From Ignavibacteria bacterium (lineage in GTDB: Bacteria; Bacteroidota; Ignavibacteria; Tepidaquicellales; Tepidaquicellaceae): DNA of 64,000 bases. Positions 1 to 64,000 of this stretch are shown piece after piece. Every line of letters begins with the position of its first letter. Position 1 is the first letter of the stretch. Location of the stretch: positions 1 to 64,000 of the forward strand of contig JAOADD010000038.1 in assembly GCA_026417495.1 (NCBI GenBank), in the 5' to 3' direction. Under the pieces are notes generated by a model that searched no databases, was not told the DNA's origin, and saw only the letters and a list, made by a program, of their open reading frames with translations. The translations under genes were made by a program, and so were the position numbers.

Positions 1-1
1 A

Positions 2-148
2 GAGGTAGCCAATCTGGTTAATGAGGTAAAGCCGGCAGGATATTATACAATAGATTTTGATGCATCGAATTTAGCAAGTGGAGTATATTTCTATAGACTA
101 GAATCCAATGGGTTTGTAGATGTAAAGAGAATGATGTTGATTAAATAA
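2..148 (+). CDS. C-terminal end of a T9SS-secreted protein (partial)
   Basis: Only the last 48 codons and the TAA stop lie in the window; the 5' part is upstream. The visible residues end in ASNLASGVYFYRLESNGFVDVKRMMLIK, the end of the type IX secretion C-terminal sorting domain. In known systems this domain is recognised at the outer membrane and removed after export, so the protein is probably surface-attached or released. Its biochemical function cannot be told. The tail closely resembles those of the genes at 20549-21904 and 59822-62200. A strong terminator follows directly. Confidence 0.85.
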   Translation, partial: EVANLVNEVKPAGYYTIDFDASNLASGVYFYRLESNGFVDVKRMMLIK

Positions 149-168
149 AGATAATTAAAGTTATTATT

Positions 169-207
169 AAATAGCGGTTAAGTATGATACTTAACCGCTA
201 TTTTTTT
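169..207. terminator. bidirectional intrinsic terminator
   Basis: AAATAGCGGTTAAGTA at 169-184 is exactly complementary to 188-203, giving a 16-bp perfect stem with a TGA loop. A run of seven T's follows on the plus strand (to 207). The A's at the left edge give a shorter T run on the minus strand. It sits between the ends of the converging genes 2-148 (+) and pdxH (-), so it can serve both. Confidence 0.9.
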
Positions 208-208
208 A

Positions 209-853
209 TTATGGCGAGAGTCTTTCAATAATCCAGAGACCGTTTTCTAATCTATATCTTATTCTATCGTGTAACCTACTAGGTCTTCCTTGCCAGAACT
301 CAAAATTATCAGGTATTAAAACATATCCACCCCAAAAATCAGGGATTGGTATATCCTTAGAATGAAATTTTGCTAAATAATATAAAAATTTCTTTATTAT
401 TGTAAATCTACTGTTTATTACTTCACTTTGATTAGATGCCCATGCACCAATTTTACTTGTAAATGGTCTTGTCTTAAAATATCGTTCAGACTCTTTTCTT
501 GAAATTTTTTCTACTATACCTTCTATTCTTACCTGTCTTTCTAATTCTGGCCAATAGAACAATATTGTTGCTTTATTATTTTCGGCTATTTCTCTTCCTT
601 TCCTACTTTCATAGTTTGTATAAAAAACAAAACCCTTATCACTAAATCCTTTTAAAAGTAAAGTTCTTGCAGATGGTTTACCATTTTTATCAGCAGTAGC
701 GAGTATCATCGCATTAGGTTCAATTAAGCCAGAATTCAATACTTCATCGAACCAATCTGAAAATTGTTCAAAGGGGTTTAATTTTACTTCTTTAGTATCA
801 AGTGATTTTAATTTGTAAGTTTTTCTTAAATCTTCAAGATTTTTTTCTACCAT
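209..853 (-). CDS. pdxH: pyridoxamine 5'-phosphate oxidase
   Basis: An FMN enzyme that oxidises pyridoxamine or pyridoxine 5'-phosphate to pyridoxal 5'-phosphate, the last step of vitamin B6 synthesis and salvage, in the cytosol. The 214 residues match the usual family length. Family signatures seen are the N-terminal ARTLLLKGF segment, FYTNYESRKGREIAEN, the FMN/substrate region KTRPFTSKIGAWASNQS and the C-terminal FEFWQGRPSRLHDR block. The ATG at 853 has an A/T-only leader and no Shine-Dalgarno sequence. It is the last gene of a minus-strand run behind the GH3 gene (6-nt gap) and ends at the hairpin at 169-207. The assignment is secure. Confidence 0.96.
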   Translation of the reverse strand: MVEKNLEDLRKTYKLKSLDTKEVKLNPFEQFSDWFDEVLNSGLIEPNAMILATADKNGKPSARTLLLKGFSDKGFVFYTNYESRKGREIAENNKATILFYWPELERQVRIEGIVEKISRKESERYFKTRPFTSKIGAWASNQSEVINSRFTIIKKFLYYLAKFHSKDIPIPDFWGGYVLIPDNFEFWQGRPSRLHDRIRYRLENGLWIIERLSP

Positions 854-859
854 AAATTT

Positions 860-2578
860 TTAATTATGAATTTTTAATCCGTAACCATATTTAAATTCAT
901 CATTTATAGTAATTGGTAATTTACCATTGAAATCAATTTGTCCTGTCAACGCTTTATATACTGCTACTACTGAAGTAGGAACATCACTATATGCACATAT
1001 ATATGAATCTATATCTGTAAAATCCCTTAATATATATGGATTTCCAAAAGATATTACAAGTACCCTTGTCCCTCTAACTTGAAGTTTTTTTATAAATTCG
1101 ATTTGGTGTTTTGGTAAACTTACAGTCCCTGATTTATGAACAACTTTAGAAAATATTGGTACAATACAAAAATTTGATATTGGAATATTTTCAATAATAG
1201 AATTTATATCCTGATTTTCTTGAGGATAATCATATACTGATTCAAGTTTGAAATTACTATCATTTTTCATCAATTCTATAAATAAATCGGATGCTCTTCT
1301 ATCTAATGTGTTATTTATATTTATTAAAGTGAATATATTATCTTTTCTTATTATTGGAATTGCTTTTGAATCATTTTTCACTAAGGTAATTGAAGCATCA
1401 GCAATCGCCTGCGAGAGCTCTTGTTCTTCAGATGAGTTGATATAAATTGACACTTCATTTTCATTTATAAACTTATTTTCATCAAGGTTTAACCATTTTT
1501 TCACTGAGAGAATTTTTCTTACCGAACTGTCAATTCTATCTTCAGAAATTATTCCATTCAAGACAGCATTTTCAATTTCATCAATTGTTTCTTTTTCATT
1601 TTGAGGCATTAGGATTAAATCAACCCCCGCTTTTACTGTTAATAATGCGACTTGTTTTGTACTATAATTTTTTGTTATACCTGCCATATCTAAAGCATCA
1701 GTTACAACTAATCCTTTAAACCCATAACCATTTATCAACAAAGAGTTAATTAATACGGGAGATAAACTTGCTGGTAAATTAAACTCTTTGTCAATTTCTG
1801 GTAATGATATATGACCAACCATAACTGATTTTACTCCCGCATTAATAGTATTTTTAAAAGGTAAGAGCTCAATTTGTTCAAGTCTCTTTATATCAAAATT
1901 TAATACAGGTAAATCATTATGCGAATCTATATCTGTATCTCCATGACCTGGAAAATGCTTAGCAGTTGCTATTATGTTTCCATCTTGCAATCCTTTAATG
2001 AAACTTACTGCCATTTCAGATACAAGTTCTGGTTTTTCACCATAAGAGCGTACATTTATTATAGGATTGTCAGGATTATTATTAACATCTACAACAGGAG
2101 CATAATTTTGATGTATCCCTAATACTTTACATTCCTTTGCAATCAATAGCCCCATTTTATAAACGAGATCACTTCTTCTTGTTGCACCGATAGCCATATT
2201 ATTAGGGAAGAGTGAACCATCAACTAATCTCATCCCTGTACCGTTTTCATAATCTGCTGACATTAAAAGTGGAACTTCAGAATAACCCTGAAGTTGGTTT
2301 GTTAAACTCGCTAGTTCTTTTGAATTTCCTTTGAAAAAAATTATACCACCAATTTTCTCTTTTATTATCAAACTTTTTATCCTTTTAAATTCTTTTGAAT
2401 CTTCATTCATTTGAACCCCTTTAGATGATGTTATTATCATTTGAGCTATTTTTTCTCTTAAAGTCATTTTTTGCAGAGTCTCTTCAACCCAATCGAAGTT
2501 TTTATTCTCACTTTTTATATTTATAGGTGTTGTCAAAAGTAAAATTGAAAATAGAAGTGTTAATATTTTATTCAACAT
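860..2578 (-). CDS. exported glycoside hydrolase family 3, beta-N-acetylhexosaminidase (NagZ-like)
   Basis: A predicted exported enzyme that cleaves terminal beta-linked sugars, probably N-acetylglucosamine from peptidoglycan or chitin fragments. Residues 1-22 look like a signal peptide. A GH3 TIM barrel spans about residues 30-360. It contains the NagZ-type loop KHFPGHGDTDIDSH (207-220), whose Asp/His pair is the general acid-base of this subfamily, and VVTDALDM with the expected nucleophile D294. About 200 further residues form a C-terminal domain typical of longer bacterial GH3 proteins rather than the short enterobacterial NagZ (about 340 residues). The start overlaps the end of dus by 11 nt, implying co-transcription. 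The exact substrate is not determinable. Confidence 0.9.
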   Translation of the reverse strand: MLNKILTLLFSILLLTTPINIKSENKNFDWVEETLQKMTLREKIAQMIITSSKGVQMNEDSKEFKRIKSLIIKEKIGGIIFFKGNSKELASLTNQLQGYSEVPLLMSADYENGTGMRLVDGSLFPNNMAIGATRRSDLVYKMGLLIAKECKVLGIHQNYAPVVDVNNNPDNPIINVRSYGEKPELVSEMAVSFIKGLQDGNIIATAKHFPGHGDTDIDSHNDLPVLNFDIKRLEQIELLPFKNTINAGVKSVMVGHISLPEIDKEFNLPASLSPVLINSLLINGYGFKGLVVTDALDMAGITKNYSTKQVALLTVKAGVDLILMPQNEKETIDEIENAVLNGIISEDRIDSSVRKILSVKKWLNLDENKFINENEVSIYINSSEEQELSQAIADASITLVKNDSKAIPIIRKDNIFTLININNTLDRRASDLFIELMKNDSNFKLESVYDYPQENQDINSIIENIPISNFCIVPIFSKVVHKSGTVSLPKHQIEFIKKLQVRGTRVLVISFGNPYILRDFTDIDSYICAYSDVPTSVVAVYKALTGQIDFNGKLPITINDEFKYGYGLKIHN

Positions 2579-3542
2579 TTTGATATTCTCTTTTTAGTTC
2601 ATTTAGTTTTTCTATTATTGGTTTTACTTCTTTATATTGCATTAGTGTTAATCTTATACTGGATGCATTCCTTATATTTCTCAAGTATCCTGTATAATAT
2701 TTTCTAAATTCTATTACTCCTTTTCTCTCTCCTTTTAAGTTAACGCATAGATTTAAATGTTCTAAACATATATCAATTTTCTCATTTATTTTAGGTTCAT
2801 TTTCTAATTCACCGTAAATCATAAAGTACTTTGATTGTTTAAATATCCATGGATTCTTCAAAGCTGCTTGTCCAATCATCACTGCATCAGGTTCATAGTT
2901 CATAAATGCATTCTTAACATCAACTGGAGTTTGAATATTTCCGTTTAATATTATTGGCAATTTAATTCCAGTATCTTTTATTCTTTTAATCCAACTCCAA
3001 TCTGCTTCACCTTTATTTGCTTGAGAGCGTAGTCTACAATGTACAGTTAGAGCACTAACACCTATGTCTTCCATCATCTTTGCCACTTCTAAGATAACAA
3101 TAGAACTTTGATCCCATCCTAATCTTGTTTTTACAGTTATAGGAAGTTTTGAATTTTTAACTACAGATTCTACTAACTTTTTCATTTTGGGTAAATCTCT
3201 TAAAAGTCCTGCTCCCATTCCTCTTAATGCAACATCTTTTACCCAGCAACCACAATTAATATCAATAAAATCTGGATTTACTTCCTCAACTAATTTTGCA
3301 GAATTAATCAAAGAATTTTCATTACCTCCGAAAATTTGTATTCCGATTGGATGTTCCTCTTTATAATAGAATAACTTATCCCTTGCTTTTTTCCCATTTC
3401 TTATTAAACCTTCAGATGAAATAAATTCTGAAACAACAATATCGGCTCCAAGCTTTCTACATATTAATCGAAATGGTGCCTCCGTAATATTCTCCATTGG
3501 TGCTAAAAATAGTTTTCCTTTTATGTAATCTTGAAAATTCAT
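2568..3542 (-). CDS. dus: tRNA-dihydrouridine synthase (DusB-like)
   Basis: An FMN-dependent enzyme that reduces uridine to dihydrouridine in tRNA. The 324 residues carry the family blocks in order: LAPMENITEAPFRLICRKLGAD near the N-terminus, the PDFIDINCGC active-site segment, TVKTRLGWD, ALTVHCRLRSQ, ILNGNI and MIGQAALKNPWIF (flavin phosphate binding). The catalytic cysteine of the usual GCP motif is kept, but Pro is replaced by Trp (GCWVK). The ATG at 3542 has no Shine-Dalgarno sequence. It overlaps the GH3 gene by 11 nt. Which Dus subfamily and which tRNA positions it modifies cannot be decided from sequence alone; the C-terminal layout is DusB-like. Confidence 0.93.
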   Translation of the reverse strand: MNFQDYIKGKLFLAPMENITEAPFRLICRKLGADIVVSEFISSEGLIRNGKKARDKLFYYKEEHPIGIQIFGGNENSLINSAKLVEEVNPDFIDINCGCWVKDVALRGMGAGLLRDLPKMKKLVESVVKNSKLPITVKTRLGWDQSSIVILEVAKMMEDIGVSALTVHCRLRSQANKGEADWSWIKRIKDTGIKLPIILNGNIQTPVDVKNAFMNYEPDAVMIGQAALKNPWIFKQSKYFMIYGELENEPKINEKIDICLEHLNLCVNLKGERKGVIEFRKYYTGYLRNIRNASSIRLTLMQYKEVKPIIEKLNELKREYQNVE

Positions 3543-3839
3543 TTCGTTATTAATTTACTAAATCATTTTTGATAAAGAAATTTAATAAGTATTGTAAAAC
3601 TAATTCCAGTAGAACTTTAAACTTTAATAAATTTTTAAATTCACCTTTAAAGGGGATGAATATATCAATATTAAAACATTTGAAAATTTATATAAATTAG
3701 TGAGATAATATGAAGTTTCATTTTGAATTTTTCATTATTAATTTTTATATAAAATTTATTTTATAACAAAAATTACTAAAAATTCAAGTAATTTTATGAC
3801 TTAAATCTATGGATATTTTTTATTAATTTTACATAAAAT
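3543..3839. other. intergenic region between divergent genes
   Basis: 297 bp, almost all A/T. It must hold the promoters for the minus-strand dus operon and the plus-strand hydrolase, but I see no convincing -35/-10 or Bacteroidota-type -33/-7 pair. A 10-bp palindrome CCTTTAAAGG occurs near 3644-3653. A 14-codon ORF at 3656 follows an AAAGGGG string but has no other support. No RNA gene is seen. Confidence 0.5.
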
Positions 3840-4658
3840 ATGTTGATAGATAAGGAAGAAGTATTAATAAATCAGAATCAAAAATCACTTTTAAATAGGG
3901 AGCGAGAAAAAAGAATTATAGAAAATTCAAACTTATATAAAATCAGGTATTTGGTAGATACTAATACTATCGTTGATGGTTATTTTGCCTTACCTTATGG
4001 TGTAAATGAGAAATTACCTGTGATTTTTTGGTGCAGAGGTGGATTTAAAGAGAATGGAAGACTCACTGATTTAACCGCTTATATTACTTTGGGTGAAATT
4101 GCTCAATGGGGTTTTAGTGTATTTGCTACACAATACAGAAAGAATGAAGAATTAGGTAAAACAGATATTGAAGATGTAGTGACTTTAATTCAGATAGCAG
4201 ATGAATTTCCTTTTACTGATATTAATAATTTAGGAATAGAAGGTTGGAGTAGAGGTGGTTTGGTTGCTTTAAATTGTTTAAAATATGAATTAGAAATTAA
4301 GTGCGCGGTAATTGTTGCGGGTTTGTTAGACTTGAGTGAATATTGTAAGAAAAAATCGCAAAGGAAACTTGAAATTAAAAATTTTTGTAAAAAAGATGAG
4401 GTTGATAAAATATCGCCATTAAATCATTTTAAGGAATTTCAAAAAATACCTATATTGTTTATTCATGGGATGAATGATGATGTGATTTCATATAAACAAT
4501 CAATAAAAATGTATAATGCTTTAAGAGAATATAATGAAAATGTATCGTATGATTTAGAATTAATAGATAATGGAACTCATACTTTGAAAGAAAATCGTGA
4601 GTATGTTGCCTTGATTAGAAAGCAATGGTATGATAAATATTTGAAAAATATGAATTGA
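3840..4658 (+). CDS. alpha/beta hydrolase, prolyl-oligopeptidase/dienelactone hydrolase type
   Basis: The 272-residue cytosolic protein (no signal peptide) has an alpha/beta-hydrolase fold. The nucleophile elbow is GIEGWSRGGLVAL (GxSxG), the acidic residue is in PILFIHGMNDDVISYKQS, and the histidine is in DNGTHTLKE, completing a Ser-Asp-His triad in the right order. VIFWCRGGFKENGR supplies the oxyanion-hole segment. This arrangement is that of S9-type peptidases and acyl-peptide hydrolase-like esterases, but no beta-propeller domain is present, so esterase or small-peptide hydrolase activity is equally likely. It lies 57 nt upstream of clpC on the same strand. The substrate is unknown. Confidence 0.8.
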   Translation: MLIDKEEVLINQNQKSLLNREREKRIIENSNLYKIRYLVDTNTIVDGYFALPYGVNEKLPVIFWCRGGFKENGRLTDLTAYITLGEIAQWGFSVFATQYRKNEELGKTDIEDVVTLIQIADEFPFTDINNLGIEGWSRGGLVALNCLKYELEIKCAVIVAGLLDLSEYCKKKSQRKLEIKNFCKKDEVDKISPLNHFKEFQKIPILFIHGMNDDVISYKQSIKMYNALREYNENVSYDLELIDNGTHTLKENREYVALIRKQWYDKYLKNMN

Positions 4659-4715
4659 TAAATATGTTTTGTTAATTAATTTAAGTTTTATTAAATTTAA
4701 CATTTAAAGAAAAAA

Positions 4716-7235
4716 ATGGATAGTAATTTTTCAAATAGAGTTCAGGAAGTAATAAGATTAAGTAGGGAAGAAGCTATTAGATTAGGGCATGATTATATAG
4801 GAACTGAACATTTATTACTTGGCATCATTAGAGAAGGTGAAGGAGTTGCTTTAACAATTTTCAGAAATCTTGGAGTTAATATTCCTGAACTAAAAAAAGC
4901 AATTGAAGATGCTGTACCTCATAAAGGTGCAACATTAACAATAGGAAATATTCCCTTAACAAAGCAAGCGGAGAAGGTGTTAAAAATAACTTATCTTGAA
5001 GCAAAATTGTTTAATTCTACTGTTATAGGAACTGAGCATTTGCTTTTATCTATTTTGAGGGAAGATGATAACTTAGCTGCTCAAATACTTCATCAGTTTT
5101 ATATCAATTATGAAGTAGTTAAAAATGAGTTACAAAGATTAATGAGTGATGATATGTCTGGAGGATTTTCTTCATTTTCCAAAGGGCAATTAGAGAAAAA
5201 ATTATCTGAAAAATCTAAAACTCCTGTGCTGGATAATTTTGGAAGGGATTTGACAAAACTTGCAGCAGAGGATAAATTAGACCCAATAATAGGGCGAGAA
5301 AGGGAAATCGAGCGAGTTGCTCAGGTACTAAGTAGAAGGAAAAAGAATAATCCCGTTCTTATAGGAGAGCCAGGGGTTGGTAAAACTGCAATCGCGGAAG
5401 GACTTGCAATGCGAATTGTTAATAAGAAAGTATCTCGTGTATTGCATAATAAGAGAGTTGTTCAGCTTGACCTTACTGCGCTTGTTGCAGGTACAAAATA
5501 TAGAGGGCAATTTGAAGAGCGGATGAAAACTGTAATGAATGAACTGGAAAAAGCAAAAGATGTTATATTATTTATTGATGAATTGCATACAATTGTCGGT
5601 GCGGGTGGTGCAAGTGGTTCTCTTGATGCTTCCAATATTTTCAAACCAGCATTATCAAGAGGTGATTTGCAATGCATTGGGGCAACTACTTTAAATGAAT
5701 ATAGACAATACATTGAAAAAGATGGCGCACTTGATAGAAGGTTTCAAAAAATAATTATAGAACCAACTACAGTGGAAGAAACGATAAGAATTTTACAGAA
5801 TATCAAGAATAAATATGAAGAGCATCACAATGTGAGATACACTGATAAAGCGATTGAAGAAGCAGTGAGATTAAGTGATAGATATATTACGGATAGACTT
5901 TTACCCGACAAAGCAATTGATGTTATGGATGAAGCAGGAGCGAGGGTACATCTTGCAAATATTGTTGTACCTCAGGAAGTTGTAAAAATAGAAGAAGAGA
6001 TTGAAAAGGTTAGGGCTGAAAAGAGTAGGCTTGTAAAAAATCAGAATTTTGAAGATGCTGCAAAACTCAGGGATAAAGAAAAATCTTTACTTGCAAAGTT
6101 AGAGCAAGTTAAGTTTGATTGGGAATTGAAAAATCAAAATACTTATCATGAAGTAACAGAGAATGATATTGCAGATGTTGTTGCTATGATGACTGGAATT
6201 CCTGTTAATAAGATTGCTGAGTCAGAGACTCAAAAGCTTGTAAGAATGGAAGATTATCTAAAGCAATATATAGTTGGACAAGATGAAGCTGTTGAGAAAA
6301 TTTCTAAAGCAATCAGAAGAGCAAGAGCAGGATTAAAAGACCCAAATAAACCAATTGGCTCATTTATTTTCCTTGGACCGACTGGTGTTGGAAAAACCGA
6401 ATTAGCAAAACAACTTGCAAGATTCCTATTTGATTCTGAAGAAGCATTAATTAGAGTTGATATGAGTGAATATATGGAGAAGTTTAATGTTTCTAGACTT
6501 GTTGGTGCCCCTCCAGGATATGTGGGTTATGAAGAAGGAGGTCAATTGACTGAAAAAGTTAGGAGAAGACCATATAGTGTTGTACTCTTTGATGAGATAG
6601 AAAAAGCGCATCCAGACACTTTCAATATATTATTACAAGTGCTTGATGAAGGTATACTAACAGATAGTCTTGGTAGGAAAGTAGATTTCAAGAACACTAT
6701 TGTTATTATGACTTCAAATATAGGAACTCGTGATATTAAGGTTGATAAAATTCTCGGATTCGGAGATCCTAAATATCATGATGAATATGAAAAAATGAAG
6801 GAAGTAATAGAAGAATCTGTCAAGAAGATTTTTTCACCTGAATTTTTGAATCGTGTAGATGAGTTTATAATTTTCAAACAACTTAGTCGTGAAAGTTTAT
6901 TAAGCATTGTTGAAATTTCTATCAGAATGTTAAGGGAAAGGTTAATTTTACAAAATATCAAATTGGATATTTCTAATGAAGCCCTTGAATTCTTGGTAGA
7001 AAAAGGTTTCGATAAAGTTTATGGTGCTCGTCCTTTAAAACGAGCTGTGCAGAGATATCTTGAAGATCCATTGAGTGAAGAGATTCTTAAAGGTAATATT
7101 AAGATGAATTCGACTGTTAAAGTTATATATAGAAAAGGTGAAGATAAATTCAGATTTGAATCTATTATAGATACTGATGATGATATAGCTGATGATAAGA
7201 GTACTGACAATGAGAGCAAAAAACGAAAAAAATAA
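4716..7235 (+). CDS. clpC: ATP-dependent Clp protease ATP-binding subunit ClpC
   Basis: An unfoldase that forms a hexamer, threads proteins into ClpP and takes part in stress proteolysis. The 839 residues show two Clp-N repeats (about 1-145), a first AAA+ module with Walker A GEPGVGKT (217-224) and Walker B VILFIDE, and a UVR coiled coil (about 425-460). A second AAA+ module follows with Walker A GPTGVGKT (554-561) and Walker B VVLFDE. The KILGFG loop in the second module matches the ClpP-binding LGF/IGF loop. The C-terminal tail is acidic then basic. ATG at 4716 with an A-rich leader. fabH follows after 5 nt. No CtsR-type operator repeat is visible upstream, and clpP is not in the window. 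Confidence 0.96.
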
Positions 7236-7240
7236 TATAT

Positions 7241-8245
7241 ATGATAAACAATGGTAAATTCAACGCTTACATTAGTGCAGTAAGTCATTTTTTCCCTGAT
7301 AAAGTAATTACAAACAAGTACTTTGAAAGTTATCTTGATACATCAGATGAATGGATAACAGAAAGAACGGGTATTAAGGAAAGAAGATTTTTGGAAGAAG
7401 ACCAACCAACATCTTATGCAGCAACGAGAGCTATTGAAAGGTTAATGCAAAAAAGGGGTATAAGTGCAGATGAAATTGATATGATTATTATTCCTACTGT
7501 ATCACCAGATATGGTTTATCCTGCAACCGCGTGCATAGTGCAAAACAATATAGGAGCAAAAAATTGTTGGGGCTTCGATATGGAAGGTGCATGCTCTGGT
7601 TTCCTTTTTGGACTTATTACAGGTGCTCAATTTATTCAAACGGGTATGCACAAAAAAGTGATCGTTTGTGGTGCTGAAAAAATGTCTGCTCTTGTTGATA
7701 TGCAAGATAGAAATACCTGTGTGCTGTTTGGAGATGGTGCTGCTGCTGTATTATTAGAACCCACTGAAGATAAATCGTATGGTGTTTTAGATGCAATTTT
7801 ACATATTGATGGTAGTGGTGGTCAATATTTGAACCAACCAGCAGGGGGGAGCTTGCATCCTGCTTCTTTTGAAACAGTGGAAAAAAGAATGCATTATGTC
7901 CATCAGGACGGTCGTACTGTATACAAGGAAGCTGTTAAAGGTATGTATGAATCATCTGCTGAAATTATGAAAAAAAACAATCTTACTGCTGATAATATCG
8001 CTTATCTTGTTCCACACCAAGCGAATCTCAGAATTATGACCGCTGTTGCTGATCGGCTCGGTCTTCCACTCGATAAAGTTATGGTTAATATTCATAAATA
8101 TGGTAATACCACATCAGCGACAATTCCTTCTTGTTTGTCAGAATATTACGATGAAGGAAAAATTAAAAAAGGAGATTATATTATTCTGACTAGTTTTGGT
8201 GCTGGTTTTACTTGGGGAGCTATTCTCCTCAGATGGGCTATTTAA
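7241..8245 (+). CDS. fabH: 3-oxoacyl-[ACP] synthase III (KAS III)
   Basis: Condenses an acyl-CoA primer with malonyl-ACP to start type II fatty acid synthesis. The 334 residues carry the catalytic triad: Cys118 in GACSGF, His259 in VPHQANLRI and Asn289 in KYGNTTSATIP. The end GAGFTWGAILLRW is a typical FabH terminus. ATG at 7241 lies 5 nt after the clpC stop, so it is probably co-transcribed. The usual neighbours plsX and rpmF are 42 kb away at 49.8-51.1 kb, so the common rpmF-plsX-fabH cluster is split here. Confidence 0.96.
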   Translation: MINNGKFNAYISAVSHFFPDKVITNKYFESYLDTSDEWITERTGIKERRFLEEDQPTSYAATRAIERLMQKRGISADEIDMIIIPTVSPDMVYPATACIVQNNIGAKNCWGFDMEGACSGFLFGLITGAQFIQTGMHKKVIVCGAEKMSALVDMQDRNTCVLFGDGAAAVLLEPTEDKSYGVLDAILHIDGSGGQYLNQPAGGSLHPASFETVEKRMHYVHQDGRTVYKEAVKGMYESSAEIMKKNNLTADNIAYLVPHQANLRIMTAVADRLGLPLDKVMVNIHKYGNTTSATIPSCLSEYYDEGKIKKGDYIILTSFGAGFTWGAILLRWAI

Positions 8246-8246
8246 T

Positions 8247-9101
8247 ATGGTACTAAAATCATTAGCAAAAATAAATATTGGTTTAAGAATTTTATGTAAA
8301 AGGGGTGATGGATTTCATGATATTGAAACCATTTTCTATCCTGTTAATCTTTTCGATGAGATTGATATTGATATTAAACCATCTACAAAAAATACAAATT
8401 CATTAATAATTCAATCTGATAACCCTCATGTTCCCAAAGATAAATCAAATATTTGCTTTAAAGTAATTGCAAACTTTTTTAAAACATTTCAGATTAAAAC
8501 TTTTCACAAAATAAAAATAAAGATAACAAAGCGTATTCCAATTGGTGGTGGTTTAGGAGGAGGTAGTTCAAATGCTGCTGTTGTTTTAAAATATTTGATA
8601 AAATATTTTAATATTGAAATCTCCACAAATAGAAAAAACATTTTAACTGTTGCATCAAATACTGGTAGTGATGTTACATTTTTCTTATTTTCAAAACCCT
8701 GTTATGCAACAGGGAAAGGAGATAAAATTACATTATTAAATGATTTTAAAGTTGATTATGATATTCTATTGATTACTCCTTCTTTTAATATATCGTCAAA
8801 ATGGGCGTATGAATCGCTTAAACTTCCAAAAGACTATCGTAAAAGTCCATTGTTAAAGGATATAAAAACATTTCCTAAAGATGTATCTGTTCTTGAAAAT
8901 GATTTTGAAAAAGTAGTATTCAGAAAATATCCGGAGCTTGATAAAATAAAAAGAATTCTGTCTCAAAATGGAGCTATATTTACATCATTAAGTGGAAGTG
9001 GCTCTACAATTTATGGATTTTTTGAAAGAAATAATAAAAGTAAAATAAATAAATGTGCTGAACTTTTCAAAGCGGGGAATTATACAGTTAATATAGTTTA
9101 A
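8247..9101 (+). CDS. ispE: 4-diphosphocytidyl-2-C-methyl-D-erythritol kinase
   Basis: A GHMP-family kinase of the non-mevalonate (MEP) isoprenoid pathway. The first motif is MVLKSLAKINIGLRIL, the ATP loop is PIGGGLGGGSSNAAV and the third motif is LSGSGSTIYGFF near the C-terminus. The open frame extends upstream to 8196 inside fabH. The ATG at 8247, two bases after the fabH stop, gives a 284-residue protein of normal family length whose first residues fit the family start, so I chose it. It indicates that this organism makes isoprenoids by the MEP route. It ends the clpC-fabH-ispE run; 33 nt separate it from a convergent gene. Confidence 0.94.
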   Translation: MVLKSLAKINIGLRILCKRGDGFHDIETIFYPVNLFDEIDIDIKPSTKNTNSLIIQSDNPHVPKDKSNICFKVIANFFKTFQIKTFHKIKIKITKRIPIGGGLGGGSSNAAVVLKYLIKYFNIEISTNRKNILTVASNTGSDVTFFLFSKPCYATGKGDKITLLNDFKVDYDILLITPSFNISSKWAYESLKLPKDYRKSPLLKDIKTFPKDVSVLENDFEKVVFRKYPELDKIKRILSQNGAIFTSLSGSGSTIYGFFERNNKSKINKCAELFKAGNYTVNIV

Positions 9102-9134
9102 ACTTATTTATCTTCTATTTAATAATTTTATAAC

Positions 9135-10031
9135 TTAGAAATTTATGGATACATTTGAAAATGGTACTAACTTATACCTTGAATGTTCTCTAGAATATAG
9201 AGGCCTTACATTAAATGATGTCTTAATTTTCAAATCTTTATTAAATATAGATACACTCCATACAGCATCAGCTGCGCTAAGCACGTGATTAACTATCACA
9301 ACTGTCAATGCAAGTGAACCTGTATTGTAATATTTATTTGCTTTTTCTCTTTCATCCATATAATATAATACCTGCGGAAGCTTTATCGTCATATAATTAT
9401 ATTTAGTAATACCAACCGCTTCGGACCAGCCTGCAACATATGTTTGATATTTTCCAATAACTTCATAATATTGCTGTTCACCAAAAGGAGGTAATTTATG
9501 AGAAAAGCCGGAACTATCTTCACAAATATTTACTTGTTGTCTTAAAATTTCATTATCAGGTTCATTTAGATTTATTGCTCCCGAACCTGGAAAACCTTCT
9601 GAAACAAGCCATTGTGCATATTTTCTAATACTCCAGTTTTTGTTTGCATAATCTTGATAGAATTTTGTTTGGTCATCACCTTTCTTTTCAAAAATTGCAT
9701 AAGTTGTCCATAGCCCAATTTCAATACCTAAAAATATTGCGCTTTTTATGTATTGCTTTGTATAAAACTGTCCTGCACCTGGTATAACTGCAGACATTAA
9801 CCCCGCAAGTAAGTAGTTTTTTTCTCTCGGGTCATCTTTCGTTATTTTATCAGAGACAACATTATTTGTATTCAAAGTAATCTCTTCATCTAGAACTGTA
9901 CTTCTTAACTCAAGTTTTTTGAAGTTTTTGTCATTTAAAGTCTTATTTTCTTCTTCTGTTTTCTCTTGCGCAAATAGTATTTGCGTAATTAGAAGCAATG
10001 ATATTAGTAAAAAATTATTTATTAATTTCAT
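9135..10031 (-). CDS. DUF5683-like exported/membrane protein
   Basis: 298 residues with a signal peptide (about 1-21, ending ILFAQ). A conserved core near residues 70-110 reads AGLMSAVIPGAGQFYTKQYIKSAIFLGIE: the PGAGQxY motif plus a hydrophobic helix resembles DUF5683/TM2-type proteins common in Bacteroidota. A second hydrophobic segment, ALTVVIVNHVLSAADAVWSV, lies near residue 245. It is probably an envelope protein of unknown function. A shorter relative with the same core lies at 10790-11515, on the other side of truA. The downstream neighbour is convergent (ispE). Confidence 0.7.
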   Translation of the reverse strand: MKLINNFLLISLLLITQILFAQEKTEEENKTLNDKNFKKLELRSTVLDEEITLNTNNVVSDKITKDDPREKNYLLAGLMSAVIPGAGQFYTKQYIKSAIFLGIEIGLWTTYAIFEKKGDDQTKFYQDYANKNWSIRKYAQWLVSEGFPGSGAINLNEPDNEILRQQVNICEDSSGFSHKLPPFGEQQYYEVIGKYQTYVAGWSEAVGITKYNYMTIKLPQVLYYMDEREKANKYYNTGSLALTVVIVNHVLSAADAVWSVSIFNKDLKIKTSFNVRPLYSREHSRYKLVPFSNVSINF

Positions 10032-10033
10032 AT

Positions 10034-10771
10034 TTAATAATAAATTTGTTTCAAAAATAATGCTCTTCCTGGTACAAAAAATGTCTTTAATCGTTCTCCT
10101 TTTAAAATTTTTTCTTTAGCTTCTTCAAGTTGTGTTTTACCTCTCCCGATGTCAATCATACAACCAACTATACCTCTAACCATTGAATGTAAAAACCTAT
10201 CTGCTATTATTTTAATTATTAATTCACTCTTAATCAATTTATAACTAATATTATATATTTTGCACTTAAAATTATGCTTATCAGTTTTGTTCTTACATAA
10301 AGACTTAAAATATTCATTATGTTTTAAAAATTCAATGAACTCATCAACTAATTCGTAATTTAATTTATATTTTAGATGAAAATAATATTTACTCTCTATT
10401 GATTTTTTAAAAAGTGTAATTTTATATATATACTCTCTTTTTCTTGCTGAATATCTTGAATGAAAATCTGGTTGTACTGTTTGAATTTTTTTTATTGTTA
10501 TATCACTTGGTAATAGACCATTAATTGAATGTAAAAATTTTTTTTTCTCGATTTTTTGGTTTGTAAAAAAATTTGCACATTGATTGTATGCATTAACTTC
10601 TGAATCTGTCCTACCTGCACCAATTAATTTAACTTTTTCTTTTATAAGTGTGTTTATCGCTGTTTCAATGTATTCCTGTATAGTTTCTTTTGTATTGCGT
10701 TGTTTCTGCCAACCTTTATACCTCTCCCCATCGTATTCTATTATAATTTTGTAATTATATTTCTTTTGCAT
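10034..10771 (-). CDS. truA: tRNA pseudouridine(38-40) synthase
   Basis: Isomerises uridine to pseudouridine at positions 38-40 of the tRNA anticodon arm. The 245 residues include the start IIIEYDGERYKGWQKQ, the catalytic segment GAGRTDSEVNAYNQ (Asp56), and FLHSMVRGIVGCMIDIGRGK near the end. The catalytic loop departs from the usual GRTDxGVHA (Glu for Gly, Asn for His), but the aspartate is intact. It sits between two DUF5683-like genes with gaps of 2 and 18 nt, inside the dsbD operon. Confidence 0.94.
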   Translation of the reverse strand: MQKKYNYKIIIEYDGERYKGWQKQRNTKETIQEYIETAINTLIKEKVKLIGAGRTDSEVNAYNQCANFFTNQKIEKKKFLHSINGLLPSDITIKKIQTVQPDFHSRYSARKREYIYKITLFKKSIESKYYFHLKYKLNYELVDEFIEFLKHNEYFKSLCKNKTDKHNFKCKIYNISYKLIKSELIIKIIADRFLHSMVRGIVGCMIDIGRGKTQLEEAKEKILKGERLKTFFVPGRALFLKQIYY

Positions 10772-10789
10772 CAGAAGTAATCAGTAATT

Positions 10790-11515
10790 TCAGAAACTCT
10801 TTGTGATTTTTATTTCAAAACCAGTTGGTGAACCATTAATAAAATTGTTAAATTCTGAGCTTACTTTTATATCTTTATTTGTAAGTAAAAATGCACTTAT
10901 AGCACTTGCTATTCTGTTAATTATTAAGCCTGCAGAGATGATTCTGTCGCTATTATAAATTCTTTCACTTTTTTTCCTTTGTTCATCATACAACTCTCTA
11001 TTACCAACTAGATCCCAATTCCAGTAGTGAGAATTAATATCATATATTTTATCATATTCTCCTCTACTCAACCTATAATTATTATATTCATAAATATTAT
11101 TAAATAAACCTATATTAACAAAAAAGTCATCATCTTTTCCATTTTTATTTATTCCAGAATGAACAACGGCAAATGATCTGGAATCATCTCTTACTGCATT
11201 ACCATATATATTTATTCCAACAATTCCTAACCATAATGCTGCTTCAGCAGTTAGAAAATATTTACCAATATCCATTCTCCCCGCATAAAGATGCCCTGCA
11301 CCAGGGAGTATTAATGAAAGTAACGCTGATACAGAAGGGGATTTCTCATTTTCTTTTTCTATAGAAAATTTAACTTCGCTTCTCTTATTATTTAAAACTT
11401 TTTCTTTTAATTCAAATTTTTTTATATCGTTTTGTTGTCCAAATGTCGGAAATGTAATTATCGGAATTATTATAAAGAAAATGTAAAAAAATATTTTAAA
11501 TTTATTTATTGTCAT
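10790..11515 (-). CDS. DUF5683-like membrane protein (second copy)
   Basis: 241 residues. The N-terminal hydrophobic stretch (about 7-26, ending TFPTFG) is a signal peptide or anchor. The core VSALLSLILPGAGHLYAGRMDIGKYFLTAEAALWLGIVG matches the PGAGQFY region of the protein at 9135-10031, with His for Gln. A second hydrophobic helix (IISAGLIINRIASAISAFLL) is near residue 200. The start overlaps the end of dsbD by 14 nt. Function unknown; presumed envelope. Confidence 0.68.
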   Translation of the reverse strand: MTINKFKIFFYIFFIIIPIITFPTFGQQNDIKKFELKEKVLNNKRSEVKFSIEKENEKSPSVSALLSLILPGAGHLYAGRMDIGKYFLTAEAALWLGIVGINIYGNAVRDDSRSFAVVHSGINKNGKDDDFFVNIGLFNNIYEYNNYRLSRGEYDKIYDINSHYWNWDLVGNRELYDEQRKKSERIYNSDRIISAGLIINRIASAISAFLLTNKDIKVSSEFNNFINGSPTGFEIKITKSF

Positions 11516-13370
11516 TTTTTAAGACTTTTTCCATTTTTACTTTTAAATCTTCAGGTGGTTCGAACCCAGTAACCCTCAATGATTTTATTTCGTTTCCATT
11601 CCTATCTAAAAATGCTACAACAGGTAAACCTTTAATATTGAATCTATCTTGTATTGCCTGATTTGTTTTTGTTAAATCAACTTTTATATTGATGAACGAT
11701 TTAGATAATTCTATTATTTCAGGATTTCTGTAAGTTTCTTTATCTAATTGTTTGCATTCTAAACACCAGTCAGCATAAAAATCTATCATTATTGGTTTAT
11801 CAGCATTTTTTATTACATTATCAATTGACTGAATATTGTCTGTTAAAATCCATTGAACTGTATTTCCCTGAGTTGTGCTTATATTATGTTTTAAATTATA
11901 TTCGTCTATCGAAGCTTTTAAGTTATAAGTACCAATTATTATTGCAAGTATTGCAAATATATATTTTATTTTTGTGAATACTTTTGAATTTTCTCCTTTT
12001 TTATCTATCAATACAAGATAAACTCCAGCAACTATGAAGTAAGCGTAAAATATGAAGTTACCAATATCTTTTGGTAATACTGGAATTAAATAATAGAAAG
12101 CAACACCAATTAAAATTAATCCGAAAATAACTTTAACTCCAATCATCCATTCACCAGAGCGGGGAAGTTTACTTAAAGCATTTGAAAAAGCTGCTAATAC
12201 AATATAAGGAGCACCTAATCCAAGAGACAAAGTTCCAAATAATAACAGACCGTATAGTGGTTTGCCTACTTGTCCAACATGGATAAGTAAACTTAAAATA
12301 ATTGGACCAATACAAGGTGCTGCAATTACCCCGACAAAAAGTCCCATAACGAAAGAACCTAAAAATCCTTTTCTTGTTTTAGAACCAGTTAAAGCTAATT
12401 TTTGTGGTACTCGTATTTCATAAAGACCAAACATACTTAAAGATAATAAAATAAAGATGATAGCTATGCCTACAAGCACAACAGGTTTTTGCATAAATTC
12501 AGCAAATAATCCTCCTGTTAAAGCAGCAAAAAGTCCTAAAGCTGTATAAGTGATTGCCATACCTATTGCATAAAAGGTACCATTTATTATACTTTCTGAT
12601 TTACTTTTTCCCGTCTGGCTGCCGAAATAACTAATTGTAATAGGTATAAGTGGATATATACATGGCGTTAAATTTAGTCCTAAACCACCTATAAATATGA
12701 AAATTAAAGTCAATAATATCCCTTCACTTTCTATCTTTTTAGATATTTCATCCTCTGATGTTTCTGTTTTTAATTTTTCTGTTTGATGTATACCTACTTC
12801 ACTATCACTTTTAAATGCTACAGAGGGGTTTGAAAAATCAATCTTTGAAAATATTTCTTTATTTACTATATCATCTTTACCCGATGTAGAATCAATTATT
12901 ATTTCAGTTAATATATCCACTTTTTCAGGTAAGTCACATATTTTATCACTGCATGCTTGATAATTAAGTGTAAACTTTACAGGGTAGGTTCCATTTTTAA
13001 TTTTTTTATTTGGTGTGATTTTAGTACCAATGTAAATTACTCCTTCATATACATTAATACTGATTCCCTGAAAATCAAAAATTTTATCATTTGGAAAATG
13101 TAATGTATGAATTTTAAAATCCTCTGAATTTATTGAGATTGTTGTTGGAATAAAACTTGTGTCAATTGGTTTATAAGAATTAATATGATAACCATTCTTA
13201 ATCGATATCTTAAAAATTGGAAAAATTGTATCCTGACTTGTATATGATTTCTCATTTAAAAATATTTCAACATTTAGATGTTTGGTTTCTTGAGGAAATG
13301 TGAAATTCACAAATATGAAGGTGAGTAAAAAAATTAAAAAGGTGAGTTTAATAAAGATAAATTTTCTCAT
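11502..13370 (-). CDS. dsbD: thiol:disulfide interchange protein DsbD
   Basis: Moves reducing power from cytosolic thioredoxin across the inner membrane to periplasmic disulfide proteins. The 622 residues show a signal/anchor (1-26), an N-terminal immunoglobulin-like DsbD-alpha domain with the Cys140-Cys145 pair, and a CcdA-type membrane core of about eight helices (about 215-480). Its cysteines are Cys237 (NLTPCIYP) and Cys353 (AAPCIGP). A C-terminal thioredoxin-like domain carries WCLEC (Cys536, Cys539). All six redox cysteines of the family are present. ATG at 13370. It is the first gene of the block dsbD-DUF5683-truA-DUF5683. Confidence 0.95.
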   Translation of the reverse strand: MRKFIFIKLTFLIFLLTFIFVNFTFPQETKHLNVEIFLNEKSYTSQDTIFPIFKISIKNGYHINSYKPIDTSFIPTTISINSEDFKIHTLHFPNDKIFDFQGISINVYEGVIYIGTKITPNKKIKNGTYPVKFTLNYQACSDKICDLPEKVDILTEIIIDSTSGKDDIVNKEIFSKIDFSNPSVAFKSDSEVGIHQTEKLKTETSEDEISKKIESEGILLTLIFIFIGGLGLNLTPCIYPLIPITISYFGSQTGKSKSESIINGTFYAIGMAITYTALGLFAALTGGLFAEFMQKPVVLVGIAIIFILLSLSMFGLYEIRVPQKLALTGSKTRKGFLGSFVMGLFVGVIAAPCIGPIILSLLIHVGQVGKPLYGLLLFGTLSLGLGAPYIVLAAFSNALSKLPRSGEWMIGVKVIFGLILIGVAFYYLIPVLPKDIGNFIFYAYFIVAGVYLVLIDKKGENSKVFTKIKYIFAILAIIIGTYNLKASIDEYNLKHNISTTQGNTVQWILTDNIQSIDNVIKNADKPIMIDFYADWCLECKQLDKETYRNPEIIELSKSFINIKVDLTKTNQAIQDRFNIKGLPVVAFLDRNGNEIKSLRVTGFEPPEDLKVKMEKVLKNDNK

Positions 13371-13445
13371 ATATTTTTAAATAATCATGCAATTTAAATT
13401 TAAGTTTACTCAAATTCAACATAAAAATATATTTTTTTACTAATA

Positions 13446-13477
13446 TTGACTTTTTTACTGTTTTTGAGTTATTTTTG
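13446..13477 (+). promoter_or_regulatory. candidate -33/-7 promoter for the 84-residue gene
   Basis: TTG at 13446-13448 and TATTTTTG at 13470-13477 are separated by 21 nt. The second element fits the TAnnTTTG consensus of Bacteroidota housekeeping promoters and the spacing is acceptable. The predicted transcript would begin around 13484 with a leader of about 90 nt. This is pattern matching in A/T-rich DNA, so false positives are likely. Confidence 0.35.
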
Positions 13478-13560
13478 TATAGGAGAAAAATATTATTATA
13501 TTAATTTAAATTAATAATAATTATAAGTTTAAATATAATTATATTGTGTAAAAATAAAAC

Positions 13561-13567
13561 AAAGGAG
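13561..13567 (+). promoter_or_regulatory. strong Shine-Dalgarno sequence deciding a GTG start
   Basis: AAAGGAG lies 7 nt before the GTG at 13575. This is one of very few good Shine-Dalgarno sequences in the window; most genes have only A/T before the start. It fixes the GTG as the start. Confidence 0.75.
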
Positions 13568-13574
13568 ATAAAAA

Positions 13575-13829
13575 GTGAAACCTGTAACGAAATCAAAAAC
13601 TACAAATAAGAACCCACTTGGTGACCTTATTGATGATGATGTATATGAAAAATTAAGAAAATTTAAACTTCTTGATGAAAAAGCTATAAGGGATTATAGA
13701 ATTAGACAAATGTACAAAGATATGAGGAGGGAAATGAGTGCTGGTGAAGCTATTGATAAAATTCAGGAAATGTTCCCATACTTACAATTTGATACTATTA
13801 GAAAAATTGTTTATCAAGTATCAAAGTAG
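13575..13829 (+). CDS. small basic protein of unknown function (84 residues)
   Basis: I do not recognise this protein. It starts with GTG behind AAAGGAG and stops just before an intrinsic terminator, so it looks like a complete monocistronic unit. A Lys-rich N-terminus (1-13) precedes a mostly helical body with many charged residues. The segment SAGEAIDKIQEMFPYLQFDTIRKIVYQV (about 55-82) could be a helix-turn-helix, which would make it a small DNA-binding regulator. That is an inference from pattern only. No signal peptide, membrane helix or cysteine is present. Its neighbours, dsbD (divergent) and nadE, do not suggest a role. Confidence 0.75.
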   Translation: MKPVTKSKTTNKNPLGDLIDDDVYEKLRKFKLLDEKAIRDYRIRQMYKDMRREMSAGEAIDKIQEMFPYLQFDTIRKIVYQVSK

Positions 13830-13849
13830 AATTTGTTTTAAAATTTAGT

Positions 13850-13875
13850 AGCCGCATTTTTGCGGCTTTTTTTTT
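13850..13875 (+). terminator. intrinsic terminator
   Basis: AGCCGCA (13850-13856), a TTTT loop and TGCGGCT (13861-13867) form a perfect 7-bp GC-rich stem, directly followed by a T run to about 13875. It ends the transcript of the 84-residue gene. nadE begins 18 nt later. Confidence 0.9.
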
Positions 13876-13892
13876 ATTTAAATTTTACTCTT

Positions 13893-14663
13893 ATGGATTT
13901 AGATTATAATGTAATAGAGAAAAAAATTGTTGAATTCATACGAAAAGAAATTTCAAGAATTGGTGTTCAAAATGCTGTTGTTGGTTTATCAGGTGGAGTT
14001 GATTCAGCAGTCGCTGCTACTTTAACAGTGAAAGCACTTGGAGGAAAAAATGTTTTCTGTATTTCATTACCTTATAAAACGAGTAGTCAACATAGTAAAG
14101 ATGATGCAAAAGAATTAGCATCAATTCTAAATTGTAATTTTGAGATTATTGATATTTCTCCTATGGTTGATGCTTATATTGATAATTATGCAGACGATAA
14201 AATATCTAATGTACGTAAAGGGAATATAATGGCAAGAATGCGTATGATTGTTTTGTATGATAAATCAGCAGAGTATAACGCTGTTGTAGTTGGAACGGGG
14301 AATAAAACTGAGTATATATTAGGATATACCACAATGTACGGTGATAACGCTTGTGCTTTTAATCCAATTGGGGATTTATATAAAACACAAATTTGGGAAT
14401 TTGCAAAATATTTAAATATACCTGATAAAATTATAAATAAAAAACCGTCTGCAGATTTATGGCAGGGTCAAACAGATGAAGGGGAAATGGGATTTACATA
14501 TTTGGAAGTTGATAAGTACTTAATAGAAAAATTTGATAAGAACAAATCAAAAGAAGAATTAATAAATATGGGCTTTTCAATTGATTTCATAGAACGAGTG
14601 GATTCAATGATTATCAGAAATGAATTTAAAAGAAAACTTCCTCCAATTGCAAAATTGAATTAA
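13893..14663 (+). CDS. nadE: NAD+ synthase, ammonia-dependent type
   Basis: Amidates nicotinic acid adenine dinucleotide to NAD+ with ATP. The PP-loop SGGVDS is at residues 33-38. GTGNKTEYILGY and the KPSADLWQGQTDEGEMGF substrate/ATP segment follow. There is no nitrilase-type glutaminase domain, so free ammonia or a separate glutaminase must supply nitrogen. The open frame extends to a TTG at 13860, but that lies within the preceding terminator stem. The ATG at 13893 gives 256 residues and the normal N-terminus. With nadK (41626) it is one of two NAD(P) synthesis genes in the window. Confidence 0.95.
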   Translation: MDLDYNVIEKKIVEFIRKEISRIGVQNAVVGLSGGVDSAVAATLTVKALGGKNVFCISLPYKTSSQHSKDDAKELASILNCNFEIIDISPMVDAYIDNYADDKISNVRKGNIMARMRMIVLYDKSAEYNAVVVGTGNKTEYILGYTTMYGDNACAFNPIGDLYKTQIWEFAKYLNIPDKIINKKPSADLWQGQTDEGEMGFTYLEVDKYLIEKFDKNKSKEELINMGFSIDFIERVDSMIIRNEFKRKLPPIAKLN

Positions 14664-14686
14664 TAATAGATGATAAATTTCATTTT

Positions 14687-16387
14687 ATGTATAATTTTAG
14701 AAAATTTTTAGTAGTTCTACTTGTAATATTTTTATCTTGTGGGAATGGAAAAGTAGTTCCTCAAAAAGTATCTGAACAGAAAGCAATTTGGTTTTTGAAC
14801 TATGGTGCTATTAGTTCTGCTGATGAACTTGCAACGGAAATAGGAATGAAAATTTTAAAAGAAGGGGGAAATGCTATTGATGCTGCTGTTGGTATTGGTT
14901 TTGCTCTTGCAGTGGTTTATCCTCAAGCTGGCAATTTAGGTGGGGGAGGTTTTTTTGTAATTCATCTTGCTGATGGTAGAGATATTTCTATAGACTTTAG
15001 AGAAATGGCTCCTATTGGGGCTCATAAGAATATGTTTCTTGATGAAGAAGGGAATGTAATAGAAGGTTTAAGTACAACGGGGCATTTAGCTGCAGCAGTA
15101 CCAGGTTCTGTTGCTGGTTTACTTTATGCTCTTGAAAAATATGGGACCATGCCAAGAAAAGATGTTATGAAATATGCAATTGAACTAGCGGAAAAAGGTT
15201 TCTCAATTAAACCTGAACTTGCTCAATCTCTGAACGCAAACTTGGATGATTTTAAAAAATTTGAGAGTACTAAAAAAATTTTTGGAAAAAAATTTAAAGC
15301 AGGGGACATTTTAATCCAAAAAGATCTTGCCTATACACTAAAAAAAATTAGAGATGAGGGAAAAGATGGATTTTATAAAGGTGAAATTGCTGATAAAATT
15401 ATAAAGGAAATGAAACGAGGTGGTGGAATAATATCTTATGATGATTTAAATGGATATACAGTTAAGGAGAGAGAAGTTTTAAAAGGTACATACAGAGATT
15501 ATGAAATTATAACGATGCCTCCTCCAAGTAGTGGTGGGATTTGTTTGTTATATTTACTAAATATTCTTGAGAATTTTAATTTATCTGAGAATGATTTATT
15601 TTCTGCTGAAAATATACATTTAATGGTTGAAGCAATGAGGCGAGTTTATGCTGATAGAAGCGAGCATCTTGGAGATGCAGATTTTTATCCTGTACCTGTG
15701 GATATTTTAATAAGCAAGGATTTTGCAAAAGAAATGTTCAAAGATTTCGATAATAAAAAAGCTACCCCGAGTTCTGAAATTTTACCAGTTAAAATTCATA
15801 GGGAGGGTGAGAATACAACTCATTACTCTGTTGCTGATAAATATGGAAATTTAGTAGCTGTCACAACAACAATAAATGATACCTATGGTTGTAAGGTAAT
15901 AGTTGATGGGGCTGGTTTTTTCTTAAATAATGAAATGGATGATTTTTCAATTAAACCCGGTGTACCGAATATTTTTGGCCTTTTAGGTAGTGTTGCTAAT
16001 GAAATACAACCTAAAAAGCGTCCTTTAAGCTCAATGACCCCAACTATTGTATTTAAGAATAAAAAACCGTTTCTTGTGCTTGGTTCACCTGGTGGAGGGA
16101 AAATAATTACTACTGTCCTTCATACAATTATTAGAGTAATCGATTTTAAATTACCCCTTGACGAAGCAATTGACTTACCAAGATTTCATCATCAATGGTA
16201 TCCAGACGAAATTCAGGTGGAAAGGGAGTTGTTAGATGGACAGACGCAGAAAAAATTACTCGATATGGGACATAAAATAAAACAAGTTTACAGTTTTGGA
16301 AGGGTTGATGCTATCATGTTTCTAGATGATAATACTGTGAAAGCACACTCAGATATCAGAGGTTACGGTAAAGCAATAGTCTATTAA
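14687..16387 (+). CDS. ggt: gamma-glutamyltransferase, predicted lipoprotein
   Basis: Cleaves the gamma-glutamyl bond of glutathione and related peptides, transferring the group to water or an amino acid. The 566-residue proenzyme begins with a lipoprotein signal peptide (lipobox LSCG, Cys18), so it should be anchored in a membrane facing the periplasm or surface. The self-processing site is in HREGENTTHYSV: Thr377 is the expected N-terminal nucleophile of the small subunit. PPPSSGGICLLYLLNIL, MEAMRRVYADRSEHLGD-like, LSSMTPTIV and GSPGGGKIITT segments are all present. It follows nadE by 23 nt. Family assignment is strong; the physiological substrate is unknown. Confidence 0.94.
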   Translation: MYNFRKFLVVLLVIFLSCGNGKVVPQKVSEQKAIWFLNYGAISSADELATEIGMKILKEGGNAIDAAVGIGFALAVVYPQAGNLGGGGFFVIHLADGRDISIDFREMAPIGAHKNMFLDEEGNVIEGLSTTGHLAAAVPGSVAGLLYALEKYGTMPRKDVMKYAIELAEKGFSIKPELAQSLNANLDDFKKFESTKKIFGKKFKAGDILIQKDLAYTLKKIRDEGKDGFYKGEIADKIIKEMKRGGGIISYDDLNGYTVKEREVLKGTYRDYEIITMPPPSSGGICLLYLLNILENFNLSENDLFSAENIHLMVEAMRRVYADRSEHLGDADFYPVPVDILISKDFAKEMFKDFDNKKATPSSEILPVKIHREGENTTHYSVADKYGNLVAVTTTINDTYGCKVIVDGAGFFLNNEMDDFSIKPGVPNIFGLLGSVANEIQPKKRPLSSMTPTIVFKNKKPFLVLGSPGGGKIITTVLHTIIRVIDFKLPLDEAIDLPRFHHQWYPDEIQVERELLDGQTQKKLLDMGHKIKQVYSFGRVDAIMFLDDNTVKAHSDIRGYGKAIVY

Positions 16388-16390
16388 TTT

Positions 16391-17161
16391 ATGATTAAAT
16401 TAAGAGAAGAAAAAAATAAATACTTAATAATTTTCTTAAAAAAATATTTTAAGAAATTAATTAAAAAAAATTTTCAGTTCGTATATTTAAAGAATGAAGA
16501 TCTTTTCTCTGAATTATTGAAAACAAGTAGGGAAAAAAATACACCTATTATTCTTTGTATGAACCATTCAAATTGGTGGGATGCACCATTATTAATATAT
16601 TTTGCATATAGTCATTTTGATATTGATGGTTATTGTTTTATGGAATTAAAACAGTTAAAGAAATACCCATTTTTTAACTTGATTGGGGCTATCCCTATTG
16701 TAAGAGAAAATGTAAGGTCTGCTGTCAAATCTTTAAATTTCGGTGTAGAAATTGTAAAGAATAAAAGTAAAGTTCTAGCAATTTTTCCACAAGGTGAATT
16801 AGTTAAGAATTCAAAATTACCAATTAAAATTCATTCAGGAATCGCTTATCTTGTTAGTTGTTTAGGAAAGTGTATACTGGTTTTATCTTATATTGATTAT
16901 AGATTCTCTCTAAATAGAAAGCCTAACATATATATTGATATTTTTAAATATTACAATTTTGAAGATCAATCCAGATATAACAGACGAGAGTTAACAAGAC
17001 TAATAGAATCTGATTACCTAGAATGTTATAAAGATTTTGAGGAAAGGTTTTTAAAAGATGAGTTTCAAGATTTTAAAATAATTTTAGAAGGTAAAAAGTC
17101 AATAAGTGAGAAAGAATTCCCAATCAGGTCTAAGGTTGATACTTCTTTATTTTCAGATTAA
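16391..17161 (+). CDS. PlsC-family acyltransferase (CruD-like?)
   Basis: A 256-residue glycerolipid/sugar acyltransferase of the PlsC superfamily. The catalytic HX4D motif is in MNHSNWWDAP (His59, Asp64), the second block is AIPIVREN, and the third is IFPQGELVKNSK, where Gln replaces the Glu of the usual FPEG. It has no clear signal or membrane helix beyond an N-terminal amphipathic lysine-rich stretch. It starts 3 nt after ggt, and its last 32 nt overlap the convergent CrtC-like gene. With that gene and the glycosyltransferase at 18238 it resembles the CruC/CruD pair that glucosylates and acylates carotenoids in green sulfur bacteria. Ordinary phospholipid acylation remains possible. Confidence 0.75.
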   Translation: MIKLREEKNKYLIIFLKKYFKKLIKKNFQFVYLKNEDLFSELLKTSREKNTPIILCMNHSNWWDAPLLIYFAYSHFDIDGYCFMELKQLKKYPFFNLIGAIPIVRENVRSAVKSLNFGVEIVKNKSKVLAIFPQGELVKNSKLPIKIHSGIAYLVSCLGKCILVLSYIDYRFSLNRKPNIYIDIFKYYNFEDQSRYNRRELTRLIESDYLECYKDFEERFLKDEFQDFKIILEGKKSISEKEFPIRSKVDTSLFSD

Positions 17162-18149
17162 TAAAGGGATTAAAAAATGATTTTAATAATCGGGGTGGAT
17201 GAATATATTCAGAAATTCCAATACCATCTAATCTTAATTCGCTGTGTTTAATTTTAAATTTTGAAAGAAATCTTATATAAAATGGTCCATTATCTAATTT
17301 TATATTATTTATGTTTTCTGCTGAAAAATTGTTATCATAAATCATTAATAGCTTATCATATTTTAGGAAGAAATAATTATAACATTCGCTCTTTTTTAAT
17401 TCAAAATTAGTTGAATCAATAATACAATGATTCCCTTTATAAAAAGCAAAATATTTACTTGTTGTATTGTTGAAACTTTCAGTAATTAAATAAAAGAATG
17501 TATATTCACCTTTGTGAAATCTTCCCCAATACCAGTTCTTAATGTCTACGGGAATTGGTCTAACACCCCAATTGTGATCATTGTATCCAATTCCAGAAAA
17601 TGAGATTCTTTTTTTTAAAACATCATGTCTATATATTGAAATATCAGCTGCACCATAAAATTTAATTAGGTTATTTTTCCAAAAATGTTTTTCAGATTCC
17701 TTTTCAATTATTAATTCCTTTGTAGAAACATCTGAGTTTGAGATTCTTAAGTCACCAATTAGTTTGAGTTTTCTATAAGGAAACTTTAATTTAAAATGTA
17801 AGGAGTAATTATAATTATCATTCCTAATAAGAATTGCATTATTACTATATGCTATTGTGTTCTCATTTATAACTAAAGAGTCTTTATTAAAAATATAATG
17901 AAGATTAGCAAGTTTTTTATTTTTTTCATATATGCAGAGCGAAATTGCGGGGAAATCTAATGCGGTTAATTTATCCTTTATTATACTTTTAATATTATCA
18001 AAATAATTTTTAAGATATTTATTATAAAAGGGGAATCCATTGTAAAAAATTACTATAAGAGAATAATCATGATTATCAGATATTAAATCGAAATATATCC
18101 ATTCATATGAACCTAACGAGTCAAGATTGTGAAATCTATTAATTTGCAA
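17130..18149 (-). CDS. CrtC-like carotenoid 1,2-hydratase family protein
   Basis: 339 residues with no signal peptide. The diagnostic block is FSGIGYNDHNWGVRPIPVDIKNWYWGRFH, the YxDHNWG motif and the tryptophan-rich stretch of the CrtC/AttH lipocalin-like family. CrtC adds water across the terminal double bond of acyclic carotenoid ends, giving tertiary hydroxyls that can then be glycosylated. The start is TTG at 18149 (MQINRF); no ATG precedes the conserved region. The 3' end overlaps the PlsC-like gene by 32 nt; the 5' end diverges from the glycosyltransferase with an 88-bp gap. Family membership is likely; the substrate is inferred from the neighbours only. Confidence 0.72.
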   Translation of the reverse strand: MQINRFHNLDSLGSYEWIYFDLISDNHDYSLIVIFYNGFPFYNKYLKNYFDNIKSIIKDKLTALDFPAISLCIYEKNKKLANLHYIFNKDSLVINENTIAYSNNAILIRNDNYNYSLHFKLKFPYRKLKLIGDLRISNSDVSTKELIIEKESEKHFWKNNLIKFYGAADISIYRHDVLKKRISFSGIGYNDHNWGVRPIPVDIKNWYWGRFHKGEYTFFYLITESFNNTTSKYFAFYKGNHCIIDSTNFELKKSECYNYFFLKYDKLLMIYDNNFSAENINNIKLDNGPFYIRFLSKFKIKHSELRLDGIGISEYIHPPRLLKSFFNPFINLKIKKYQP

Positions 18150-18237
18150 TTATAATATAAATTTTTGACTTTTTGTTTATTTATGTTACTTACAAATTAG
18201 TTAAAACAAATAAAATTTTGTATTTATTTTTTAAGAT

Positions 18238-19383
18238 ATGTTAATTATTTCGTATATAATTTTGATTTTATTATTACTATTATTTTCTATAACTATTCTA
18301 AATTTATTTACTCAAAAAAACTTTAATAAACTTAATTCTGAAGTAATTAAAGGTAGTCAACCGTTTATTTCGGTAATGATTCCTGCCCGAAATGAAGAAA
18401 AGAATGTCACAAAATGTATTGAATCAATTTTAAATCAATCCTATAAAAATTTTGAATTGATTGTGTTAGATGATAATTCAATAGATAAAACTTTTGAATT
18501 AGTGAATCAAATTAAAGATGAAAAATTGAAAGTAGTTAAAGGTAAACCACTACCTGAAGGATGGGTAGGCAAGAGTTTTGCTTGCCAACAATTATTTGAA
18601 ATCTCAGAAGGGGAATTACTATTATTTCTCGATGCTGATACTTTTTTGAAACCAGATTCATTAGAAAAAATAGTTAAGTTTGTCTGTAAGTATAAACCTG
18701 ATTTGTTATCTTTAATGCCAGAAGAGATTGCGTTAAGTTTTTGGGAAAAAATTACAATACCACTTTTACATTTTACAGTATATACTATGCTTCCTATGCC
18801 TGCTGTTGAAAAAACTAGCAAATTATCTTTAACTATGTCTAATGGGCAATTTATGCTTTTTAAAAGAGAATCTTATATCAAAATAGGGGGGCATGAATCT
18901 GTTAGGAATAAAATGGTTGATGATGTATGGCTCGGACGAGCAATTAAGTCTAATGGTGGGAAAATTATTTTTGCTGATGGGACTGATATATGTGAATGCA
19001 GAATGTATGAAAATTTTAAAGAAATTTTTATTGGTTTCACGAAAAATATTTTTCCTGGACTTTCACTATCAACATTTAATATTTTCTTTGTGATAACTTT
19101 ATTTTCTTTTCTTTTTATCTTTCCGTATATCTTATTTTTTATAGGATTTTTTTCTAATGATATTAATTTAATGTCATTATCTCTTATTAATATATTTATA
19201 CCTATAATCATAAGAATTATTCATTCCTTAAAATATAAGCAATCAGTGATTTTCTCTTTTTTAAATTTAATTAGTATGTTATTTTTTATTGTGTTATGTT
19301 TTAGCTCATTTTATGTTTTTAAAATTGGTAAGGGTGCAAATTGGAAAGATAGATTTTATGACTTTAAAACAGTATCGGATTGA
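18238..19383 (+). CDS. membrane glycosyltransferase family 2 (CruC/CrtQ/HpnB-like)
   Basis: 381 residues. An N-terminal membrane helix (about 3-24) precedes a GT-A domain with MIPARNEEKNVTKCIESIL, VLDDNSIDKT and the metal-binding DAD at 132-134. The segment KPLPEGWVGKSFACQQLFE before the DAD is characteristic of glycosyltransferases acting on hopanoids and carotenoids (HpnB, CrtQ, CruC). Three C-terminal membrane helices (about 280-370) complete it. It probably transfers a sugar to a membrane lipid on the cytosolic face. dinB overlaps its last 4 nt. Together with the acyltransferase and CrtC-like gene it suggests a glycosylated, acylated carotenoid, but no crtB/crtI/crtY is in the window. Confidence 0.82.
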   Translation: MLIISYIILILLLLLFSITILNLFTQKNFNKLNSEVIKGSQPFISVMIPARNEEKNVTKCIESILNQSYKNFELIVLDDNSIDKTFELVNQIKDEKLKVVKGKPLPEGWVGKSFACQQLFEISEGELLLFLDADTFLKPDSLEKIVKFVCKYKPDLLSLMPEEIALSFWEKITIPLLHFTVYTMLPMPAVEKTSKLSLTMSNGQFMLFKRESYIKIGGHESVRNKMVDDVWLGRAIKSNGGKIIFADGTDICECRMYENFKEIFIGFTKNIFPGLSLSTFNIFFVITLFSFLFIFPYILFFIGFFSNDINLMSLSLINIFIPIIIRIIHSLKYKQSVIFSFLNLISMLFFIVLCFSSFYVFKIGKGANWKDRFYDFKTVSD

Positions 19384-20540
19384 AAAATGTAATTTTCCAT
19401 ATTGATATGGATGCTTTTTTCGCTTCCTGCGAGGAGGCAATAAATCCTTCTTACAGAGGAAAACCCCTAATTGTAGGGGGTAAAAAAGGTGATGTGAGAG
19501 CAATTGTTGCATGTCCTAATTATATTGCAAGAAAGCGTGGCGTTAGAACTGCTATGCCTCTAGCACAAGCAGTAAAGTTAGTTCCTGATGGCATTTTTAT
19601 TAGAGGGACAAGAGGATTGTATAAAGATTTTTCTGAAAAAGTGATGCAAATATTAAATAAATATTCTCCCATAATTAAACAAACAAGCATAGATGAAGCC
19701 TATATGGATGTTACTAATGTTCTTAGTGGATATGATAATAATCCCGTTAAGCTTGCGAAAACAATCAAGGAAGAAATTAAAAATACATTAAATATAACTT
19801 GTTCTATTGGTATAGCTACTAGTAAAGTTTATGCAAAAATAGCATCAAAAATAAATAAACCTGACGGTATTACTTATGTTCCTTTTGGCAAGGAAAAAGA
19901 ATTCCTTTCCAAACTTGAGATACAAAGAATACCTGGTGTCGGAAAATCAACATTAGAGATTTTTAAGAGGTATAATATTAATTTTATTGGTGATGTATTG
20001 AAGTATAATAGGTCTTTTTTCGAAAAGGAGTTAGGATTAGACTATGATTATTTTAGAAGTATTGCAGAGGGTACATATCAAAAAGGAATTTCAATTGAAG
20101 AAGAAGAGCGCAAATCATTATCAAAGGAGCATACTTTTAATGAAGATACGAATGATTTAAAATTTCTTGATGAACAATTATTTTCACTATTAGAAAAAGC
20201 TGCTAACAGATTGAGGAAAAATAGGTTAAAAGCTAAAACCTTAACTATAAAAGTTAAATATGATGATTTTTCTGTAAATCAAAAGTCTTATACTTTTAAC
20301 AAGTATTCTAATCTTGAGTTCGATTTTTATGATAAAGCATATTCACTATTAAAAAATTTAATTCATAAAAAGAAGAAAATCAGATTACTTGGAGTTAAAT
20401 TTTCAGAATTATGTTCTATCGATGCAACACAAGGTGATTTATTTGAAAATGAAGAAAAGTTAGAATCATTAACAGAAAAGTTGGATAGTTTAAGGGAGAA
20501 ATACAAGTTTGATATAATAAAGTTTGGTAAAAACTTTTAA
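19380..20540 (+). CDS. dinB: DNA polymerase IV
   Basis: A Y-family translesion polymerase. The 386 residues begin FHIDMDAFFASCEEAINP and continue with YIARKRGVRTAMPLAQA, the catalytic SIDEAYMDVT, CSIGIATSKVYAKIASKINKPDG and a helix-hairpin-helix region IQRIPGVGKSTLEIFKRYNI. The little-finger domain follows. The start must be TTG at 19380: the first ATG downstream lies inside the catalytic motif. The TTG overlaps the TGA of the glycosyltransferase by 4 nt, so translational coupling is likely. No LexA-type box is identified. The C-terminus lacks an obvious beta-clamp peptide, although QGDLF at about 356-360 could serve. Confidence 0.95.
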   Translation: MKNVIFHIDMDAFFASCEEAINPSYRGKPLIVGGKKGDVRAIVACPNYIARKRGVRTAMPLAQAVKLVPDGIFIRGTRGLYKDFSEKVMQILNKYSPIIKQTSIDEAYMDVTNVLSGYDNNPVKLAKTIKEEIKNTLNITCSIGIATSKVYAKIASKINKPDGITYVPFGKEKEFLSKLEIQRIPGVGKSTLEIFKRYNINFIGDVLKYNRSFFEKELGLDYDYFRSIAEGTYQKGISIEEEERKSLSKEHTFNEDTNDLKFLDEQLFSLLEKAANRLRKNRLKAKTLTIKVKYDDFSVNQKSYTFNKYSNLEFDFYDKAYSLLKNLIHKKKKIRLLGVKFSELCSIDATQGDLFENEEKLESLTEKLDSLREKYKFDIIKFGKNF

Positions 20541-20548
20541 AAAATTTT

Positions 20549-21904
20549 ATGGGAGCAAAAAATTTATTTCTTTTAATCTTATCCTCATTGATTTTATTTT
20601 TCATTTACTTAAAAAATCCTAATGATTGTTTTGGTTGGTATTCATTATATTCTGGTACTTCTAGAAATTTAAATGATGTAATTTTCATTAATATAAATAC
20701 TGGATGGGTTGGGGGTGACTCAATTTTAATTAAAACTACCAATGGGGGAATAAATTGGATAATTCAGCAATTGCCCGTTCAGATTACAGTTCGTTCTATT
20801 TACTTCACGAATGAAAATGAAGGTTTTATTCTTGGTGATTGGATGAGTTCCACTCCTTCTGAATCCAAAATTTATTTTTTGAAAACTACTAATTCTGGTA
20901 ACTCTTGGAGTATCATTAACCTACATCAAGTACAATCTATTGGTACTATTGCATATTCGAAAAATTTTATCATCGTTACTGATAATGTTATTCTTAAAAC
21001 TTATAGTGAGTTTACTGGTTCTTCGTCAAGTGGTAGGATTTTGAAATCAACGAATGGTGGAGTGAATTTTTATACAGTTTTAAATTTTGGTGATATGTCA
21101 GGGGTTTCTTTTGTAGATTTGAACACAGGTTGGGCAATGGGAACTGCTAGTAGCAGTTCCCCTTTATTTAGTGTATTTAAAGTTTTCAAAACTACAAATC
21201 AGGGTGAAAATTGGTTCAATGTTTATACAGATTCACAACCATCGAGTGGAGGATTACAAGGAAAAGCAATTAAATTTTTTAATCAGTCAACGGGGTATAT
21301 ACTTGCAACTCTTGGTAATACTCGATTTATGAAAACATCTAATGGGGGGATTAACTGGACAACAAATCAATACAATCATTACAACAACAGAACAATGTTT
21401 TTTAGCGATTTAAATACAGGTTGGATTGGGGGAAGTTCATCTACTGGTAGTTCTAATATCAGAAAAACCATAGATGCTGGAGTAATGTGGATTGAGCAAA
21501 ATCAAAGTGGTACTGGTATAATTAATAAATTATTCTTCATCAATAATAACATTGGTTGGGCTGTGGGGAATAGCGGTTTAATATTAAAGACTACAAATGG
21601 AGGAACCTCAACAATAAAATCTCTAAGTAATAGTTTACCTAGTGAATATTTACTTAAACAAAATTATCCAAATCCATTCAATAATCTTACTAAATTTGAA
21701 TTTCATATTCCTGAATCTGCTGATATAAAATTAATAATTTATGATTTACTCGGAAGAGAAATTATGAGTATCGTAGATGAATCTTTACAAGCTGGAATTT
21801 ATATTGTGGATTTTGATGCTAGTAATTTAGCATCGGGAGTTTATCTTTATAGATTGTTATCTGATAAGTTCTCTGATGTAAAATTAATGGTTTTAATAAA
21901 GTAA
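20549..21904 (+). CDS. secreted YCF48/BNR-like beta-propeller protein with T9SS sorting domain
   Basis: 451 residues. The N-terminal hydrophobic stretch (about 6-21) is a signal peptide. Residues 30-355 contain repeated units of the type 'FININTGWVGGDSILIKTTNGGINW', with the WVGG/TTNGGxNW pattern recurring about six times, as in YCF48-type beta-propellers. From about 365 on lies the T9SS sorting domain (LLKQNYPNPFNNLTKFEF ... ASNLASGVYLYRL ... VLIK). It is therefore predicted to be exported to the cell surface. Such proteins are common in Ignavibacteria and Bacteroidota and usually have no assigned activity. It starts 8 nt after dinB; a different transcript is likely but no promoter is evident. 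Confidence 0.88.
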   Translation: MGAKNLFLLILSSLILFFIYLKNPNDCFGWYSLYSGTSRNLNDVIFININTGWVGGDSILIKTTNGGINWIIQQLPVQITVRSIYFTNENEGFILGDWMSSTPSESKIYFLKTTNSGNSWSIINLHQVQSIGTIAYSKNFIIVTDNVILKTYSEFTGSSSSGRILKSTNGGVNFYTVLNFGDMSGVSFVDLNTGWAMGTASSSSPLFSVFKVFKTTNQGENWFNVYTDSQPSSGGLQGKAIKFFNQSTGYILATLGNTRFMKTSNGGINWTTNQYNHYNNRTMFFSDLNTGWIGGSSSTGSSNIRKTIDAGVMWIEQNQSGTGIINKLFFINNNIGWAVGNSGLILKTTNGGTSTIKSLSNSLPSEYLLKQNYPNPFNNLTKFEFHIPESADIKLIIYDLLGREIMSIVDESLQAGIYIVDFDASNLASGVYLYRLLSDKFSDVKLMVLIK

Positions 21905-21972
21905 TATAATATTTTTTTATAGAGGATTAATAAAATTTAAATTATTCTTTTAAAAATTTTGTTTATATAAGG

Positions 21973-21990
21973 AAGGTATTTTAATACCTT
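21973..21990. repeat. short inverted repeat between the YCF48-type gene and the E1 gene
   Basis: AAGGTATT and AATACCTT are separated by only TT. It could be a weak terminator or an operator. No T run follows. The gap 21905-22069 (165 bp) holds nothing else recognisable. Confidence 0.3.
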
Positions 21991-22069
21991 TACAGGAAAA
22001 TTTTAAAATCCTTTATTTAACAAAGTAATTATTTTATATTGAAAAGGAAAAAATCGAAAATTTACAGAA

Positions 22070-24121
22070 ATGAAAAAAAGTAAAGATAATAGTTATTTAA
22101 AAGATATTGACAATTATTTCCAATTATCGGATTTACAACTTATTGATGCTTATAAATATATGCTTTATGCTAGACTTCTTGATGATAGAAATGAAATGAT
22201 GATTAAACAAGGGAAAGCATATTTTTTAATTTCTGGTTCTGGACATGAAGCAATACAAGTTGCGGTTGCTATGGCTATGAAACCAGGAAAAGATTGGTTC
22301 TTTACTTATTACAGGGATACTGCATTAGGTTTAGCTGCAGGTTTAACAGTAAGAGATTTTCTCAGGCACATTATGGCAAAACAGACTGATGAGTTTACGG
22401 GTGGTAGGCAAATGAATTTACATATTGGAAGTAAAAGACTTAAAATGCCCACGGCATCTTCTCCAACTGGTTCTCAATATTTGCAGGCTGTTGGTGCTGC
22501 GATGAGTTGCGTTTATAGAAATGTTGATGAAATTGTATATGTTTCTGGTGGGGAAGGCTCTACATCTGAAGGTGAGTTTTTTGAAGCTGTGAATTGGGCT
22601 GCTCGTGAAAAATTACCTGTTTTATTTGTTATACAAAACAATTCGCTTGCTATTTCAGTACCTGTTGAAAATCAAGTTGCTGGGGGCTCTATTTATAAAG
22701 CTCTTTCTGGTTTTGAAGGTTTAAATAGATTTCATATTGATGGTACAGATTTCCTTTTAAGTTATGGTACAGCTAAAGAAGCAGTTAGACTTGCTAGAAA
22801 CGGGAAGGGCCCTTCATTGATATATGCAGATGTTGTCAGGTTACGCTCTCACTCTATTTCAGATTCCCAAGAAAAATATCGATCTAAAGAGTCGCTTGAA
22901 AGAGATAAGCAAAAAGACCCACTTTTAAAAATGGAAAATTTTCTTATTGAACACAAAATTCTAAATCCAGATGATATTAAAAATCTTAAAGAGCAAATAT
23001 TTAATGAAATTGCTGAAGTGAGTGAAGAAGTTTATAAAGAACCAAATCCCGATCCCAGTACAGTTGAGTATTATATTTATTGTCCTAAGGAGCAACAAAC
23101 TATTATTGAATATGAGAAGTGTGAAAAATATGGTGACCCTATTGTTATGGTTGATGCTATTAATCATGCATTGCATGAAGAAATGGAAAATAATCCTGAT
23201 ATGATAATTTATGGAGAAGATATTGCGGATAATAAGGGTGGTGTGTTTACGGCTACAAAAGGACTTTCAACAAAATTCGGAAATAAAAGGGTGTTCAATT
23301 CTCCACTTGCGGAAGCATCTATTGTTGGTACTGCTATAGGACTTGCTCTTACGGGTTTGAAACCAGTCGTGGAAATTCAATTTGCAGATTATATTTTCCC
23401 TGCTATGTTGCAAATCAGAGCTGAGTTGGCTATGTATAGGTATCGTTCAAATAACTCCTTCAGTTGTCCCGTTACAATTAGAGTTCCTTGTGGTGGTTAT
23501 ATTGGTGGTGGACATTATCACTCGCAATGTATTGAAGCTGTGTTTGCTAAAAGTCATGGAATTTATATTGCATTCCCTTCAAATGCTGCTGATGCAAAAG
23601 GATTATTAAAAACTGCATGTAGACTTAATGACCCTGTTTTGTTTCTTGAACATAAATTTTTATACAGACAAGCTTACGCGAAGTCACCTGAACCTGATAG
23701 AAATTACTATCTCCCCTTTGGAAAAGCAGCTGTTAAAGTTGAGGGAGATGATATTTCTATAATTACCTATGGTGCCATGGTTGAAAAAAGTATTAGGGCA
23801 TCGAAGGAAATGAAAAAATTGGGTGTAAATGTTGAAGTTATTGATTTAAGAACAATTGTCCCTTTGGATACAGAAACAATTTTAAATTCTGTGAAAAAAA
23901 CTGGTAAGGTTATCGTTGCTTATGAAGATTCTAAATTTCACGGTTTTGGCGCGGAAATTGCCGCACAAATAGCTGAATTTGCTTTTGAATATCTTGATGC
24001 TCCAATAAAAAGAATAGGTGCTCTGAATGTTCATATTCCTTTTCATCCTATTTTGGAAAAAGCAGTTTTACCTCAAGATGATTGGATTTTAAATGCCTGT
24101 ATTGAATTAGCAAAATATTAA
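22070..24121 (+). CDS. 2-oxoacid dehydrogenase E1, fused alpha and beta subunits
   Basis: The thiamine-diphosphate decarboxylase component of a 2-oxoacid dehydrogenase complex (branched-chain 2-oxoacid or pyruvate type). Residues 1 to about 340 form the alpha part, with FTYYRDTALGLAAG and the ThDP motif GEGSTSEG (161-168) ending in NN (190-191). From about 355 on is the beta part (VMVDAINHALHEEMENNPDMIIYGEDIAD, EASIVGTAIGLALTGLKPVVEIQFADY). The 683-residue fusion has the length expected for two joined subunits and the same order as fused E1 proteins of Bacteroidota. The E3 gene lpdA follows 24 nt later, but no E2 acyltransferase is in the window. Substrate choice cannot be decided by eye; the alpha part looks closer to the branched-chain type. 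Confidence 0.92.
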   Translation: MKKSKDNSYLKDIDNYFQLSDLQLIDAYKYMLYARLLDDRNEMMIKQGKAYFLISGSGHEAIQVAVAMAMKPGKDWFFTYYRDTALGLAAGLTVRDFLRHIMAKQTDEFTGGRQMNLHIGSKRLKMPTASSPTGSQYLQAVGAAMSCVYRNVDEIVYVSGGEGSTSEGEFFEAVNWAAREKLPVLFVIQNNSLAISVPVENQVAGGSIYKALSGFEGLNRFHIDGTDFLLSYGTAKEAVRLARNGKGPSLIYADVVRLRSHSISDSQEKYRSKESLERDKQKDPLLKMENFLIEHKILNPDDIKNLKEQIFNEIAEVSEEVYKEPNPDPSTVEYYIYCPKEQQTIIEYEKCEKYGDPIVMVDAINHALHEEMENNPDMIIYGEDIADNKGGVFTATKGLSTKFGNKRVFNSPLAEASIVGTAIGLALTGLKPVVEIQFADYIFPAMLQIRAELAMYRYRSNNSFSCPVTIRVPCGGYIGGGHYHSQCIEAVFAKSHGIYIAFPSNAADAKGLLKTACRLNDPVLFLEHKFLYRQAYAKSPEPDRNYYLPFGKAAVKVEGDDISIITYGAMVEKSIRASKEMKKLGVNVEVIDLRTIVPLDTETILNSVKKTGKVIVAYEDSKFHGFGAEIAAQIAEFAFEYLDAPIKRIGALNVHIPFHPILEKAVLPQDDWILNACIELAKY

Positions 24122-24145
24122 TAAATAAAAATTAAATTCATAAAT

Positions 24146-25555
24146 ATGCAAAAATTTGATATTACAGTAATTGGTGCTGGTCCTGGTGGTTATACTGCAG
24201 CAATTAGAGCAGCACAACTTGGCTTTAAAACAGCTATAATTGAAAGAGATAAATTAGGTGGTGTATGCTTAAACTGGGGTTGTATTCCAACAAAAGCACT
24301 TTTACGTAGTGCAGATATTATGAACTTGCTTCTTCATTTAGATAAATTTGGTTTCGGAAATTATGATAATATTACCTATGATTTCCCAAAAATAATTAAA
24401 AGGTCAAGAGACGTTGCTAATGCTTCTGAAAAAGGAGTAAATTACCTTATGAAAAAAAATAAGATTGATGTATTTTATGGAAATGCAAAATTAAACAGGG
24501 ATAAAGAAATTATTATTACTGATAAAGATGGTAAACAACGGGAAATTATTAATTCCGAACATATTATAATTGCAACTGGTGCACGACCAAGAACTTTGGG
24601 GAATGTTCAGTTTGATGAATCGAAGATATTATCGTCAACAGGTGCTATGTTAATGCAAAAACCTCCTAAAAAGTTAACCGTTGTTGGTAGTGGTGCTATT
24701 GGAATGGAATTTGCATATTTTTATAGAGCATTTGGTTCTGATGTGACAATTATAGAAATGCTACCTCAATTATTACCTTTAGAGGATGAAGAAATTTCTA
24801 TTGCTGTTGCAAAAGAATTTAAAAAATACGGGATATCCTTTTATACCAACACTAAAACAGAAAGTATCCAGATTAAGGATGACGTTGTCCTAACTACTAC
24901 ATCAGGCCAATATAATGGAACATTTGAAGCAGATGCAGTTCTTTTAGCAATTGGAGTAATAGGTAATATTGAAAATTTAGGATTAGAGGAACTTAATATT
25001 AAGACTTTCAAAAATGGAATAGTAGTAAATAAAGATTATAAAACTAACATTGATGGAATATATGCCATTGGTGATGTTGCAGTGTTTGAAGAATTTGCTA
25101 AACCTATGTTGGCTCATGTAGCATCAGCTGAAGGGATTAACTGTATTGAAAAAATAAAAGGCTTACATAATTTTGATATAAATTATAATAATATTCCAGC
25201 TTGTACTTATTGTCAGCCACAAGTAGCTTCAATCGGATTAACCGAATCTAAAGCAAAGCAGGCAGGATATGAGATAAAAGTAGGGAAATTTCCATTTAGT
25301 GCTAATGGGAAAGCAAGAGCGATAGGTGAGTTAGCAGGTTTTGTTAAACTAATTTTTGATGCCAAATATGGTGAGCTACTTGGTGCGCATATTGTTGGAC
25401 CAGAAGCAACAGAATTAATTTCTGAAGTTATGGCATTCAAGAGTATGGAGGCAGTTAGTGATTCGATAATAAAAGCTGTTCATGCTCATCCAACATTAGC
25501 AGAAGCAATTCTTGAAGCAGCAGGTGTTGCGTATAACGAGGCAATAAATATCTGA
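24146..25555 (+). CDS. lpdA: dihydrolipoamide dehydrogenase (E3)
   Basis: A flavoprotein that reoxidises dihydrolipoamide on E2 or GcvH and reduces NAD+. The 469 residues start with the FAD motif VIGAGPGGYTAAI. The redox-active disulfide is in GGVCLNWGCIPTKA (Cys41, Cys46), the NAD domain begins TVVGSGAIGMEFAYF, YAIGDV follows, and the dimer-interface AVHAHPTLAEAI holds the catalytic His-Glu pair. It is next to E1 and very probably co-transcribed. It could also serve the glycine cleavage system whose H protein is at 48924. Confidence 0.96.
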   Translation: MQKFDITVIGAGPGGYTAAIRAAQLGFKTAIIERDKLGGVCLNWGCIPTKALLRSADIMNLLLHLDKFGFGNYDNITYDFPKIIKRSRDVANASEKGVNYLMKKNKIDVFYGNAKLNRDKEIIITDKDGKQREIINSEHIIIATGARPRTLGNVQFDESKILSSTGAMLMQKPPKKLTVVGSGAIGMEFAYFYRAFGSDVTIIEMLPQLLPLEDEEISIAVAKEFKKYGISFYTNTKTESIQIKDDVVLTTTSGQYNGTFEADAVLLAIGVIGNIENLGLEELNIKTFKNGIVVNKDYKTNIDGIYAIGDVAVFEEFAKPMLAHVASAEGINCIEKIKGLHNFDINYNNIPACTYCQPQVASIGLTESKAKQAGYEIKVGKFPFSANGKARAIGELAGFVKLIFDAKYGELLGAHIVGPEATELISEVMAFKSMEAVSDSIIKAVHAHPTLAEAILEAAGVAYNEAINI

Positions 25556-25630
25556 TATTGAAGCAAAAATTTATTTGTATCTTTTTTTTATAATTGATTT
25601 ATCAACTATATATTGATATTTTTTATATAA

Positions 25631-25674
25631 CGCATAATATTAATTGCAATTTTGTTTGTGATTAATATTATGCG
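25631..25674. repeat. 14-bp perfect inverted repeat before the YtxH gene
   Basis: CGCATAATATTAAT (25631-25644) is exactly mirrored by ATTAATATTATGCG (25661-25674), with a 16-nt spacer. No T run follows on either strand, so a simple intrinsic terminator is unlikely. It lies 34 nt before the YtxH start and 21 nt before its Shine-Dalgarno sequence. An operator or a 5'-leader RNA hairpin are the two readings. A weak -33/-7-like pair (TTG at 25558, TATCTTTT at 25578) lies upstream. Confidence 0.55.
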
Positions 25675-25694
25675 CCATATTAAAAATTAAAAAT

Positions 25695-25700
25695 AAGGAG
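25695..25700 (+). promoter_or_regulatory. strong Shine-Dalgarno sequence of the YtxH gene
   Basis: AAGGAG lies 8 nt before the ATG at 25709. It is unusual in this window, where A/T-only leaders prevail. Confidence 0.75.
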
Positions 25701-25708
25701 AGCAAAAA

Positions 25709-26125
25709 ATGGAAGAAAACAAAATGGCAAAAGGTTTAATCATTGGGTTTTTAACAGGCAGTATTGTTGGAGCTGTAATAGCATTATTATATGCTCCAAA
25801 ATCAGGTAAAGAATTAAGAGCTGATATCGCGAGGAAGAAGGATGAAATTTTAGATGATACAACAGAATTTATGCAGATAGCAAAGGCAAAAGCTGCCGAT
25901 TTAATTAATGAAGGTAAAAGAAAATCTGAGGACCTCATTGCAGAAGCGAAGAAAAAAGCTAGTATGATTATTGAAGATGCAAATAAGATTCTGACTGGTG
26001 CTAAAGAAAAAACCGCGGAAAAAATAGGCGATATAAAGGATAAAATTACAACTGAAGCGGAAAGGATAAAAGATGCTTACAAAGCAGGTTTAGATGCATA
26101 TAAAGAAGAAAAAAATAAAGATTAG
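25709..26125 (+). CDS. YtxH-domain membrane protein
   Basis: 138 residues. An N-terminal glycine-rich membrane helix GLIIGFLTGSIVGAVIALLYAPKSGKELR (about 9-37) is the YtxH signature. A long, highly charged Lys/Glu/Ala helical region follows, predicted to form a coiled coil. YtxH-type proteins are linked to general stress in Firmicutes, but their molecular role is unknown. It has a strong Shine-Dalgarno sequence and an upstream 14-bp inverted repeat, so it may be specially regulated. The next gene encodes another one-helix coiled-coil protein. Confidence 0.85.
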   Translation: MEENKMAKGLIIGFLTGSIVGAVIALLYAPKSGKELRADIARKKDEILDDTTEFMQIAKAKAADLINEGKRKSEDLIAEAKKKASMIIEDANKILTGAKEKTAEKIGDIKDKITTEAERIKDAYKAGLDAYKEEKNKD

Positions 26126-26154
26126 TAATTTATTAATTTTAAAATAGAAAAAAG

Positions 26155-26730
26155 TTGGATACTACAACATCTATTTTTCTGATTATTTCAGTAATCATAC
26201 AAATAATAGTTTTTCTTGCGGTAATCTTTCTTGTTTTAAGTCTAATTAAAATCATCAAAAGTCTTTCTGCAAGAATTGAAAACTTGCAGAAAGACTTCGA
26301 TGACTTTAAAGTAAAATTGGAACCTGGGATTGAAGATGGAATTGTTTTGGTGAAAAAATTGAATAAAATTGCTGACACCGTTGAAAATAATATTCATAAA
26401 TTTGAAAATGTAGCTGATAAGTTTAAGAGTTTTTCAGAAGATGTTATTGAGTTTGGTTCCAAAGTAAAGGAGAAAATAGAACCACCTGTATTAGATACTG
26501 TGACAACATTTACTGCGATATTCAAAGGTGTGAAAACATTTTTTGAAAGATTAAAGGATCACGATAAATTAAAATCTGTTGAAGAGAATTATTTATTTGA
26601 AAATACAGAAAGTGATTTTGGGAAAAAACAAGAGAGTATTGAGAGTTCAGAATTAAAAGATGATTTCGAAGATATAAATAAAGAGCTAAATGAAGTTAGA
26701 AAAAAATTAGAAGAGATGAAAAAAGTTTAA
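26155..26730 (+). CDS. DUF948-like one-helix coiled-coil membrane protein
   Basis: 191 residues starting with TTG at 26155 (no ATG upstream of the membrane helix). A membrane segment at about 6-35 (TSIFLIISVIIQIIVFLAVIFLVLSLIKII) is followed by long heptad-rich helices, with LNKIADTVENNIHKFENVADKFKSF resembling DUF948 proteins. An acidic tail ends in a short coiled coil (ELNEVRKKLEEMKK). Pairing of YtxH with such a protein is common, so the two may act together in envelope stress. It ends 20 nt from the convergent xth gene. Confidence 0.7.
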   Translation: MDTTTSIFLIISVIIQIIVFLAVIFLVLSLIKIIKSLSARIENLQKDFDDFKVKLEPGIEDGIVLVKKLNKIADTVENNIHKFENVADKFKSFSEDVIEFGSKVKEKIEPPVLDTVTTFTAIFKGVKTFFERLKDHDKLKSVEENYLFENTESDFGKKQESIESSELKDDFEDINKELNEVRKKLEEMKKV

Positions 26731-26750
26731 GATAAAGAATTGTATTTACA

Positions 26751-27527
26751 TTACAGTTCAATCTCTATTGAAACGGGGCAATGATCACTACCCATTATTT
26801 GTGGATGTATTTTTGAAGTTTTTACGAATTTAACAAAATCATCAGATACCATAAAATAATCAATTCTCCAGCCTTCATTTCGTTCACGAGCTCTTGTTAT
26901 TGGATCCCAAAAAGTATATTGCCCAGATTCTTTGTTAAACAATCTAAAAACATCTACATAACCAAGATTAATAATTTTATCTATCCACTCTCTTTCTTCT
27001 GGTAAAAAGCCAGATACATTTAAATTTTCTTTTGGTTTTGCGAGGTCTATTTCCTTATGGGCTGTGTTGAAATCTCCTGCTACTATAATTCCTTTTTTAT
27101 CACGATAATTTTTTTCTAAATAATAGAATAATTCATCATAATATTCTAGTTTATATGCTACTCTTTCTGCACCCCTACCACCATTTGGGAAATATGAATT
27201 TACAAGAAGGAAATTGTCAAATTCTGCAAATATTACTCTCCCTTCAATGTCAAACTTTTCATTATTAAATCCATAAATTATTTTTAATGGTTCAATTCTG
27301 GTGTATATACAAACTCCTGAATATCCTTTCCTTTGAGCTGAAAACCAATAAGATTTATATTTATCAACATTTATTATATCAGCAGGTAACTGTTCTTTAT
27401 GCGCTTTTATTTCCTGAAAACATAGAATATCACCATTAATCCAATCATAAAAGGTCGTACCAAATTTATTATACAATGCCCTGATCCCATTTACATTCCA
27501 AGTATATATAATAATTTTATTTTTCAA
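26751..27527 (-). CDS. xth: exodeoxyribonuclease III / AP endonuclease
   Basis: A base-excision repair nuclease that cuts at abasic sites and degrades 3' ends. The 258 residues contain all catalytic blocks: YTWNVNGIRA (Asn), ICFQEIKAH (Glu metal ligand), SYFPNGG, VAGDFNTAH (Asp, Asn), RRIDYFMVS-like WRIDYFMVSDD and MGSDHCPVSIEI (catalytic Asp-His) at the C-terminus. The length is normal. It is a single gene on the minus strand, facing a long non-coding region at its 5' side. Confidence 0.95.
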   Translation of the reverse strand: MKNKIIIYTWNVNGIRALYNKFGTTFYDWINGDILCFQEIKAHKEQLPADIINVDKYKSYWFSAQRKGYSGVCIYTRIEPLKIIYGFNNEKFDIEGRVIFAEFDNFLLVNSYFPNGGRGAERVAYKLEYYDELFYYLEKNYRDKKGIIVAGDFNTAHKEIDLAKPKENLNVSGFLPEEREWIDKIINLGYVDVFRLFNKESGQYTFWDPITRARERNEGWRIDYFMVSDDFVKFVKTSKIHPQIMGSDHCPVSIEIEL

Positions 27528-27977
27528 TTTAATTTTTCTTTTATTATAAAAAAATATTTCTAAATTTACAATTTATATGCACAACCACTATGAATAAATA
27601 TAGTCAATGGTAAAATTAAAAATAAAATATAAATTATTCTTTTAGCATACGAACTCAGAATTTAGTATAAGTTTCATCATATTTTTTTGAATCATATTAT
27701 TTTTATAAATATTTAATTGATTTATAAATGGAAATAAAGAAATAGAGTTTTTTATTATCTTTGCATAAAATAGTCCAATGGTTTATTTTTTTAATATTAT
27801 ACAAGATTCCGATGAAATTTGAAAAAACAACTTTTTAATTATAGAAAAACCACAAAAAATATGTAATTTGAACATATTTTTCATTATTTTTTTAAGTAAG
27901 CCTGTATCCGTTTAAAAAATTATTTTTTCTTTTGATATTATTCTTTTTTTATTTTATTTAAATATATATATTTAAAT
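27528..27977. other. 450-bp non-coding region with a possible promoter element
   Basis: This is the longest gene-free stretch in the window, between divergent xth and the HD protein gene. TATCTTTG at 27756-27763 is an exact match to the TAnnTTTG -7 element of Bacteroidota promoters, but no TTG lies at the expected upstream distance. If it is used, the mRNA leader for the HD gene would be about 210 nt. Only very short ORFs occur, for example an 8-codon ORF near 27812. I see no tRNA or known riboswitch fold. Confidence 0.4.
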
Positions 27978-27978
27978 A
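27955..27978. repeat. 24-bp perfect A/T palindrome at the start codon of the HD gene
   Basis: The two halves (TATTTAAATATA and its complement) are perfectly self-complementary from 27955 to 27978. The last base is the A of the ATG. It contains only A and T, so chance is not negligible, but its exact placement on the start codon is striking. It could be an operator for a dimeric regulator or a weak hairpin that hides the start. Confidence 0.5.
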
Positions 27979-29189
27979 TGAGACCTTATTTTGACATAAA
28001 AATGTTAATGCAAAATCCAAAGTTCCCTTATGCTATGGAGCTTTTGGAGTATTTTAAAAAGAGAACAGTACCTGATAAGGGTTTACTTGAAAAATTGTAT
28101 GGTGCTTCAAAGACTGATATATTGCAAAAACAAATTGGATTATTTTTTGAAAATAATTATAAAGAAAACTTCGTTATTAGGAAACATGATTATGAAGCAC
28201 CTGTTGAGATTTATAATACAAGAACGAATTTAGAGCAGGATTTAGATTATCAAAAGATTCATAATGATATCATAGAAGGACGAGAACCAGAATTATACTA
28301 TTTGCGAAAGTTTTATGGAAACTTTTCAGAACAAATTCAGTTTTTGTATTCTAAGTATTTAAAGTATAATTTAAAAAGAAGGTGTGAACTTCCTGCAGCA
28401 TCACATTTAAACAGAGTTGCTGGTGTAGCAATTAAGCTAAATTTTAATAGCGATGGCTCTTTTAAATATGGTGCTGTTGCGGGACTTCATGATGTAATTG
28501 AAGATCTATTTCCTGTAATTAAAGATGAGAATGGTAATCACTACGACTTTGAACATTATAAAGACTTTATTGAGAAATATATTCCTGAAGAAGTTAGAGA
28601 AGAAATAAAAATTTTATCTAATCATTATGATATGATTCTTGCTTACGTGGTTAAATATTTACGAGATACAGATAAGGCAATGACTAAAAATAACATACTT
28701 GATATGCTAAAATATATGACAAGTAAAGAACAATGGGAATTGAATAAGTATATAAGAAAAATGATTGTACTTATTGAGAAGGATAATTCACTGAATGAAA
28801 AGGAAATAATAGATGATATAAAATGGAAATGTTACTATGAACTGTATTTAAATGGTATTGCAACTGCTTCTAAGAGTATGAATAATTTCAGGTTATTCGA
28901 AATCAAGGGAATAGACCTGCTGGATAATTTTCATGGAAAAGATGTATTATCAGTTGATGGTAGAATAAGAAATATCAAGAAAAATATTATGTGGGCAAAA
29001 CTTGGATATAGTTTGTCGTCTACTTGGATGCCTTTGAATAATCATATTCGAGAATGCATGGAAGATGCTTTCGTAGCAGCTGAATGCATTGTATTGAGAG
29101 ACTTATTGCAAGAGCAATCCTCAATTGATTTTGTTATGGCTGGTTTGATTAAATTCAAGAAGTTAGAAGATGTCTTTTATATATCATAA
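27978..29189 (+). CDS. HD-domain protein with SpoT/Mesh1-like hydrolase motifs
   Basis: I do not recognise the full 403-residue protein. Its middle matches the metal-dependent HD hydrolase of (p)ppGpp hydrolases. SHLNRVAGVAIKL carries His143 (first metal ligand), AGLHDVIED carries His171-Asp172 and the Glu175-Asp176 pair of the HDxxED motif, and EIKGIDLLDN (about 309-317) resembles the later VKLADRLHN box, with Asp313 as the last ligand. No RelA-type synthetase domain is present. The N-terminal 130 residues and the long spacing between the second and third motifs are unlike small alarmone hydrolases of about 180-200 residues. It has no signal peptide or membrane helix. The gene stands alone, behind a 450-bp region and a palindrome. 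Alarmone or other nucleotide hydrolysis is a hypothesis. Confidence 0.6.
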   Translation: MRPYFDIKMLMQNPKFPYAMELLEYFKKRTVPDKGLLEKLYGASKTDILQKQIGLFFENNYKENFVIRKHDYEAPVEIYNTRTNLEQDLDYQKIHNDIIEGREPELYYLRKFYGNFSEQIQFLYSKYLKYNLKRRCELPAASHLNRVAGVAIKLNFNSDGSFKYGAVAGLHDVIEDLFPVIKDENGNHYDFEHYKDFIEKYIPEEVREEIKILSNHYDMILAYVVKYLRDTDKAMTKNNILDMLKYMTSKEQWELNKYIRKMIVLIEKDNSLNEKEIIDDIKWKCYYELYLNGIATASKSMNNFRLFEIKGIDLLDNFHGKDVLSVDGRIRNIKKNIMWAKLGYSLSSTWMPLNNHIRECMEDAFVAAECIVLRDLLQEQSSIDFVMAGLIKFKKLEDVFYIS

Positions 29190-29200
29190 GAATGAATTTT

Positions 29201-29701
29201 CTATCTACTTTTTATAATTTTTTCGGGGTCTTCAGGATATAATCTACCACCTCTTACAGTTGCTCCTAAAACAATTCCTGCACTTATTAATACAATATTT
29301 TTAACAATATATTGACCTTCTAATGATAATGCAATTGGGAAAACCCTGAATATTTCAGAAGGATAAAGAAAAAGTGGTGTAAATGTGCCTATCATTTGTA
29401 AAAAAAGAAGTAGTAGAGTTTCTCTTAAAAATTTGTTGATTAACAATCCAATCCCAATTAATACTTCCCAAGTTGCAAGTCCATATATGATAGCTTTTTT
29501 TGGTAATAAATGAAAGGTTAAATCATCTATTGTTCGAATGGCTAAAGTTTCAGCAGGGCTTAATCCCTCAAAAAATTTTAATATTCCAAACCAGAAAAAA
29601 ACTATTCCAATACTTATTCTTAATAATGTAAGTCCATTTTTTGACATCCAGCCAGTAATTGCTTTATCGATTTTTTGAAATTCTTCACCTCTCTTAAACA
29701 T
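29201..29701 (-). CDS. DoxX-like membrane protein
   Basis: 166 residues with four hydrophobic helices. The first, LLRISIGIVFFWFGILKFFEGLSPAE (about 25-50), carries the WFGxLKF signature of the DoxX/YkgB group. LATWEVLIGIGLLI and LLLLFLQMIGTF follow. Members are small quinone- or redox-linked inner-membrane proteins with no firm general function. A 17-nt palindrome lies 16 nt upstream of its ATG. It is divergent from the acyl-CoA synthetase gene. Confidence 0.8.
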   Translation of the reverse strand: MFKRGEEFQKIDKAITGWMSKNGLTLLRISIGIVFFWFGILKFFEGLSPAETLAIRTIDDLTFHLLPKKAIIYGLATWEVLIGIGLLINKFLRETLLLLFLQMIGTFTPLFLYPSEIFRVFPIALSLEGQYIVKNIVLISAGIVLGATVRGGRLYPEDPEKIIKSR

Positions 29702-29717
29702 TGTTTGAATCTTTTTA

Positions 29718-29734
29718 TTTTACAAAATGTAAAA
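29718..29734. promoter_or_regulatory. candidate operator (17-nt palindrome)
   Basis: TTTTACA and TGTAAAA flank AAA, making a perfect 7-bp inverted repeat centred 25 nt upstream of the DoxX-like start, in the space between divergent genes. It looks like a binding site for a dimeric repressor or activator. The half-site spacing differs from the CopY/BlaI TACAnnTGTA box. Which gene it would control is not known. Confidence 0.4.
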
Positions 29735-29835
29735 CAAATTATTTAGAAAATTAGTTTTAAAATTAATAATAGAATTATTAGTTAATTTTTAATTAGTTTA
29801 ATTATCTGTATTTTTAATGAAAAATAAAATTTATA

Positions 29836-31947
29836 ATGGCGGAAAAGGTTAACTTAAATAAATTTTTTTATCCAAAGTCTATCGCTGTAATTGGAGCATC
29901 AACAAAGAGGGGTTCTCTTAGCTGGGAATTAATTAATAACCTCGTTAAATTTGGGTATCAAGGAAGAATTTTTCCGATTAATCCTAAAGCAGAAGTGATT
30001 CAATGTATGAAGGTTTATAAATCGGTTACAGAAATTAAGGAAAAAATTGATCTCGCCATCATTATGGTTTCAAGAAATCTTGTTCTACAAGCAATTGATG
30101 AGTGTTTTAAAAAGAAAATTGATTCTATTCTATTAATTACTGCTGGTTTTAAAGAAACAGGAAAATCAGGTGCCTCTCTTGAAGATGAAATTGTTAGAAG
30201 AGTGAATATATATAAAATGAACCTTGTAGGTCCTAACTGTATGGGAATTATTAATATGGAGGAAGCTATTAGTATGAATGCTACTTTTGTTAGGAATTTT
30301 CCTATAAGTGGTGGTATTGCTTTTGTTTCTCAAAGTGGTGCTTTAGGAGCAGCGGTACTTGCTCTCCTTGAGCAAAAGGATATTGGAATAATACATTTTA
30401 TCAGTATTGGCAACAAAGCAGATATTACTGAAAATGATGTGATAAAATATTGGAAAGATATTGATGTAATCAAAGTTATAACAGTTTATCTTGAGTCTTT
30501 TGCAAATTCTAATGAATTTCTGAAAGTAGCAAGTGAAGTTACGAAAATTAAACCGATTATCGCTATAAAAGCAGCAAGAACTTCTAGTGGGCAAAAAGCA
30601 GCTTCATCTCATACAGGTGCATTAGCAAGTAGTGAAAAAGTTGTTAATACGATATTCGAGCAAACTGGTGTTATAAGGGTAGATACAGTTGAAGAAATGT
30701 TTGACCTTGCTAAGTGTTTTGATAGAGTGAGTTTACCTTTCGGAAATAGACTTGGAATTCTAACTAATGCTGGTGGACCTGCGATTTTAACAGCAGACGA
30801 AGCGGATAAATGGGGTTTAACATTACCACCCTTGACAAATGCGACAATAAATAAATTAAAAGAATTTGCTCCTGAAGAAGCTGCTTTGAATAATCCTGTT
30901 GATTTACTACCCCCTGCAACTGCAGAAATGTATGCGAAAGCAACTGAACTTATGTTGAAAGATGATAATATTGATTCACTTATCATTATTCTTGGGCCTC
31001 CATTAATGTTAGATACTCTTGAAATTGCAAAAGCAATTAGTGATGCAACTAAAGTTTCGAAGAAAACATCTATTTTAGTTCTCATGTCTCAAGATTACAA
31101 TATTCCTAAATTAAGTAAATTGGATTATAACCATCCACCAATATTGAATAGTGCTGAATCTGCTGCAAGGTGTATTGGCAGAATGTATCAATACAAATTG
31201 TGGAAAGAGTTAGAAACAAGTAGATACAAGAAATTTGATGAAAATAAAATCAAGACTTCGAAGTTAGTGAATGTGCTTAAGAAAGGTGAATATTATCTGG
31301 ATTCAGAAACCACATTTAAAATTTTAGAAACTTATGGTTTTCCAGTTATACAGACAAAACTGGCAAAGGATCTACAGGAATCAGTTTCTATCGCAGAAGA
31401 AATTGGATTTCCATTAGTAATAAAAGCGGAAGCAAAAGGATTAGTACATAAAACTGAAGTTGGAGCTGTAATAACAGATATTAAAAATATAGAAGAACTG
31501 GTACAAGCAGAAAACCTTATACTATCAAGATTAAAAGAGAAAGAACTGGATAAAGGTTTTATTGGATTTTTAATGCAACCATTTTTCAAAGGAGATGTTG
31601 AGACTATTCTTGGATCCTTTAAAGATGAATCTGCGGGGCATTTGATTATGTTTGGGATGGGTGGAATTTTTGTTGAAGTTTATAAAGATACTTCATTTAG
31701 AATTGCACCTGTGTCAGTTAGAGATGCTGAACTTATGATTAACTCAATTAAAGGAAATAAAATTCTTTCTGGTATAAGAGGGAAAAAACCAGTAGACAAA
31801 GAGTTCATTAAAGAAAATATTTTAAGGCTGTCGAGTTTTGTTTGTGATTTTCCTGAATTTATTGAAATAGATTTTAATCCTTTCATTGTTAGTTATGAGA
31901 GAGATAGATGTAAGATTTTAGATGCAAGAATTAAATTTAAAAATTAA
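29836..31947 (+). CDS. ADP-forming acetate/acyl-CoA synthetase, fused alpha-beta
   Basis: Converts an acyl-CoA, ADP and phosphate to the acid, ATP and CoA (reversible), conserving energy by substrate-level phosphorylation. The 703 residues run: CoA-binding Rossmann domain (PKSIAVIGAST, about 10-130), two succinyl-CoA-ligase-like domains with the phospho-histidine His259 in SSHTGALASS, then from about 475 an ATP-grasp domain (FPLVIKAEAKGLVHKTEVGAV, DFNPFI). Both subunits are joined in alpha-beta order as in many bacterial homologues. It suggests acetate or branched-chain acyl-CoA metabolism, fitting the E1/E3 genes at 22-25 kb. ATG at 29836, A/T-only leader. queD follows after 9 nt. Confidence 0.93.
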   Translation: MAEKVNLNKFFYPKSIAVIGASTKRGSLSWELINNLVKFGYQGRIFPINPKAEVIQCMKVYKSVTEIKEKIDLAIIMVSRNLVLQAIDECFKKKIDSILLITAGFKETGKSGASLEDEIVRRVNIYKMNLVGPNCMGIINMEEAISMNATFVRNFPISGGIAFVSQSGALGAAVLALLEQKDIGIIHFISIGNKADITENDVIKYWKDIDVIKVITVYLESFANSNEFLKVASEVTKIKPIIAIKAARTSSGQKAASSHTGALASSEKVVNTIFEQTGVIRVDTVEEMFDLAKCFDRVSLPFGNRLGILTNAGGPAILTADEADKWGLTLPPLTNATINKLKEFAPEEAALNNPVDLLPPATAEMYAKATELMLKDDNIDSLIIILGPPLMLDTLEIAKAISDATKVSKKTSILVLMSQDYNIPKLSKLDYNHPPILNSAESAARCIGRMYQYKLWKELETSRYKKFDENKIKTSKLVNVLKKGEYYLDSETTFKILETYGFPVIQTKLAKDLQESVSIAEEIGFPLVIKAEAKGLVHKTEVGAVITDIKNIEELVQAENLILSRLKEKELDKGFIGFLMQPFFKGDVETILGSFKDESAGHLIMFGMGGIFVEVYKDTSFRIAPVSVRDAELMINSIKGNKILSGIRGKKPVDKEFIKENILRLSSFVCDFPEFIEIDFNPFIVSYERDRCKILDARIKFKN

Positions 31948-31956
31948 AATTTAATT

Positions 31957-32385
31957 ATGAAGATATCAAAAGAATTTAGGTGGGAAATGGGACATAGATT
32001 ACCATTACATCAGGGGCCATGTAGAAATGTTCACGGTCACTCTTATAGAATGTTTGTTGAGCTGGAAGGTGAGCCCATGGAAACAGGTATGATTATAGAT
32101 TTCAGTGATTTAAGTTTATTAATTAAACCAATTATAGAAGAGCTTGATCATTCTTTTTTATGTTCAGAGGATGATAAAGAGTTAATTGAATTCCTAAAAA
32201 GGATGAATTTAAAATATACAGTTGTAAAATATTTTGCAACAGTCGAAAATATATGTAAGGATTTATTCGAAAGAATCAAAAAAAAGATTTTAGAAAGTAA
32301 TTTATCAAATATAAAAAATCTTACTGTTAGAATTCATGAAACCCCCAATGCATATGCAGAATATTCAGGAGTGTTAAAACCATAA
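31957..32385 (+). CDS. queD: 6-carboxytetrahydropterin synthase
   Basis: Makes 6-carboxy-tetrahydropterin from dihydroneopterin triphosphate, an early step towards queuosine. The 142 residues contain the zinc histidines His13 (MGHRL), His26 and His28 (VHGH), the catalytic cysteine region CRNVHGH (Cys22), GMIIDFSDL, LDHSFL and the C-terminal glutamate in RIHETPNAYAEY. The related 6-pyruvoyl-tetrahydropterin synthase fold cannot be excluded, but the CxxxHGH pattern and a tgt gene in the window (52244) favour QueD. It converges with the DUF255 gene, 9 nt apart. Confidence 0.9.
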   Translation: MKISKEFRWEMGHRLPLHQGPCRNVHGHSYRMFVELEGEPMETGMIIDFSDLSLLIKPIIEELDHSFLCSEDDKELIEFLKRMNLKYTVVKYFATVENICKDLFERIKKKILESNLSNIKNLTVRIHETPNAYAEYSGVLKP

Positions 32386-32394
32386 TGCTACAAG

Positions 32395-34494
32395 TTAAAT
32401 TTTCTCTATAGAGTTTTTTAATTCATCAATATGTGTTAAAGGCTTATCACATTTAAAATTTTTGCATAGAAAAATCTTATTACCTTCTATGTTATAATTT
32501 TCAAACACCTTATACTTATTTATCAATTCTTCATTTATTAAAAAAGTAGTATAAAAAGGTATGAATTTTTTATTAAGGTAAGTTTGTGATTCTTTCAGAA
32601 AATCTTGTTTTATGTCTTTTGAGAAAATAATTTCTAAACCACCTTTTATTAATAACAATAATACCGTTATTATTTGTGGATGTGAATATGGTGAATCTTC
32701 TATTGTATTTATAAAACTTTCAATTGATTTTGTGACCTTTTCGTCGTATGAAAATTCTTCATCAAATATTTTCATTTTTATTAGAAGTTCTAACATTATA
32801 GAATTAGAAGATGGCTCAGAAGTATCAGTGATATCTTTTATTTTGAGTATTAGATTGTCTTTGTCTTTGGATGTGTCCCAAAACCCACCAGAATTATCAT
32901 CATAAAATAGTTCTAATGTTCTTTTAAATAAATTTTGTGCTTTTATTAAGTATTCTGTTTTATAAGTTGATTGATATAAACTTATTAAAGCATTTATCAA
33001 ATGTGCATAATCATCAAGATTACCTTCGTTAATTTTTACTTCGTCTTTGTAACTGTGGTATAATTTGTTCTCAGATAAGTCATATAGTTTTGAAAAGATA
33101 AATCTCACTGATCTTTCGGCAGTATCTAAATATTTTGATTCTGATGTTATTTTATATAATTCAACTATTGCATTAATCATCATTCCATTCCAGCTCGTAA
33201 TTATTTTAGTATCGACTTCAGGAGGTATACGTTTTTTTCTTTCTGCTATTAATTTGTCTTTTGCAGATTTCAAAATTTTAATAGCATCTTCTGTCGTTAG
33301 GGAAAAATTTTTTGCAGCATCAAAAATATCATTATCAATATAAAGTACATTGAAATTTTCAAAACCATGATGGTATTCAGGTATTGTATTCCCTTCATAC
33401 TTAATTCCATAAATATATGAGAATAATTTTAATTCTTCTTTATTAAGTATATTTTCTAAATCATTAAATTTCCATAAATAGTAATAGCCTTCTTGTTTAA
33501 TCCCTTTATCGTTTATGCTTTCTGCATCTTCTGAGGAAAAGAATCCACCTTCTTCACTATATAACTTTTTTAGTACATACTCAGAAGTCTTTATTGCGAC
33601 ATCTAAAAATAAATTTTCGTTTGTAATTTTGTATGCATCTATATAGATGATAATTAATTGCGCTTGGTCATATAACATTTTTTCAAAATGAGGAACACGC
33701 CAAAATCTATCCACACTATATCTATGGAAACCACCTTCTAAATGGTCAAATATGCCTCCATTATACATTGCTTTTAAAGTATGGGTTGTAATGTCAAGTG
33801 CTTCTTTGTCTTTATAAAAATAATAATATTTCAATAGAAAATTTAGAAATGATGGTCTTGGGAATTTGTTTGAAGTGCCAAATCCACCATATTCGTAATC
33901 GTAATATCTTTTTGCGGATTCAAAACACTCTTGTATTATTTTTTCGTAATTTACTTTTTCATTTGAAGTCCTTTGGTGTTCTGTTTTATTTTTTAGTAAC
34001 TGAAAGATTTTGTCTGCACTGTCATTAATATCTTTCTGTTTTGTTTGCCATAAATTATGAACTTGGTTAAAAACATCCTCTAATCCACTTCTTCCGTATT
34101 TTGCTTTTGGAGGTAAATAAGTAAAACCATAAAAAGGTTTTAAACTGTGATTCAGGAATATGTTCAACGGCCAACCACCATATCCAAGCATTGATTGGAG
34201 TGCAATCATATATATCTTATCTACTTCTGGATATTCTTCTCTATCTACTTTGATGTTAATAAAATAGTTATTCATCATATTTGCTATCTCTTCATTCTCG
34301 AAAGATTCTCTTGCCATAACATGGCACCAATAACATGATGAGTAACCAATTGAAAGAAATATTGGTTTGTTTTGTTTTCTTGCTTCTTCAAATGCTTCTT
34401 CTCCCCAAGGATACCAATTTACAGGATTAAATGCATGTTGTAAAAGATACGGGCTTTTTTCTGAAATCAGTTTGTTTGGTTTTCTTATATTCAA
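32395..34494 (-). CDS. DUF255 thioredoxin-domain protein (YyaL/SPATA20 family)
   Basis: A 699-residue cytosolic protein. The N-terminal thioredoxin-like domain has [38 protein letters not shown] with the Cys54-Cys57 pair and FVKVDREE-like [16 protein letters not shown]. The rest is an (alpha/alpha)6-barrel resembling GlcNAc 2-epimerases ([50 protein letters not shown]). The family is widespread, and its reaction is not established. The length is normal for the family. It is a single gene on the minus strand. Confidence 0.92.
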
Positions 34495-34642
34495 ATTATT
34501 AATATTTAATATAGTAAATAATCTTGAAATTATCTTAATTTAAAACAAAAAAATGTATTTTTAAATTCATACTTAAATTTATAAGAATAACTTTTTTTTA
34601 TGTTTTTCCTTTTTTATATTGAATTGAAATTAATTTGAATTT

Positions 34643-34942
34643 ATGTCTAAAATTTTGTTCGAAATTAAATATAAAGTTATCCCTGAAAAAAGGGAAGAAT
34701 ACTTGAACGCTATTCAAGAAATGAGGGAAATTATTAGAAATAATTATCCCTGTCAATATTTTGTATTTGAAGAAAAAAAATATCCAAACACATTCTCAGA
34801 AATTTTTATTTGTGAGAATGAAGAGCAATTTGATTCGCTTGAAGATAACCAAACTGATGATGTCTATAATCTCACTAATAAAATTTACGATGAATTTATT
34901 CTTGATAGAAAAGTGACTTATTCAACTAAGTACGAAATATAA
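34643..34942 (+). CDS. small protein of unknown function (99 residues)
   Basis: Not recognised with certainty. The pattern FEIKYKVIPEKREEYLNAIQEMREI ... FEEKKYPNTFSEIFICENEEQFDSLED ... suits a ferredoxin-like alpha/beta barrel of the ABM/dimeric-barrel type, which covers monooxygenases and many non-enzymes. It has no signal peptide. ATG at 34643 without a Shine-Dalgarno sequence. It precedes the PgpH gene, whose reading frame begins just after its stop, so the two may share a transcript. Confidence 0.6.
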   Translation: MSKILFEIKYKVIPEKREEYLNAIQEMREIIRNNYPCQYFVFEEKKYPNTFSEIFICENEEQFDSLEDNQTDDVYNLTNKIYDEFILDRKVTYSTKYEI

Positions 34943-34960
34943 TAAATATTCAAATTTTGA

Positions 34961-37219
34961 AGTACCACGGGCGAAAACAATAAAATATCGGATATATTCT
35001 CATCAAAATCCAAGTTTAATTTTAATAAAAGTATTCAAATAAAAATTGCATTAGGGGTAGTTTTTATTATTATAATATCATTACTCTTACCTAAATATTC
35101 AGATGTTGAATTTGAATATGAAGAAGGAAATATTTGGACAAAACAGGATTTAATAGCACCATTTACTTTCCCTATTTATAAAGATAATCAGCAATATGAG
35201 AATGAGAAAAGAGAGGTAATTAAAAGTACCAAGCCCATTTTTATTGATTCTACTGTTGAATTAAATAATAAGGATAAGATAAATAATTTCTTTCAACAAT
35301 TTCAGACTTTATTACAGGATTTAAATAAAAGAATAAAAAAAACAAAGCCCTTAAATGAGGATACAATTTTTCAAAAAGGTGTATATGTTTCTGATGTGTT
35401 TATAGCAGGAGTAGAACTGGAGAAGTTATTCATTACTTACAGACAAAATACCACTAATTTTATATCTGTTAATTTTACAGATTTTATAGGTAATCTTAAA
35501 ACAAATTTAATAGATATTTCTTCCAAAAAAATAATTAATGCTAAAAAAGATACAATTTCTTCAAAAGAAATTTCAATTAAAAAGCATAATCAAAAATATT
35601 ACAATATAGAGAGTTTAGACAAAGTAATTGATATTGAGGAAGCAAGGGCATCTTTTGATAGAAATATTCTTCCTTTTGTAGTTGATGAGCAAGTTAAGAA
35701 TTTCGTTTTAAGATTAAGGGATATTTTTATTAAGGAAAATCTTTATTTTGATAAAGCATTAACAGAACTCGAAATCCAGAGCAAGATAGCTCAAATTCCA
35801 AAAACTGTTGGTATTGTTCTTGAGAATGAAAGAATAATTAGCAAACATGACCCGATTAATAAATTGACAAAATTGAAGTTAGATTCATATAAAAAGATTA
35901 GATTGGAAAATTTAGGGGTTCAGGATATTCTTAAACAATATGTAGGAAAAATTTTAATGAGTGTGCTCTTTCTATCTATTCTCACTATTTTCTTAACTAT
36001 AATTCGTAAAAGAGTATTTTCGGACAATTCTAAAATTACTTTGATTTTATCTCTAATTTTTCTTGAATCATTTTTTGCTTACATTAGTATACAAATTAAA
36101 ATTGATTTTCCTATCGAACTCCTTATATTTCTTCCTGTTTCCGCTATACTTCTAACAATTCTTTTTGACTCCAGGTTAGCATTTTTTGTTCAGATGGTTA
36201 TTATTATGATAACTGCTTCAATAAGAGGTGGTGATTTTTCAACTGGATTTATTGCTTACTGCGGTTCTGTATTAGCAATTTTTAGTGTTAGAGATATTAA
36301 AAATCGTTCTCAGATTTTCCGCTCAGCAATATTTATTTTCATTGGATATTCACTATCTATTATTGCTCTTGGGATGGATAAAATCCAAACTGAAAGCAAT
36401 ATCTTTACAGATTTAATTTTTGCTATTATAAATTCTGTAATGTCTCCAATTATTGCTTATGGCCTTTTAATATTTTATGAAAGAACATTTAAAATTACAA
36501 CTGATCTAACATTACTTGAATTAGCAGACTTTAATCATCCTTTACTTAAAAAATTATCTACTGTTGCACCAGGTACTTTCCATCACAGTGTGATAATGGC
36601 AAATCTTGCTGAAGCTGCTGCTGAAGCTATTGGTGCAAATAGAATTTTAACAAGGGTTGGATGTTATTATCATGATATTGGTAAAATACTCAAACCTGAA
36701 TATTATGTGGAAAATCAAATTGATAAAAAAAGTAAACATGAAAAATTAAACCCAACAATAAGTGCAAAGGTTATTATTTCACATGTAAAAGAAGGTATTG
36801 AACTTGCTAAAGAATATAAATTACCACAAGAGGTGATCGATTTTATACCAATGCATCATGGTACTACATTAGTTTCATATTTCTACCAGAAAGCAAAAAA
36901 TGTTGTTGATGAAGAAAAAGAAGACATTTCTGATTATATATATAGGTATCCTGGTCCAAAACCACAGACAAAGGAAACTGGTATTGTAATGCTTGCTGAT
37001 ACTATTGAAGCAGCAACTCGTACAATAGAAGAACCAACCCCAGGTAAACTTGAAGATAAGATTGATGAGATAATTAAAAAGAGATTCATAGAAGGTGAAC
37101 TTGATGAGTGTGAATTGACATTGAAAGATTTATCAAAAATTAAATTAGCATTTCTCAAAATACTTGTTGGAATACATCATCAGCGAATTAAATATCCCGA
37201 AGAAAAAACTGATGAATAA
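34961..37219 (+). CDS. pgpH: PgpH-type cyclic-di-AMP phosphodiesterase (7TM-HD), start codon absent
   Basis: A membrane HD hydrolase that degrades c-di-AMP. From 34961 the frame reads STTGENNKISD, then a membrane helix (IKIALGVVFIIIISLLLP), a large extracytoplasmic domain, about seven helices and a cytosolic HD domain. The HD domain has the first histidine in FHHSVIMANLAEAAAEAI, CYYHDIGKILKPEYY, IMHHGTT and MLADTIEAATR. Read from 34961 the protein is about 752 residues, the family size. No ATG, GTG or TTG is in frame before a GTG at 35396 that would remove the first helix and about 145 residues. The frame is closed upstream by TGA at 34958. A TTG in another frame at 34957 would join if one base were added near 34960. 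An indel or a rare ACG/ATA start is likely. Confidence 0.85.
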   Translation, partial: STTGENNKISDIFSSKSKFNFNKSIQIKIALGVVFIIIISLLLPKYSDVEFEYEEGNIWTKQDLIAPFTFPIYKDNQQYENEKREVIKSTKPIFIDSTVELNNKDKINNFFQQFQTLLQDLNKRIKKTKPLNEDTIFQKGVYVSDVFIAGVELEKLFITYRQNTTNFISVNFTDFIGNLKTNLIDISSKKIINAKKDTISSKEISIKKHNQKYYNIESLDKVIDIEEARASFDRNILPFVVDEQVKNFVLRLRDIFIKENLYFDKALTELEIQSKIAQIPKTVGIVLENERIISKHDPINKLTKLKLDSYKKIRLENLGVQDILKQYVGKILMSVLFLSILTIFLTIIRKRVFSDNSKITLILSLIFLESFFAYISIQIKIDFPIELLIFLPVSAILLTILFDSRLAFFVQMVIIMITASIRGGDFSTGFIAYCGSVLAIFSVRDIKNRSQIFRSAIFIFIGYSLSIIALGMDKIQTESNIFTDLIFAIINSVMSPIIAYGLLIFYERTFKITTDLTLLELADFNHPLLKKLSTVAPGTFHHSVIMANLAEAAAEAIGANRILTRVGCYYHDIGKILKPEYYVENQIDKKSKHEKLNPTISAKVIISHVKEGIELAKEYKLPQEVIDFIPMHHGTTLVSYFYQKAKNVVDEEKEDISDYIYRYPGPKPQTKETGIVMLADTIEAATRTIEEPTPGKLEDKIDEIIKKRFIEGELDECELTLKDLSKIKLAFLKILVGIHHQRIKYPEEKTDE

Positions 37220-37257
37220 AATTTTAGCAAAAAATTCTCGGATTATATATATAAATA

Positions 37258-38175
37258 ATGGATGATCTTAGTGCAAAATTAGAATTATATAAAATTTTCC
37301 TTCGCACAGAAAAAAATTTATCGGAAAATTCTATAAATTCATACTGTTTTGATATTAATAAGTTATTTTCTTATTTGAGAGATGAGAAGAAAATTAGTTT
37401 AGTATCACAAATTGATGAACAGGTAATACTATCTTTTTTAAATTTTATTCAGAGTGGTGAGAATAAAGAGGAAAATATTTTATCTGAAAAATCCATTAGC
37501 AGATATATTTCTTCTTTTAGAAATTTTTTCAAGTTCCTTGAAAGTGAACAATTGATAGATCATAATCCAACCGAAAATATTGAATCCCCTAAAATATCAA
37601 GGAAGTTACCCGAAGTATTAACTTATGTAGAGGTTGAATTGTTATTAAGTAAACCTGATGTATCGACTAAAACAGGGTTACGAGATAAAGCAATTTTAGA
37701 AATAATGTATTCTTCTGGGCTTAGAGTTAGTGAGGTTATCAATCTTGAATTAGGTAATATAAACTTTGAAGAATCTTTTTTAAATATTTTTGGGAAAGGC
37801 AGAAAGGAAAGGATTATACCAATCGGTAAGATAGCACATAAATGGCTGGGAAAATACTTACTTGAAAGTAGACCATTTTTAGCTAATAGCAAATCCAAAA
37901 GTTTTGTTTTTCTTAATGCAAGAGGTTTTCAAATGACAAGAATGGCTATATGGCTGATAGTAGATAAATACGCTAAACTTGCTAACATTAAAAAGAAAGT
38001 TCACCCGCATACTTTAAGGCATTCTTTTGCTACTCATTTGCTTGAAGGAGGTGCTGATATTAGAGTCATACAGGAATTATTAGGGCATTCTGATATTTCA
38101 ACAACACAAATTTATACACATATTACCAAAGATTATTTGATTGAAGTTCATAAAACTTTTCATCCAAGATATTAA
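37258..38175 (+). CDS. tyrosine recombinase XerC/XerD
   Basis: Resolves chromosome dimers at dif by site-specific recombination. The 305 residues have an N-terminal SAM-like core-binding domain (about 1-110). The catalytic domain carries Arg156 (SSGLRVSEV), a Lys in the beta-hairpin (GKGRKERIIP), His251-xx-Arg254 (HPHTLRHSFATHLLEGGADIR), His277 (LLGHSDISTTQIYTHI) and Tyr286, all in place. No neighbouring integrase targets or mobile-element genes are present, so it is a housekeeping Xer and not an integrase. XerC or XerD cannot be told apart here. Confidence 0.92.
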   Translation: MDDLSAKLELYKIFLRTEKNLSENSINSYCFDINKLFSYLRDEKKISLVSQIDEQVILSFLNFIQSGENKEENILSEKSISRYISSFRNFFKFLESEQLIDHNPTENIESPKISRKLPEVLTYVEVELLLSKPDVSTKTGLRDKAILEIMYSSGLRVSEVINLELGNINFEESFLNIFGKGRKERIIPIGKIAHKWLGKYLLESRPFLANSKSKSFVFLNARGFQMTRMAIWLIVDKYAKLANIKKKVHPHTLRHSFATHLLEGGADIRVIQELLGHSDISTTQIYTHITKDYLIEVHKTFHPRY

Positions 38176-38195
38176 TTAATTTACAATTTCAATAT

Positions 38196-39680
38196 TTGAA
38201 AATAGTAGAGCTAAAAAATATTTCAAAAAGATTCGGTACTATTTTAGCTAATGATGATATAACTCTTAGCATTGAACAAAATAAAATTCATTGCATTATC
38301 GGGGAAAATGGTGCAGGAAAAAGTACTTTAATGAAAATACTTTTTGGGATATACAAACAGGATCAAGGAGAAATTTACATAAGAGGAGAAAGAGTCAATT
38401 TCAGAAATTCTCACGATGCAATTAATTTAAAAATAGGAATGTTGCATCAACATTTTATGCTTATCGAAGATTTTACTATTCTTGAAAATGTTATTTTAGG
38501 AGCTGAATTATCTAAAGGTTATAAACTAGATTTTGAGAAATCTAGAGTTACAATTACTGAATTGATTCGAAAATACGATTTAGATTTAAACCCTGATGAA
38601 TTAGTCTACAAGTTAAGTATTAGTGAAAAGCAAAAGGTAGAACTATTAAAATTATTATACAGAAACTCTGAAATATTAATCCTGGACGAACCTACCGCTG
38701 TTCTCACTCCCATTGAGTTGAAAGGTTTTTTTAAGATTCTCAATAATTTTAAGGCAGAAGGGAAAACAATAATATTGATTACTCATAAGCTTAATGAAGT
38801 AAAAGAAATTTCTGATAAGGTTTCGGTTTTGCGGAAAGGGAAATTAGTATACGAAACTGATAAAGAGAAAATTGATATATCAGAATTAAGCAGACTAATA
38901 ATTGGAGATATCGAGGATATACCTGTAAGAAATAAAATTGATAATGGGCAAGCTTTGTTTAAGGATTATATTACCGTTAAAAATCTTTCTCTTATTGAGA
39001 ATGGAATAATAAAATTAAATAATCTAAATTTTGCTCTTAAAAAACACAGTGTATTTGGAATTTGTGGAGTAGAAGGGAATGGGCAAAATGAATTAATAGA
39101 GGTTTTAATTGGATTAAATAAGAAATTTAAAGGAGAAATTTATCCTGAAAAGTTAGTTCCAGCTATTGTACCTGATGATAGAACTAAAAAGGGTATGATT
39201 GGTGAGATGAGTATTTCTGAAAATTATTTCCTAAGGGAGAAAAATTTGAGATTTGCATTTAAAAATATTTTGAAAAATATCGAGCTAAAATTTATTAAAA
39301 GATTTGATATAAGTGTTCCGTATTCAGGTTGCAAAGTAAAGTATCTCTCTGGTGGTAACCAACAGAAAGCAATAGTTGCAAGAGAAATTATGCTTAATCA
39401 TAATATTCTTATATTTTCTCATCCAACCAGAGGCGTTGATTTAAGAGCACGGGATATTATACATAATGAAATTATATCTGAAAGGAATAAGGGTAAAGCT
39501 ATAATTCTTATATCCTCTGACTTAGATGAATTATTAAGTCTTTCAGATGAATTAGCGATTATTTATAAGGGTACTTTCCTAAAAGTCTTTTTATTTTCGG
39601 AGTTAAAAGAGAAGCTTGAATCTGATAGAACATCATTACTTGAAAATATTGGAGAATTAATGATGGGAGTTGTTAAATGA
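38196..39680 (+). CDS. ABC transporter ATP-binding protein, nucleoside/sugar (YufO-like) type
   Basis: A 494-residue tandem ATPase of the carbohydrate-uptake-2 class. The first half has Walker A GENGAGKST, a signature region LSISEKQKVELLKLL and Walker B ILILDEP. The second half has a degenerate Walker A (GVEGNGQNE), LSGGNQQKAIVAREI and PTRGVDLRARD. One active and one degenerate site is typical of the RbsA/YufO family. The start is TTG at 38196. The permease genes follow with a 4-nt overlap, so this is the motor of a nucleoside- or sugar-type importer; the close match to YufOPQ/NupOPQ permeases favours nucleosides. No binding protein gene is adjacent. Confidence 0.9.
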   Translation: MKIVELKNISKRFGTILANDDITLSIEQNKIHCIIGENGAGKSTLMKILFGIYKQDQGEIYIRGERVNFRNSHDAINLKIGMLHQHFMLIEDFTILENVILGAELSKGYKLDFEKSRVTITELIRKYDLDLNPDELVYKLSISEKQKVELLKLLYRNSEILILDEPTAVLTPIELKGFFKILNNFKAEGKTIILITHKLNEVKEISDKVSVLRKGKLVYETDKEKIDISELSRLIIGDIEDIPVRNKIDNGQALFKDYITVKNLSLIENGIIKLNNLNFALKKHSVFGICGVEGNGQNELIEVLIGLNKKFKGEIYPEKLVPAIVPDDRTKKGMIGEMSISENYFLREKNLRFAFKNILKNIELKFIKRFDISVPYSGCKVKYLSGGNQQKAIVAREIMLNHNILIFSHPTRGVDLRARDIIHNEIISERNKGKAIILISSDLDELLSLSDELAIIYKGTFLKVFLFSELKEKLESDRTSLLENIGELMMGVVK

Positions 39681-40711
39681 GGTCAAAATTATTACAAAAT
39701 ATTATAACAATTACTTTATCTATTTTAGTTACCTTTATTACAACTTCATTAATTTTACTTTTAGTAGGGAAAAATCCATTGGAGATTTTTAGTATTATTT
39801 TCTTTGAAGTTTTTACAAGTGGATATGGACTTGGACAAACACTTTTTAAAGCGACTCCATTAATATTTTTGGGGGTTGGGTTATCATTTTGTTTCCATGC
39901 TTCACTTTTTAATATTGGTGCGGAAGGACAACTAAATGCAGGTACTTTTACTATGGCTCTTGCTGCATATTATTTTTCTCCATTACCTGTTATTATCAAT
40001 ATAATTTTTTCATTACTCGTTGGTTTTATTGTTAGTGCATCACTTGGTTTGATACCTGCAATTATTAAAATTAGAAAAGGGGTTAGCGAAGTAATTACAA
40101 CTATAATGCTCAATTTCATTGTTTTAGCTTTAATTAATTACCTTTTGATAAACTTTTTTGCTGTTAAAGAAACCGTTAGAACTGAAAAATTACCTGAAGC
40201 ACTGATGTTACCAAAGTTTTCTGATTTATATAACTACTTTGATGGTTCGTCCTTTAACTACAGTTTTATATTTGCAATTATTGTTGCGGTAGTTTCTTAT
40301 TTTGTAATTTATAAAACTAAATTCGGATATAAAGTTCGAGCCATTGGTTATAATGAGACGGCATCTAAATTTATGCTAATTAAGGTTAATAGGTATTCAT
40401 TAATAACTTTTCTTATTGGTGCTGGAATTACTTCATTGGTTGGATTGAATTTTGTTTTTGGTTACAAAGGTTATTATGAATTTGGTTTTTCTAATAATAT
40501 TGGATTTACCGCTATTGCTGTTGCCTTGCTTGCGAAAAATAATCCTATTGGAGTTATTTTTTCCGCTTTACTTTTTGGATTACTTGATTTTGGAGGACTC
40601 GCAATTAATACGATTGTTCCAAAAGAAATTATGTTTGTCATTCAAGGTATTGTCATTTTATCAATTATTTCTATAGATAAGATTGTAAATTTCTATTTTG
40701 AAAAAGTTTAG
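39677..40711 (+). CDS. ABC transporter permease (YufP/NupP-like)
   Basis: 344 residues with about nine membrane helices. The family landmark is FNIGAEGQLNAG (about 80) and VSEVITTIMLNFI. NFVFGYKGYYEFGFSNNIGFTAIAVALLAKNNPIGV near the C-terminus is typical of the BPD-transp-2 family. ATG at 39677 overlaps the ATPase stop (ATGA). It is predicted to form the import channel as a heterodimer with the next gene product. Confidence 0.9.
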   Translation: MRSKLLQNIITITLSILVTFITTSLILLLVGKNPLEIFSIIFFEVFTSGYGLGQTLFKATPLIFLGVGLSFCFHASLFNIGAEGQLNAGTFTMALAAYYFSPLPVIINIIFSLLVGFIVSASLGLIPAIIKIRKGVSEVITTIMLNFIVLALINYLLINFFAVKETVRTEKLPEALMLPKFSDLYNYFDGSSFNYSFIFAIIVAVVSYFVIYKTKFGYKVRAIGYNETASKFMLIKVNRYSLITFLIGAGITSLVGLNFVFGYKGYYEFGFSNNIGFTAIAVALLAKNNPIGVIFSALLFGLLDFGGLAINTIVPKEIMFVIQGIVILSIISIDKIVNFYFEKV

Positions 40712-40714
40712 ATT

Positions 40715-41623
40715 ATGGATTTCATATTTAGTATATTGAACCTATCATTCATAGCTCAGGTATTGAGACTTTTTACACCCTATTATTTAGGGGCTTCCGC
40801 AGCAAATTTTTCAGAAAGAGGTGGAGTTATCAATATTGCTATTGAAGGTTTTATGATTATTTCTGCTTTTATGTATGCAATGTTTGCAATTTATTTAAAT
40901 AATAGTATTGCTTCTGCTATTTTTACAATCATATTTGCTTTATTATTTGCTTTGTTTTTTGCATTCTTTACTGTAAAGCTTAAATTAAATCAAATAGTAA
41001 TAGGAGTTGGGTTTAATTTATTATTCGCTGGTCTGTCAAACTTTTTACTCATTTTTTTATTTCATAGTTCAAGCAATACACCCCGCTTCGTTAGCTTACC
41101 TAAATTACCTATCATTTCGGAAATAAAATTAGTTGGTAATGTATTCGGTGATTTTATTATTTTATTTTCTTTTTTACTTGTTTTTCTTTCCAATGAGATT
41201 CTTTTCAAAACTAAATTTGGATTGAGGTTGCGCTCAGCAGGTGAGAATCCTGAAGCTGGTGAATCATTAGGAGTAAGAATTAGATTATATAAACTGTATG
41301 GAATTTTAATCAGTGGTTTCTTATCTGCTTTGGGTGGTATATGGATTGCTTCCTCTCAAAATACTTATAGTCAAGGGATGGTTGCTGGTAGAGGATTTAT
41401 TGCGCTTGCTGCTATGATTATTGGTAAATGGAAACCAACTAATATTTTCTTTGTTTGCTTAATGTTTTCTTTTTTTGAATCTCTCGAAATAACTTTACAA
41501 ATCACACAGTCTTTCATCCCTTCGCAAATTATTCAAATGTTACCATACCTTATTACTATTCTGGTTTTAATTGGAATTATTGGAAAGACGAAAGCTCCCT
41601 CTTCTGACGGCATTCCCTATTAG
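40715..41623 (+). CDS. ABC transporter permease (YufQ/NupQ-like)
   Basis: 302 residues with about eight helices. The landmarks are TPYYLGASAANFSERGGVINIAIEGFMII and RSAGENPEAGESLGVRIRLYKL, the EAA-like cytosolic loop of the family. It starts 3 nt after the first permease. It pairs with 39677-40711. The convergent nadK gene starts 2 nt beyond the stop. A solute-binding lipoprotein (BmpA type) is absent from the window. Confidence 0.9.
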   Translation: MDFIFSILNLSFIAQVLRLFTPYYLGASAANFSERGGVINIAIEGFMIISAFMYAMFAIYLNNSIASAIFTIIFALLFALFFAFFTVKLKLNQIVIGVGFNLLFAGLSNFLLIFLFHSSSNTPRFVSLPKLPIISEIKLVGNVFGDFIILFSFLLVFLSNEILFKTKFGLRLRSAGENPEAGESLGVRIRLYKLYGILISGFLSALGGIWIASSQNTYSQGMVAGRGFIALAAMIIGKWKPTNIFFVCLMFSFFESLEITLQITQSFIPSQIIQMLPYLITILVLIGIIGKTKAPSSDGIPY

Positions 41624-41625
41624 TC

Positions 41626-42486
41626 CTATTTTTTCCTGATATCTTCTCCCCAGAGTAATTTATTATTTAGAGTCTGAAAGTATGTTTTGTTTATCCTTTT
41701 TATCACTTTTATTGTATAATCAGCTCTTTTTATTTTAATTACTGTATCTTTATCAAAAAATACTGATGTATGACCGTCTGATGTTATCCTAATATTTTCT
41801 TTGCTTACTGCTTTAATAAAAATTAAGCCGTCATCGGGTACTACTATTGGTCTAAAATTCAATGTATGTGGACAGATAGGTGTGATTAAGAGAACATTAC
41901 TGTACGGACAAATTATTGGTCCGCCTGCGGATAATGAATAACCTGTAGAACCAGTAGGGGTTGAAACTATTACACCATCACCTAAAAAATTTACTACTTT
42001 TTCATTATTATAACTTATTTCAATTTCTATTACTCTAATAGAGTTACTCTTATCTATTACTATTTCATTTATTCCATAAAGGAATTTATTGTTTTCTAAC
42101 TCTGCAGAAATAACACAGAAATCAATAATTTTGTATTTTCCCTTTTCAATATTACTTATGAAATTATTTATCTCTTTGGGTCCAACTTCAGCCATAAACC
42201 CAAGTGCTCCAAGATTTACTCCTAATATAGGTATATTGGAATTTTTTATTAGTCTTGCTGTATTTAAAAAAGTACCATCTCCCCCTAATGATAAAAGAAT
42301 GTTACAACTCTCTACAATTTTATTTAATGATATAATTCTTTCTTTAAATTTTGATATGTCTATGTGTTCTTTTAGAGTTTCATCAATATAGAAATCAACA
42401 TTCAATTCGGTTAAATGTAAAACAATTTGATTCAGTACTAATGAAATATTTTCTTTGTTCTTATTACCTGTGATGCCGTAAATCAT
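41626..42486 (-). CDS. nadK: NAD kinase
   Basis: Phosphorylates NAD+ to NADP+. The 286 residues show the GGDG motif in LLSLGGDGTFLNTARL, NLGALGFMAEV, NEIVIDKSN and the conserved STPTGSTGYSLSAGGPII. The length is normal. It is the last gene of the minus-strand run that starts at 47432 and directly abuts the DUF1844 stop (0 nt). The 3' end is only 2 nt from the convergent permease. Confidence 0.95.
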   Translation of the reverse strand: MIYGITGNKNKENISLVLNQIVLHLTELNVDFYIDETLKEHIDISKFKERIISLNKIVESCNILLSLGGDGTFLNTARLIKNSNIPILGVNLGALGFMAEVGPKEINNFISNIEKGKYKIIDFCVISAELENNKFLYGINEIVIDKSNSIRVIEIEISYNNEKVVNFLGDGVIVSTPTGSTGYSLSAGGPIICPYSNVLLITPICPHTLNFRPIVVPDDGLIFIKAVSKENIRITSDGHTSVFFDKDTVIKIKRADYTIKVIKRINKTYFQTLNNKLLWGEDIRKK

Positions 42487-42801
42487 TTATTCTTGTTTAG
42501 GAGTTTCAGAAGATAAGTTTTCTTCTTTTTGGTTAACAGGTGGTTTCTCTTTTTCTTCAATATAATTTAATCTTAAATTTGTTAGAGTTTCATTCAGAAA
42601 TCTTTGTTCATCTTCACTTAAATTTCCTTTGGTTTTTTCAGATATCATTTCGAGAGTGTCAATAAAATATTCAGCAAGTTCTAAGTTTTTTTCTATTTTG
42701 TCTGTCCCCGGGTTTGTCAATTTGCCAAGCATTACCATTGTTTGTAATTGATAATTTGATACTAATGTGAAAAAAAGTTGCGATAATTTATCTTTATCCA
42801 T
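42487..42801 (-). CDS. DUF1844 domain protein
   Basis: A 104-residue acidic, helical cytosolic protein. FFTLVSNYQLQTMVMLGKLTNP and NLELAEYFIDTLEMISEKTKGNLSEDEQRFL match DUF1844, a small family of unknown function. The tail is rich in Lys, Glu and Pro and probably disordered. It sits between the O-antigen-ligase-like gene and nadK, with no gap to nadK. Confidence 0.88.
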   Translation of the reverse strand: MDKDKLSQLFFTLVSNYQLQTMVMLGKLTNPGTDKIEKNLELAEYFIDTLEMISEKTKGNLSEDEQRFLNETLTNLRLNYIEEKEKPPVNQKEENLSSETPKQE

Positions 42802-42808
42802 ATTTTCT

Positions 42809-44023
42809 TTATTTTTTTTCAGTTTTGAAAATAATAAAAGGAAATGAAATATTGAATAAAAAAATTGATGCTACTTCCCAGTCTGTGAAGTTACACTCAA
42901 ATAATCCTGATAAATTTAAAGAAATTAATGCTAATATAGAACCAAGTATGATTTTCTTATGAATATCTCTTTTTGTTTTTTTATAAATTTCTATTTGTCG
43001 TATAAGAAGTGAAACCATAAACCCTATAAACCCTGTGAATCCGATTACTCCTGTTGTAACAAGTATCATTAAAAAGTTATTGTGCAGATGAGAACCCTCA
43101 GCTTCGTATTCTATTTTTTTGTACCTTTTATAGATTTCCCTAAATTCGTTATCACCAGTACCGAGTATTGGGTAATCCTTGAAAATCTTTAATCCCGTTT
43201 CCCACATTACTATTCTAGCTTTGTTGCTTATGTGATTTGCATCGAAAATTGATTTATACCTATCCTTAACTTCATTAGGTGATATGAACCATATACCAAT
43301 AAAAACTAAAATAAGAATTAAGAATACCTTTCTACTTTGCAATAGTGTGAAAAAGAATAGGCAAATTACAACCGCAAAAATAACGTTTCTCGAAAAAGTT
43401 AATATCATAGAAATAAAAATTGGGATCAATAAAAATAGAATTAAATATCTTATCCTAGCCCCCAGTTCTACACTGGCAAATAATAAGGGAAATGCAGTTA
43501 GAAATATCAGCATTTTAAGTTCTCCAGTGGTAATTGGATGAGTGAAATATCCCAACCTATTAGAAGAAGTGTCGAGTGTTTTATATCCAAAAATAATTTC
43601 AAAGAAAAATTTTAGTATCTCGAATGTTGATAATAAGGAATAAAAAATTATCATTATATAGAAAAACTTCAGTAAATCTGCTGAATCATCAAATTTTTCT
43701 ATTGCTACAAAAAATACTGCAAATAAAAGTAACCTTTTCAAATCTATTAGTGCTCCTTCTGGAATTACAGCAAATATTCTTGATAAAATTTCAGAAACTA
43801 TATATATAATTAAAAATATATTCGGTAGAAGTAAAATCTTATTTACACGTTTATCTATAAAAAATTTTTTCCTTATTAATAATTCAACAATCCATAATCC
43901 CCCCCATATTCCAAATGAAATTGAAGCAAGAGCAATTGAAACACTAACTGCTGTTAAATGGATGAAAAGAAAAAATAATATTATGGAATTTATTTTTTTT
44001 AGAAACTTGCTATCTATTATCAT
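42809..44023 (-). CDS. O-antigen ligase / polymerase-like membrane protein
   Basis: 404 residues with about ten membrane helices and a large loop near residues 265-320. The loop reads ILGTGDNEFREIYKRYKKIEYEAEGSHLHNNFLMILVTTGVIG, and the GSHLHNNFL histidine motif is diagnostic of Wzy/WaaL-type proteins. It would join O-polysaccharide to lipid A-core or polymerise repeats on the periplasmic face. It directly follows the MsbA-like gene (0-nt gap), supporting a role in lipopolysaccharide export. Ligase or polymerase cannot be distinguished by sequence alone. Confidence 0.85.
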   Translation of the reverse strand: MIIDSKFLKKINSIILFFLFIHLTAVSVSIALASISFGIWGGLWIVELLIRKKFFIDKRVNKILLLPNIFLIIYIVSEILSRIFAVIPEGALIDLKRLLLFAVFFVAIEKFDDSADLLKFFYIMIIFYSLLSTFEILKFFFEIIFGYKTLDTSSNRLGYFTHPITTGELKMLIFLTAFPLLFASVELGARIRYLILFLLIPIFISMILTFSRNVIFAVVICLFFFTLLQSRKVFLILILVFIGIWFISPNEVKDRYKSIFDANHISNKARIVMWETGLKIFKDYPILGTGDNEFREIYKRYKKIEYEAEGSHLHNNFLMILVTTGVIGFTGFIGFMVSLLIRQIEIYKKTKRDIHKKIILGSILALISLNLSGLFECNFTDWEVASIFLFNISFPFIIFKTEKK

Positions 44024-45850
44024 TTATTTAATTTCATTTTTAAACTGCATATCATAAAGTTTTCTGTATAGACCACTTTTTATTTTGATTAAATCGGAAT
44101 GCTTTCCTGTTTGTATAATTTTGCCTTCATCAAAAACCAATATCTTGTCTGCATTTAATATTGTGGATAATCTATGAGCAATAACAATCGAAGTTCTATT
44201 TGCCATTAGCTTATCAAGTGCATCTTGAACCAAACTTTCGGATTCTGAATCAAGAGATGAGGTTGCTTCATCTAAAATCAATATTTGTGGATTTCTTAAA
44301 AGTGCCCTTGCAATTGCTATTCTTTGTTTTTGTCCTCCTGATAATTTTATCCCTCGTTCTCCGACATTGGTATCGAAACCTTCAGACATTTGCATTATGA
44401 AATCGTATGCATTTGCATATTTTGTTATTTGTATTAAAGTTTCTTCACTTACATCTTCTAATCCAAAAAGTATGTTATTCCTTATTGTATCATTAAATAA
44501 AATAATCTCTTGTGGAACTATTGCAATTAATTTTCTTAAAGATTTAATTTTTATTTTTTTTATATTTATACCATCAATCAGAATCTCTCCCGAACTAACA
44601 TCATAAAACCTTGCTATCAAATCCACCATAGTTGTTTTACCTGCTCCTGATGGTCCTACAAGTGCTATTAATTCAGATTTCTTTATTATACAAGTTACAT
44701 TCTTCAATACTTCCTTATTCCCGTCATATGAAAAAGAAACATTTTTAACTTCAATTTGATTTTTGAATTCCTCTAAATCTATTGCATCTCTATCATCTTC
44801 AATTTCAACTTCTGCATCAAGTATAGAAAATATTCTTTCTCCTGAAGCTGAAGATTCTTGAATTCTATTACTTACAGTTCCCAAATGTTTTATAGGAGTT
44901 ACCATTTGAAATAGAATAAATAGAAATCCAAAAAATTCTTCTGGTTTTAATGCATTATTTATTAATATTTGTCTTCCACCAAACCAAACGATGAATGCAC
45001 CAGCAATTATTGTTAATATTTCAGTTAAAGGTGAAACTAATTCACTTAGTTTATATACCTTTTTGGTTAGGTTGAAATGTCTTTCTGATTCCTGTCGAAA
45101 ATTTTTATTCTTATAGTTTTCTGCGTTAAATGCTCTTATTATTTTTGCAGCATAAATTGTTTCGGATACTATAGACATTATGTCCGAAATTTTATTTTGA
45201 ACTCGCATACTCCTTCTTCTCAATGAAGCTCCCATTCTTGATATAATAAATACACTTAGGGGAAAAACAATGAATGCAATTAATGACATTTCTACACTTA
45301 TTAAAAAAGATAATATCATATAAATGATAATCAACAATGGGTCTTTCATCAAATCATAAAATGTTGCTGCTATTGCTGATTGTACATTGGAAACATCACT
45401 TGTCATTATAGACATTAAATGCCCCGTCCGTTGTTCAGTGAAATATTTTATCGGGAATGAATTTATTTTTTCATATAACTGATTTCTTATATCTCTCATT
45501 ATACCTTTTTCTACATACAGTACTAATATTGAATGTATATAACCCGTTAAATTTTTTAAGCTATAAGCAATTACCATAACTATACATATTTTCAAAATTG
45601 CAAATTCTTTTCCACCTTGCATAATAAAATTTTCAAAATGATATTGAATGCTTTTAAAAAAATTTGATATATTAGATTGGGTTAATTCGACAGGACTGCT
45701 ACTGTTCATAAATAATGTCCTTAATAAGGGTATTGTTAAATATGCTGCAATACCACTTAATATTGAATATAGAATCGAGAAAAAAATAGAGGTTGCTAAT
45801 CTTGCTTTATATTTCTTTAAGTATTTTAGTAGTCTTTTATATATTTTCAT
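44024..45850 (-). CDS. MsbA-like ABC exporter (lipid A flippase type)
   Basis: A 608-residue half-size exporter: six helices in the first 330 residues (ABC transporter transmembrane domain 1), then an ATPase with Walker A GPSGAGKTT, the signature LSGGQKQRIAIARALL, Walker B ILILDEATSSLD and the His-loop IAHRLST. The context of glycosyltransferases and an O-antigen-ligase-like gene suggests lipid A-core flipping. Other exported lipids are possible since this family is broad. It overlaps the glycosyltransferase at 45847 by 4 nt. Confidence 0.88.
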   Translation of the reverse strand: MKIYKRLLKYLKKYKARLATSIFFSILYSILSGIAAYLTIPLLRTLFMNSSSPVELTQSNISNFFKSIQYHFENFIMQGGKEFAILKICIVMVIAYSLKNLTGYIHSILVLYVEKGIMRDIRNQLYEKINSFPIKYFTEQRTGHLMSIMTSDVSNVQSAIAATFYDLMKDPLLIIIYMILSFLISVEMSLIAFIVFPLSVFIISRMGASLRRRSMRVQNKISDIMSIVSETIYAAKIIRAFNAENYKNKNFRQESERHFNLTKKVYKLSELVSPLTEILTIIAGAFIVWFGGRQILINNALKPEEFFGFLFILFQMVTPIKHLGTVSNRIQESSASGERIFSILDAEVEIEDDRDAIDLEEFKNQIEVKNVSFSYDGNKEVLKNVTCIIKKSELIALVGPSGAGKTTMVDLIARFYDVSSGEILIDGINIKKIKIKSLRKLIAIVPQEIILFNDTIRNNILFGLEDVSEETLIQITKYANAYDFIMQMSEGFDTNVGERGIKLSGGQKQRIAIARALLRNPQILILDEATSSLDSESESLVQDALDKLMANRTSIVIAHRLSTILNADKILVFDEGKIIQTGKHSDLIKIKSGLYRKLYDMQFKNEIK

Positions 45851-46605
45851 TTGTCTTGTTCTGAATTATGATGTAATTCCCATAATTTGATTTCAGTAAA
45901 GAGTTTTGTTAAAAAATGAAAAAGAGCTTTATAAAAACCTGCTATCCCATCTAAGAATCCAAGTTGGAATAAATAATTTTTTTTAAACTCAAATATTGGT
46001 CTAAAAATTATTAAAAATATATTGCTCTTTTTTAAACTTTTGTATTTTTCTTCTGCTGATAGAGTTGAGTAATAATTTATTTTATCTAAATACTCCCTAA
46101 AAGTTTTGTATGGATAATGGTCAATGTGATTTTCAAGTTTGGATATTTTACCATCAATTATAAAACTCTCGTGCACCAATCTGTTATTTATTCTTACTTT
46201 ATCCTTTTTAAATAACCTGAGCTGGTAGTCAGGATAACTTCCACCAAATTTAAGTCTGTGGTTCTTGAAATAATTTCTTCTTGGTATTAAAAATCCATCG
46301 TATAGATGATTTATATCATTTAATTTATTTAATATTTCATTTTTAAGTGGTTCTGTGCAAACTTCATCTGCATCTATTGAAAAAATCCATTCACCATTGC
46401 ATTTTGATACACCAAAAAATTTTTGGTTTGCAAATCCTTCCCAATTTTTCTGGTAAATTTTACTTGTATATTCACTACAAATTTTTATAGTATCATCTGT
46501 ACTAAAGGAATCAATTATAATTATTTCATCTGCCCACTTAATACTTTCAAGGCAATTTCTTATAATTTTCTGTTCATTTTTACAAATTACTAATGCTGAT
46601 ATCAA
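45847..46605 (-). CDS. glycosyltransferase family 2, WaaE/KdtX-like (copy 1)
   Basis: 252 residues. The GT-A domain begins ISALVICKNEQKIIRNCLESIKWADEIIIIDSFSTDDT, with the metal motif in FSIDADEVCTE. YPDYQLRLFKKDKVRI and VHESFIID follow as in WaaE-type core glycosyltransferases. It has no membrane helix of its own, so it acts at the cytosolic face. It is a paralogue of 46608-47432. ATGA overlap with the MsbA-like gene. The sugar is unknown. Confidence 0.85.
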   Translation of the reverse strand: MISALVICKNEQKIIRNCLESIKWADEIIIIDSFSTDDTIKICSEYTSKIYQKNWEGFANQKFFGVSKCNGEWIFSIDADEVCTEPLKNEILNKLNDINHLYDGFLIPRRNYFKNHRLKFGGSYPDYQLRLFKKDKVRINNRLVHESFIIDGKISKLENHIDHYPYKTFREYLDKINYYSTLSAEEKYKSLKKSNIFLIIFRPIFEFKKNYLFQLGFLDGIAGFYKALFHFLTKLFTEIKLWELHHNSEQDK

Positions 46606-46607
46606 TT

Positions 46608-47432
46608 CTAATTTTTTCTTATTAAGTTAACTAGATCTTTGTAATTCTTTGGTGGTAATTCAAGGTTGTTTTTTTTGCAGTAAATGTATTCCCATAATTT
46701 TGCATATGTACAAAATTTATGCATTGATGAAAATACAGCAAGTATAAAACCATGAATACCATCTTTGAATCCTTTTTTGGAAATATAGACTTTTAGAAAA
46801 TCACATAAGGGATTGAAAATAAGGTTATACCATTTTACTTTTTTATCGGGATTTTTTTCAAGTTTTACGGTTATATCAAGAGTACTGTACCAGTTAATTC
46901 TTTCTACAAAATCAAAAATATTTCTATATGTGTAGTGATAAATTTTGTTCTTTAATTTTGTAGTATTCGATTTTGGTAAAAAGGTACCATGTATCTCTAA
47001 ATTACTGATTTCAACATAATTTTTGTTTAATAGTCTATACTGAAAATCTCTATTCCATTCTCCATAATTAATCCATTTACCAATAAAGTAAACTTGTCGT
47101 TCAATTTCATAGCCACCATTATTAATATTTCCAGTTTTAAATATCTCTTTTATCTCTTCTTGAAGTTCTTTTGATAATTCCTCGTCAGAATCGATAAATA
47201 ATATCCAATCATTTGATATTTTTGGAAGTGCAAATGAAATTAATTCTGGCCACCTTTTTCTCTCTATTTGATATATTTTACAATTATATTTTCTTGCTAT
47301 TTCTAATGTAGAATCCGTACTATATGAATCTATTATTACTATTTCATCTGTCCAAGATACACTTTTAAGACATTTATCTAATGTATGAGAACTGTTATAA
47401 GTTAAAATTAAGGTACTTAGAGGGGTATCCAT
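46608..47432 (-). CDS. glycosyltransferase family 2, WaaE/KdtX-like (copy 2)
   Basis: 274 residues. LSTLILTYNSSHTLDKCLKSVSWTDEIVIIDSYSTDST and LFIDSDEELSKELQEEI define the GT-A fold, with DSD as the metal-binding triad, and RDFQYRLLNKNYVEI matches the sister protein. It is the first gene of the minus-strand lipopolysaccharide operon. It diverges from the ClpB-like gene with a 100-bp gap that holds a candidate promoter and inverted repeat. The two copies probably add successive sugars of the core. Confidence 0.85.
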   Translation of the reverse strand: MDTPLSTLILTYNSSHTLDKCLKSVSWTDEIVIIDSYSTDSTLEIARKYNCKIYQIERKRWPELISFALPKISNDWILFIDSDEELSKELQEEIKEIFKTGNINNGGYEIERQVYFIGKWINYGEWNRDFQYRLLNKNYVEISNLEIHGTFLPKSNTTKLKNKIYHYTYRNIFDFVERINWYSTLDITVKLEKNPDKKVKWYNLIFNPLCDFLKVYISKKGFKDGIHGFILAVFSSMHKFCTYAKLWEYIYCKKNNLELPPKNYKDLVNLIRKN

Positions 47433-47461
47433 TGTAAAACCATAATTTTTATTAATATAAT
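47432..47461 (+). promoter_or_regulatory. candidate promoter of the ClpB-like gene
   Basis: TTGTAA (47432-47437) and TATAAT (47456-47461) with an 18-nt spacer resemble a sigma70 promoter. A start of transcription near 47468 would put the following inverted repeat at the very beginning of the mRNA. The evidence is sequence likeness only. Confidence 0.4.
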
Positions 47462-47469
47462 AAATGGAT

Positions 47470-47510
47470 AACTAACTTGTAATTGAAAAAGAAATATATA
47501 CTAGTTAGTT
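47470..47510. promoter_or_regulatory. inverted repeat, candidate operator or leader hairpin
   Basis: AACTAACTTGTA (47470-47481) pairs with TACTAGTTAGTT (47499-47510) with one mismatch and a 17-nt spacer. It lies just downstream of the candidate promoter and 22 nt before the ClpB-like start. It does not match CIRCE (TTAGCACTC-N9-GAGTGCTAA) or HAIR, so any heat-shock repressor would be different. No T run follows. Confidence 0.5.
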
Positions 47511-47532
47511 TTGATGAGAATAAGAAAATAAT

Positions 47533-48849
47533 ATGCCACTTGATATTAATAAATTCACATTAAAATCACAAGAAGCTTTACAAACGTCTCAGCAAATTGC
47601 AAGTGAATATTCTAATCAGATAATTCAACCAGAACATCTATTTGCAGCACTCCTGCAGGATAGAGAAGGAATTGCTATTTCAATATTGCAAAAGCTTGAT
47701 ATACCAATTTCACAAATCGAAAGTAAAAATAAGGAAATTATCAATAGCTATCCTAAAGTTTCTGGTGATATTTCACAATCTATTTCAAAAGATTTAAATG
47801 ATGTTCTTGAAGGTGCTCAAAAGGAAGCAGGATATATGAGAGATGATTATATATCAGTGGAGCATCTACTTATAGCATTAGCAACCTATGGTAATACACA
47901 ATTAAAACAATTACTTAATAGATTTGGGGTAACCAAAGATAGAATACTTCTTGTCTTGAAGGATGTAAGAGGTTCTGGTAGAGTTACTGGACAAAACCCT
48001 GAAGATACTTTTAGAGCTTTAGAGCGATATGGAAGAAACCTAAACGAACTTGCTGCAAGGGGAAAACTTGATCCTGTTATAGGTAGAGAAGAGGAAATTA
48101 GACGAGTTTTACAGGTTCTTTCTAGAAGAACTAAAAATAATCCAGTACTTATAGGTGAACCAGGTGTTGGAAAAACCGCGATTGCTGAGGGAATTGCAAT
48201 AAGAATTGTTCAAGGTGACGTTCCTGAAAGTTTGAAAGATAAGGTAATAATTGCTCTTGATATGGGTGCTTTAATAGCGGGTGCACAGTACAGAGGTCAG
48301 TTTGAAGAGAGACTTAAATCAGTTCTAAAAGAAATTCAGGAATCTGAGGGAAAAATTATACTTTTTATAGATGAATTGCATACTGTTGTTGGAGCGGGTG
48401 CTACTCCTGGTTCTATGGATGCTTCGAATTTGTTGAAACCTGCTTTAGCAAGAGGGGATTTAAGATGCATTGGTGCTACAACTATTGATGAATATAGAAA
48501 ATACATAGAAAAAGATCCTGCATTAGAAAGAAGATTTCAGCCTGTAATGATTTTAGAACCTGATGTTGAAGATACTATCTCAATTTTAAGAGGTCTAAAG
48601 GAGAAATATGAAATTCATCATGGAGTAAGAATTACAGACTCTGCAATAGTTGCTGCTGCTCAATTATCAAACAGATATATTTCAGACAGATTTTTACCCG
48701 ACAAAGCTATTGATTTGATTGATGAAGCAGCATCAAAATTAAGAATTGAGATTGACTCGTTACCCGAAGAAATTGATACAATTGATAGAAAAATCAAGCA
48801 ATTAGAAATTGAGAAAGAAGCATTGAAAAGAGAATTGGAAAACAAATAA
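47533..48849 (+). CDS. ClpB-like protein with only the first AAA+ domain
   Basis: 438 residues. A Clp-N domain (about 1-145) is followed by a complete first AAA+ module: Walker A GEPGVGKT (208-215), Walker B LFIDE (Asp280-Glu281) and Arg finger at LERRFQP (Arg334). The small lid domain and the first turns of the middle coiled coil ([22 protein letters not shown]) end at a TAA. Full ClpB is about 850-870 residues with a second AAA+ domain; nothing of that remains in the 74 bp to gcvH in any frame. The protein is intact up to the stop. It may be one half of a split ClpB, an independent short form, or a truncated gene. Candidate promoter and inverted repeat upstream. Confidence 0.88.
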
Positions 48850-48923
48850 ATTATAATAATTTAATTGAATAACTAAGTTAAATTTATTATTTTTAAAGTT
48901 TTAAGAAATTAAAATTATCAAAA

Positions 48924-49307
48924 ATGAAGGTCATAGAAGGTCTAAAATACACAAAGGACCATGAATATGTAAAATTAGAAAATGGAGTTGGGATTGTTGG
49001 TATTACAGATTATGCACAAAATGAATTAGGTGATATTATTTTTGTGGATGTTACTGTTTCTATTGGTAGTGAAGTCAAGCAAGGTGATGTAGTTGGGTCA
49101 ATAGAAGCGGTAAAAACAGTTGCTGAAGTTTTCAGCCCGATCTCTGGCAAGATTGTTGAAATTAATTCCCAAATAAAAGATAATGCTGCAATTCTAAACC
49201 AAGACCCTTATGGTGAAGGTTGGATCTTAAAAATTGAACCTTCTAATCAAGAAGAATTAGATAACCTACTTGATTCAGAAGCATATTCAAAACTTATAGG
49301 ATTATAA
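48924..49307 (+). CDS. gcvH: glycine cleavage system H protein
   Basis: A lipoyl carrier that shuttles the aminomethyl group between P and T proteins. The 127 residues have the lipoyl site GSIEAVKTVAEVFSP with Lys64, and the C-terminal EGWILKIEPS. ATG at 48924 with an A-rich leader. No gcvP or gcvT is nearby; E3 is at 24146. Placement 74 bp after the ClpB stop suggests no functional link. Confidence 0.95.
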   Translation: MKVIEGLKYTKDHEYVKLENGVGIVGITDYAQNELGDIIFVDVTVSIGSEVKQGDVVGSIEAVKTVAEVFSPISGKIVEINSQIKDNAAILNQDPYGEGWILKIEPSNQEELDNLLDSEAYSKLIGL

Positions 49308-49335
49308 GAATTTAATTACAATTTATTATAATAAA

Positions 49336-49833
49336 ATGAAAATTAAAATCTCAGGTTTGCGAGATGGTGATTACTTTTATAATTTCACAGCGAATTTTGT
49401 TGATATAGATATTGATGCTTATGATTTGATTGATAATTTTTATGTAAATGTTAAATTGACAAAAAGAGGCAGTAATATAATTTTAAATATTATTGTTAAT
49501 GGGATTTTGTCGCTTGAATGTGATAGGTGTCTGGATTCATTTCAATATAAATTTACAAAAGCATTTGAATTAATATATAAAATGAATGATAATTATTATT
49601 TGATGAATCTGGATAATAAAGAACCTGATGTATTTTATATTGATAAAAATTCTTATGAAATAGATATTACCGAAGCTGTGAGAGATTATATTCTTTTATC
49701 TATTCCTATGAAGAAAGTACCTGATGAAAAAGATGGTATTTGTTTGTTATGTAATAGAAGAATAGATACGATGTTTTTAAGAAATGAACAAAAAGATGAA
49801 ACTAATTTACAGAATTTTTTAAAAATTAAATAA
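49336..49833 (+). CDS. DUF177 (YceD) family protein
   Basis: 165 residues with the family core LECDRCLDSFQYKFTKAFELIYKM and DITEAVRDYILLSIPMKKVPDEKDGICLLCNRR. The cysteine pairs suggest metal binding. The family is nearly always upstream of rpmF and is linked to 23S rRNA accumulation. rpmF begins 12 nt later, so the order DUF177-rpmF-plsX is preserved. Confidence 0.9.
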   Translation: MKIKISGLRDGDYFYNFTANFVDIDIDAYDLIDNFYVNVKLTKRGSNIILNIIVNGILSLECDRCLDSFQYKFTKAFELIYKMNDNYYLMNLDNKEPDVFYIDKNSYEIDITEAVRDYILLSIPMKKVPDEKDGICLLCNRRIDTMFLRNEQKDETNLQNFLKIK

Positions 49834-49845
49834 AAATTATTTTTT

Positions 49846-50025
49846 ATGCCAAATCCGAAAAGAAGACATTCAAAAGCTAGAAGCAGGAAAAGACGAACAC
49901 ATTACAAAGCATCCGTACCTCAAATGGTTATTTGTTCAAATTGTAAAGAAATGAAATTAGCTCATCAAATTTGTCCTTCTTGTGGTTATTATGATAAAAA
50001 AAGCGTTATTATTCCAAGGAAATAA
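49846..50025 (+). CDS. rpmF: ribosomal protein bL32
   Basis: A 59-residue protein too short for a standard ORF cut-off. It begins MPNPKRRHSKARSRKRRTHY with the typical basic N-terminus, and has a zinc-ribbon of CSNCKEMKLAHQICPSCG with four cysteines. The next gene, plsX, follows after 18 nt. Assignment is certain from length, motif and context. Confidence 0.97.
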   Translation: MPNPKRRHSKARSRKRRTHYKASVPQMVICSNCKEMKLAHQICPSCGYYDKKSVIIPRK

Positions 50026-50043
50026 TAATAAATTAGCATTAAA

Positions 50044-51078
50044 TTGAAAGAGAATAATAATAAAATTCGGATTGCTTTAGACGCTATGGGTGGGAATTTT
50101 GCACCTGTTAATGAAATAGAAGGTGCTATTCTTGCTTATAAAGAGAAATCTGATATTCTTGATATTACTCTTGTTGGAGATGGAAAGTTGATTGAAAAAC
50201 ATTTAAAGAATTATGGTTTTTCAAATAACTTCAATATTCTTAATGCTGAAGATATTGTGACAATGGAAGATTCACCTTCTGATAGTTATAAGAATAAACC
50301 GAAATCTTCTATGAGAATTGGATTAGAATTGCAGAGTAAAGGTGAATCTGATGCGTTCGTAAGTACTGGTAATACAGGAGCAGTTTTAGCTAATTCTACA
50401 TTATCTCTTGGAAAAATCGAAGGAATTAGCAGGCCTACTATAGGATCTCCAATGCCAAGTTTAAAGGGTGGTTTTTCTATGTTGTTTGATGTTGGAGCAT
50501 CAGTAGATTGCAAGTCAAGACATCTATTGGAGTTTGCTGTTATGGGTAGTGTTTATATGAATTATATCGGTAACATTCCTAATCCTAGAGTTGGTTTGCT
50601 AAATATTGGTGAAGAAGAGAATAAAGGTAATGAAATTACGATTAAAGCATATGATATTCTAAAAAATTCAAAAATAAATTTCATTGGTAATGTTGAAGGT
50701 GACGACATATTAAGTGGTAAAGTTGATGTAACAGTGTGTGATGGTTACACGGGAAATATAATTCTTAAATTTGCTGAAAGTGTTATAGAAATACTTAAAT
50801 ATAAATTTAAAGAATACGCTAACAGAAATTTTAAAAATAAGATATGGATGGGTATGTTCAGAAATACTTTGAAAAAAATTTTAAAAGAGTTTGATTATCA
50901 AAATTACGGTGGTGTACCACTACTTGGTGTAAATGGTGTTGCGATTATTGGTCATGGCAAATCCACTTCAGTTGCGATTAAAAATATGATTTTTAGAGCA
51001 GTCGAAATGGTCAAAAAGAATGTTAATGAAAAAATTAGAATAGAAATAAACTCATATTTAAACAATAATAATAAATAA
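50044..51078 (+). CDS. plsX: phosphate acyltransferase PlsX
   Basis: Makes acyl-phosphate from acyl-ACP for phospholipid synthesis. The 344 residues start KIRIALDAMGGNFAP, and SKGESDAFVSTGNTGAVLANSTL, LFDVGASVDCKSRHLLEFAVMGSVY and GEEENKGNEITIKAYDIL match the family. The start is TTG at 50044; the only early ATG lies in the DAMGG motif. rpmF is upstream. fabH, usually the next gene, is at 7241. Confidence 0.95.
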   Translation: MKENNNKIRIALDAMGGNFAPVNEIEGAILAYKEKSDILDITLVGDGKLIEKHLKNYGFSNNFNILNAEDIVTMEDSPSDSYKNKPKSSMRIGLELQSKGESDAFVSTGNTGAVLANSTLSLGKIEGISRPTIGSPMPSLKGGFSMLFDVGASVDCKSRHLLEFAVMGSVYMNYIGNIPNPRVGLLNIGEEENKGNEITIKAYDILKNSKINFIGNVEGDDILSGKVDVTVCDGYTGNIILKFAESVIEILKYKFKEYANRNFKNKIWMGMFRNTLKKILKEFDYQNYGGVPLLGVNGVAIIGHGKSTSVAIKNMIFRAVEMVKKNVNEKIRIEINSYLNNNNK

Positions 51079-51083
51079 TTCAT

Positions 51084-51290
51084 ATGGCCAAAGCACAATC
51101 ATTCGCAGATAAAGCAGCAAAATTAGCAAAGAAAACAGAGTTAACTGCAAAATGTCCTGTTACTGGTAATGAAACTAGAATATTAAGTGTCAGACTGGTA
51201 GAAGCAGTAAAAACACCAAAAGGTACATATAAATTTCTAGACAGAAAAACAAAGATTTACGAATCAACATTTAATATTTATAAACCTTAA
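51084..51290 (+). CDS. 68-residue basic protein, candidate ribosomal protein
   Basis: A small, strongly basic protein starting [20 protein letters not shown] and ending [46 protein letters not shown] stretch with a single cysteine is in the middle. It begins 5 nt after plsX and ends 10 nt before the rpmB ATG, an operon of ribosomal genes. The C-terminal part recalls the 'VK-PKTGAYxF' pattern of DUF4295, the Bacteroidota protein described as ribosomal protein bL38, which is also encoded near rpmB. The similarity is short and was judged by eye; another ribosome-associated function is possible. Confidence 0.7.
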
Positions 51291-51300
51291 TTTGAATGAT

Positions 51301-51513
51301 ATGGCAAGAAAATGTCAGATAACAGGTAAAAAGAATCTCACAGGAAATAATGTTTCTCACGCTAACAATAGAACAAAAAGAAAACAACTCCCAAATCTTC
51401 AGTATAAGAGGATATGGGATGAAGAGAAAAAACGATGGATAAAAATGAGAATATCTACAGAAGCATTAAGAACGATAGACAAAAAGGGTTTGAAAGCAAT
51501 GCTGAAAGCTTAA
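51301..51513 (+). CDS. rpmB: ribosomal protein bL28
   Basis: 70 residues starting [20 protein letters not shown], with [30 protein letters not shown] and [12 protein letters not shown] at the end, matching bL28. The open frame continues upstream to a TTG at 51292, but the ATG at 51301 gives the normal start. The last 79 nt overlap, in another frame, the start of the next glycosyltransferase gene. rpmG (bL33), often adjacent, is not present. Confidence 0.96.
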
Positions 51514-52247
51514 GTAGAAATGTTCGAATTAGTGTTATTATTCCTTTGTTAAATGAAGAGAAACTTATTAAAAGAGTCTTATCACAGTTCACGGATGATT
51601 TCAAAAAAAAGCATAATGTTGAAGTAATATTATCTGATGGTGGTAGTACTGATGATACATTAAAAATAATTAATTCCTTCTACGATAAATTAATAATTCC
51701 TGAGAGTGGCAAAAAGCAAAATATTGCAAGTGGTAGAAACCTTGGAGCAAAATACGCTGAGGGTGAAATACTTGTTTTTTTCAACGCTGATACTTATTCA
51801 AACAATTTAGATTTAATGTTTAACAGATTGAAAAATATCATTAATAATGATGGTGTAGTTGCTATTGCTTATCCAATAAAAGTATTCAGGGAAGAAAGTA
51901 AACTTTCTGATAGAATTTTTCACTCTATTTATAATTTATATGTTAGATTTTTAAATTTTTTAAGAATTGGTATGGCGAGAGGTGAATGTCAGGTGATATG
52001 CAAAAAAGCATTTGAAAAAGTTAACGGATATAATGAAAATCTTGTTGCGGGAGAAGATTTTGATATGTATAGGAGATTATCAAAAATTGGTAAAATATAT
52101 TTCTCTAAAGAAGATTTGATTTATGAATCACCACGGAGGTATAGAAAGTATGGATATTTGAAGTTGTTTTTTTTATGGGCAATAAATGCACTTTGGATTT
52201 TATTGTTTAATAAGTCATTCTCTAAAAAGTGGGAACCTGTAAGATGA
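51435..52247 (+). CDS. glycosyltransferase family 2
   Basis: 270 residues. [57 protein letters not shown] and [16 protein letters not shown] make a GT-A domain; one hydrophobic helix lies near the C-terminus ([17 protein letters not shown]). The DGGSTDDT plus GRNLGA pattern resembles the rSAM/selenodomain-associated transferase group. The only start in frame before the conserved domain is ATG at 51435, so the gene overlaps rpmB by 79 nt. A later start would remove the first motif. Its TGA overlaps the ATG of tgt. Confidence 0.82.
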
Positions 52248-53374
52248 GTTTTTTTCAAGTTCTTTGTCATAATGCTGCTTTGAAAGCTCGCACGGGAAAA
52301 ATTATTACTTCCCATTCTGAAATTCCAACACCTGCATTTTTACCGATAGGTACTTTAGGTTCTATAAAAGCTGTTTCTAACTCTGATTTGGAAGCAATAG
52401 GATATAAAATATTTTTGGCAAATACCTATCATCTTTATTTAAGACCAGGTACTGAAATACTAGCTAATGCAGGTGGTTTACATAAATTTATTAATTGGAA
52501 TTATTCAATTTTGACTGATAGTGGTGGATTTCAATTATACAGTTTAGCATCCTTAAGGAAATTTAATGGTGATGGTATTAAATTTTCTTCTCATATAGAT
52601 GGTTCAACTCATTTTTTTACTCCTGAAGATATTATAGATATTCAGAGAGTGATTGGGTCAGATATTATTATGCCACTTGATGTATGTTCTGAATTCCCTG
52701 TTTCAAAATCGGATGCAGAAGCTGCATTGAATATAACACATGATTGGGAAAAGAGATGTTTAGAAAGGTTTAAGCTTAATAAAAGTGAATTTGAAGGTAA
52801 ACAATATCTTTTTTCCATAAATCAAGGTTCTGTTTTTAAAGATTTAAGAAAAAGGAGCATAGAATTTCTAAATGAACTGGATTTTGATGGAAATGCAATT
52901 GGTGGTCTCGCTGTTGGAGAAGAAAATGAAATTATGTATGAAATTGTGGATTTTTGCACTGATATTTTACCTTTTGAGAAGCCAAGATATCTTATGGGTG
53001 TTGGGACACCAGAAAATATTTTAAATGTTGTTGAAATGGGAATTGATATGTTTGATTGTGTTATTCCCACTAGAAATGCAAGACATGGTAGATTGTATTC
53101 TTTTTATGGAGAAATAAATATTAAAAGTTCTGTAAATAAATATAATTTTGATCATATAGATGTAGGTTTTGACTCTACTGTTCTTAAAATTCACAGCTTA
53201 TCATATTTGAGGCATTTGTTCGCAACTAATGAACCCCTTGCTATGAGATTAGCTACAATTCATAATCTTGAGTTTTACTTTGAATTTATGAATAGAATTA
53301 GATGTTCTATAGAACAAAATAAATTTGCAGAGTTTAAAAAAGAATTTTTAAATAATTATATGAATTCAAAATAA
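52244..53374 (+). CDS. tgt: tRNA-guanine transglycosylase without zinc cysteines
   Basis: Exchanges guanine-34 for preQ1 or queuine in tRNA anticodons. The 376 residues from the ATG at 52244 (ATGA overlap; the upstream GTG at 52229 is not needed) carry LADTYHLYLRPG-like ANTYHLYLRPG, ILTDSGGFQ with Asp92, QGSVFKDLR, GGLAVGE and the nucleophile Asp271 in FDCVIPTRNARHG. The CxCxxC zinc loop expected before YLRHL reads VGFDSTVLKIHS: the three cysteines are Phe309, Ser311 and Leu314, while the fourth ligand His340 is kept. yajC follows, the usual partner. queD is at 31957. Confidence 0.92.
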   Translation: MSFFQVLCHNAALKARTGKIITSHSEIPTPAFLPIGTLGSIKAVSNSDLEAIGYKIFLANTYHLYLRPGTEILANAGGLHKFINWNYSILTDSGGFQLYSLASLRKFNGDGIKFSSHIDGSTHFFTPEDIIDIQRVIGSDIIMPLDVCSEFPVSKSDAEAALNITHDWEKRCLERFKLNKSEFEGKQYLFSINQGSVFKDLRKRSIEFLNELDFDGNAIGGLAVGEENEIMYEIVDFCTDILPFEKPRYLMGVGTPENILNVVEMGIDMFDCVIPTRNARHGRLYSFYGEINIKSSVNKYNFDHIDVGFDSTVLKIHSLSYLRHLFATNEPLAMRLATIHNLEFYFEFMNRIRCSIEQNKFAEFKKEFLNNYMNSK

Positions 53375-53380
53375 AATATA

Positions 53381-53387
53381 GAAAGGA
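53381..53387 (+). promoter_or_regulatory. possible Shine-Dalgarno sequence of yajC
   Basis: GAAAGGA sits 8 nt before a TTG at 53396. The same string abuts an ATG at 53387, giving no spacing for it. This favours TTG as the start. Confidence 0.45.
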
Positions 53388-53395
53388 TGGTTAAA

Positions 53396-53743
53396 TTGAA
53401 TTTATTAAATTTCATTCTTTTACAATGCCAACAACAGCAAGGCGCCCAACAAGATGGTATGAGCTCCCTTATGAGTTTTCTGCCATTCATTCTTATAATT
53501 CTTGTATTTTACTTGTTTATAATTAGACCTCAGCAAAAAAGACAAAAAGAAAGACAAAAGTTATTGAGTGGTGTAAAGAAAGGTGATAAGATTATAACTG
53601 CTGGTGGAATTCATGGAACCGTTGAAGGTGTGGAAGATAAAACTGTTCTTGTAAAAATTGCTGATAATGTTAAAGTCAAACTCGAAAAAAATTCTATTGC
53701 TACTATTATTGGTGTAACAGATGAATTAGAAAAGAAGAATTAG
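53396..53743 (+). CDS. yajC: preprotein translocase accessory subunit YajC
   Basis: A small inner-membrane partner of SecDF. One membrane helix, LMSFLPFILIILVFYLFIIRPQQKRQKERQKLL, includes the diagnostic FLIIRPQQKR region, followed by the cytosolic domain VKKGDKIITAGGIHGTVEGVED. Read from TTG at 53396 the protein is 115 residues; from the ATG at 53387 it would be 118. TTG is preferred because of the Shine-Dalgarno spacing, but this is not certain. The N-terminal Gln-rich stretch (QCQQQQGAQQ) is a family feature. secD is not adjacent. Confidence 0.93.
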   Translation: MNLLNFILLQCQQQQGAQQDGMSSLMSFLPFILIILVFYLFIIRPQQKRQKERQKLLSGVKKGDKIITAGGIHGTVEGVEDKTVLVKIADNVKVKLEKNSIATIIGVTDELEKKN

Positions 53744-53788
53744 TAATATTTAAATAACATTTTATTTTAATTATCTTTTTAAGTTTAG

Positions 53789-55030
53789 ATGAAAGAGAAG
53801 AGTAAAGGTTTTTCTAAAATTGAAGATGCAATTGCCAGTTTCAAGAAAGGAAAAATTGTAATTGTAGTTGATGATGAGGATAGAGAAAATGAAGGTGATA
53901 TGATTTTTGCTGCTGAAAAATCTACTCCAGAGTTGGTCAATTTTCTTATTCGAAATGCTGGTGGTCTAATTTGTGTTCCTATGGAAGAAAATAGATTGAA
54001 AGAATTAGAGCTTGATATGATGACTAATAATAGCACTGCTCTGCAAGAAACTGCATTTACGATTAGCGTTGATTATAAGATTGGAACTACAACAGGTATT
54101 TCTGCCTATGATAGAAATTTAACCATTAAAGCATTAATTAATCCAGAAACGAAAGTAAGTGATTTGTGTAAACCAGGTCATATATTCCCACTGAAAGCAG
54201 TCAATGGTGGAGTTTTAAAACGTGCTGGACATACTGAAGCTGCTGTTGATCTTGCAAAATTAGCTGGTTTGTATCCTGCTGGTGTATTATGCGAAATTCT
54301 TAAAGAGAATGGTGAAATGGCAAGATTACCAGATTTAATGAAAATTGCACGAAAGTTTAAACTTGATATAATCACAATAAAAGATTTAATTCATTATAGA
54401 ATAAAAAAAGATAAACTTGTAAAAAGAATTGCTGAAGCAAATCTTCCAAGCAGATTTGGAGATTTTAATCTTATTGTTTATGAATCTTTTGTTGATAAAT
54501 TTGAGCATATTGCTTTGATAAAAGGGAAAATATCACCTTCTAAACCTGTTTTAGTAAGAGTTCATTCAGAATGTCTGACAGGAGATGTTTTTGGCTCTTT
54601 GAGATGTGATTGCCGTGACCAATTAATTGAATCGATGAAAATAATTTCAAAAGTAGGTAGTGGTGTTATTCTTTATATGAGGCAGGAGGGGAGAGGAATT
54701 GGATTAATTAATAAGATTAAAGCTTATAAATTACAAGAAAAAGGAAAAGATACTGTTGAGGCAAATTTAGAATTAGGCTTTAAACCAGACTTGAGGGATT
54801 ATGGAATAGGTGCACAAATTTTGAGAGATTTAGGAATTAAAAAAATTAAATTACTAACAAATAATCCAAGAAAAATTATTGGACTTAAAGGTTACGGTTT
54901 AGAAGTTGTTGAAAGAGTTCCGATTGAAATTCCTGCTAATCCTAAAAATGAAAATTATCTTAAAACTAAAAGAGATAAATTAGGACACCTCGTTTTACTG
55001 AAGAATTATAAAAGTGTTTCTAAAAATTAA
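53789..55030 (+). CDS. ribBA: bifunctional riboflavin synthesis protein RibBA
   Basis: Two enzymes in one chain: 3,4-dihydroxy-2-butanone-4-phosphate synthase (about 1-205) and GTP cyclohydrolase II (about 210-413). RibB motifs are [18 protein letters not shown] and [18 protein letters not shown]. RibA motifs are [20 protein letters not shown], a zinc site with three cysteines, then [10 protein letters not shown] and NNPRKI. The length is normal for the fusion. ATG at 53789 with an A/T leader and no FMN riboswitch in the 45-bp gap. It supplies both precursors of riboflavin, needed by the flavoenzymes PdxH, Dus and Lpd. Confidence 0.96.
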
Positions 55031-55041
55031 TTAACTCTATT

Positions 55042-55521
55042 ATGGAACAAAATGGAAATGTATATATTACGCGTGAGCGTCTTGTAGAATTAGAAAATGA
55101 ACTACGAGAGCTAAAAACATTTAAAAGGAAACAGGTTGCAGATAAAATTGCAGAAGCAAGGGCTCATGGTGATATTTCAGAGAACGCAGAATATGATGCT
55201 GCAAGAGAAGAACAAGCGCATCTTGAAATTAAAATTGCAAAGCTTGAAAATATTCTTTCAAGAGTTATTGTTATTGACGAAAAATCTATGCCTGATGATG
55301 AAGTACATATACTTTGTACTGTTTCTATAAGAGATTTGCAGACAGGAAGGGAAACAGACTATACTCTGGTATCTCCAGAAGAATCAGATTTTGAGCAAAA
55401 TAAAATTTCCATTGTTTCTCCGATTGGAAAAGCATTGTTAGGGAAAAAAATTAATGATATTATTGAAGTAAATAATCAGAATGGAATTAGACAATATAAA
55501 ATTTTAAAAATTACAAAATAA
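55042..55521 (+). CDS. greA: transcription elongation factor GreA
   Basis: Rescues backtracked RNA polymerase by stimulating RNA cleavage. The 159 residues form an N-terminal coiled coil with its tip (VADKIAEARAHGDISENAEYDAAREEQAHLEIKIAKLENIL) including the acidic D and E at the tip, then the C-terminal FKBP-like domain with ISIVSPIGKALLGKKINDIIEV. ATG at 55042. It lies between ribBA and an MlaD gene. Confidence 0.96.
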   Translation: MEQNGNVYITRERLVELENELRELKTFKRKQVADKIAEARAHGDISENAEYDAAREEQAHLEIKIAKLENILSRVIVIDEKSMPDDEVHILCTVSIRDLQTGRETDYTLVSPEESDFEQNKISIVSPIGKALLGKKINDIIEVNNQNGIRQYKILKITK

Positions 55522-55528
55522 AAGTAAA

Positions 55529-56461
55529 ATGGCTTCTAGAAGTATAAATGCGTTTAAAGTAGGTGTTTTTGTGGTAGTAGCATTAATCATTGTTATTGCT
55601 ACTATGTTCTGGGCTAAGGGGTTTTATGTTTATAGAGATATGCGGGATTTAAAAGTTTATTTTAAAATGGTTACAGGTCTTAAAAAAGGAGACCCTGTTA
55701 TGGTTAATGGTGTAATTAAGGGGAAAGTGAAAGATTTTAATCTCGAGGGGGATTCTGTTCTTGTGGAGTTTTTGTTGGAAAGAGATGTCAAGATTAAAAA
55801 AGATTACAAAATAGAAATTGTTAGCACAGAATTATTAGGTGGAAAAACCATTAATATCTCTCAAGGTAATTCTCCAGAAGAAATCGATTACAATGTTCCA
55901 TTGAGTGGTTCAAAAATGAATGATATACTTGCTTTAATAAATAATGTAAACGAATTAACTGAGCAAGTTAAAGGTTTGATTGGGAATTTCAATAAAGCTG
56001 CAGAAGATTTGCAAAACATTCTTGCGAGTGTTGATGAAGTAATAGGCGATCCAAAAGTTAAGAATGAACTAAAGAGCACAATCTCTAATATTCAAATAAC
56101 ATCGAGTAATTTGAATAGTTTGGTTTCTGAAAATAAGATTTCTCTGAAAAATATTACTGACAAAACAAGTGGTACAATTGATAAAGTAAATACAACAATT
56201 GACAATGTTAACACAATGCTTGATGAGAATAAACCAAATATTGAAACCACTATAAGTGAAATTAAAGTATTAACTCAAAAAATTGATGGGTTAGTTGAAA
56301 ATCTTAATGGGATTGTATCTAATTTACAAGATAAAAATAAAGGGGTTGGTAAATTTATATACGATGATAAATTTTTTGATAATTTAAATAAAGTTCTTAT
56401 TGAAATTGAAAATCTAAGCAAGAAAATACGAGAAGAGGGCGTAAAAATAAATTTATTTTAA
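55529..56461 (+). CDS. MlaD/MCE-family protein
   Basis: 310 residues. A single membrane anchor (about 11-32, VFVVVALIIVIATMFWAKGF) precedes the MCE domain: KVYFKMVTGLKKGDPVMVNGVIKGKVKDF ... LLGGKTINISQG. A long predicted coiled coil follows. MCE proteins bind phospholipids in the periplasm and act with an ABC transporter of the MlaEF type to keep outer-membrane asymmetry. No permease or ATPase partner is in the window. Its 3' end overlaps the convergent PorV/PorQ gene by 9 nt. Confidence 0.87.
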   Translation: MASRSINAFKVGVFVVVALIIVIATMFWAKGFYVYRDMRDLKVYFKMVTGLKKGDPVMVNGVIKGKVKDFNLEGDSVLVEFLLERDVKIKKDYKIEIVSTELLGGKTINISQGNSPEEIDYNVPLSGSKMNDILALINNVNELTEQVKGLIGNFNKAAEDLQNILASVDEVIGDPKVKNELKSTISNIQITSSNLNSLVSENKISLKNITDKTSGTIDKVNTTIDNVNTMLDENKPNIETTISEIKVLTQKIDGLVENLNGIVSNLQDKNKGVGKFIYDDKFFDNLNKVLIEIENLSKKIREEGVKINLF

Positions 56462-57400
56462 GAAGATATATTTTAAGTTTATCCTGTGGCTTGATCCAAT
56501 TTTACCTAATGAATTAAAACTGTAATCTAAGAAATATTTATCTTCATATCTTAATCCAATACCAGCACTGAATCCACCTAAACCTAATGATGTACCTGTC
56601 TTTAAATCCTGTCTTTTCTGATTGTCATATCCTCCTCTTAAAACTACATATTCACTCAGAGTAAATTCACCTCCAACTGTAAAGAATTTAAATCTGTCGA
56701 TAAATTTGTCAGTTTTCTCGATTAAATTACTGAATGTAAAGCTTACTGTTAATGGTAAATATTCTAATTTTTTTGTTGCACCAATCTTTAAATCAAGTGG
56801 TAAATTCTCCTTTGTATCAATGTAAGAGCTTAATTGCTTACCAATATTCAAAATGCTTACACCAATGTTCAAGTCATAGCTAGTTATTTTGTATATTGCT
56901 CCTAAATCAAGTGCAATCGCTGTAGATTTATATTCATCAATGTTTGAATATATAAATTTTATGTTAGCTCCATAAAATAAATTATCATTGTATGAATTTG
57001 CATAACCTAAAGTAAGCGCTATATCATTTGCACTAAAAGTACCCAATCTATTGAAGTTTTCATCATATTTGTCAAATTCACCGTAATTAATATATCTTAT
57101 ACTTGCACCAAAGTGCCCAAGATTGTTATATGATTGTGCATAAGCAGCATTTCCTGAATTAATGTCTAGTAAGTATTTAAAGAAGCCTACAGATGCTTGA
57201 GGTTTATTTATTGTAGCTAAACAAGCGGGATTATAAAAAATCATATTTACATCGTTTTCTGTTGCAATTAAACTACCCGCCAGTGCTGCACTCCTTGCAT
57301 CTACTTCAAGTTTTAAAAAATTATATGTGCTGTTAACTTGTGAAAAAAGTTTGATAGAAAAAACACATATAATTAATAATGCTAAAATATTCTTTCTCAT
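56453..57400 (-). CDS. PorV/PorQ-family outer-membrane beta-barrel protein
   Basis: 315 residues with a signal peptide (about 1-20, ending KLFSQ). The segment NFLKLEVDARSAALAGSLIATENDVNMIFYNPACLATI is the hallmark of PorV/PorQ proteins of the type IX system. The remainder alternates polar and hydrophobic strands, as in FadL-like barrels, and ends with the aromatic INLKYIFLK. PorV shuttles cargo to the attachment complex, and PorQ forms a related outer-membrane factor; which one this is cannot be said. It fits the T9SS cargo genes at 2-148, 20549 and 59822. Confidence 0.85.
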   Translation of the reverse strand: MRKNILALLIICVFSIKLFSQVNSTYNFLKLEVDARSAALAGSLIATENDVNMIFYNPACLATINKPQASVGFFKYLLDINSGNAAYAQSYNNLGHFGASIRYINYGEFDKYDENFNRLGTFSANDIALTLGYANSYNDNLFYGANIKFIYSNIDEYKSTAIALDLGAIYKITSYDLNIGVSILNIGKQLSSYIDTKENLPLDLKIGATKKLEYLPLTVSFTFSNLIEKTDKFIDRFKFFTVGGEFTLSEYVVLRGGYDNQKRQDLKTGTSLGLGGFSAGIGLRYEDKYFLDYSFNSLGKIGSSHRINLKYIFLK

Positions 57401-57445
57401 TCTACAATTATAGTTGATGTTTATAATATAAACAAGTAATTAATT

Positions 57446-57715
57446 TCAATAAATTCTGAATGATTTAAATTTACCTTCGTATTCTAACTCTTCCACATTT
57501 ATTGAATTTACCTTTGATAGAGGTGGACCTATTTTTACACTTTCTATGAACTCATTTACCATTCCATCCTCACCTTCTGCTTCAATTAGAACACTACCAT
57601 CATACATATTTTTTGCATAACCACTTATCGAAAGCTCAATCGCTTTATGAGCACAGAAATATCTGAATCCAACCCCCTGAACAAGTCCTTTAACTGTTAT
57701 TTTTACGTGTTTCAT
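57446..57715 (-). CDS. acyP: acylphosphatase
   Basis: An 89-residue enzyme that hydrolyses acyl-phosphates. VKGLVQGVGFRYFC supplies the conserved Arg and phosphate loop, and ISGYAKNMYDGSVLIEAEGE supplies the catalytic Asn. The start overlaps the end of the EamA gene by 4 nt. Co-transcription with 57712 and 58638 is likely. Confidence 0.94.
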   Translation of the reverse strand: MKHVKITVKGLVQGVGFRYFCAHKAIELSISGYAKNMYDGSVLIEAEGEDGMVNEFIESVKIGPPLSKVNSINVEELEYEGKFKSFRIY

Positions 57716-58632
57716 TTTTTAATATATTTAATTAATTCTCCTAAAAATTCAGATATTAAAATTCCCGTTATAATTAAAGCCCCACCAATAATTTGATTCT
57801 TTTGTATGATTTCTCCTAAAATAATGTAAGCAAATATTATGGCATAAAAAACTTCAGAATTATATATTAAACCTGCTTTTACAGGTGTTGTATATTTTTG
57901 ATATTTAGTTGCTAGTGTAAATGATAGTATAGTTGGGAATATTACATTAAATACTAGAAGAGAAATAGAAACTAAATTAAATTTAAAATATATTTCTCCA
58001 TTGAAAATAATACTGAATAAAAATAAAGATATAGGGCTAAGTAGTGTCATCGCAATGAATTGGCCAATCAACAATGGGATGAAATTAATTTTTTCTAAGT
58101 AATAATTAATTAAAACAATTTGTATAGCAAATGAAATTGCACAAATAAAAGTGATAAAATCTCCTATGTTAAGCTCTGAATAATGAACTCCAGTTAGAAA
58201 ATACAAACCAACAAATGCAACAACTATTCCTATTACATTTTCATACTTTGGCTTTTGTTTTATTATTAAAACTTGTATAAATGGCAAAAGTAATATATTT
58301 GTTCCTGTGATAAATGCTGAATTTGATGCTGTTGTGTATTTTAGACCTATTGTTTGTGAAAGAGAACCAATATATAAAAATACACCAAGTATCAATCCGT
58401 ATTTTAAATATTTATAGGATAGTAAGTGTAAATGCTTATAAAATATTAAAAGACACAACAGTAAAGATAAACCGAATCTTATGAAAACAAATGTAATTGG
58501 GTCAAAATAATCTAATGAAATCTTAATTGCTGGAAAACTAATTCCCCAACTTATTGTTGCAAAGAGTAAAATTAACTCTGCTTTAAAACTTGAAACATTA
58601 ATAGTTTTGTTTTTTGCATTATTCTCATTCAC
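57712..58632 (-). CDS. EamA/DMT-family transporter
   Basis: 306 residues with ten predicted membrane helices in two EamA repeats. SFPAIKISLDYFDPITFVFIRFGLSLLL in the first and the TYxxVKAGLIYNSEVFYAIIFAYIILGEII region in the second are typical. Substrate unknown; drug or metabolite export is the common function. It lies between acyP and the UbiA-like gene. Confidence 0.87.
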   Translation of the reverse strand: MNENNAKNKTINVSSFKAELILLFATISWGISFPAIKISLDYFDPITFVFIRFGLSLLLCLLIFYKHLHLLSYKYLKYGLILGVFLYIGSLSQTIGLKYTTASNSAFITGTNILLLPFIQVLIIKQKPKYENVIGIVVAFVGLYFLTGVHYSELNIGDFITFICAISFAIQIVLINYYLEKINFIPLLIGQFIAMTLLSPISLFLFSIIFNGEIYFKFNLVSISLLVFNVIFPTILSFTLATKYQKYTTPVKAGLIYNSEVFYAIIFAYIILGEIIQKNQIIGGALIITGILISEFLGELIKYIKK

Positions 58633-58637
58633 TTATT

Positions 58638-59546
58638 TTACCAAATAAATCCTTTTGATTTATATATTATCAAAACTGAAATTACGAACCAAAGTAATGC
58701 ATTAATAATTAAAGGTAAATCCTTTGTTAAAATATTAGCTGGGTTTTCTCCTAATTTCTTAATATGAATCAAGTATAAATAGCGAAATATACCATAGATG
58801 ACAAATGGTGTTGTATATATTAAATTTTCTGTATGAAATGTTGTAACTGCTTTTTCTGATACTGTGTAAAGTGCATAACATATAATTGTTCCTGTTGCTG
58901 CGATTGTGTTCATCTGGTCGAGAAATACTGTATCATAATGATAAAGAACTCGTCTTTGTTTAATTACATTTTCTTCATCTCCCTGAACAAGTTCTGCTCT
59001 TCTTTTAGATATTGCAAGAAATAGTGAAATAAAGATTGTCGTGAGAATCATCCAGCTTGATAGTGGTACCCATATAGCAACTGCACCTGCAATAACTCTA
59101 AGCATAAAACCAGCTGAAATAAAAAACAAATCAAGTATAACTATATGTTTAATCCAAATGGAGTATAAGATGTTTAAAAAGAAATAAATCAACAAAATAA
59201 ACCAGAAATATACATTCTGTTTGGAACTTAAAATAATAGTAATTACAAGTAATATAGAAGCAAGCAGAAGTGCATTTTTTATTGAAACCTCCCCTGATGC
59301 TATAGGTCTAAACTTTTTTTCTTTGTGAACTTTATCTGCTTCTCTATCAAGTATATCGTTAATTATATATACGATACTTGAAGTTCCACAAAATGCAAAA
59401 AAAGCAATCAAGCTTTTAATCATTATTTCAAAGTGTAATAATTCCCCTGCAAATAATAGAGGTGCAAATATAAACAAATTTTTAATCCATTGTTTAGGTC
59501 TAAGTAATTCTAACAGCTTTAAAATCTTCATCTTTCTTTTCTCCAA
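58638..59546 (-). CDS. UbiA-family prenyltransferase, decaprenyl-phosphate phosphoribosyltransferase-like
   Basis: 302 residues with about eight helices. LLRPKQWIKNLFIFAPLLFAG and the catalytic motif NDILDREADKVHKEKKFRPIASG (Asn63, Asp64, Asp67, Asp71) closely match the DPPR-synthase branch of the UbiA superfamily, which transfers phosphoribose to polyprenyl phosphate. The Lys-Lys-Phe-Arg-Pro segment after the second Asp cluster favours it over quinone-ring prenyltransferases. In this group the downstream use of the lipid-linked ribose is not established. The ATG at 59546 is used; an ATG five codons later is possible. EamA follows after 5 nt. Confidence 0.85.
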   Translation of the reverse strand: MEKRKMKILKLLELLRPKQWIKNLFIFAPLLFAGELLHFEIMIKSLIAFFAFCGTSSIVYIINDILDREADKVHKEKKFRPIASGEVSIKNALLLASILLVITIILSSKQNVYFWFILLIYFFLNILYSIWIKHIVILDLFFISAGFMLRVIAGAVAIWVPLSSWMILTTIFISLFLAISKRRAELVQGDEENVIKQRRVLYHYDTVFLDQMNTIAATGTIICYALYTVSEKAVTTFHTENLIYTTPFVIYGIFRYLYLIHIKKLGENPANILTKDLPLIINALLWFVISVLIIYKSKGFIW

Positions 59547-59821
59547 TATAATAATCGTAAATGTTTAATAACATTGAAAAAAGAATTTCAATATTAACAA
59601 TACCTTACTTTTTGTTCTATCAAAAAATATAGTAAATATATTATAAATGTAGTTAGGATACTATTTTTTTATGTTTTATTGAATTTGTTATGTTTTGCTA
59701 ATTAATTAATTATCAATAGTTTAAAATTCTATGTTATTAGGTATGAAATTTGCAACCAATATTATGAAAATTTTGTTTTTAATATGTGAGTTTTATTTAT
59801 TTATTAATTAAACTATTGGAA

Positions 59822-62200
59822 ATGAAAAAATTTTATTTAGTTATTTTTGCATTCCTCTTATCAAGTATCTTTTATAAACTTTATCCACAGGATAATCCTC
59901 AATGTGATTTATTTCCAAAATTAGAATACATAAATGTATATGGAGTTGGGGATTATGAAGCAGTTTGGGGATATGATAATCAATCGGGAACTATTCAACA
60001 GGTACCAATTGGGTCTGATAATAAATTCAATCCTCCGCCTATTAACAGAGGACAACCGACAAAATTTTATAAAGGTAGACATTATAATGTATTCAAGACC
60101 CCTCTAAATTGTGATGGTGACTGTTTAACCTGGAAACTATTTAATAACGAAGAGACGGCTTGTGGGAAAAAAATTCTACTTTATAAGTCTGATGGTGTCC
60201 ATGTTATGCCAAAGATTTTAGGTACACCAACTACATACACTATTACTTATAAAAATTTATCCGGATTCCAAGCAACAGAGGTAAGCATTGTTGATACCAT
60301 ACCTTATGGGACATCTTATGTAGCTCATACGGGAAATGCAACTGTATATGGTAATGTAATTGTATGGCAAATTGGTACTCTAAATTCTGGAACTATTGGT
60401 AGTGTGACTTTGAGTGTGGTAGTTACAGATACAAATGTTGCATCTTTCAAAAACAAAGCTTATATGTTTTCTAAAATCGGGTGCACAAAGTATAGGTCTT
60501 ATGCTGAAGATGTGAATTGTAAACCGTCTGGTGGGTATGAAGCTGGTATTGAAAGTTCATACGATATGTCATGGGCTTTATATCAACGATATTATACAAT
60601 TCATAAAGGGCTTGCAACCAGGTTTGTGAAAAGTGATAATCCACTTTATGGTTATCCTTTGCAAACTTTAATTCCTTCTACTGGTCCAGAGAATTCTATT
60701 GCACTGGAAACAACACCGTTTGATATACTTAAAATTTCTAATGCTACAAGTGCCTACGCAGTTGATTATATGATCGGAAATTATAGAATAGGAGCTGTTT
60801 TCTCTGCAACAACAAATCCACCTTTCGTATACAATCATTCAAAAGCTGTTTGCGATAGGCTCGCAAACTATTCTCTTGATGAACTTAATGTGATATTTGT
60901 TGATGAAGCACCATATTATTTAGCAAGGTTAACTAATAATAAACGAAATTATAGTGATGCTTCTATTTCGTTTTCGGTTTATGAGAAAAATAATGAATTC
61001 ATTGTCGATTCAAAATGGACGCTCTTTGAATATCAAGTACCAAATGATGCAATTCAAGTATATAACTTTCAGGTTTGGTCTCCATCAATGACCTATACGA
61101 AGCAGATAGTATCTTCAATTATAGACAAGTTCAAAGCGTTGAAAAACGTATCATACACGAATAATTTCTTAAAAGATGCAGATATTTATTTCGTTTCTGC
61201 AAGTTATTCAAACACAGGTGAAATCAAGATTATAACTAATAATCTTACACAAAATACTGTTGATGTTGAAGTAGAATTTTATATTACACGACAACAAGGT
61301 TTGCAGGAAGAAAAAATCGTAACTAATTTAAATGTTCCACCTGGTTTGAAAGAACATAAATTGAAATTAGGGATTATGTCTTCAGCTAGGGTATTTATGA
61401 ATACACCGACAGATTTCAAAGACAATGTATTCTTGGGAGGTGGTGTTTATGGGCCATTTGTAGGAGAAAAGAGTTATCTACGAGAGTTTACAAATATAAT
61501 CTCTTCAAATGTACCTAATTTACCAGAAGGGTCTTATATTTATCCTGGTGGTGCCAGAATTAAAGCGGATTTAGGTGATTATGTTTTAATTGGTAGGTCA
61601 CTTGATGGTGCTTATGAAGGTGTAAATTTATCTAAATTTGATAAAATTAGATTTAACTTATATGCTAAAGGAAAGGTTAGAGTTTTCTTAGAAACTTACT
61701 CAAATGGTAAATACTATTATCCTTATGTAGTTTTAGATGTTAATGGGGAAAAAGATTTTGAGATTCCTTTGAGAACATTCAAGATCGATAATAAACCTGC
61801 AGATTTGACTTCAGTTTCACAAATCGGTTTCGAATTCAATAAAGAAGAAAATCCAAATTATAATTATGTTGATTTTTCAGTTAAGGATTTAGCAATATAC
61901 AACAATAATCAAGTTGCTGTTTCTACACCTGGTGAATCATTCGAATTGTATCAAAATTATCCAAATCCCTTTAATCCTGTTACAGTAATAAGATTCGATT
62001 TGCCAAAGCAAACATTAGTGAAACTAAAAGTATATGATGTACTTGGAAGGGAAGTTGCAACTATTCTAGATAAAGAGATGCCAGCTGTTAAAGGTTATGA
62101 AGTTGTTTTCGATGCTACAAAATTATCTTCTGGAATTTATTATTATAAACTAATTACATCCGATATAACGCTATCAAAAAGAATGGTAATTATAAAATAA
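59822..62200 (+). CDS. large modular T9SS-secreted protein of unknown function
   Basis: 792 residues from the ATG at 59822. The open frame reaches a GTG at 59786, but the ATG precedes a proper signal peptide (KKFYLVIFAFLLSSIFYKLYPQ). A DUF11-type module is recognisable around 140-225 (TYTITYKNLSGFQATEVSIVDTIPYGTSYVAHTG). A middle part of unknown type (about 225-550) has no motif I can name. A beta-sandwich-like region at about 590-690 (YPGGARIKADLGDYVLIGRSLDGAYEG) might be a carbohydrate-binding domain. The T9SS sorting domain ends the chain (YQNYPNPFNPVTVIRFDLPKQT ... KRMVIIK). Upstream 275 bp are A/T-rich with no clear promoter. Confidence 0.85.
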   Translation: MKKFYLVIFAFLLSSIFYKLYPQDNPQCDLFPKLEYINVYGVGDYEAVWGYDNQSGTIQQVPIGSDNKFNPPPINRGQPTKFYKGRHYNVFKTPLNCDGDCLTWKLFNNEETACGKKILLYKSDGVHVMPKILGTPTTYTITYKNLSGFQATEVSIVDTIPYGTSYVAHTGNATVYGNVIVWQIGTLNSGTIGSVTLSVVVTDTNVASFKNKAYMFSKIGCTKYRSYAEDVNCKPSGGYEAGIESSYDMSWALYQRYYTIHKGLATRFVKSDNPLYGYPLQTLIPSTGPENSIALETTPFDILKISNATSAYAVDYMIGNYRIGAVFSATTNPPFVYNHSKAVCDRLANYSLDELNVIFVDEAPYYLARLTNNKRNYSDASISFSVYEKNNEFIVDSKWTLFEYQVPNDAIQVYNFQVWSPSMTYTKQIVSSIIDKFKALKNVSYTNNFLKDADIYFVSASYSNTGEIKIITNNLTQNTVDVEVEFYITRQQGLQEEKIVTNLNVPPGLKEHKLKLGIMSSARVFMNTPTDFKDNVFLGGGVYGPFVGEKSYLREFTNIISSNVPNLPEGSYIYPGGARIKADLGDYVLIGRSLDGAYEGVNLSKFDKIRFNLYAKGKVRVFLETYSNGKYYYPYVVLDVNGEKDFEIPLRTFKIDNKPADLTSVSQIGFEFNKEENPNYNYVDFSVKDLAIYNNNQVAVSTPGESFELYQNYPNPFNPVTVIRFDLPKQTLVKLKVYDVLGREVATILDKEMPAVKGYEVVFDATKLSSGIYYYKLITSDITLSKRMVIIK

Positions 62201-62222
62201 TTTATTTGATAATTTATTAATT

Positions 62223-62263
62223 AAAGATAGGTTGTTTAATAAAAAGACAACCTATCTTTTTTT
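62223..62263 (+). terminator. intrinsic terminator
   Basis: AAAGATAGGTTGT (62223-62235) and ACAACCTATCTTT (62247-62259) form a 13-bp perfect stem with an 11-nt loop, followed by T's to 62263. It ends the gene at 59822-62200. On the minus strand only a short T stretch follows, so it serves the opposite gene weakly at best. Confidence 0.88.
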
Positions 62264-62277
62264 ATATCCGTTATTTA

Positions 62278-64000
62278 TCAGTATCCGTCAATTAACCCCT
62301 TTTTTATTGCTGGTATTCCTTTTGCCATCCATTCAGGCATCTCCATTCCCTTTAGATAGTGGTCAAAGAATTGTTTCATACGAATCGATAAGTCCACCCT
62401 ATTGGGCCATTTAGTTAAATTGTGTTCCTCTCCATTATATGATAATAACCATGCTTTCTTATTAAGTCGTCTTAATGCATTATAAAACTCTAATCCTTGT
62501 TGCCACGGCACAGCCCCGTCATTATCATTACTCATTATCAAAAGTGGAGTAACTATTTTATCTACTTTAAAAAGAGGACTATTTTCGAGATATAAATCCA
62601 ATCTTTCCCATAAAGTTGCCCCAATCCTGCTTTGTGCTTGTTCATATTGAAAAATTCTTACTAACCCTGATTCCCATCTAATTCCACCATATGCACTTGT
62701 CATATTTACAACAGGTGCTCCTGACATAGCAGCTTTAAACAAATCTGTTCTTGTTACTATATATGCGACCTGATAGCCACCCCAACTCTGCCCTTGCAAT
62801 CCAAGATTATTTCTGTCAATATACCCTCTTTCAAGCATAGCGAGAGTGCCACTCATCACTATGTTAAAAGCACTTTCACCTGGATAACCAATTTTATAAG
62901 TTAAATCAGGAATAAATATTATGTAACCATTACTGTTATATAAAGGGAAATTTATTACTGAACGACTTGGATTTGGTATATAATGAGTGTGAATTTTGTC
63001 TGTATATTTTTCATAAAAATATACTATCATAGGGTATTTTTTGGTAGAGTCGAGATTTTCTGGTTTATATAACAATCCTTTTTGTTCAGTACCTGTTGAG
63101 TCCAGCCATTTTACTAATTCAACTGTTCCCCATAGATATCTTTGTTGTTGTGGATTTGTGTAAGATAGTTTTTTGAGATTTAAAAAGTCTAAATCACTTA
63201 CCCATAAATCAGGGTACTCGAGATATGATGCTTTCTGCCATATTATAAGCTCGGCATTTCTAGCCTTTATTGGTTTTGTATAATTATTGTCTGTTTCTAT
63301 TAATTTATAAGGTGATTTATTATCATTTAAGTTTACTTTATAGAAACCCTCTTTAAAATTGTCTTCATTTTTATAATACAATAAAATATTACTTGTAGTG
63401 GGAATGTATATTGAGTCTTTATCTAAGTTAATATACCTAAATATTGATTTTGTATTTCTACCATTTGTAATGTTAATGGCACTATTGATATTTTTTGGGT
63501 CTACTTTCCAGATATCATATCTATCATATATAAGTACATTTTCATCATTTAATGTCCATCCGCAGATCCCATATGGTTCAGGTGGACCTGGTGTATCATT
63601 CAATTCATCTGAAAGGTTAATACCTTCAGGAAAAGAGAGTTTTGTAAAAGTACTATTACTAATCGAATAAGTATACCAACTGCTATCTAACTTATTCCAA
63701 TAAATAATATAATTTCCAGTAGGTGATATATCAACTTCATATTGCTGTTTTCGTATAATGAGTGATTTTACACCAGTATTCAAATTAATTAGATAAACAT
63801 CTTTATAGGCAGGGTCTTCCCATGAAACAAGTTTATAATATGGTGAATATGAGAGTCCGATTGCATAATTTGAATTTAAATTTTTTGTATACTTTATTTC
63901 CTGTATTGTTGAATCTGCTACAAATACTAATGAATTTTCATCTATATTGTAAAGTGCATCGTAAGTTTTCTTTTTATCTTTATCCAGCTCTTTAAGTTGC
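62278..64000 (-). CDS. S9-family prolyl oligopeptidase-like peptidase (5' partial)
   Basis: The gene runs off the right edge; at least 573 codons are visible in one frame from 63999 to the TAA at 62278. The upper part has beta-propeller-like repeats (YEVDISPTGNYIIYWNK, WTLNDENVLIYDRYDIWKVDP). The catalytic domain from about 62290 to 63040 has GLQGQSWGGYQVAYI with the nucleophile Ser (GxSxGG), LIMSNDNDGAVPWQQG with Asp and NGEEHNLTKWPNR with His. This order is that of DPP-IV/acylaminoacyl-peptidase types. The start and any signal peptide are outside the window, so its cellular location is unknown. Confidence 0.9.
   Translation of the reverse strand, partial: QLKELDKDKKKTYDALYNIDENSLVFVADSTIQEIKYTKNLNSNYAIGLSYSPYYKLVSWEDPAYKDVYLINLNTGVKSLIIRKQQYEVDISPTGNYIIYWNKLDSSWYTYSISNSTFTKLSFPEGINLSDELNDTPGPPEPYGICGWTLNDENVLIYDRYDIWKVDPKNINSAINITNGRNTKSIFRYINLDKDSIYIPTTSNILLYYKNEDNFKEGFYKVNLNDNKSPYKLIETDNNYTKPIKARNAELIIWQKASYLEYPDLWVSDLDFLNLKKLSYTNPQQQRYLWGTVELVKWLDSTGTEQKGLLYKPENLDSTKKYPMIVYFYEKYTDKIHTHYIPNPSRSVINFPLYNSNGYIIFIPDLTYKIGYPGESAFNIVMSGTLAMLERGYIDRNNLGLQGQSWGGYQVAYIVTRTDLFKAAMSGAPVVNMTSAYGGIRWESGLVRIFQYEQAQSRIGATLWERLDLYLENSPLFKVDKIVTPLLIMSNDNDGAVPWQQGLEFYNALRRLNKKAWLLSYNGEEHNLTKWPNRVDLSIRMKQFFDHYLKGMEMPEWMAKGIPAIKKGLIDGY

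Follow-up and report, generated by a model that had tools for sequence, protein, structure and literature searches.

Gene, leader, and flanking genes

The window, that is, the whole 64,000-nucleotide stretch of DNA analysed here, contains on its plus strand an open reading frame (27978–29189) that starts with ATG and is open over 403 codons. An 82%-identical protein occupies the same place in the gene order of Ignavibacteria bacterium Ch128a; NG86 comparison with this relative gives dN 0.106 and dS ∼2.1 (saturated), and the 403-aa gene is under strong purifying selection. The features discussed below, with the evidence for each in parentheses, are as follows.

27978..29189, plus strand: whole gene of a predicted divergent RSH-type HD hydrolase, 403 aa (open reading frame; 29-row family alignment; model with pLDDT 92.1; VIA-align rows)
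27756..27763, plus strand: TATCTTTG, a candidate promoter element resembling the Bacteroidota -7 element (sequence likeness)
27955..27978, no strand: perfect AT palindrome of 24 nt touching the start codon (sequence; poorly conserved)
27978..28292, plus strand: extra N-terminal helical region, residues 1–105 (VIA ranges; models; invariant residues)
28377..28406, plus strand: putative Arg loop to metal His, residues 134–143, RRCELPAASH (hhalign; top of ungapped scan; invariance)
28488..28505, plus strand: HDxxED motif, residues 171–176 (alignment; hhalign; ungapped scan; invariance)
28509..28817, plus strand: region 178–280 between the halves of the putative site, ∼80 residues more than in RSH hydrolases (spacing; VIA ranges)
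28905..28928, plus strand: third motif, K310-x-x-D313-x-x-D316-N317, proposed counterpart of RSH KLADRxHN (invariance; ungapped scan)

The gene had been described in an earlier note, made from the sequence alone, as standing behind a long leader and a start-codon palindrome. The palindrome is real and is the sole perfect one of at least 20 nt within the 64,000-nt window; the probability that a leader of like composition contains a palindrome of such length by chance is 0.002–0.0065. The long leader holds for the window, where it measures 450 nt, but not for the closest relative, where it measures 136 nt and contains only an imperfect palindrome. Conservation of leader and palindrome is poor, and little weight rests on them. 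The consensus of the Bacteroidota -7 element is TAnnTTTG, and its likeness to TATCTTTG makes the latter a possible promoter element. An Rfam match to STnc230 was rejected (24.8 bits against a gathering value of 50).

Neighbouring genes were clustered from 20 sources (18 regions around members, L021, and part of the window), the family ORF being retained in 19 of them and another ORF kept over the gene in L037. No cluster is common across the family in these sources and neighbours vary by lineage; the gene stands alone, as first described. The commonest clusters, a long secreted protein (6 sources) and a Por-secretion-tail protein (5 sources), are each found in one taxonomic family, and an MscS channel is a neighbour in 4 of the 20. 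The neighbourhood was rejected as a functional clue.

Elsewhere in the window, 35396–37219 (plus strand) encodes an unrelated second HD protein, a 7TM receptor with an intracellular HD domain (Pfam 7TM-7TMR_HD, HD, 7TMR-HDED), which we take to be of the PgpH type that degrades c-di-AMP. A single 683-aa ORF at 22070–24121 (plus strand), presumably a 2-oxoacid dehydrogenase E1 component with its alpha and beta subunits fused, is followed by an ORF that we assume to be dihydrolipoamide dehydrogenase-like. In a genome of the same genus (G001), ATP-grasp/CoA-ligase-like genes of one cluster (c3) flank the family gene on both sides (L027 4217–6325 and 7782–10469, minus strand), and the second of these, of 895 aa, appears from its sequence to have an added acetyltransferase-like C-terminus. 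Tandem short secreted Por-tail proteins lie beside the family gene at L028 7867–9601 (2 copies), L030 465–3258 (3 copies), and L032 3834–6563 (3 copies), with a Pfam match for the L028 copy at 7867–8670.

Sequence comparison and site residues

In the HD_4 (PF13328) profile check proposed in the earlier note, one of 29 members matched, at E 0.091 and below the cut-off, and the family is therefore not filed under HD_4 as that model now stands. A Pfam match to TFIIE_beta (E 0.00049, under the cut-off, 2/29 members) was rejected as a chance helix match. PHROGs gave a weak 'metal-dependent phosphohydrolase' match over residues 138–176 in 5/29 members. NCBIfam yielded no match for the window protein and single weak matches only for other members; PADLOC gave single weak matches only across members, none usable; and among the sequences of solved structures the single protein found no match and the profile unrelated weak matches only. 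A limited search of open-licence PMC titles and abstract beginnings found no account of this family. The family is probably an enlarged, divergent RSH-type hydrolase family that is missed by current family models. PF04607 has no match at the locus, consistent with the earlier observation that a synthetase domain is lacking, and at 403 aa the protein is indeed about twice the size of MESH1 (178 residues in entry 3nr1).

Profile searching finds the family in 32/391 genomes of the class. Of these matches, 29 are in the alignment (A3), two (G486 and G477) were checked apart, and one (G025) was left out; invariance counts cover the resulting 31 full or near-full-length members. The three motifs of the earlier note lie at the residues given there, namely SHLNRVA with His143, HDVIED at 171–176, and IKGIDLLDN with Asp313, and they are not chance occurrences, because His143, His171, Asp172, Glu175, Asp176, and Asp313 are identical in 29/29 alignment rows and in the two further members. 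Eight putative RSH-site residues (Arg134, His143, His171, Asp172, Glu175, Asp176, Asp313, and Asn317) are identical in 31/31 members, one of the two members checked apart being only 30% identical and still having all eight. As judged from sequence, the putative site set includes Arg134, Glu175, Asp176, and Asn317 beyond the four residues named in the earlier note. The eight would correspond, in order, to RelSeq Arg44, His53, His77, Asp78, Glu81, Asp82, Asp144, and Asn148; of these numbers, Arg44, His53, His77, Asp78, Asp144, and Asn148 are those of PMC13299517. In RelSeq, according to that paper, Mn2+ is bound by His53, His77, and Asp144, the guanine contacts are Arg44 and Asn148, and R44Q or D78A abolishes hydrolysis. 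Cys136, Arg146, Lys310, and Asp316 are likewise invariant in 31/31 members; the most divergent member lacks His319 and Gly320, which all 29 aligned rows share.

These counts bear on whether the protein might be a binding protein that keeps the pocket as a sensor and not as an enzyme. The large extra regions would suit a sensor, as would the presence of Rel in 16/17 family-positive genomes examined (the miss being G027, a fragmented assembly), whereas none of the 31 members has changed the proposed catalytic Glu175 and Asp176 or any proposed metal ligand. Sensors usually lose some catalytic or metal residues, and we regard this possibility as highly unlikely.

The RSH comparison set comprised 49 hydrolase sequences, namely E. 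coli SpoT together with 30 long and 18 short RSHs of the same class, after 2/20 fetched short regions without the motif had been dropped. Aligned by hhalign with this set, the family profile reaches a probability of 87% and a single-pair E of 3.9e-6, with a score of 49.6; none of 60 column-shuffled controls exceeds 19.7, and the profile when reversed scores 16.3. In this register Arg134–His143 is gap-free and HDxxED is aligned with that of the RSHs; RRCELPAASH (134–143) matches the RSH pattern R-x-SGEPYxxH without gaps, and Arg134...His143 is also the top match of the ungapped scan. Good alignment to RSH and SAH (small alarmone hydrolase) profiles spans ∼46–62 columns, too few for a subgroup tree.

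The Asp313/Asn317 segment is invariant and has the right spacing relative to the RSH Asp and Asn; by sequence it is weak, and it is absent from the hhalign alignment. In the ungapped scan Asp313 ranks 1st of 394 with a ten-column window, and 8th of 390, 2nd of 385, and 2nd of 381 with longer windows. We propose that Asp313 and Asn317 are the counterparts of RelSeq Asp144 and Asn148, on the grounds that the segment is invariant, that it has the K-x-x-D-x-x-x-N spacing, and that the structural alignment described below agrees. The third motif differs from the RSH KLADRxHN, with Asp316 in place of His, and this, like the invariance of Cys136 and the intact Rel already in the genome, would favour a protein of the same fold and site whose physiological substrate is neither (p)ppGpp nor (p)ppApp but a different 2'- or 3'-phosphorylated small molecule (such as NADPH, PAPS, or CoA) or another nucleotide. 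Against it, the purine-side residues Arg134 and Asn317 are retained, as is the spacing of the RSH loop, and such a substrate appears possible but not probable.

Predicted fold and added regions

The structure prediction that had been called for was made with AlphaFold2 on 22 family sequences, giving a model with pLDDT 92.1 and pTM 0.89. In VIA-align comparisons of this model the first 15 rows are occupied without exception by RSH hydrolases, namely Rel, SpoT, MESH1, and small alarmone hydrolases, at Z 8.5–11.9, from SpoT at the top (7qpr, Z 11.9, 189 residues, 3.5 Å) to Rel as the lowest (Z 8.5), and including two bacterial hydrolases (7qoe and 6z3n) and MESH1 (3nr1, Z 11.6, 169/178 residues, rmsd 3.2, 17% identity). 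Values of Z below ∼13 can reflect a common arrangement in helical proteins, but such an explanation is argued against because the 15 top rows are uniformly RSH and 169/178 MESH1 residues are covered. Foldseek gave no match to the model at E ≤0.001; its first four rows are Rel/SpoT, with probability 0.84–0.96 and E 0.38 or worse. The viral structure library also gave no match at E ≤0.001, and one unnamed 212-residue protein appeared there with a probability of 0.91. The predicted structure has the RSH hydrolase fold.

Phosphodiesterases follow the RSH rows, at Z 6.2–7.4 with ∼200 residues aligned. Together with the weak generic PHROGs match in 5/29 members, they are what would suggest a phosphodiesterase-like HD phosphohydrolase of another branch (HD-superfamily phosphohydrolase) whose likeness to RSH is convergent. 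The RSH rows outscore them, most with lower rmsd, and the family retains both the HD-x-x-ED pair and an Arg loop that lies nine residues ahead of the first His; we consider another branch improbable. The Glu–Asp pair of HDxxED marks RSH hydrolases; the Arg loop as such a mark is supported by RelSeq Arg44 (PMC13299517).

By predicted fold and putative site, we estimate at roughly 0.8 the probability that the protein belongs to the RelA/SpoT-type HD hydrolase superfamily, as a remote member that stands alone. Against the RSH reading count the lack of a Foldseek match at E ≤0.001, the values of Z below 13, the failure of hhalign to recover Asp313/Asn317, and the lack of an HD_4 match above threshold. 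The earlier idea of a new type of SpoT/Mesh1-like hydrolase finds partial support, from the predicted fold, the profile match over the Arg loop and HDxxED, and the eight residues kept in 31/31 members, and draws little from the leader and palindrome.

The part of the model that aligns with MESH1 begins near residue 107, and the N-terminal extension is therefore nearer 105 than the 130 residues first described; the extension itself stands, and is joined by a second insert of ∼80 residues between HDxxED and Asp313. The His171–Asp313 spacing is 142 residues, as against 67 for RelSeq His77–Asp144 (PMC13299517). Invariant residues of the N-terminal region are Ala19, Pro32, Arg68, Ile78, Arg82, and Pro104. 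Folded alone, the N-terminal 125 residues reach pLDDT 86.4 and pTM 0.46, and a fold comparison of the region with 7 chains only gave none with Z ≥2.

Distribution, role, and substrate

A scan of genome contigs with the single protein sequence returned solely the 82%-identical close relative. Among 99 relatives searched there were 20 matches, 18 of them near full length, one a fragment, and one judged spurious; in a phylum sample the single protein and the profile each matched 7/395, all in the same class. The spurious match, in G014 (E 8.4e-4), lies within a 250-aa ORF that we take to be nucleotidyltransferase-like and is absent from the profile search. The G025 match (L019 1501–1767) is a piece from the 3' end of the gene, lies on a 3 kb contig, and is interrupted by three in-frame stops; it is either a decayed copy or an assembly edge. 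On the family tree, members cluster by taxonomic family (5 label changes, against a minimum of 4), and inheritance therefore looks mostly vertical; the gene looks old, with many losses. No family match was found in 50,697 phage records or 72,556 plasmid records, and of 600 stretches of viral contigs that fit a pattern none was confirmed as family. A mobile origin was rejected, given the lack of phage, plasmid, or viral-contig relatives and a tree that follows taxonomic families.

The one other RSH of the genome is a bifunctional Rel on contig C73, in which the hydrolase motifs are intact and a synthetase domain is present, the genome's only PF04607 match. Extra synthetase domains occur in 2/17 family-positive and 3/81 other genomes (Fisher p 0.21), with no clear link, and classical SAHs in 5/17 and 20/81, with no link; G098 is not included in these counts, and G025 and G014 are counted as negatives. 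Nothing in the neighbours or in the counts of extra synthetases points to alarmones. A toxin–antitoxin or defence role was rejected on the weak single PADLOC matches and the lack of a synthetase or SAH link. Family members tend to be slightly acidic, with a median net charge of -6 and a pI of 6.0, which mildly favours a small-molecule substrate over RNA.

These results also weigh on the idea that the protein, like some SAHs, counteracts a toxic small alarmone synthetase, whether by taking pyrophosphate off tRNA 3' ends or in another way. SAHs act as antitoxins (PMC9765508), and binding of a macromolecule by the extra domains is conceivable; against this stand the counts of extra synthetases, the slight acidity, and the finding that no recurrent toxin-like gene adjoins the family gene, and such an activity seems very improbable. 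An antitoxin role fits less well than one in housekeeping or in the tuning of a signal.

Seven SAH subgroups (paSpo, pbcSpo, pbcSpo2, Mesh1, Mesh1-L, rickSpo, and divSpo) are listed by Atkinson et al. (2011, PMC3153485). Like SAHs, the 403-aa protein has a single hydrolase domain without a synthetase, the Arg loop, HDxxED, a proposed later Asp and Asn, and the predicted fold, and it shares H-x-x-R-V after the first metal His with several SAHs of the same class. Unlike SAHs, it has 403 residues as compared with about 180–250, carries an N-terminal extension and an insertion, has K-x-x-D-L-x-D-N as third motif in place of K-L-A-D-R-x-H-N, and belongs to a family unrecognised by Pfam HD_4. With the hydrolase domain of Rel/SpoT (7qpr, 7ohg, 1vj7) it shares the predicted fold (Z 8.5–11.9) and the eight putative site residues, and with RelSeq the Arg-to-His spacing of 9, but it lacks the synthetase, TGS, and ACT domains of bifunctional Rel/SpoT, and significant sequence likeness is confined to ∼46 columns. 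Human MESH1 (3nr1) aligns over most of its length, as given above, and is without the extra regions.

The best reading is that of a divergent hydrolase of the RSH type that acts on a 3'-(pyro)phosphorylated nucleotide, for which (p)ppGpp or (p)ppApp is the likeliest candidate; as a prediction of the substrate this pair has about even odds. XccSAH shows that the range of a stand-alone SAH can take in several alarmones as well as NADPH, and MESH1 also acts on NADPH (both from PMC9765508). In the mechanism that we envisage, one divalent metal, probably Mn2+, would be held by His143, His171, Asp172, and Asp313, the purine would pack against Asn317 and the loop of Arg134, and Glu175/Asp176 would serve to activate the water that removes the 3'-(pyro)phosphate, while the ∼105 N-terminal residues and the insertion between the two halves may gate or regulate the site. 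A further-reaching version, which we hold to be doubtful, is an undescribed RSH-derived class, so far only in this bacterial class, whose substrate would be another 3'-phosphorylated nucleotide signal and not the (p)ppGpp of the resident Rel, the N-terminal region and insertion forming a gate controlled by a ligand or partner.

Inventories of alarmone enzymes rest on sequence models, and if a family with the full proposed catalytic set falls below those models, the turnover of alarmones or related nucleotides would be undercounted. The family, in which an RSH site naturally occurs together with added domains and an altered third motif, would be useful for the question of substrate choice.
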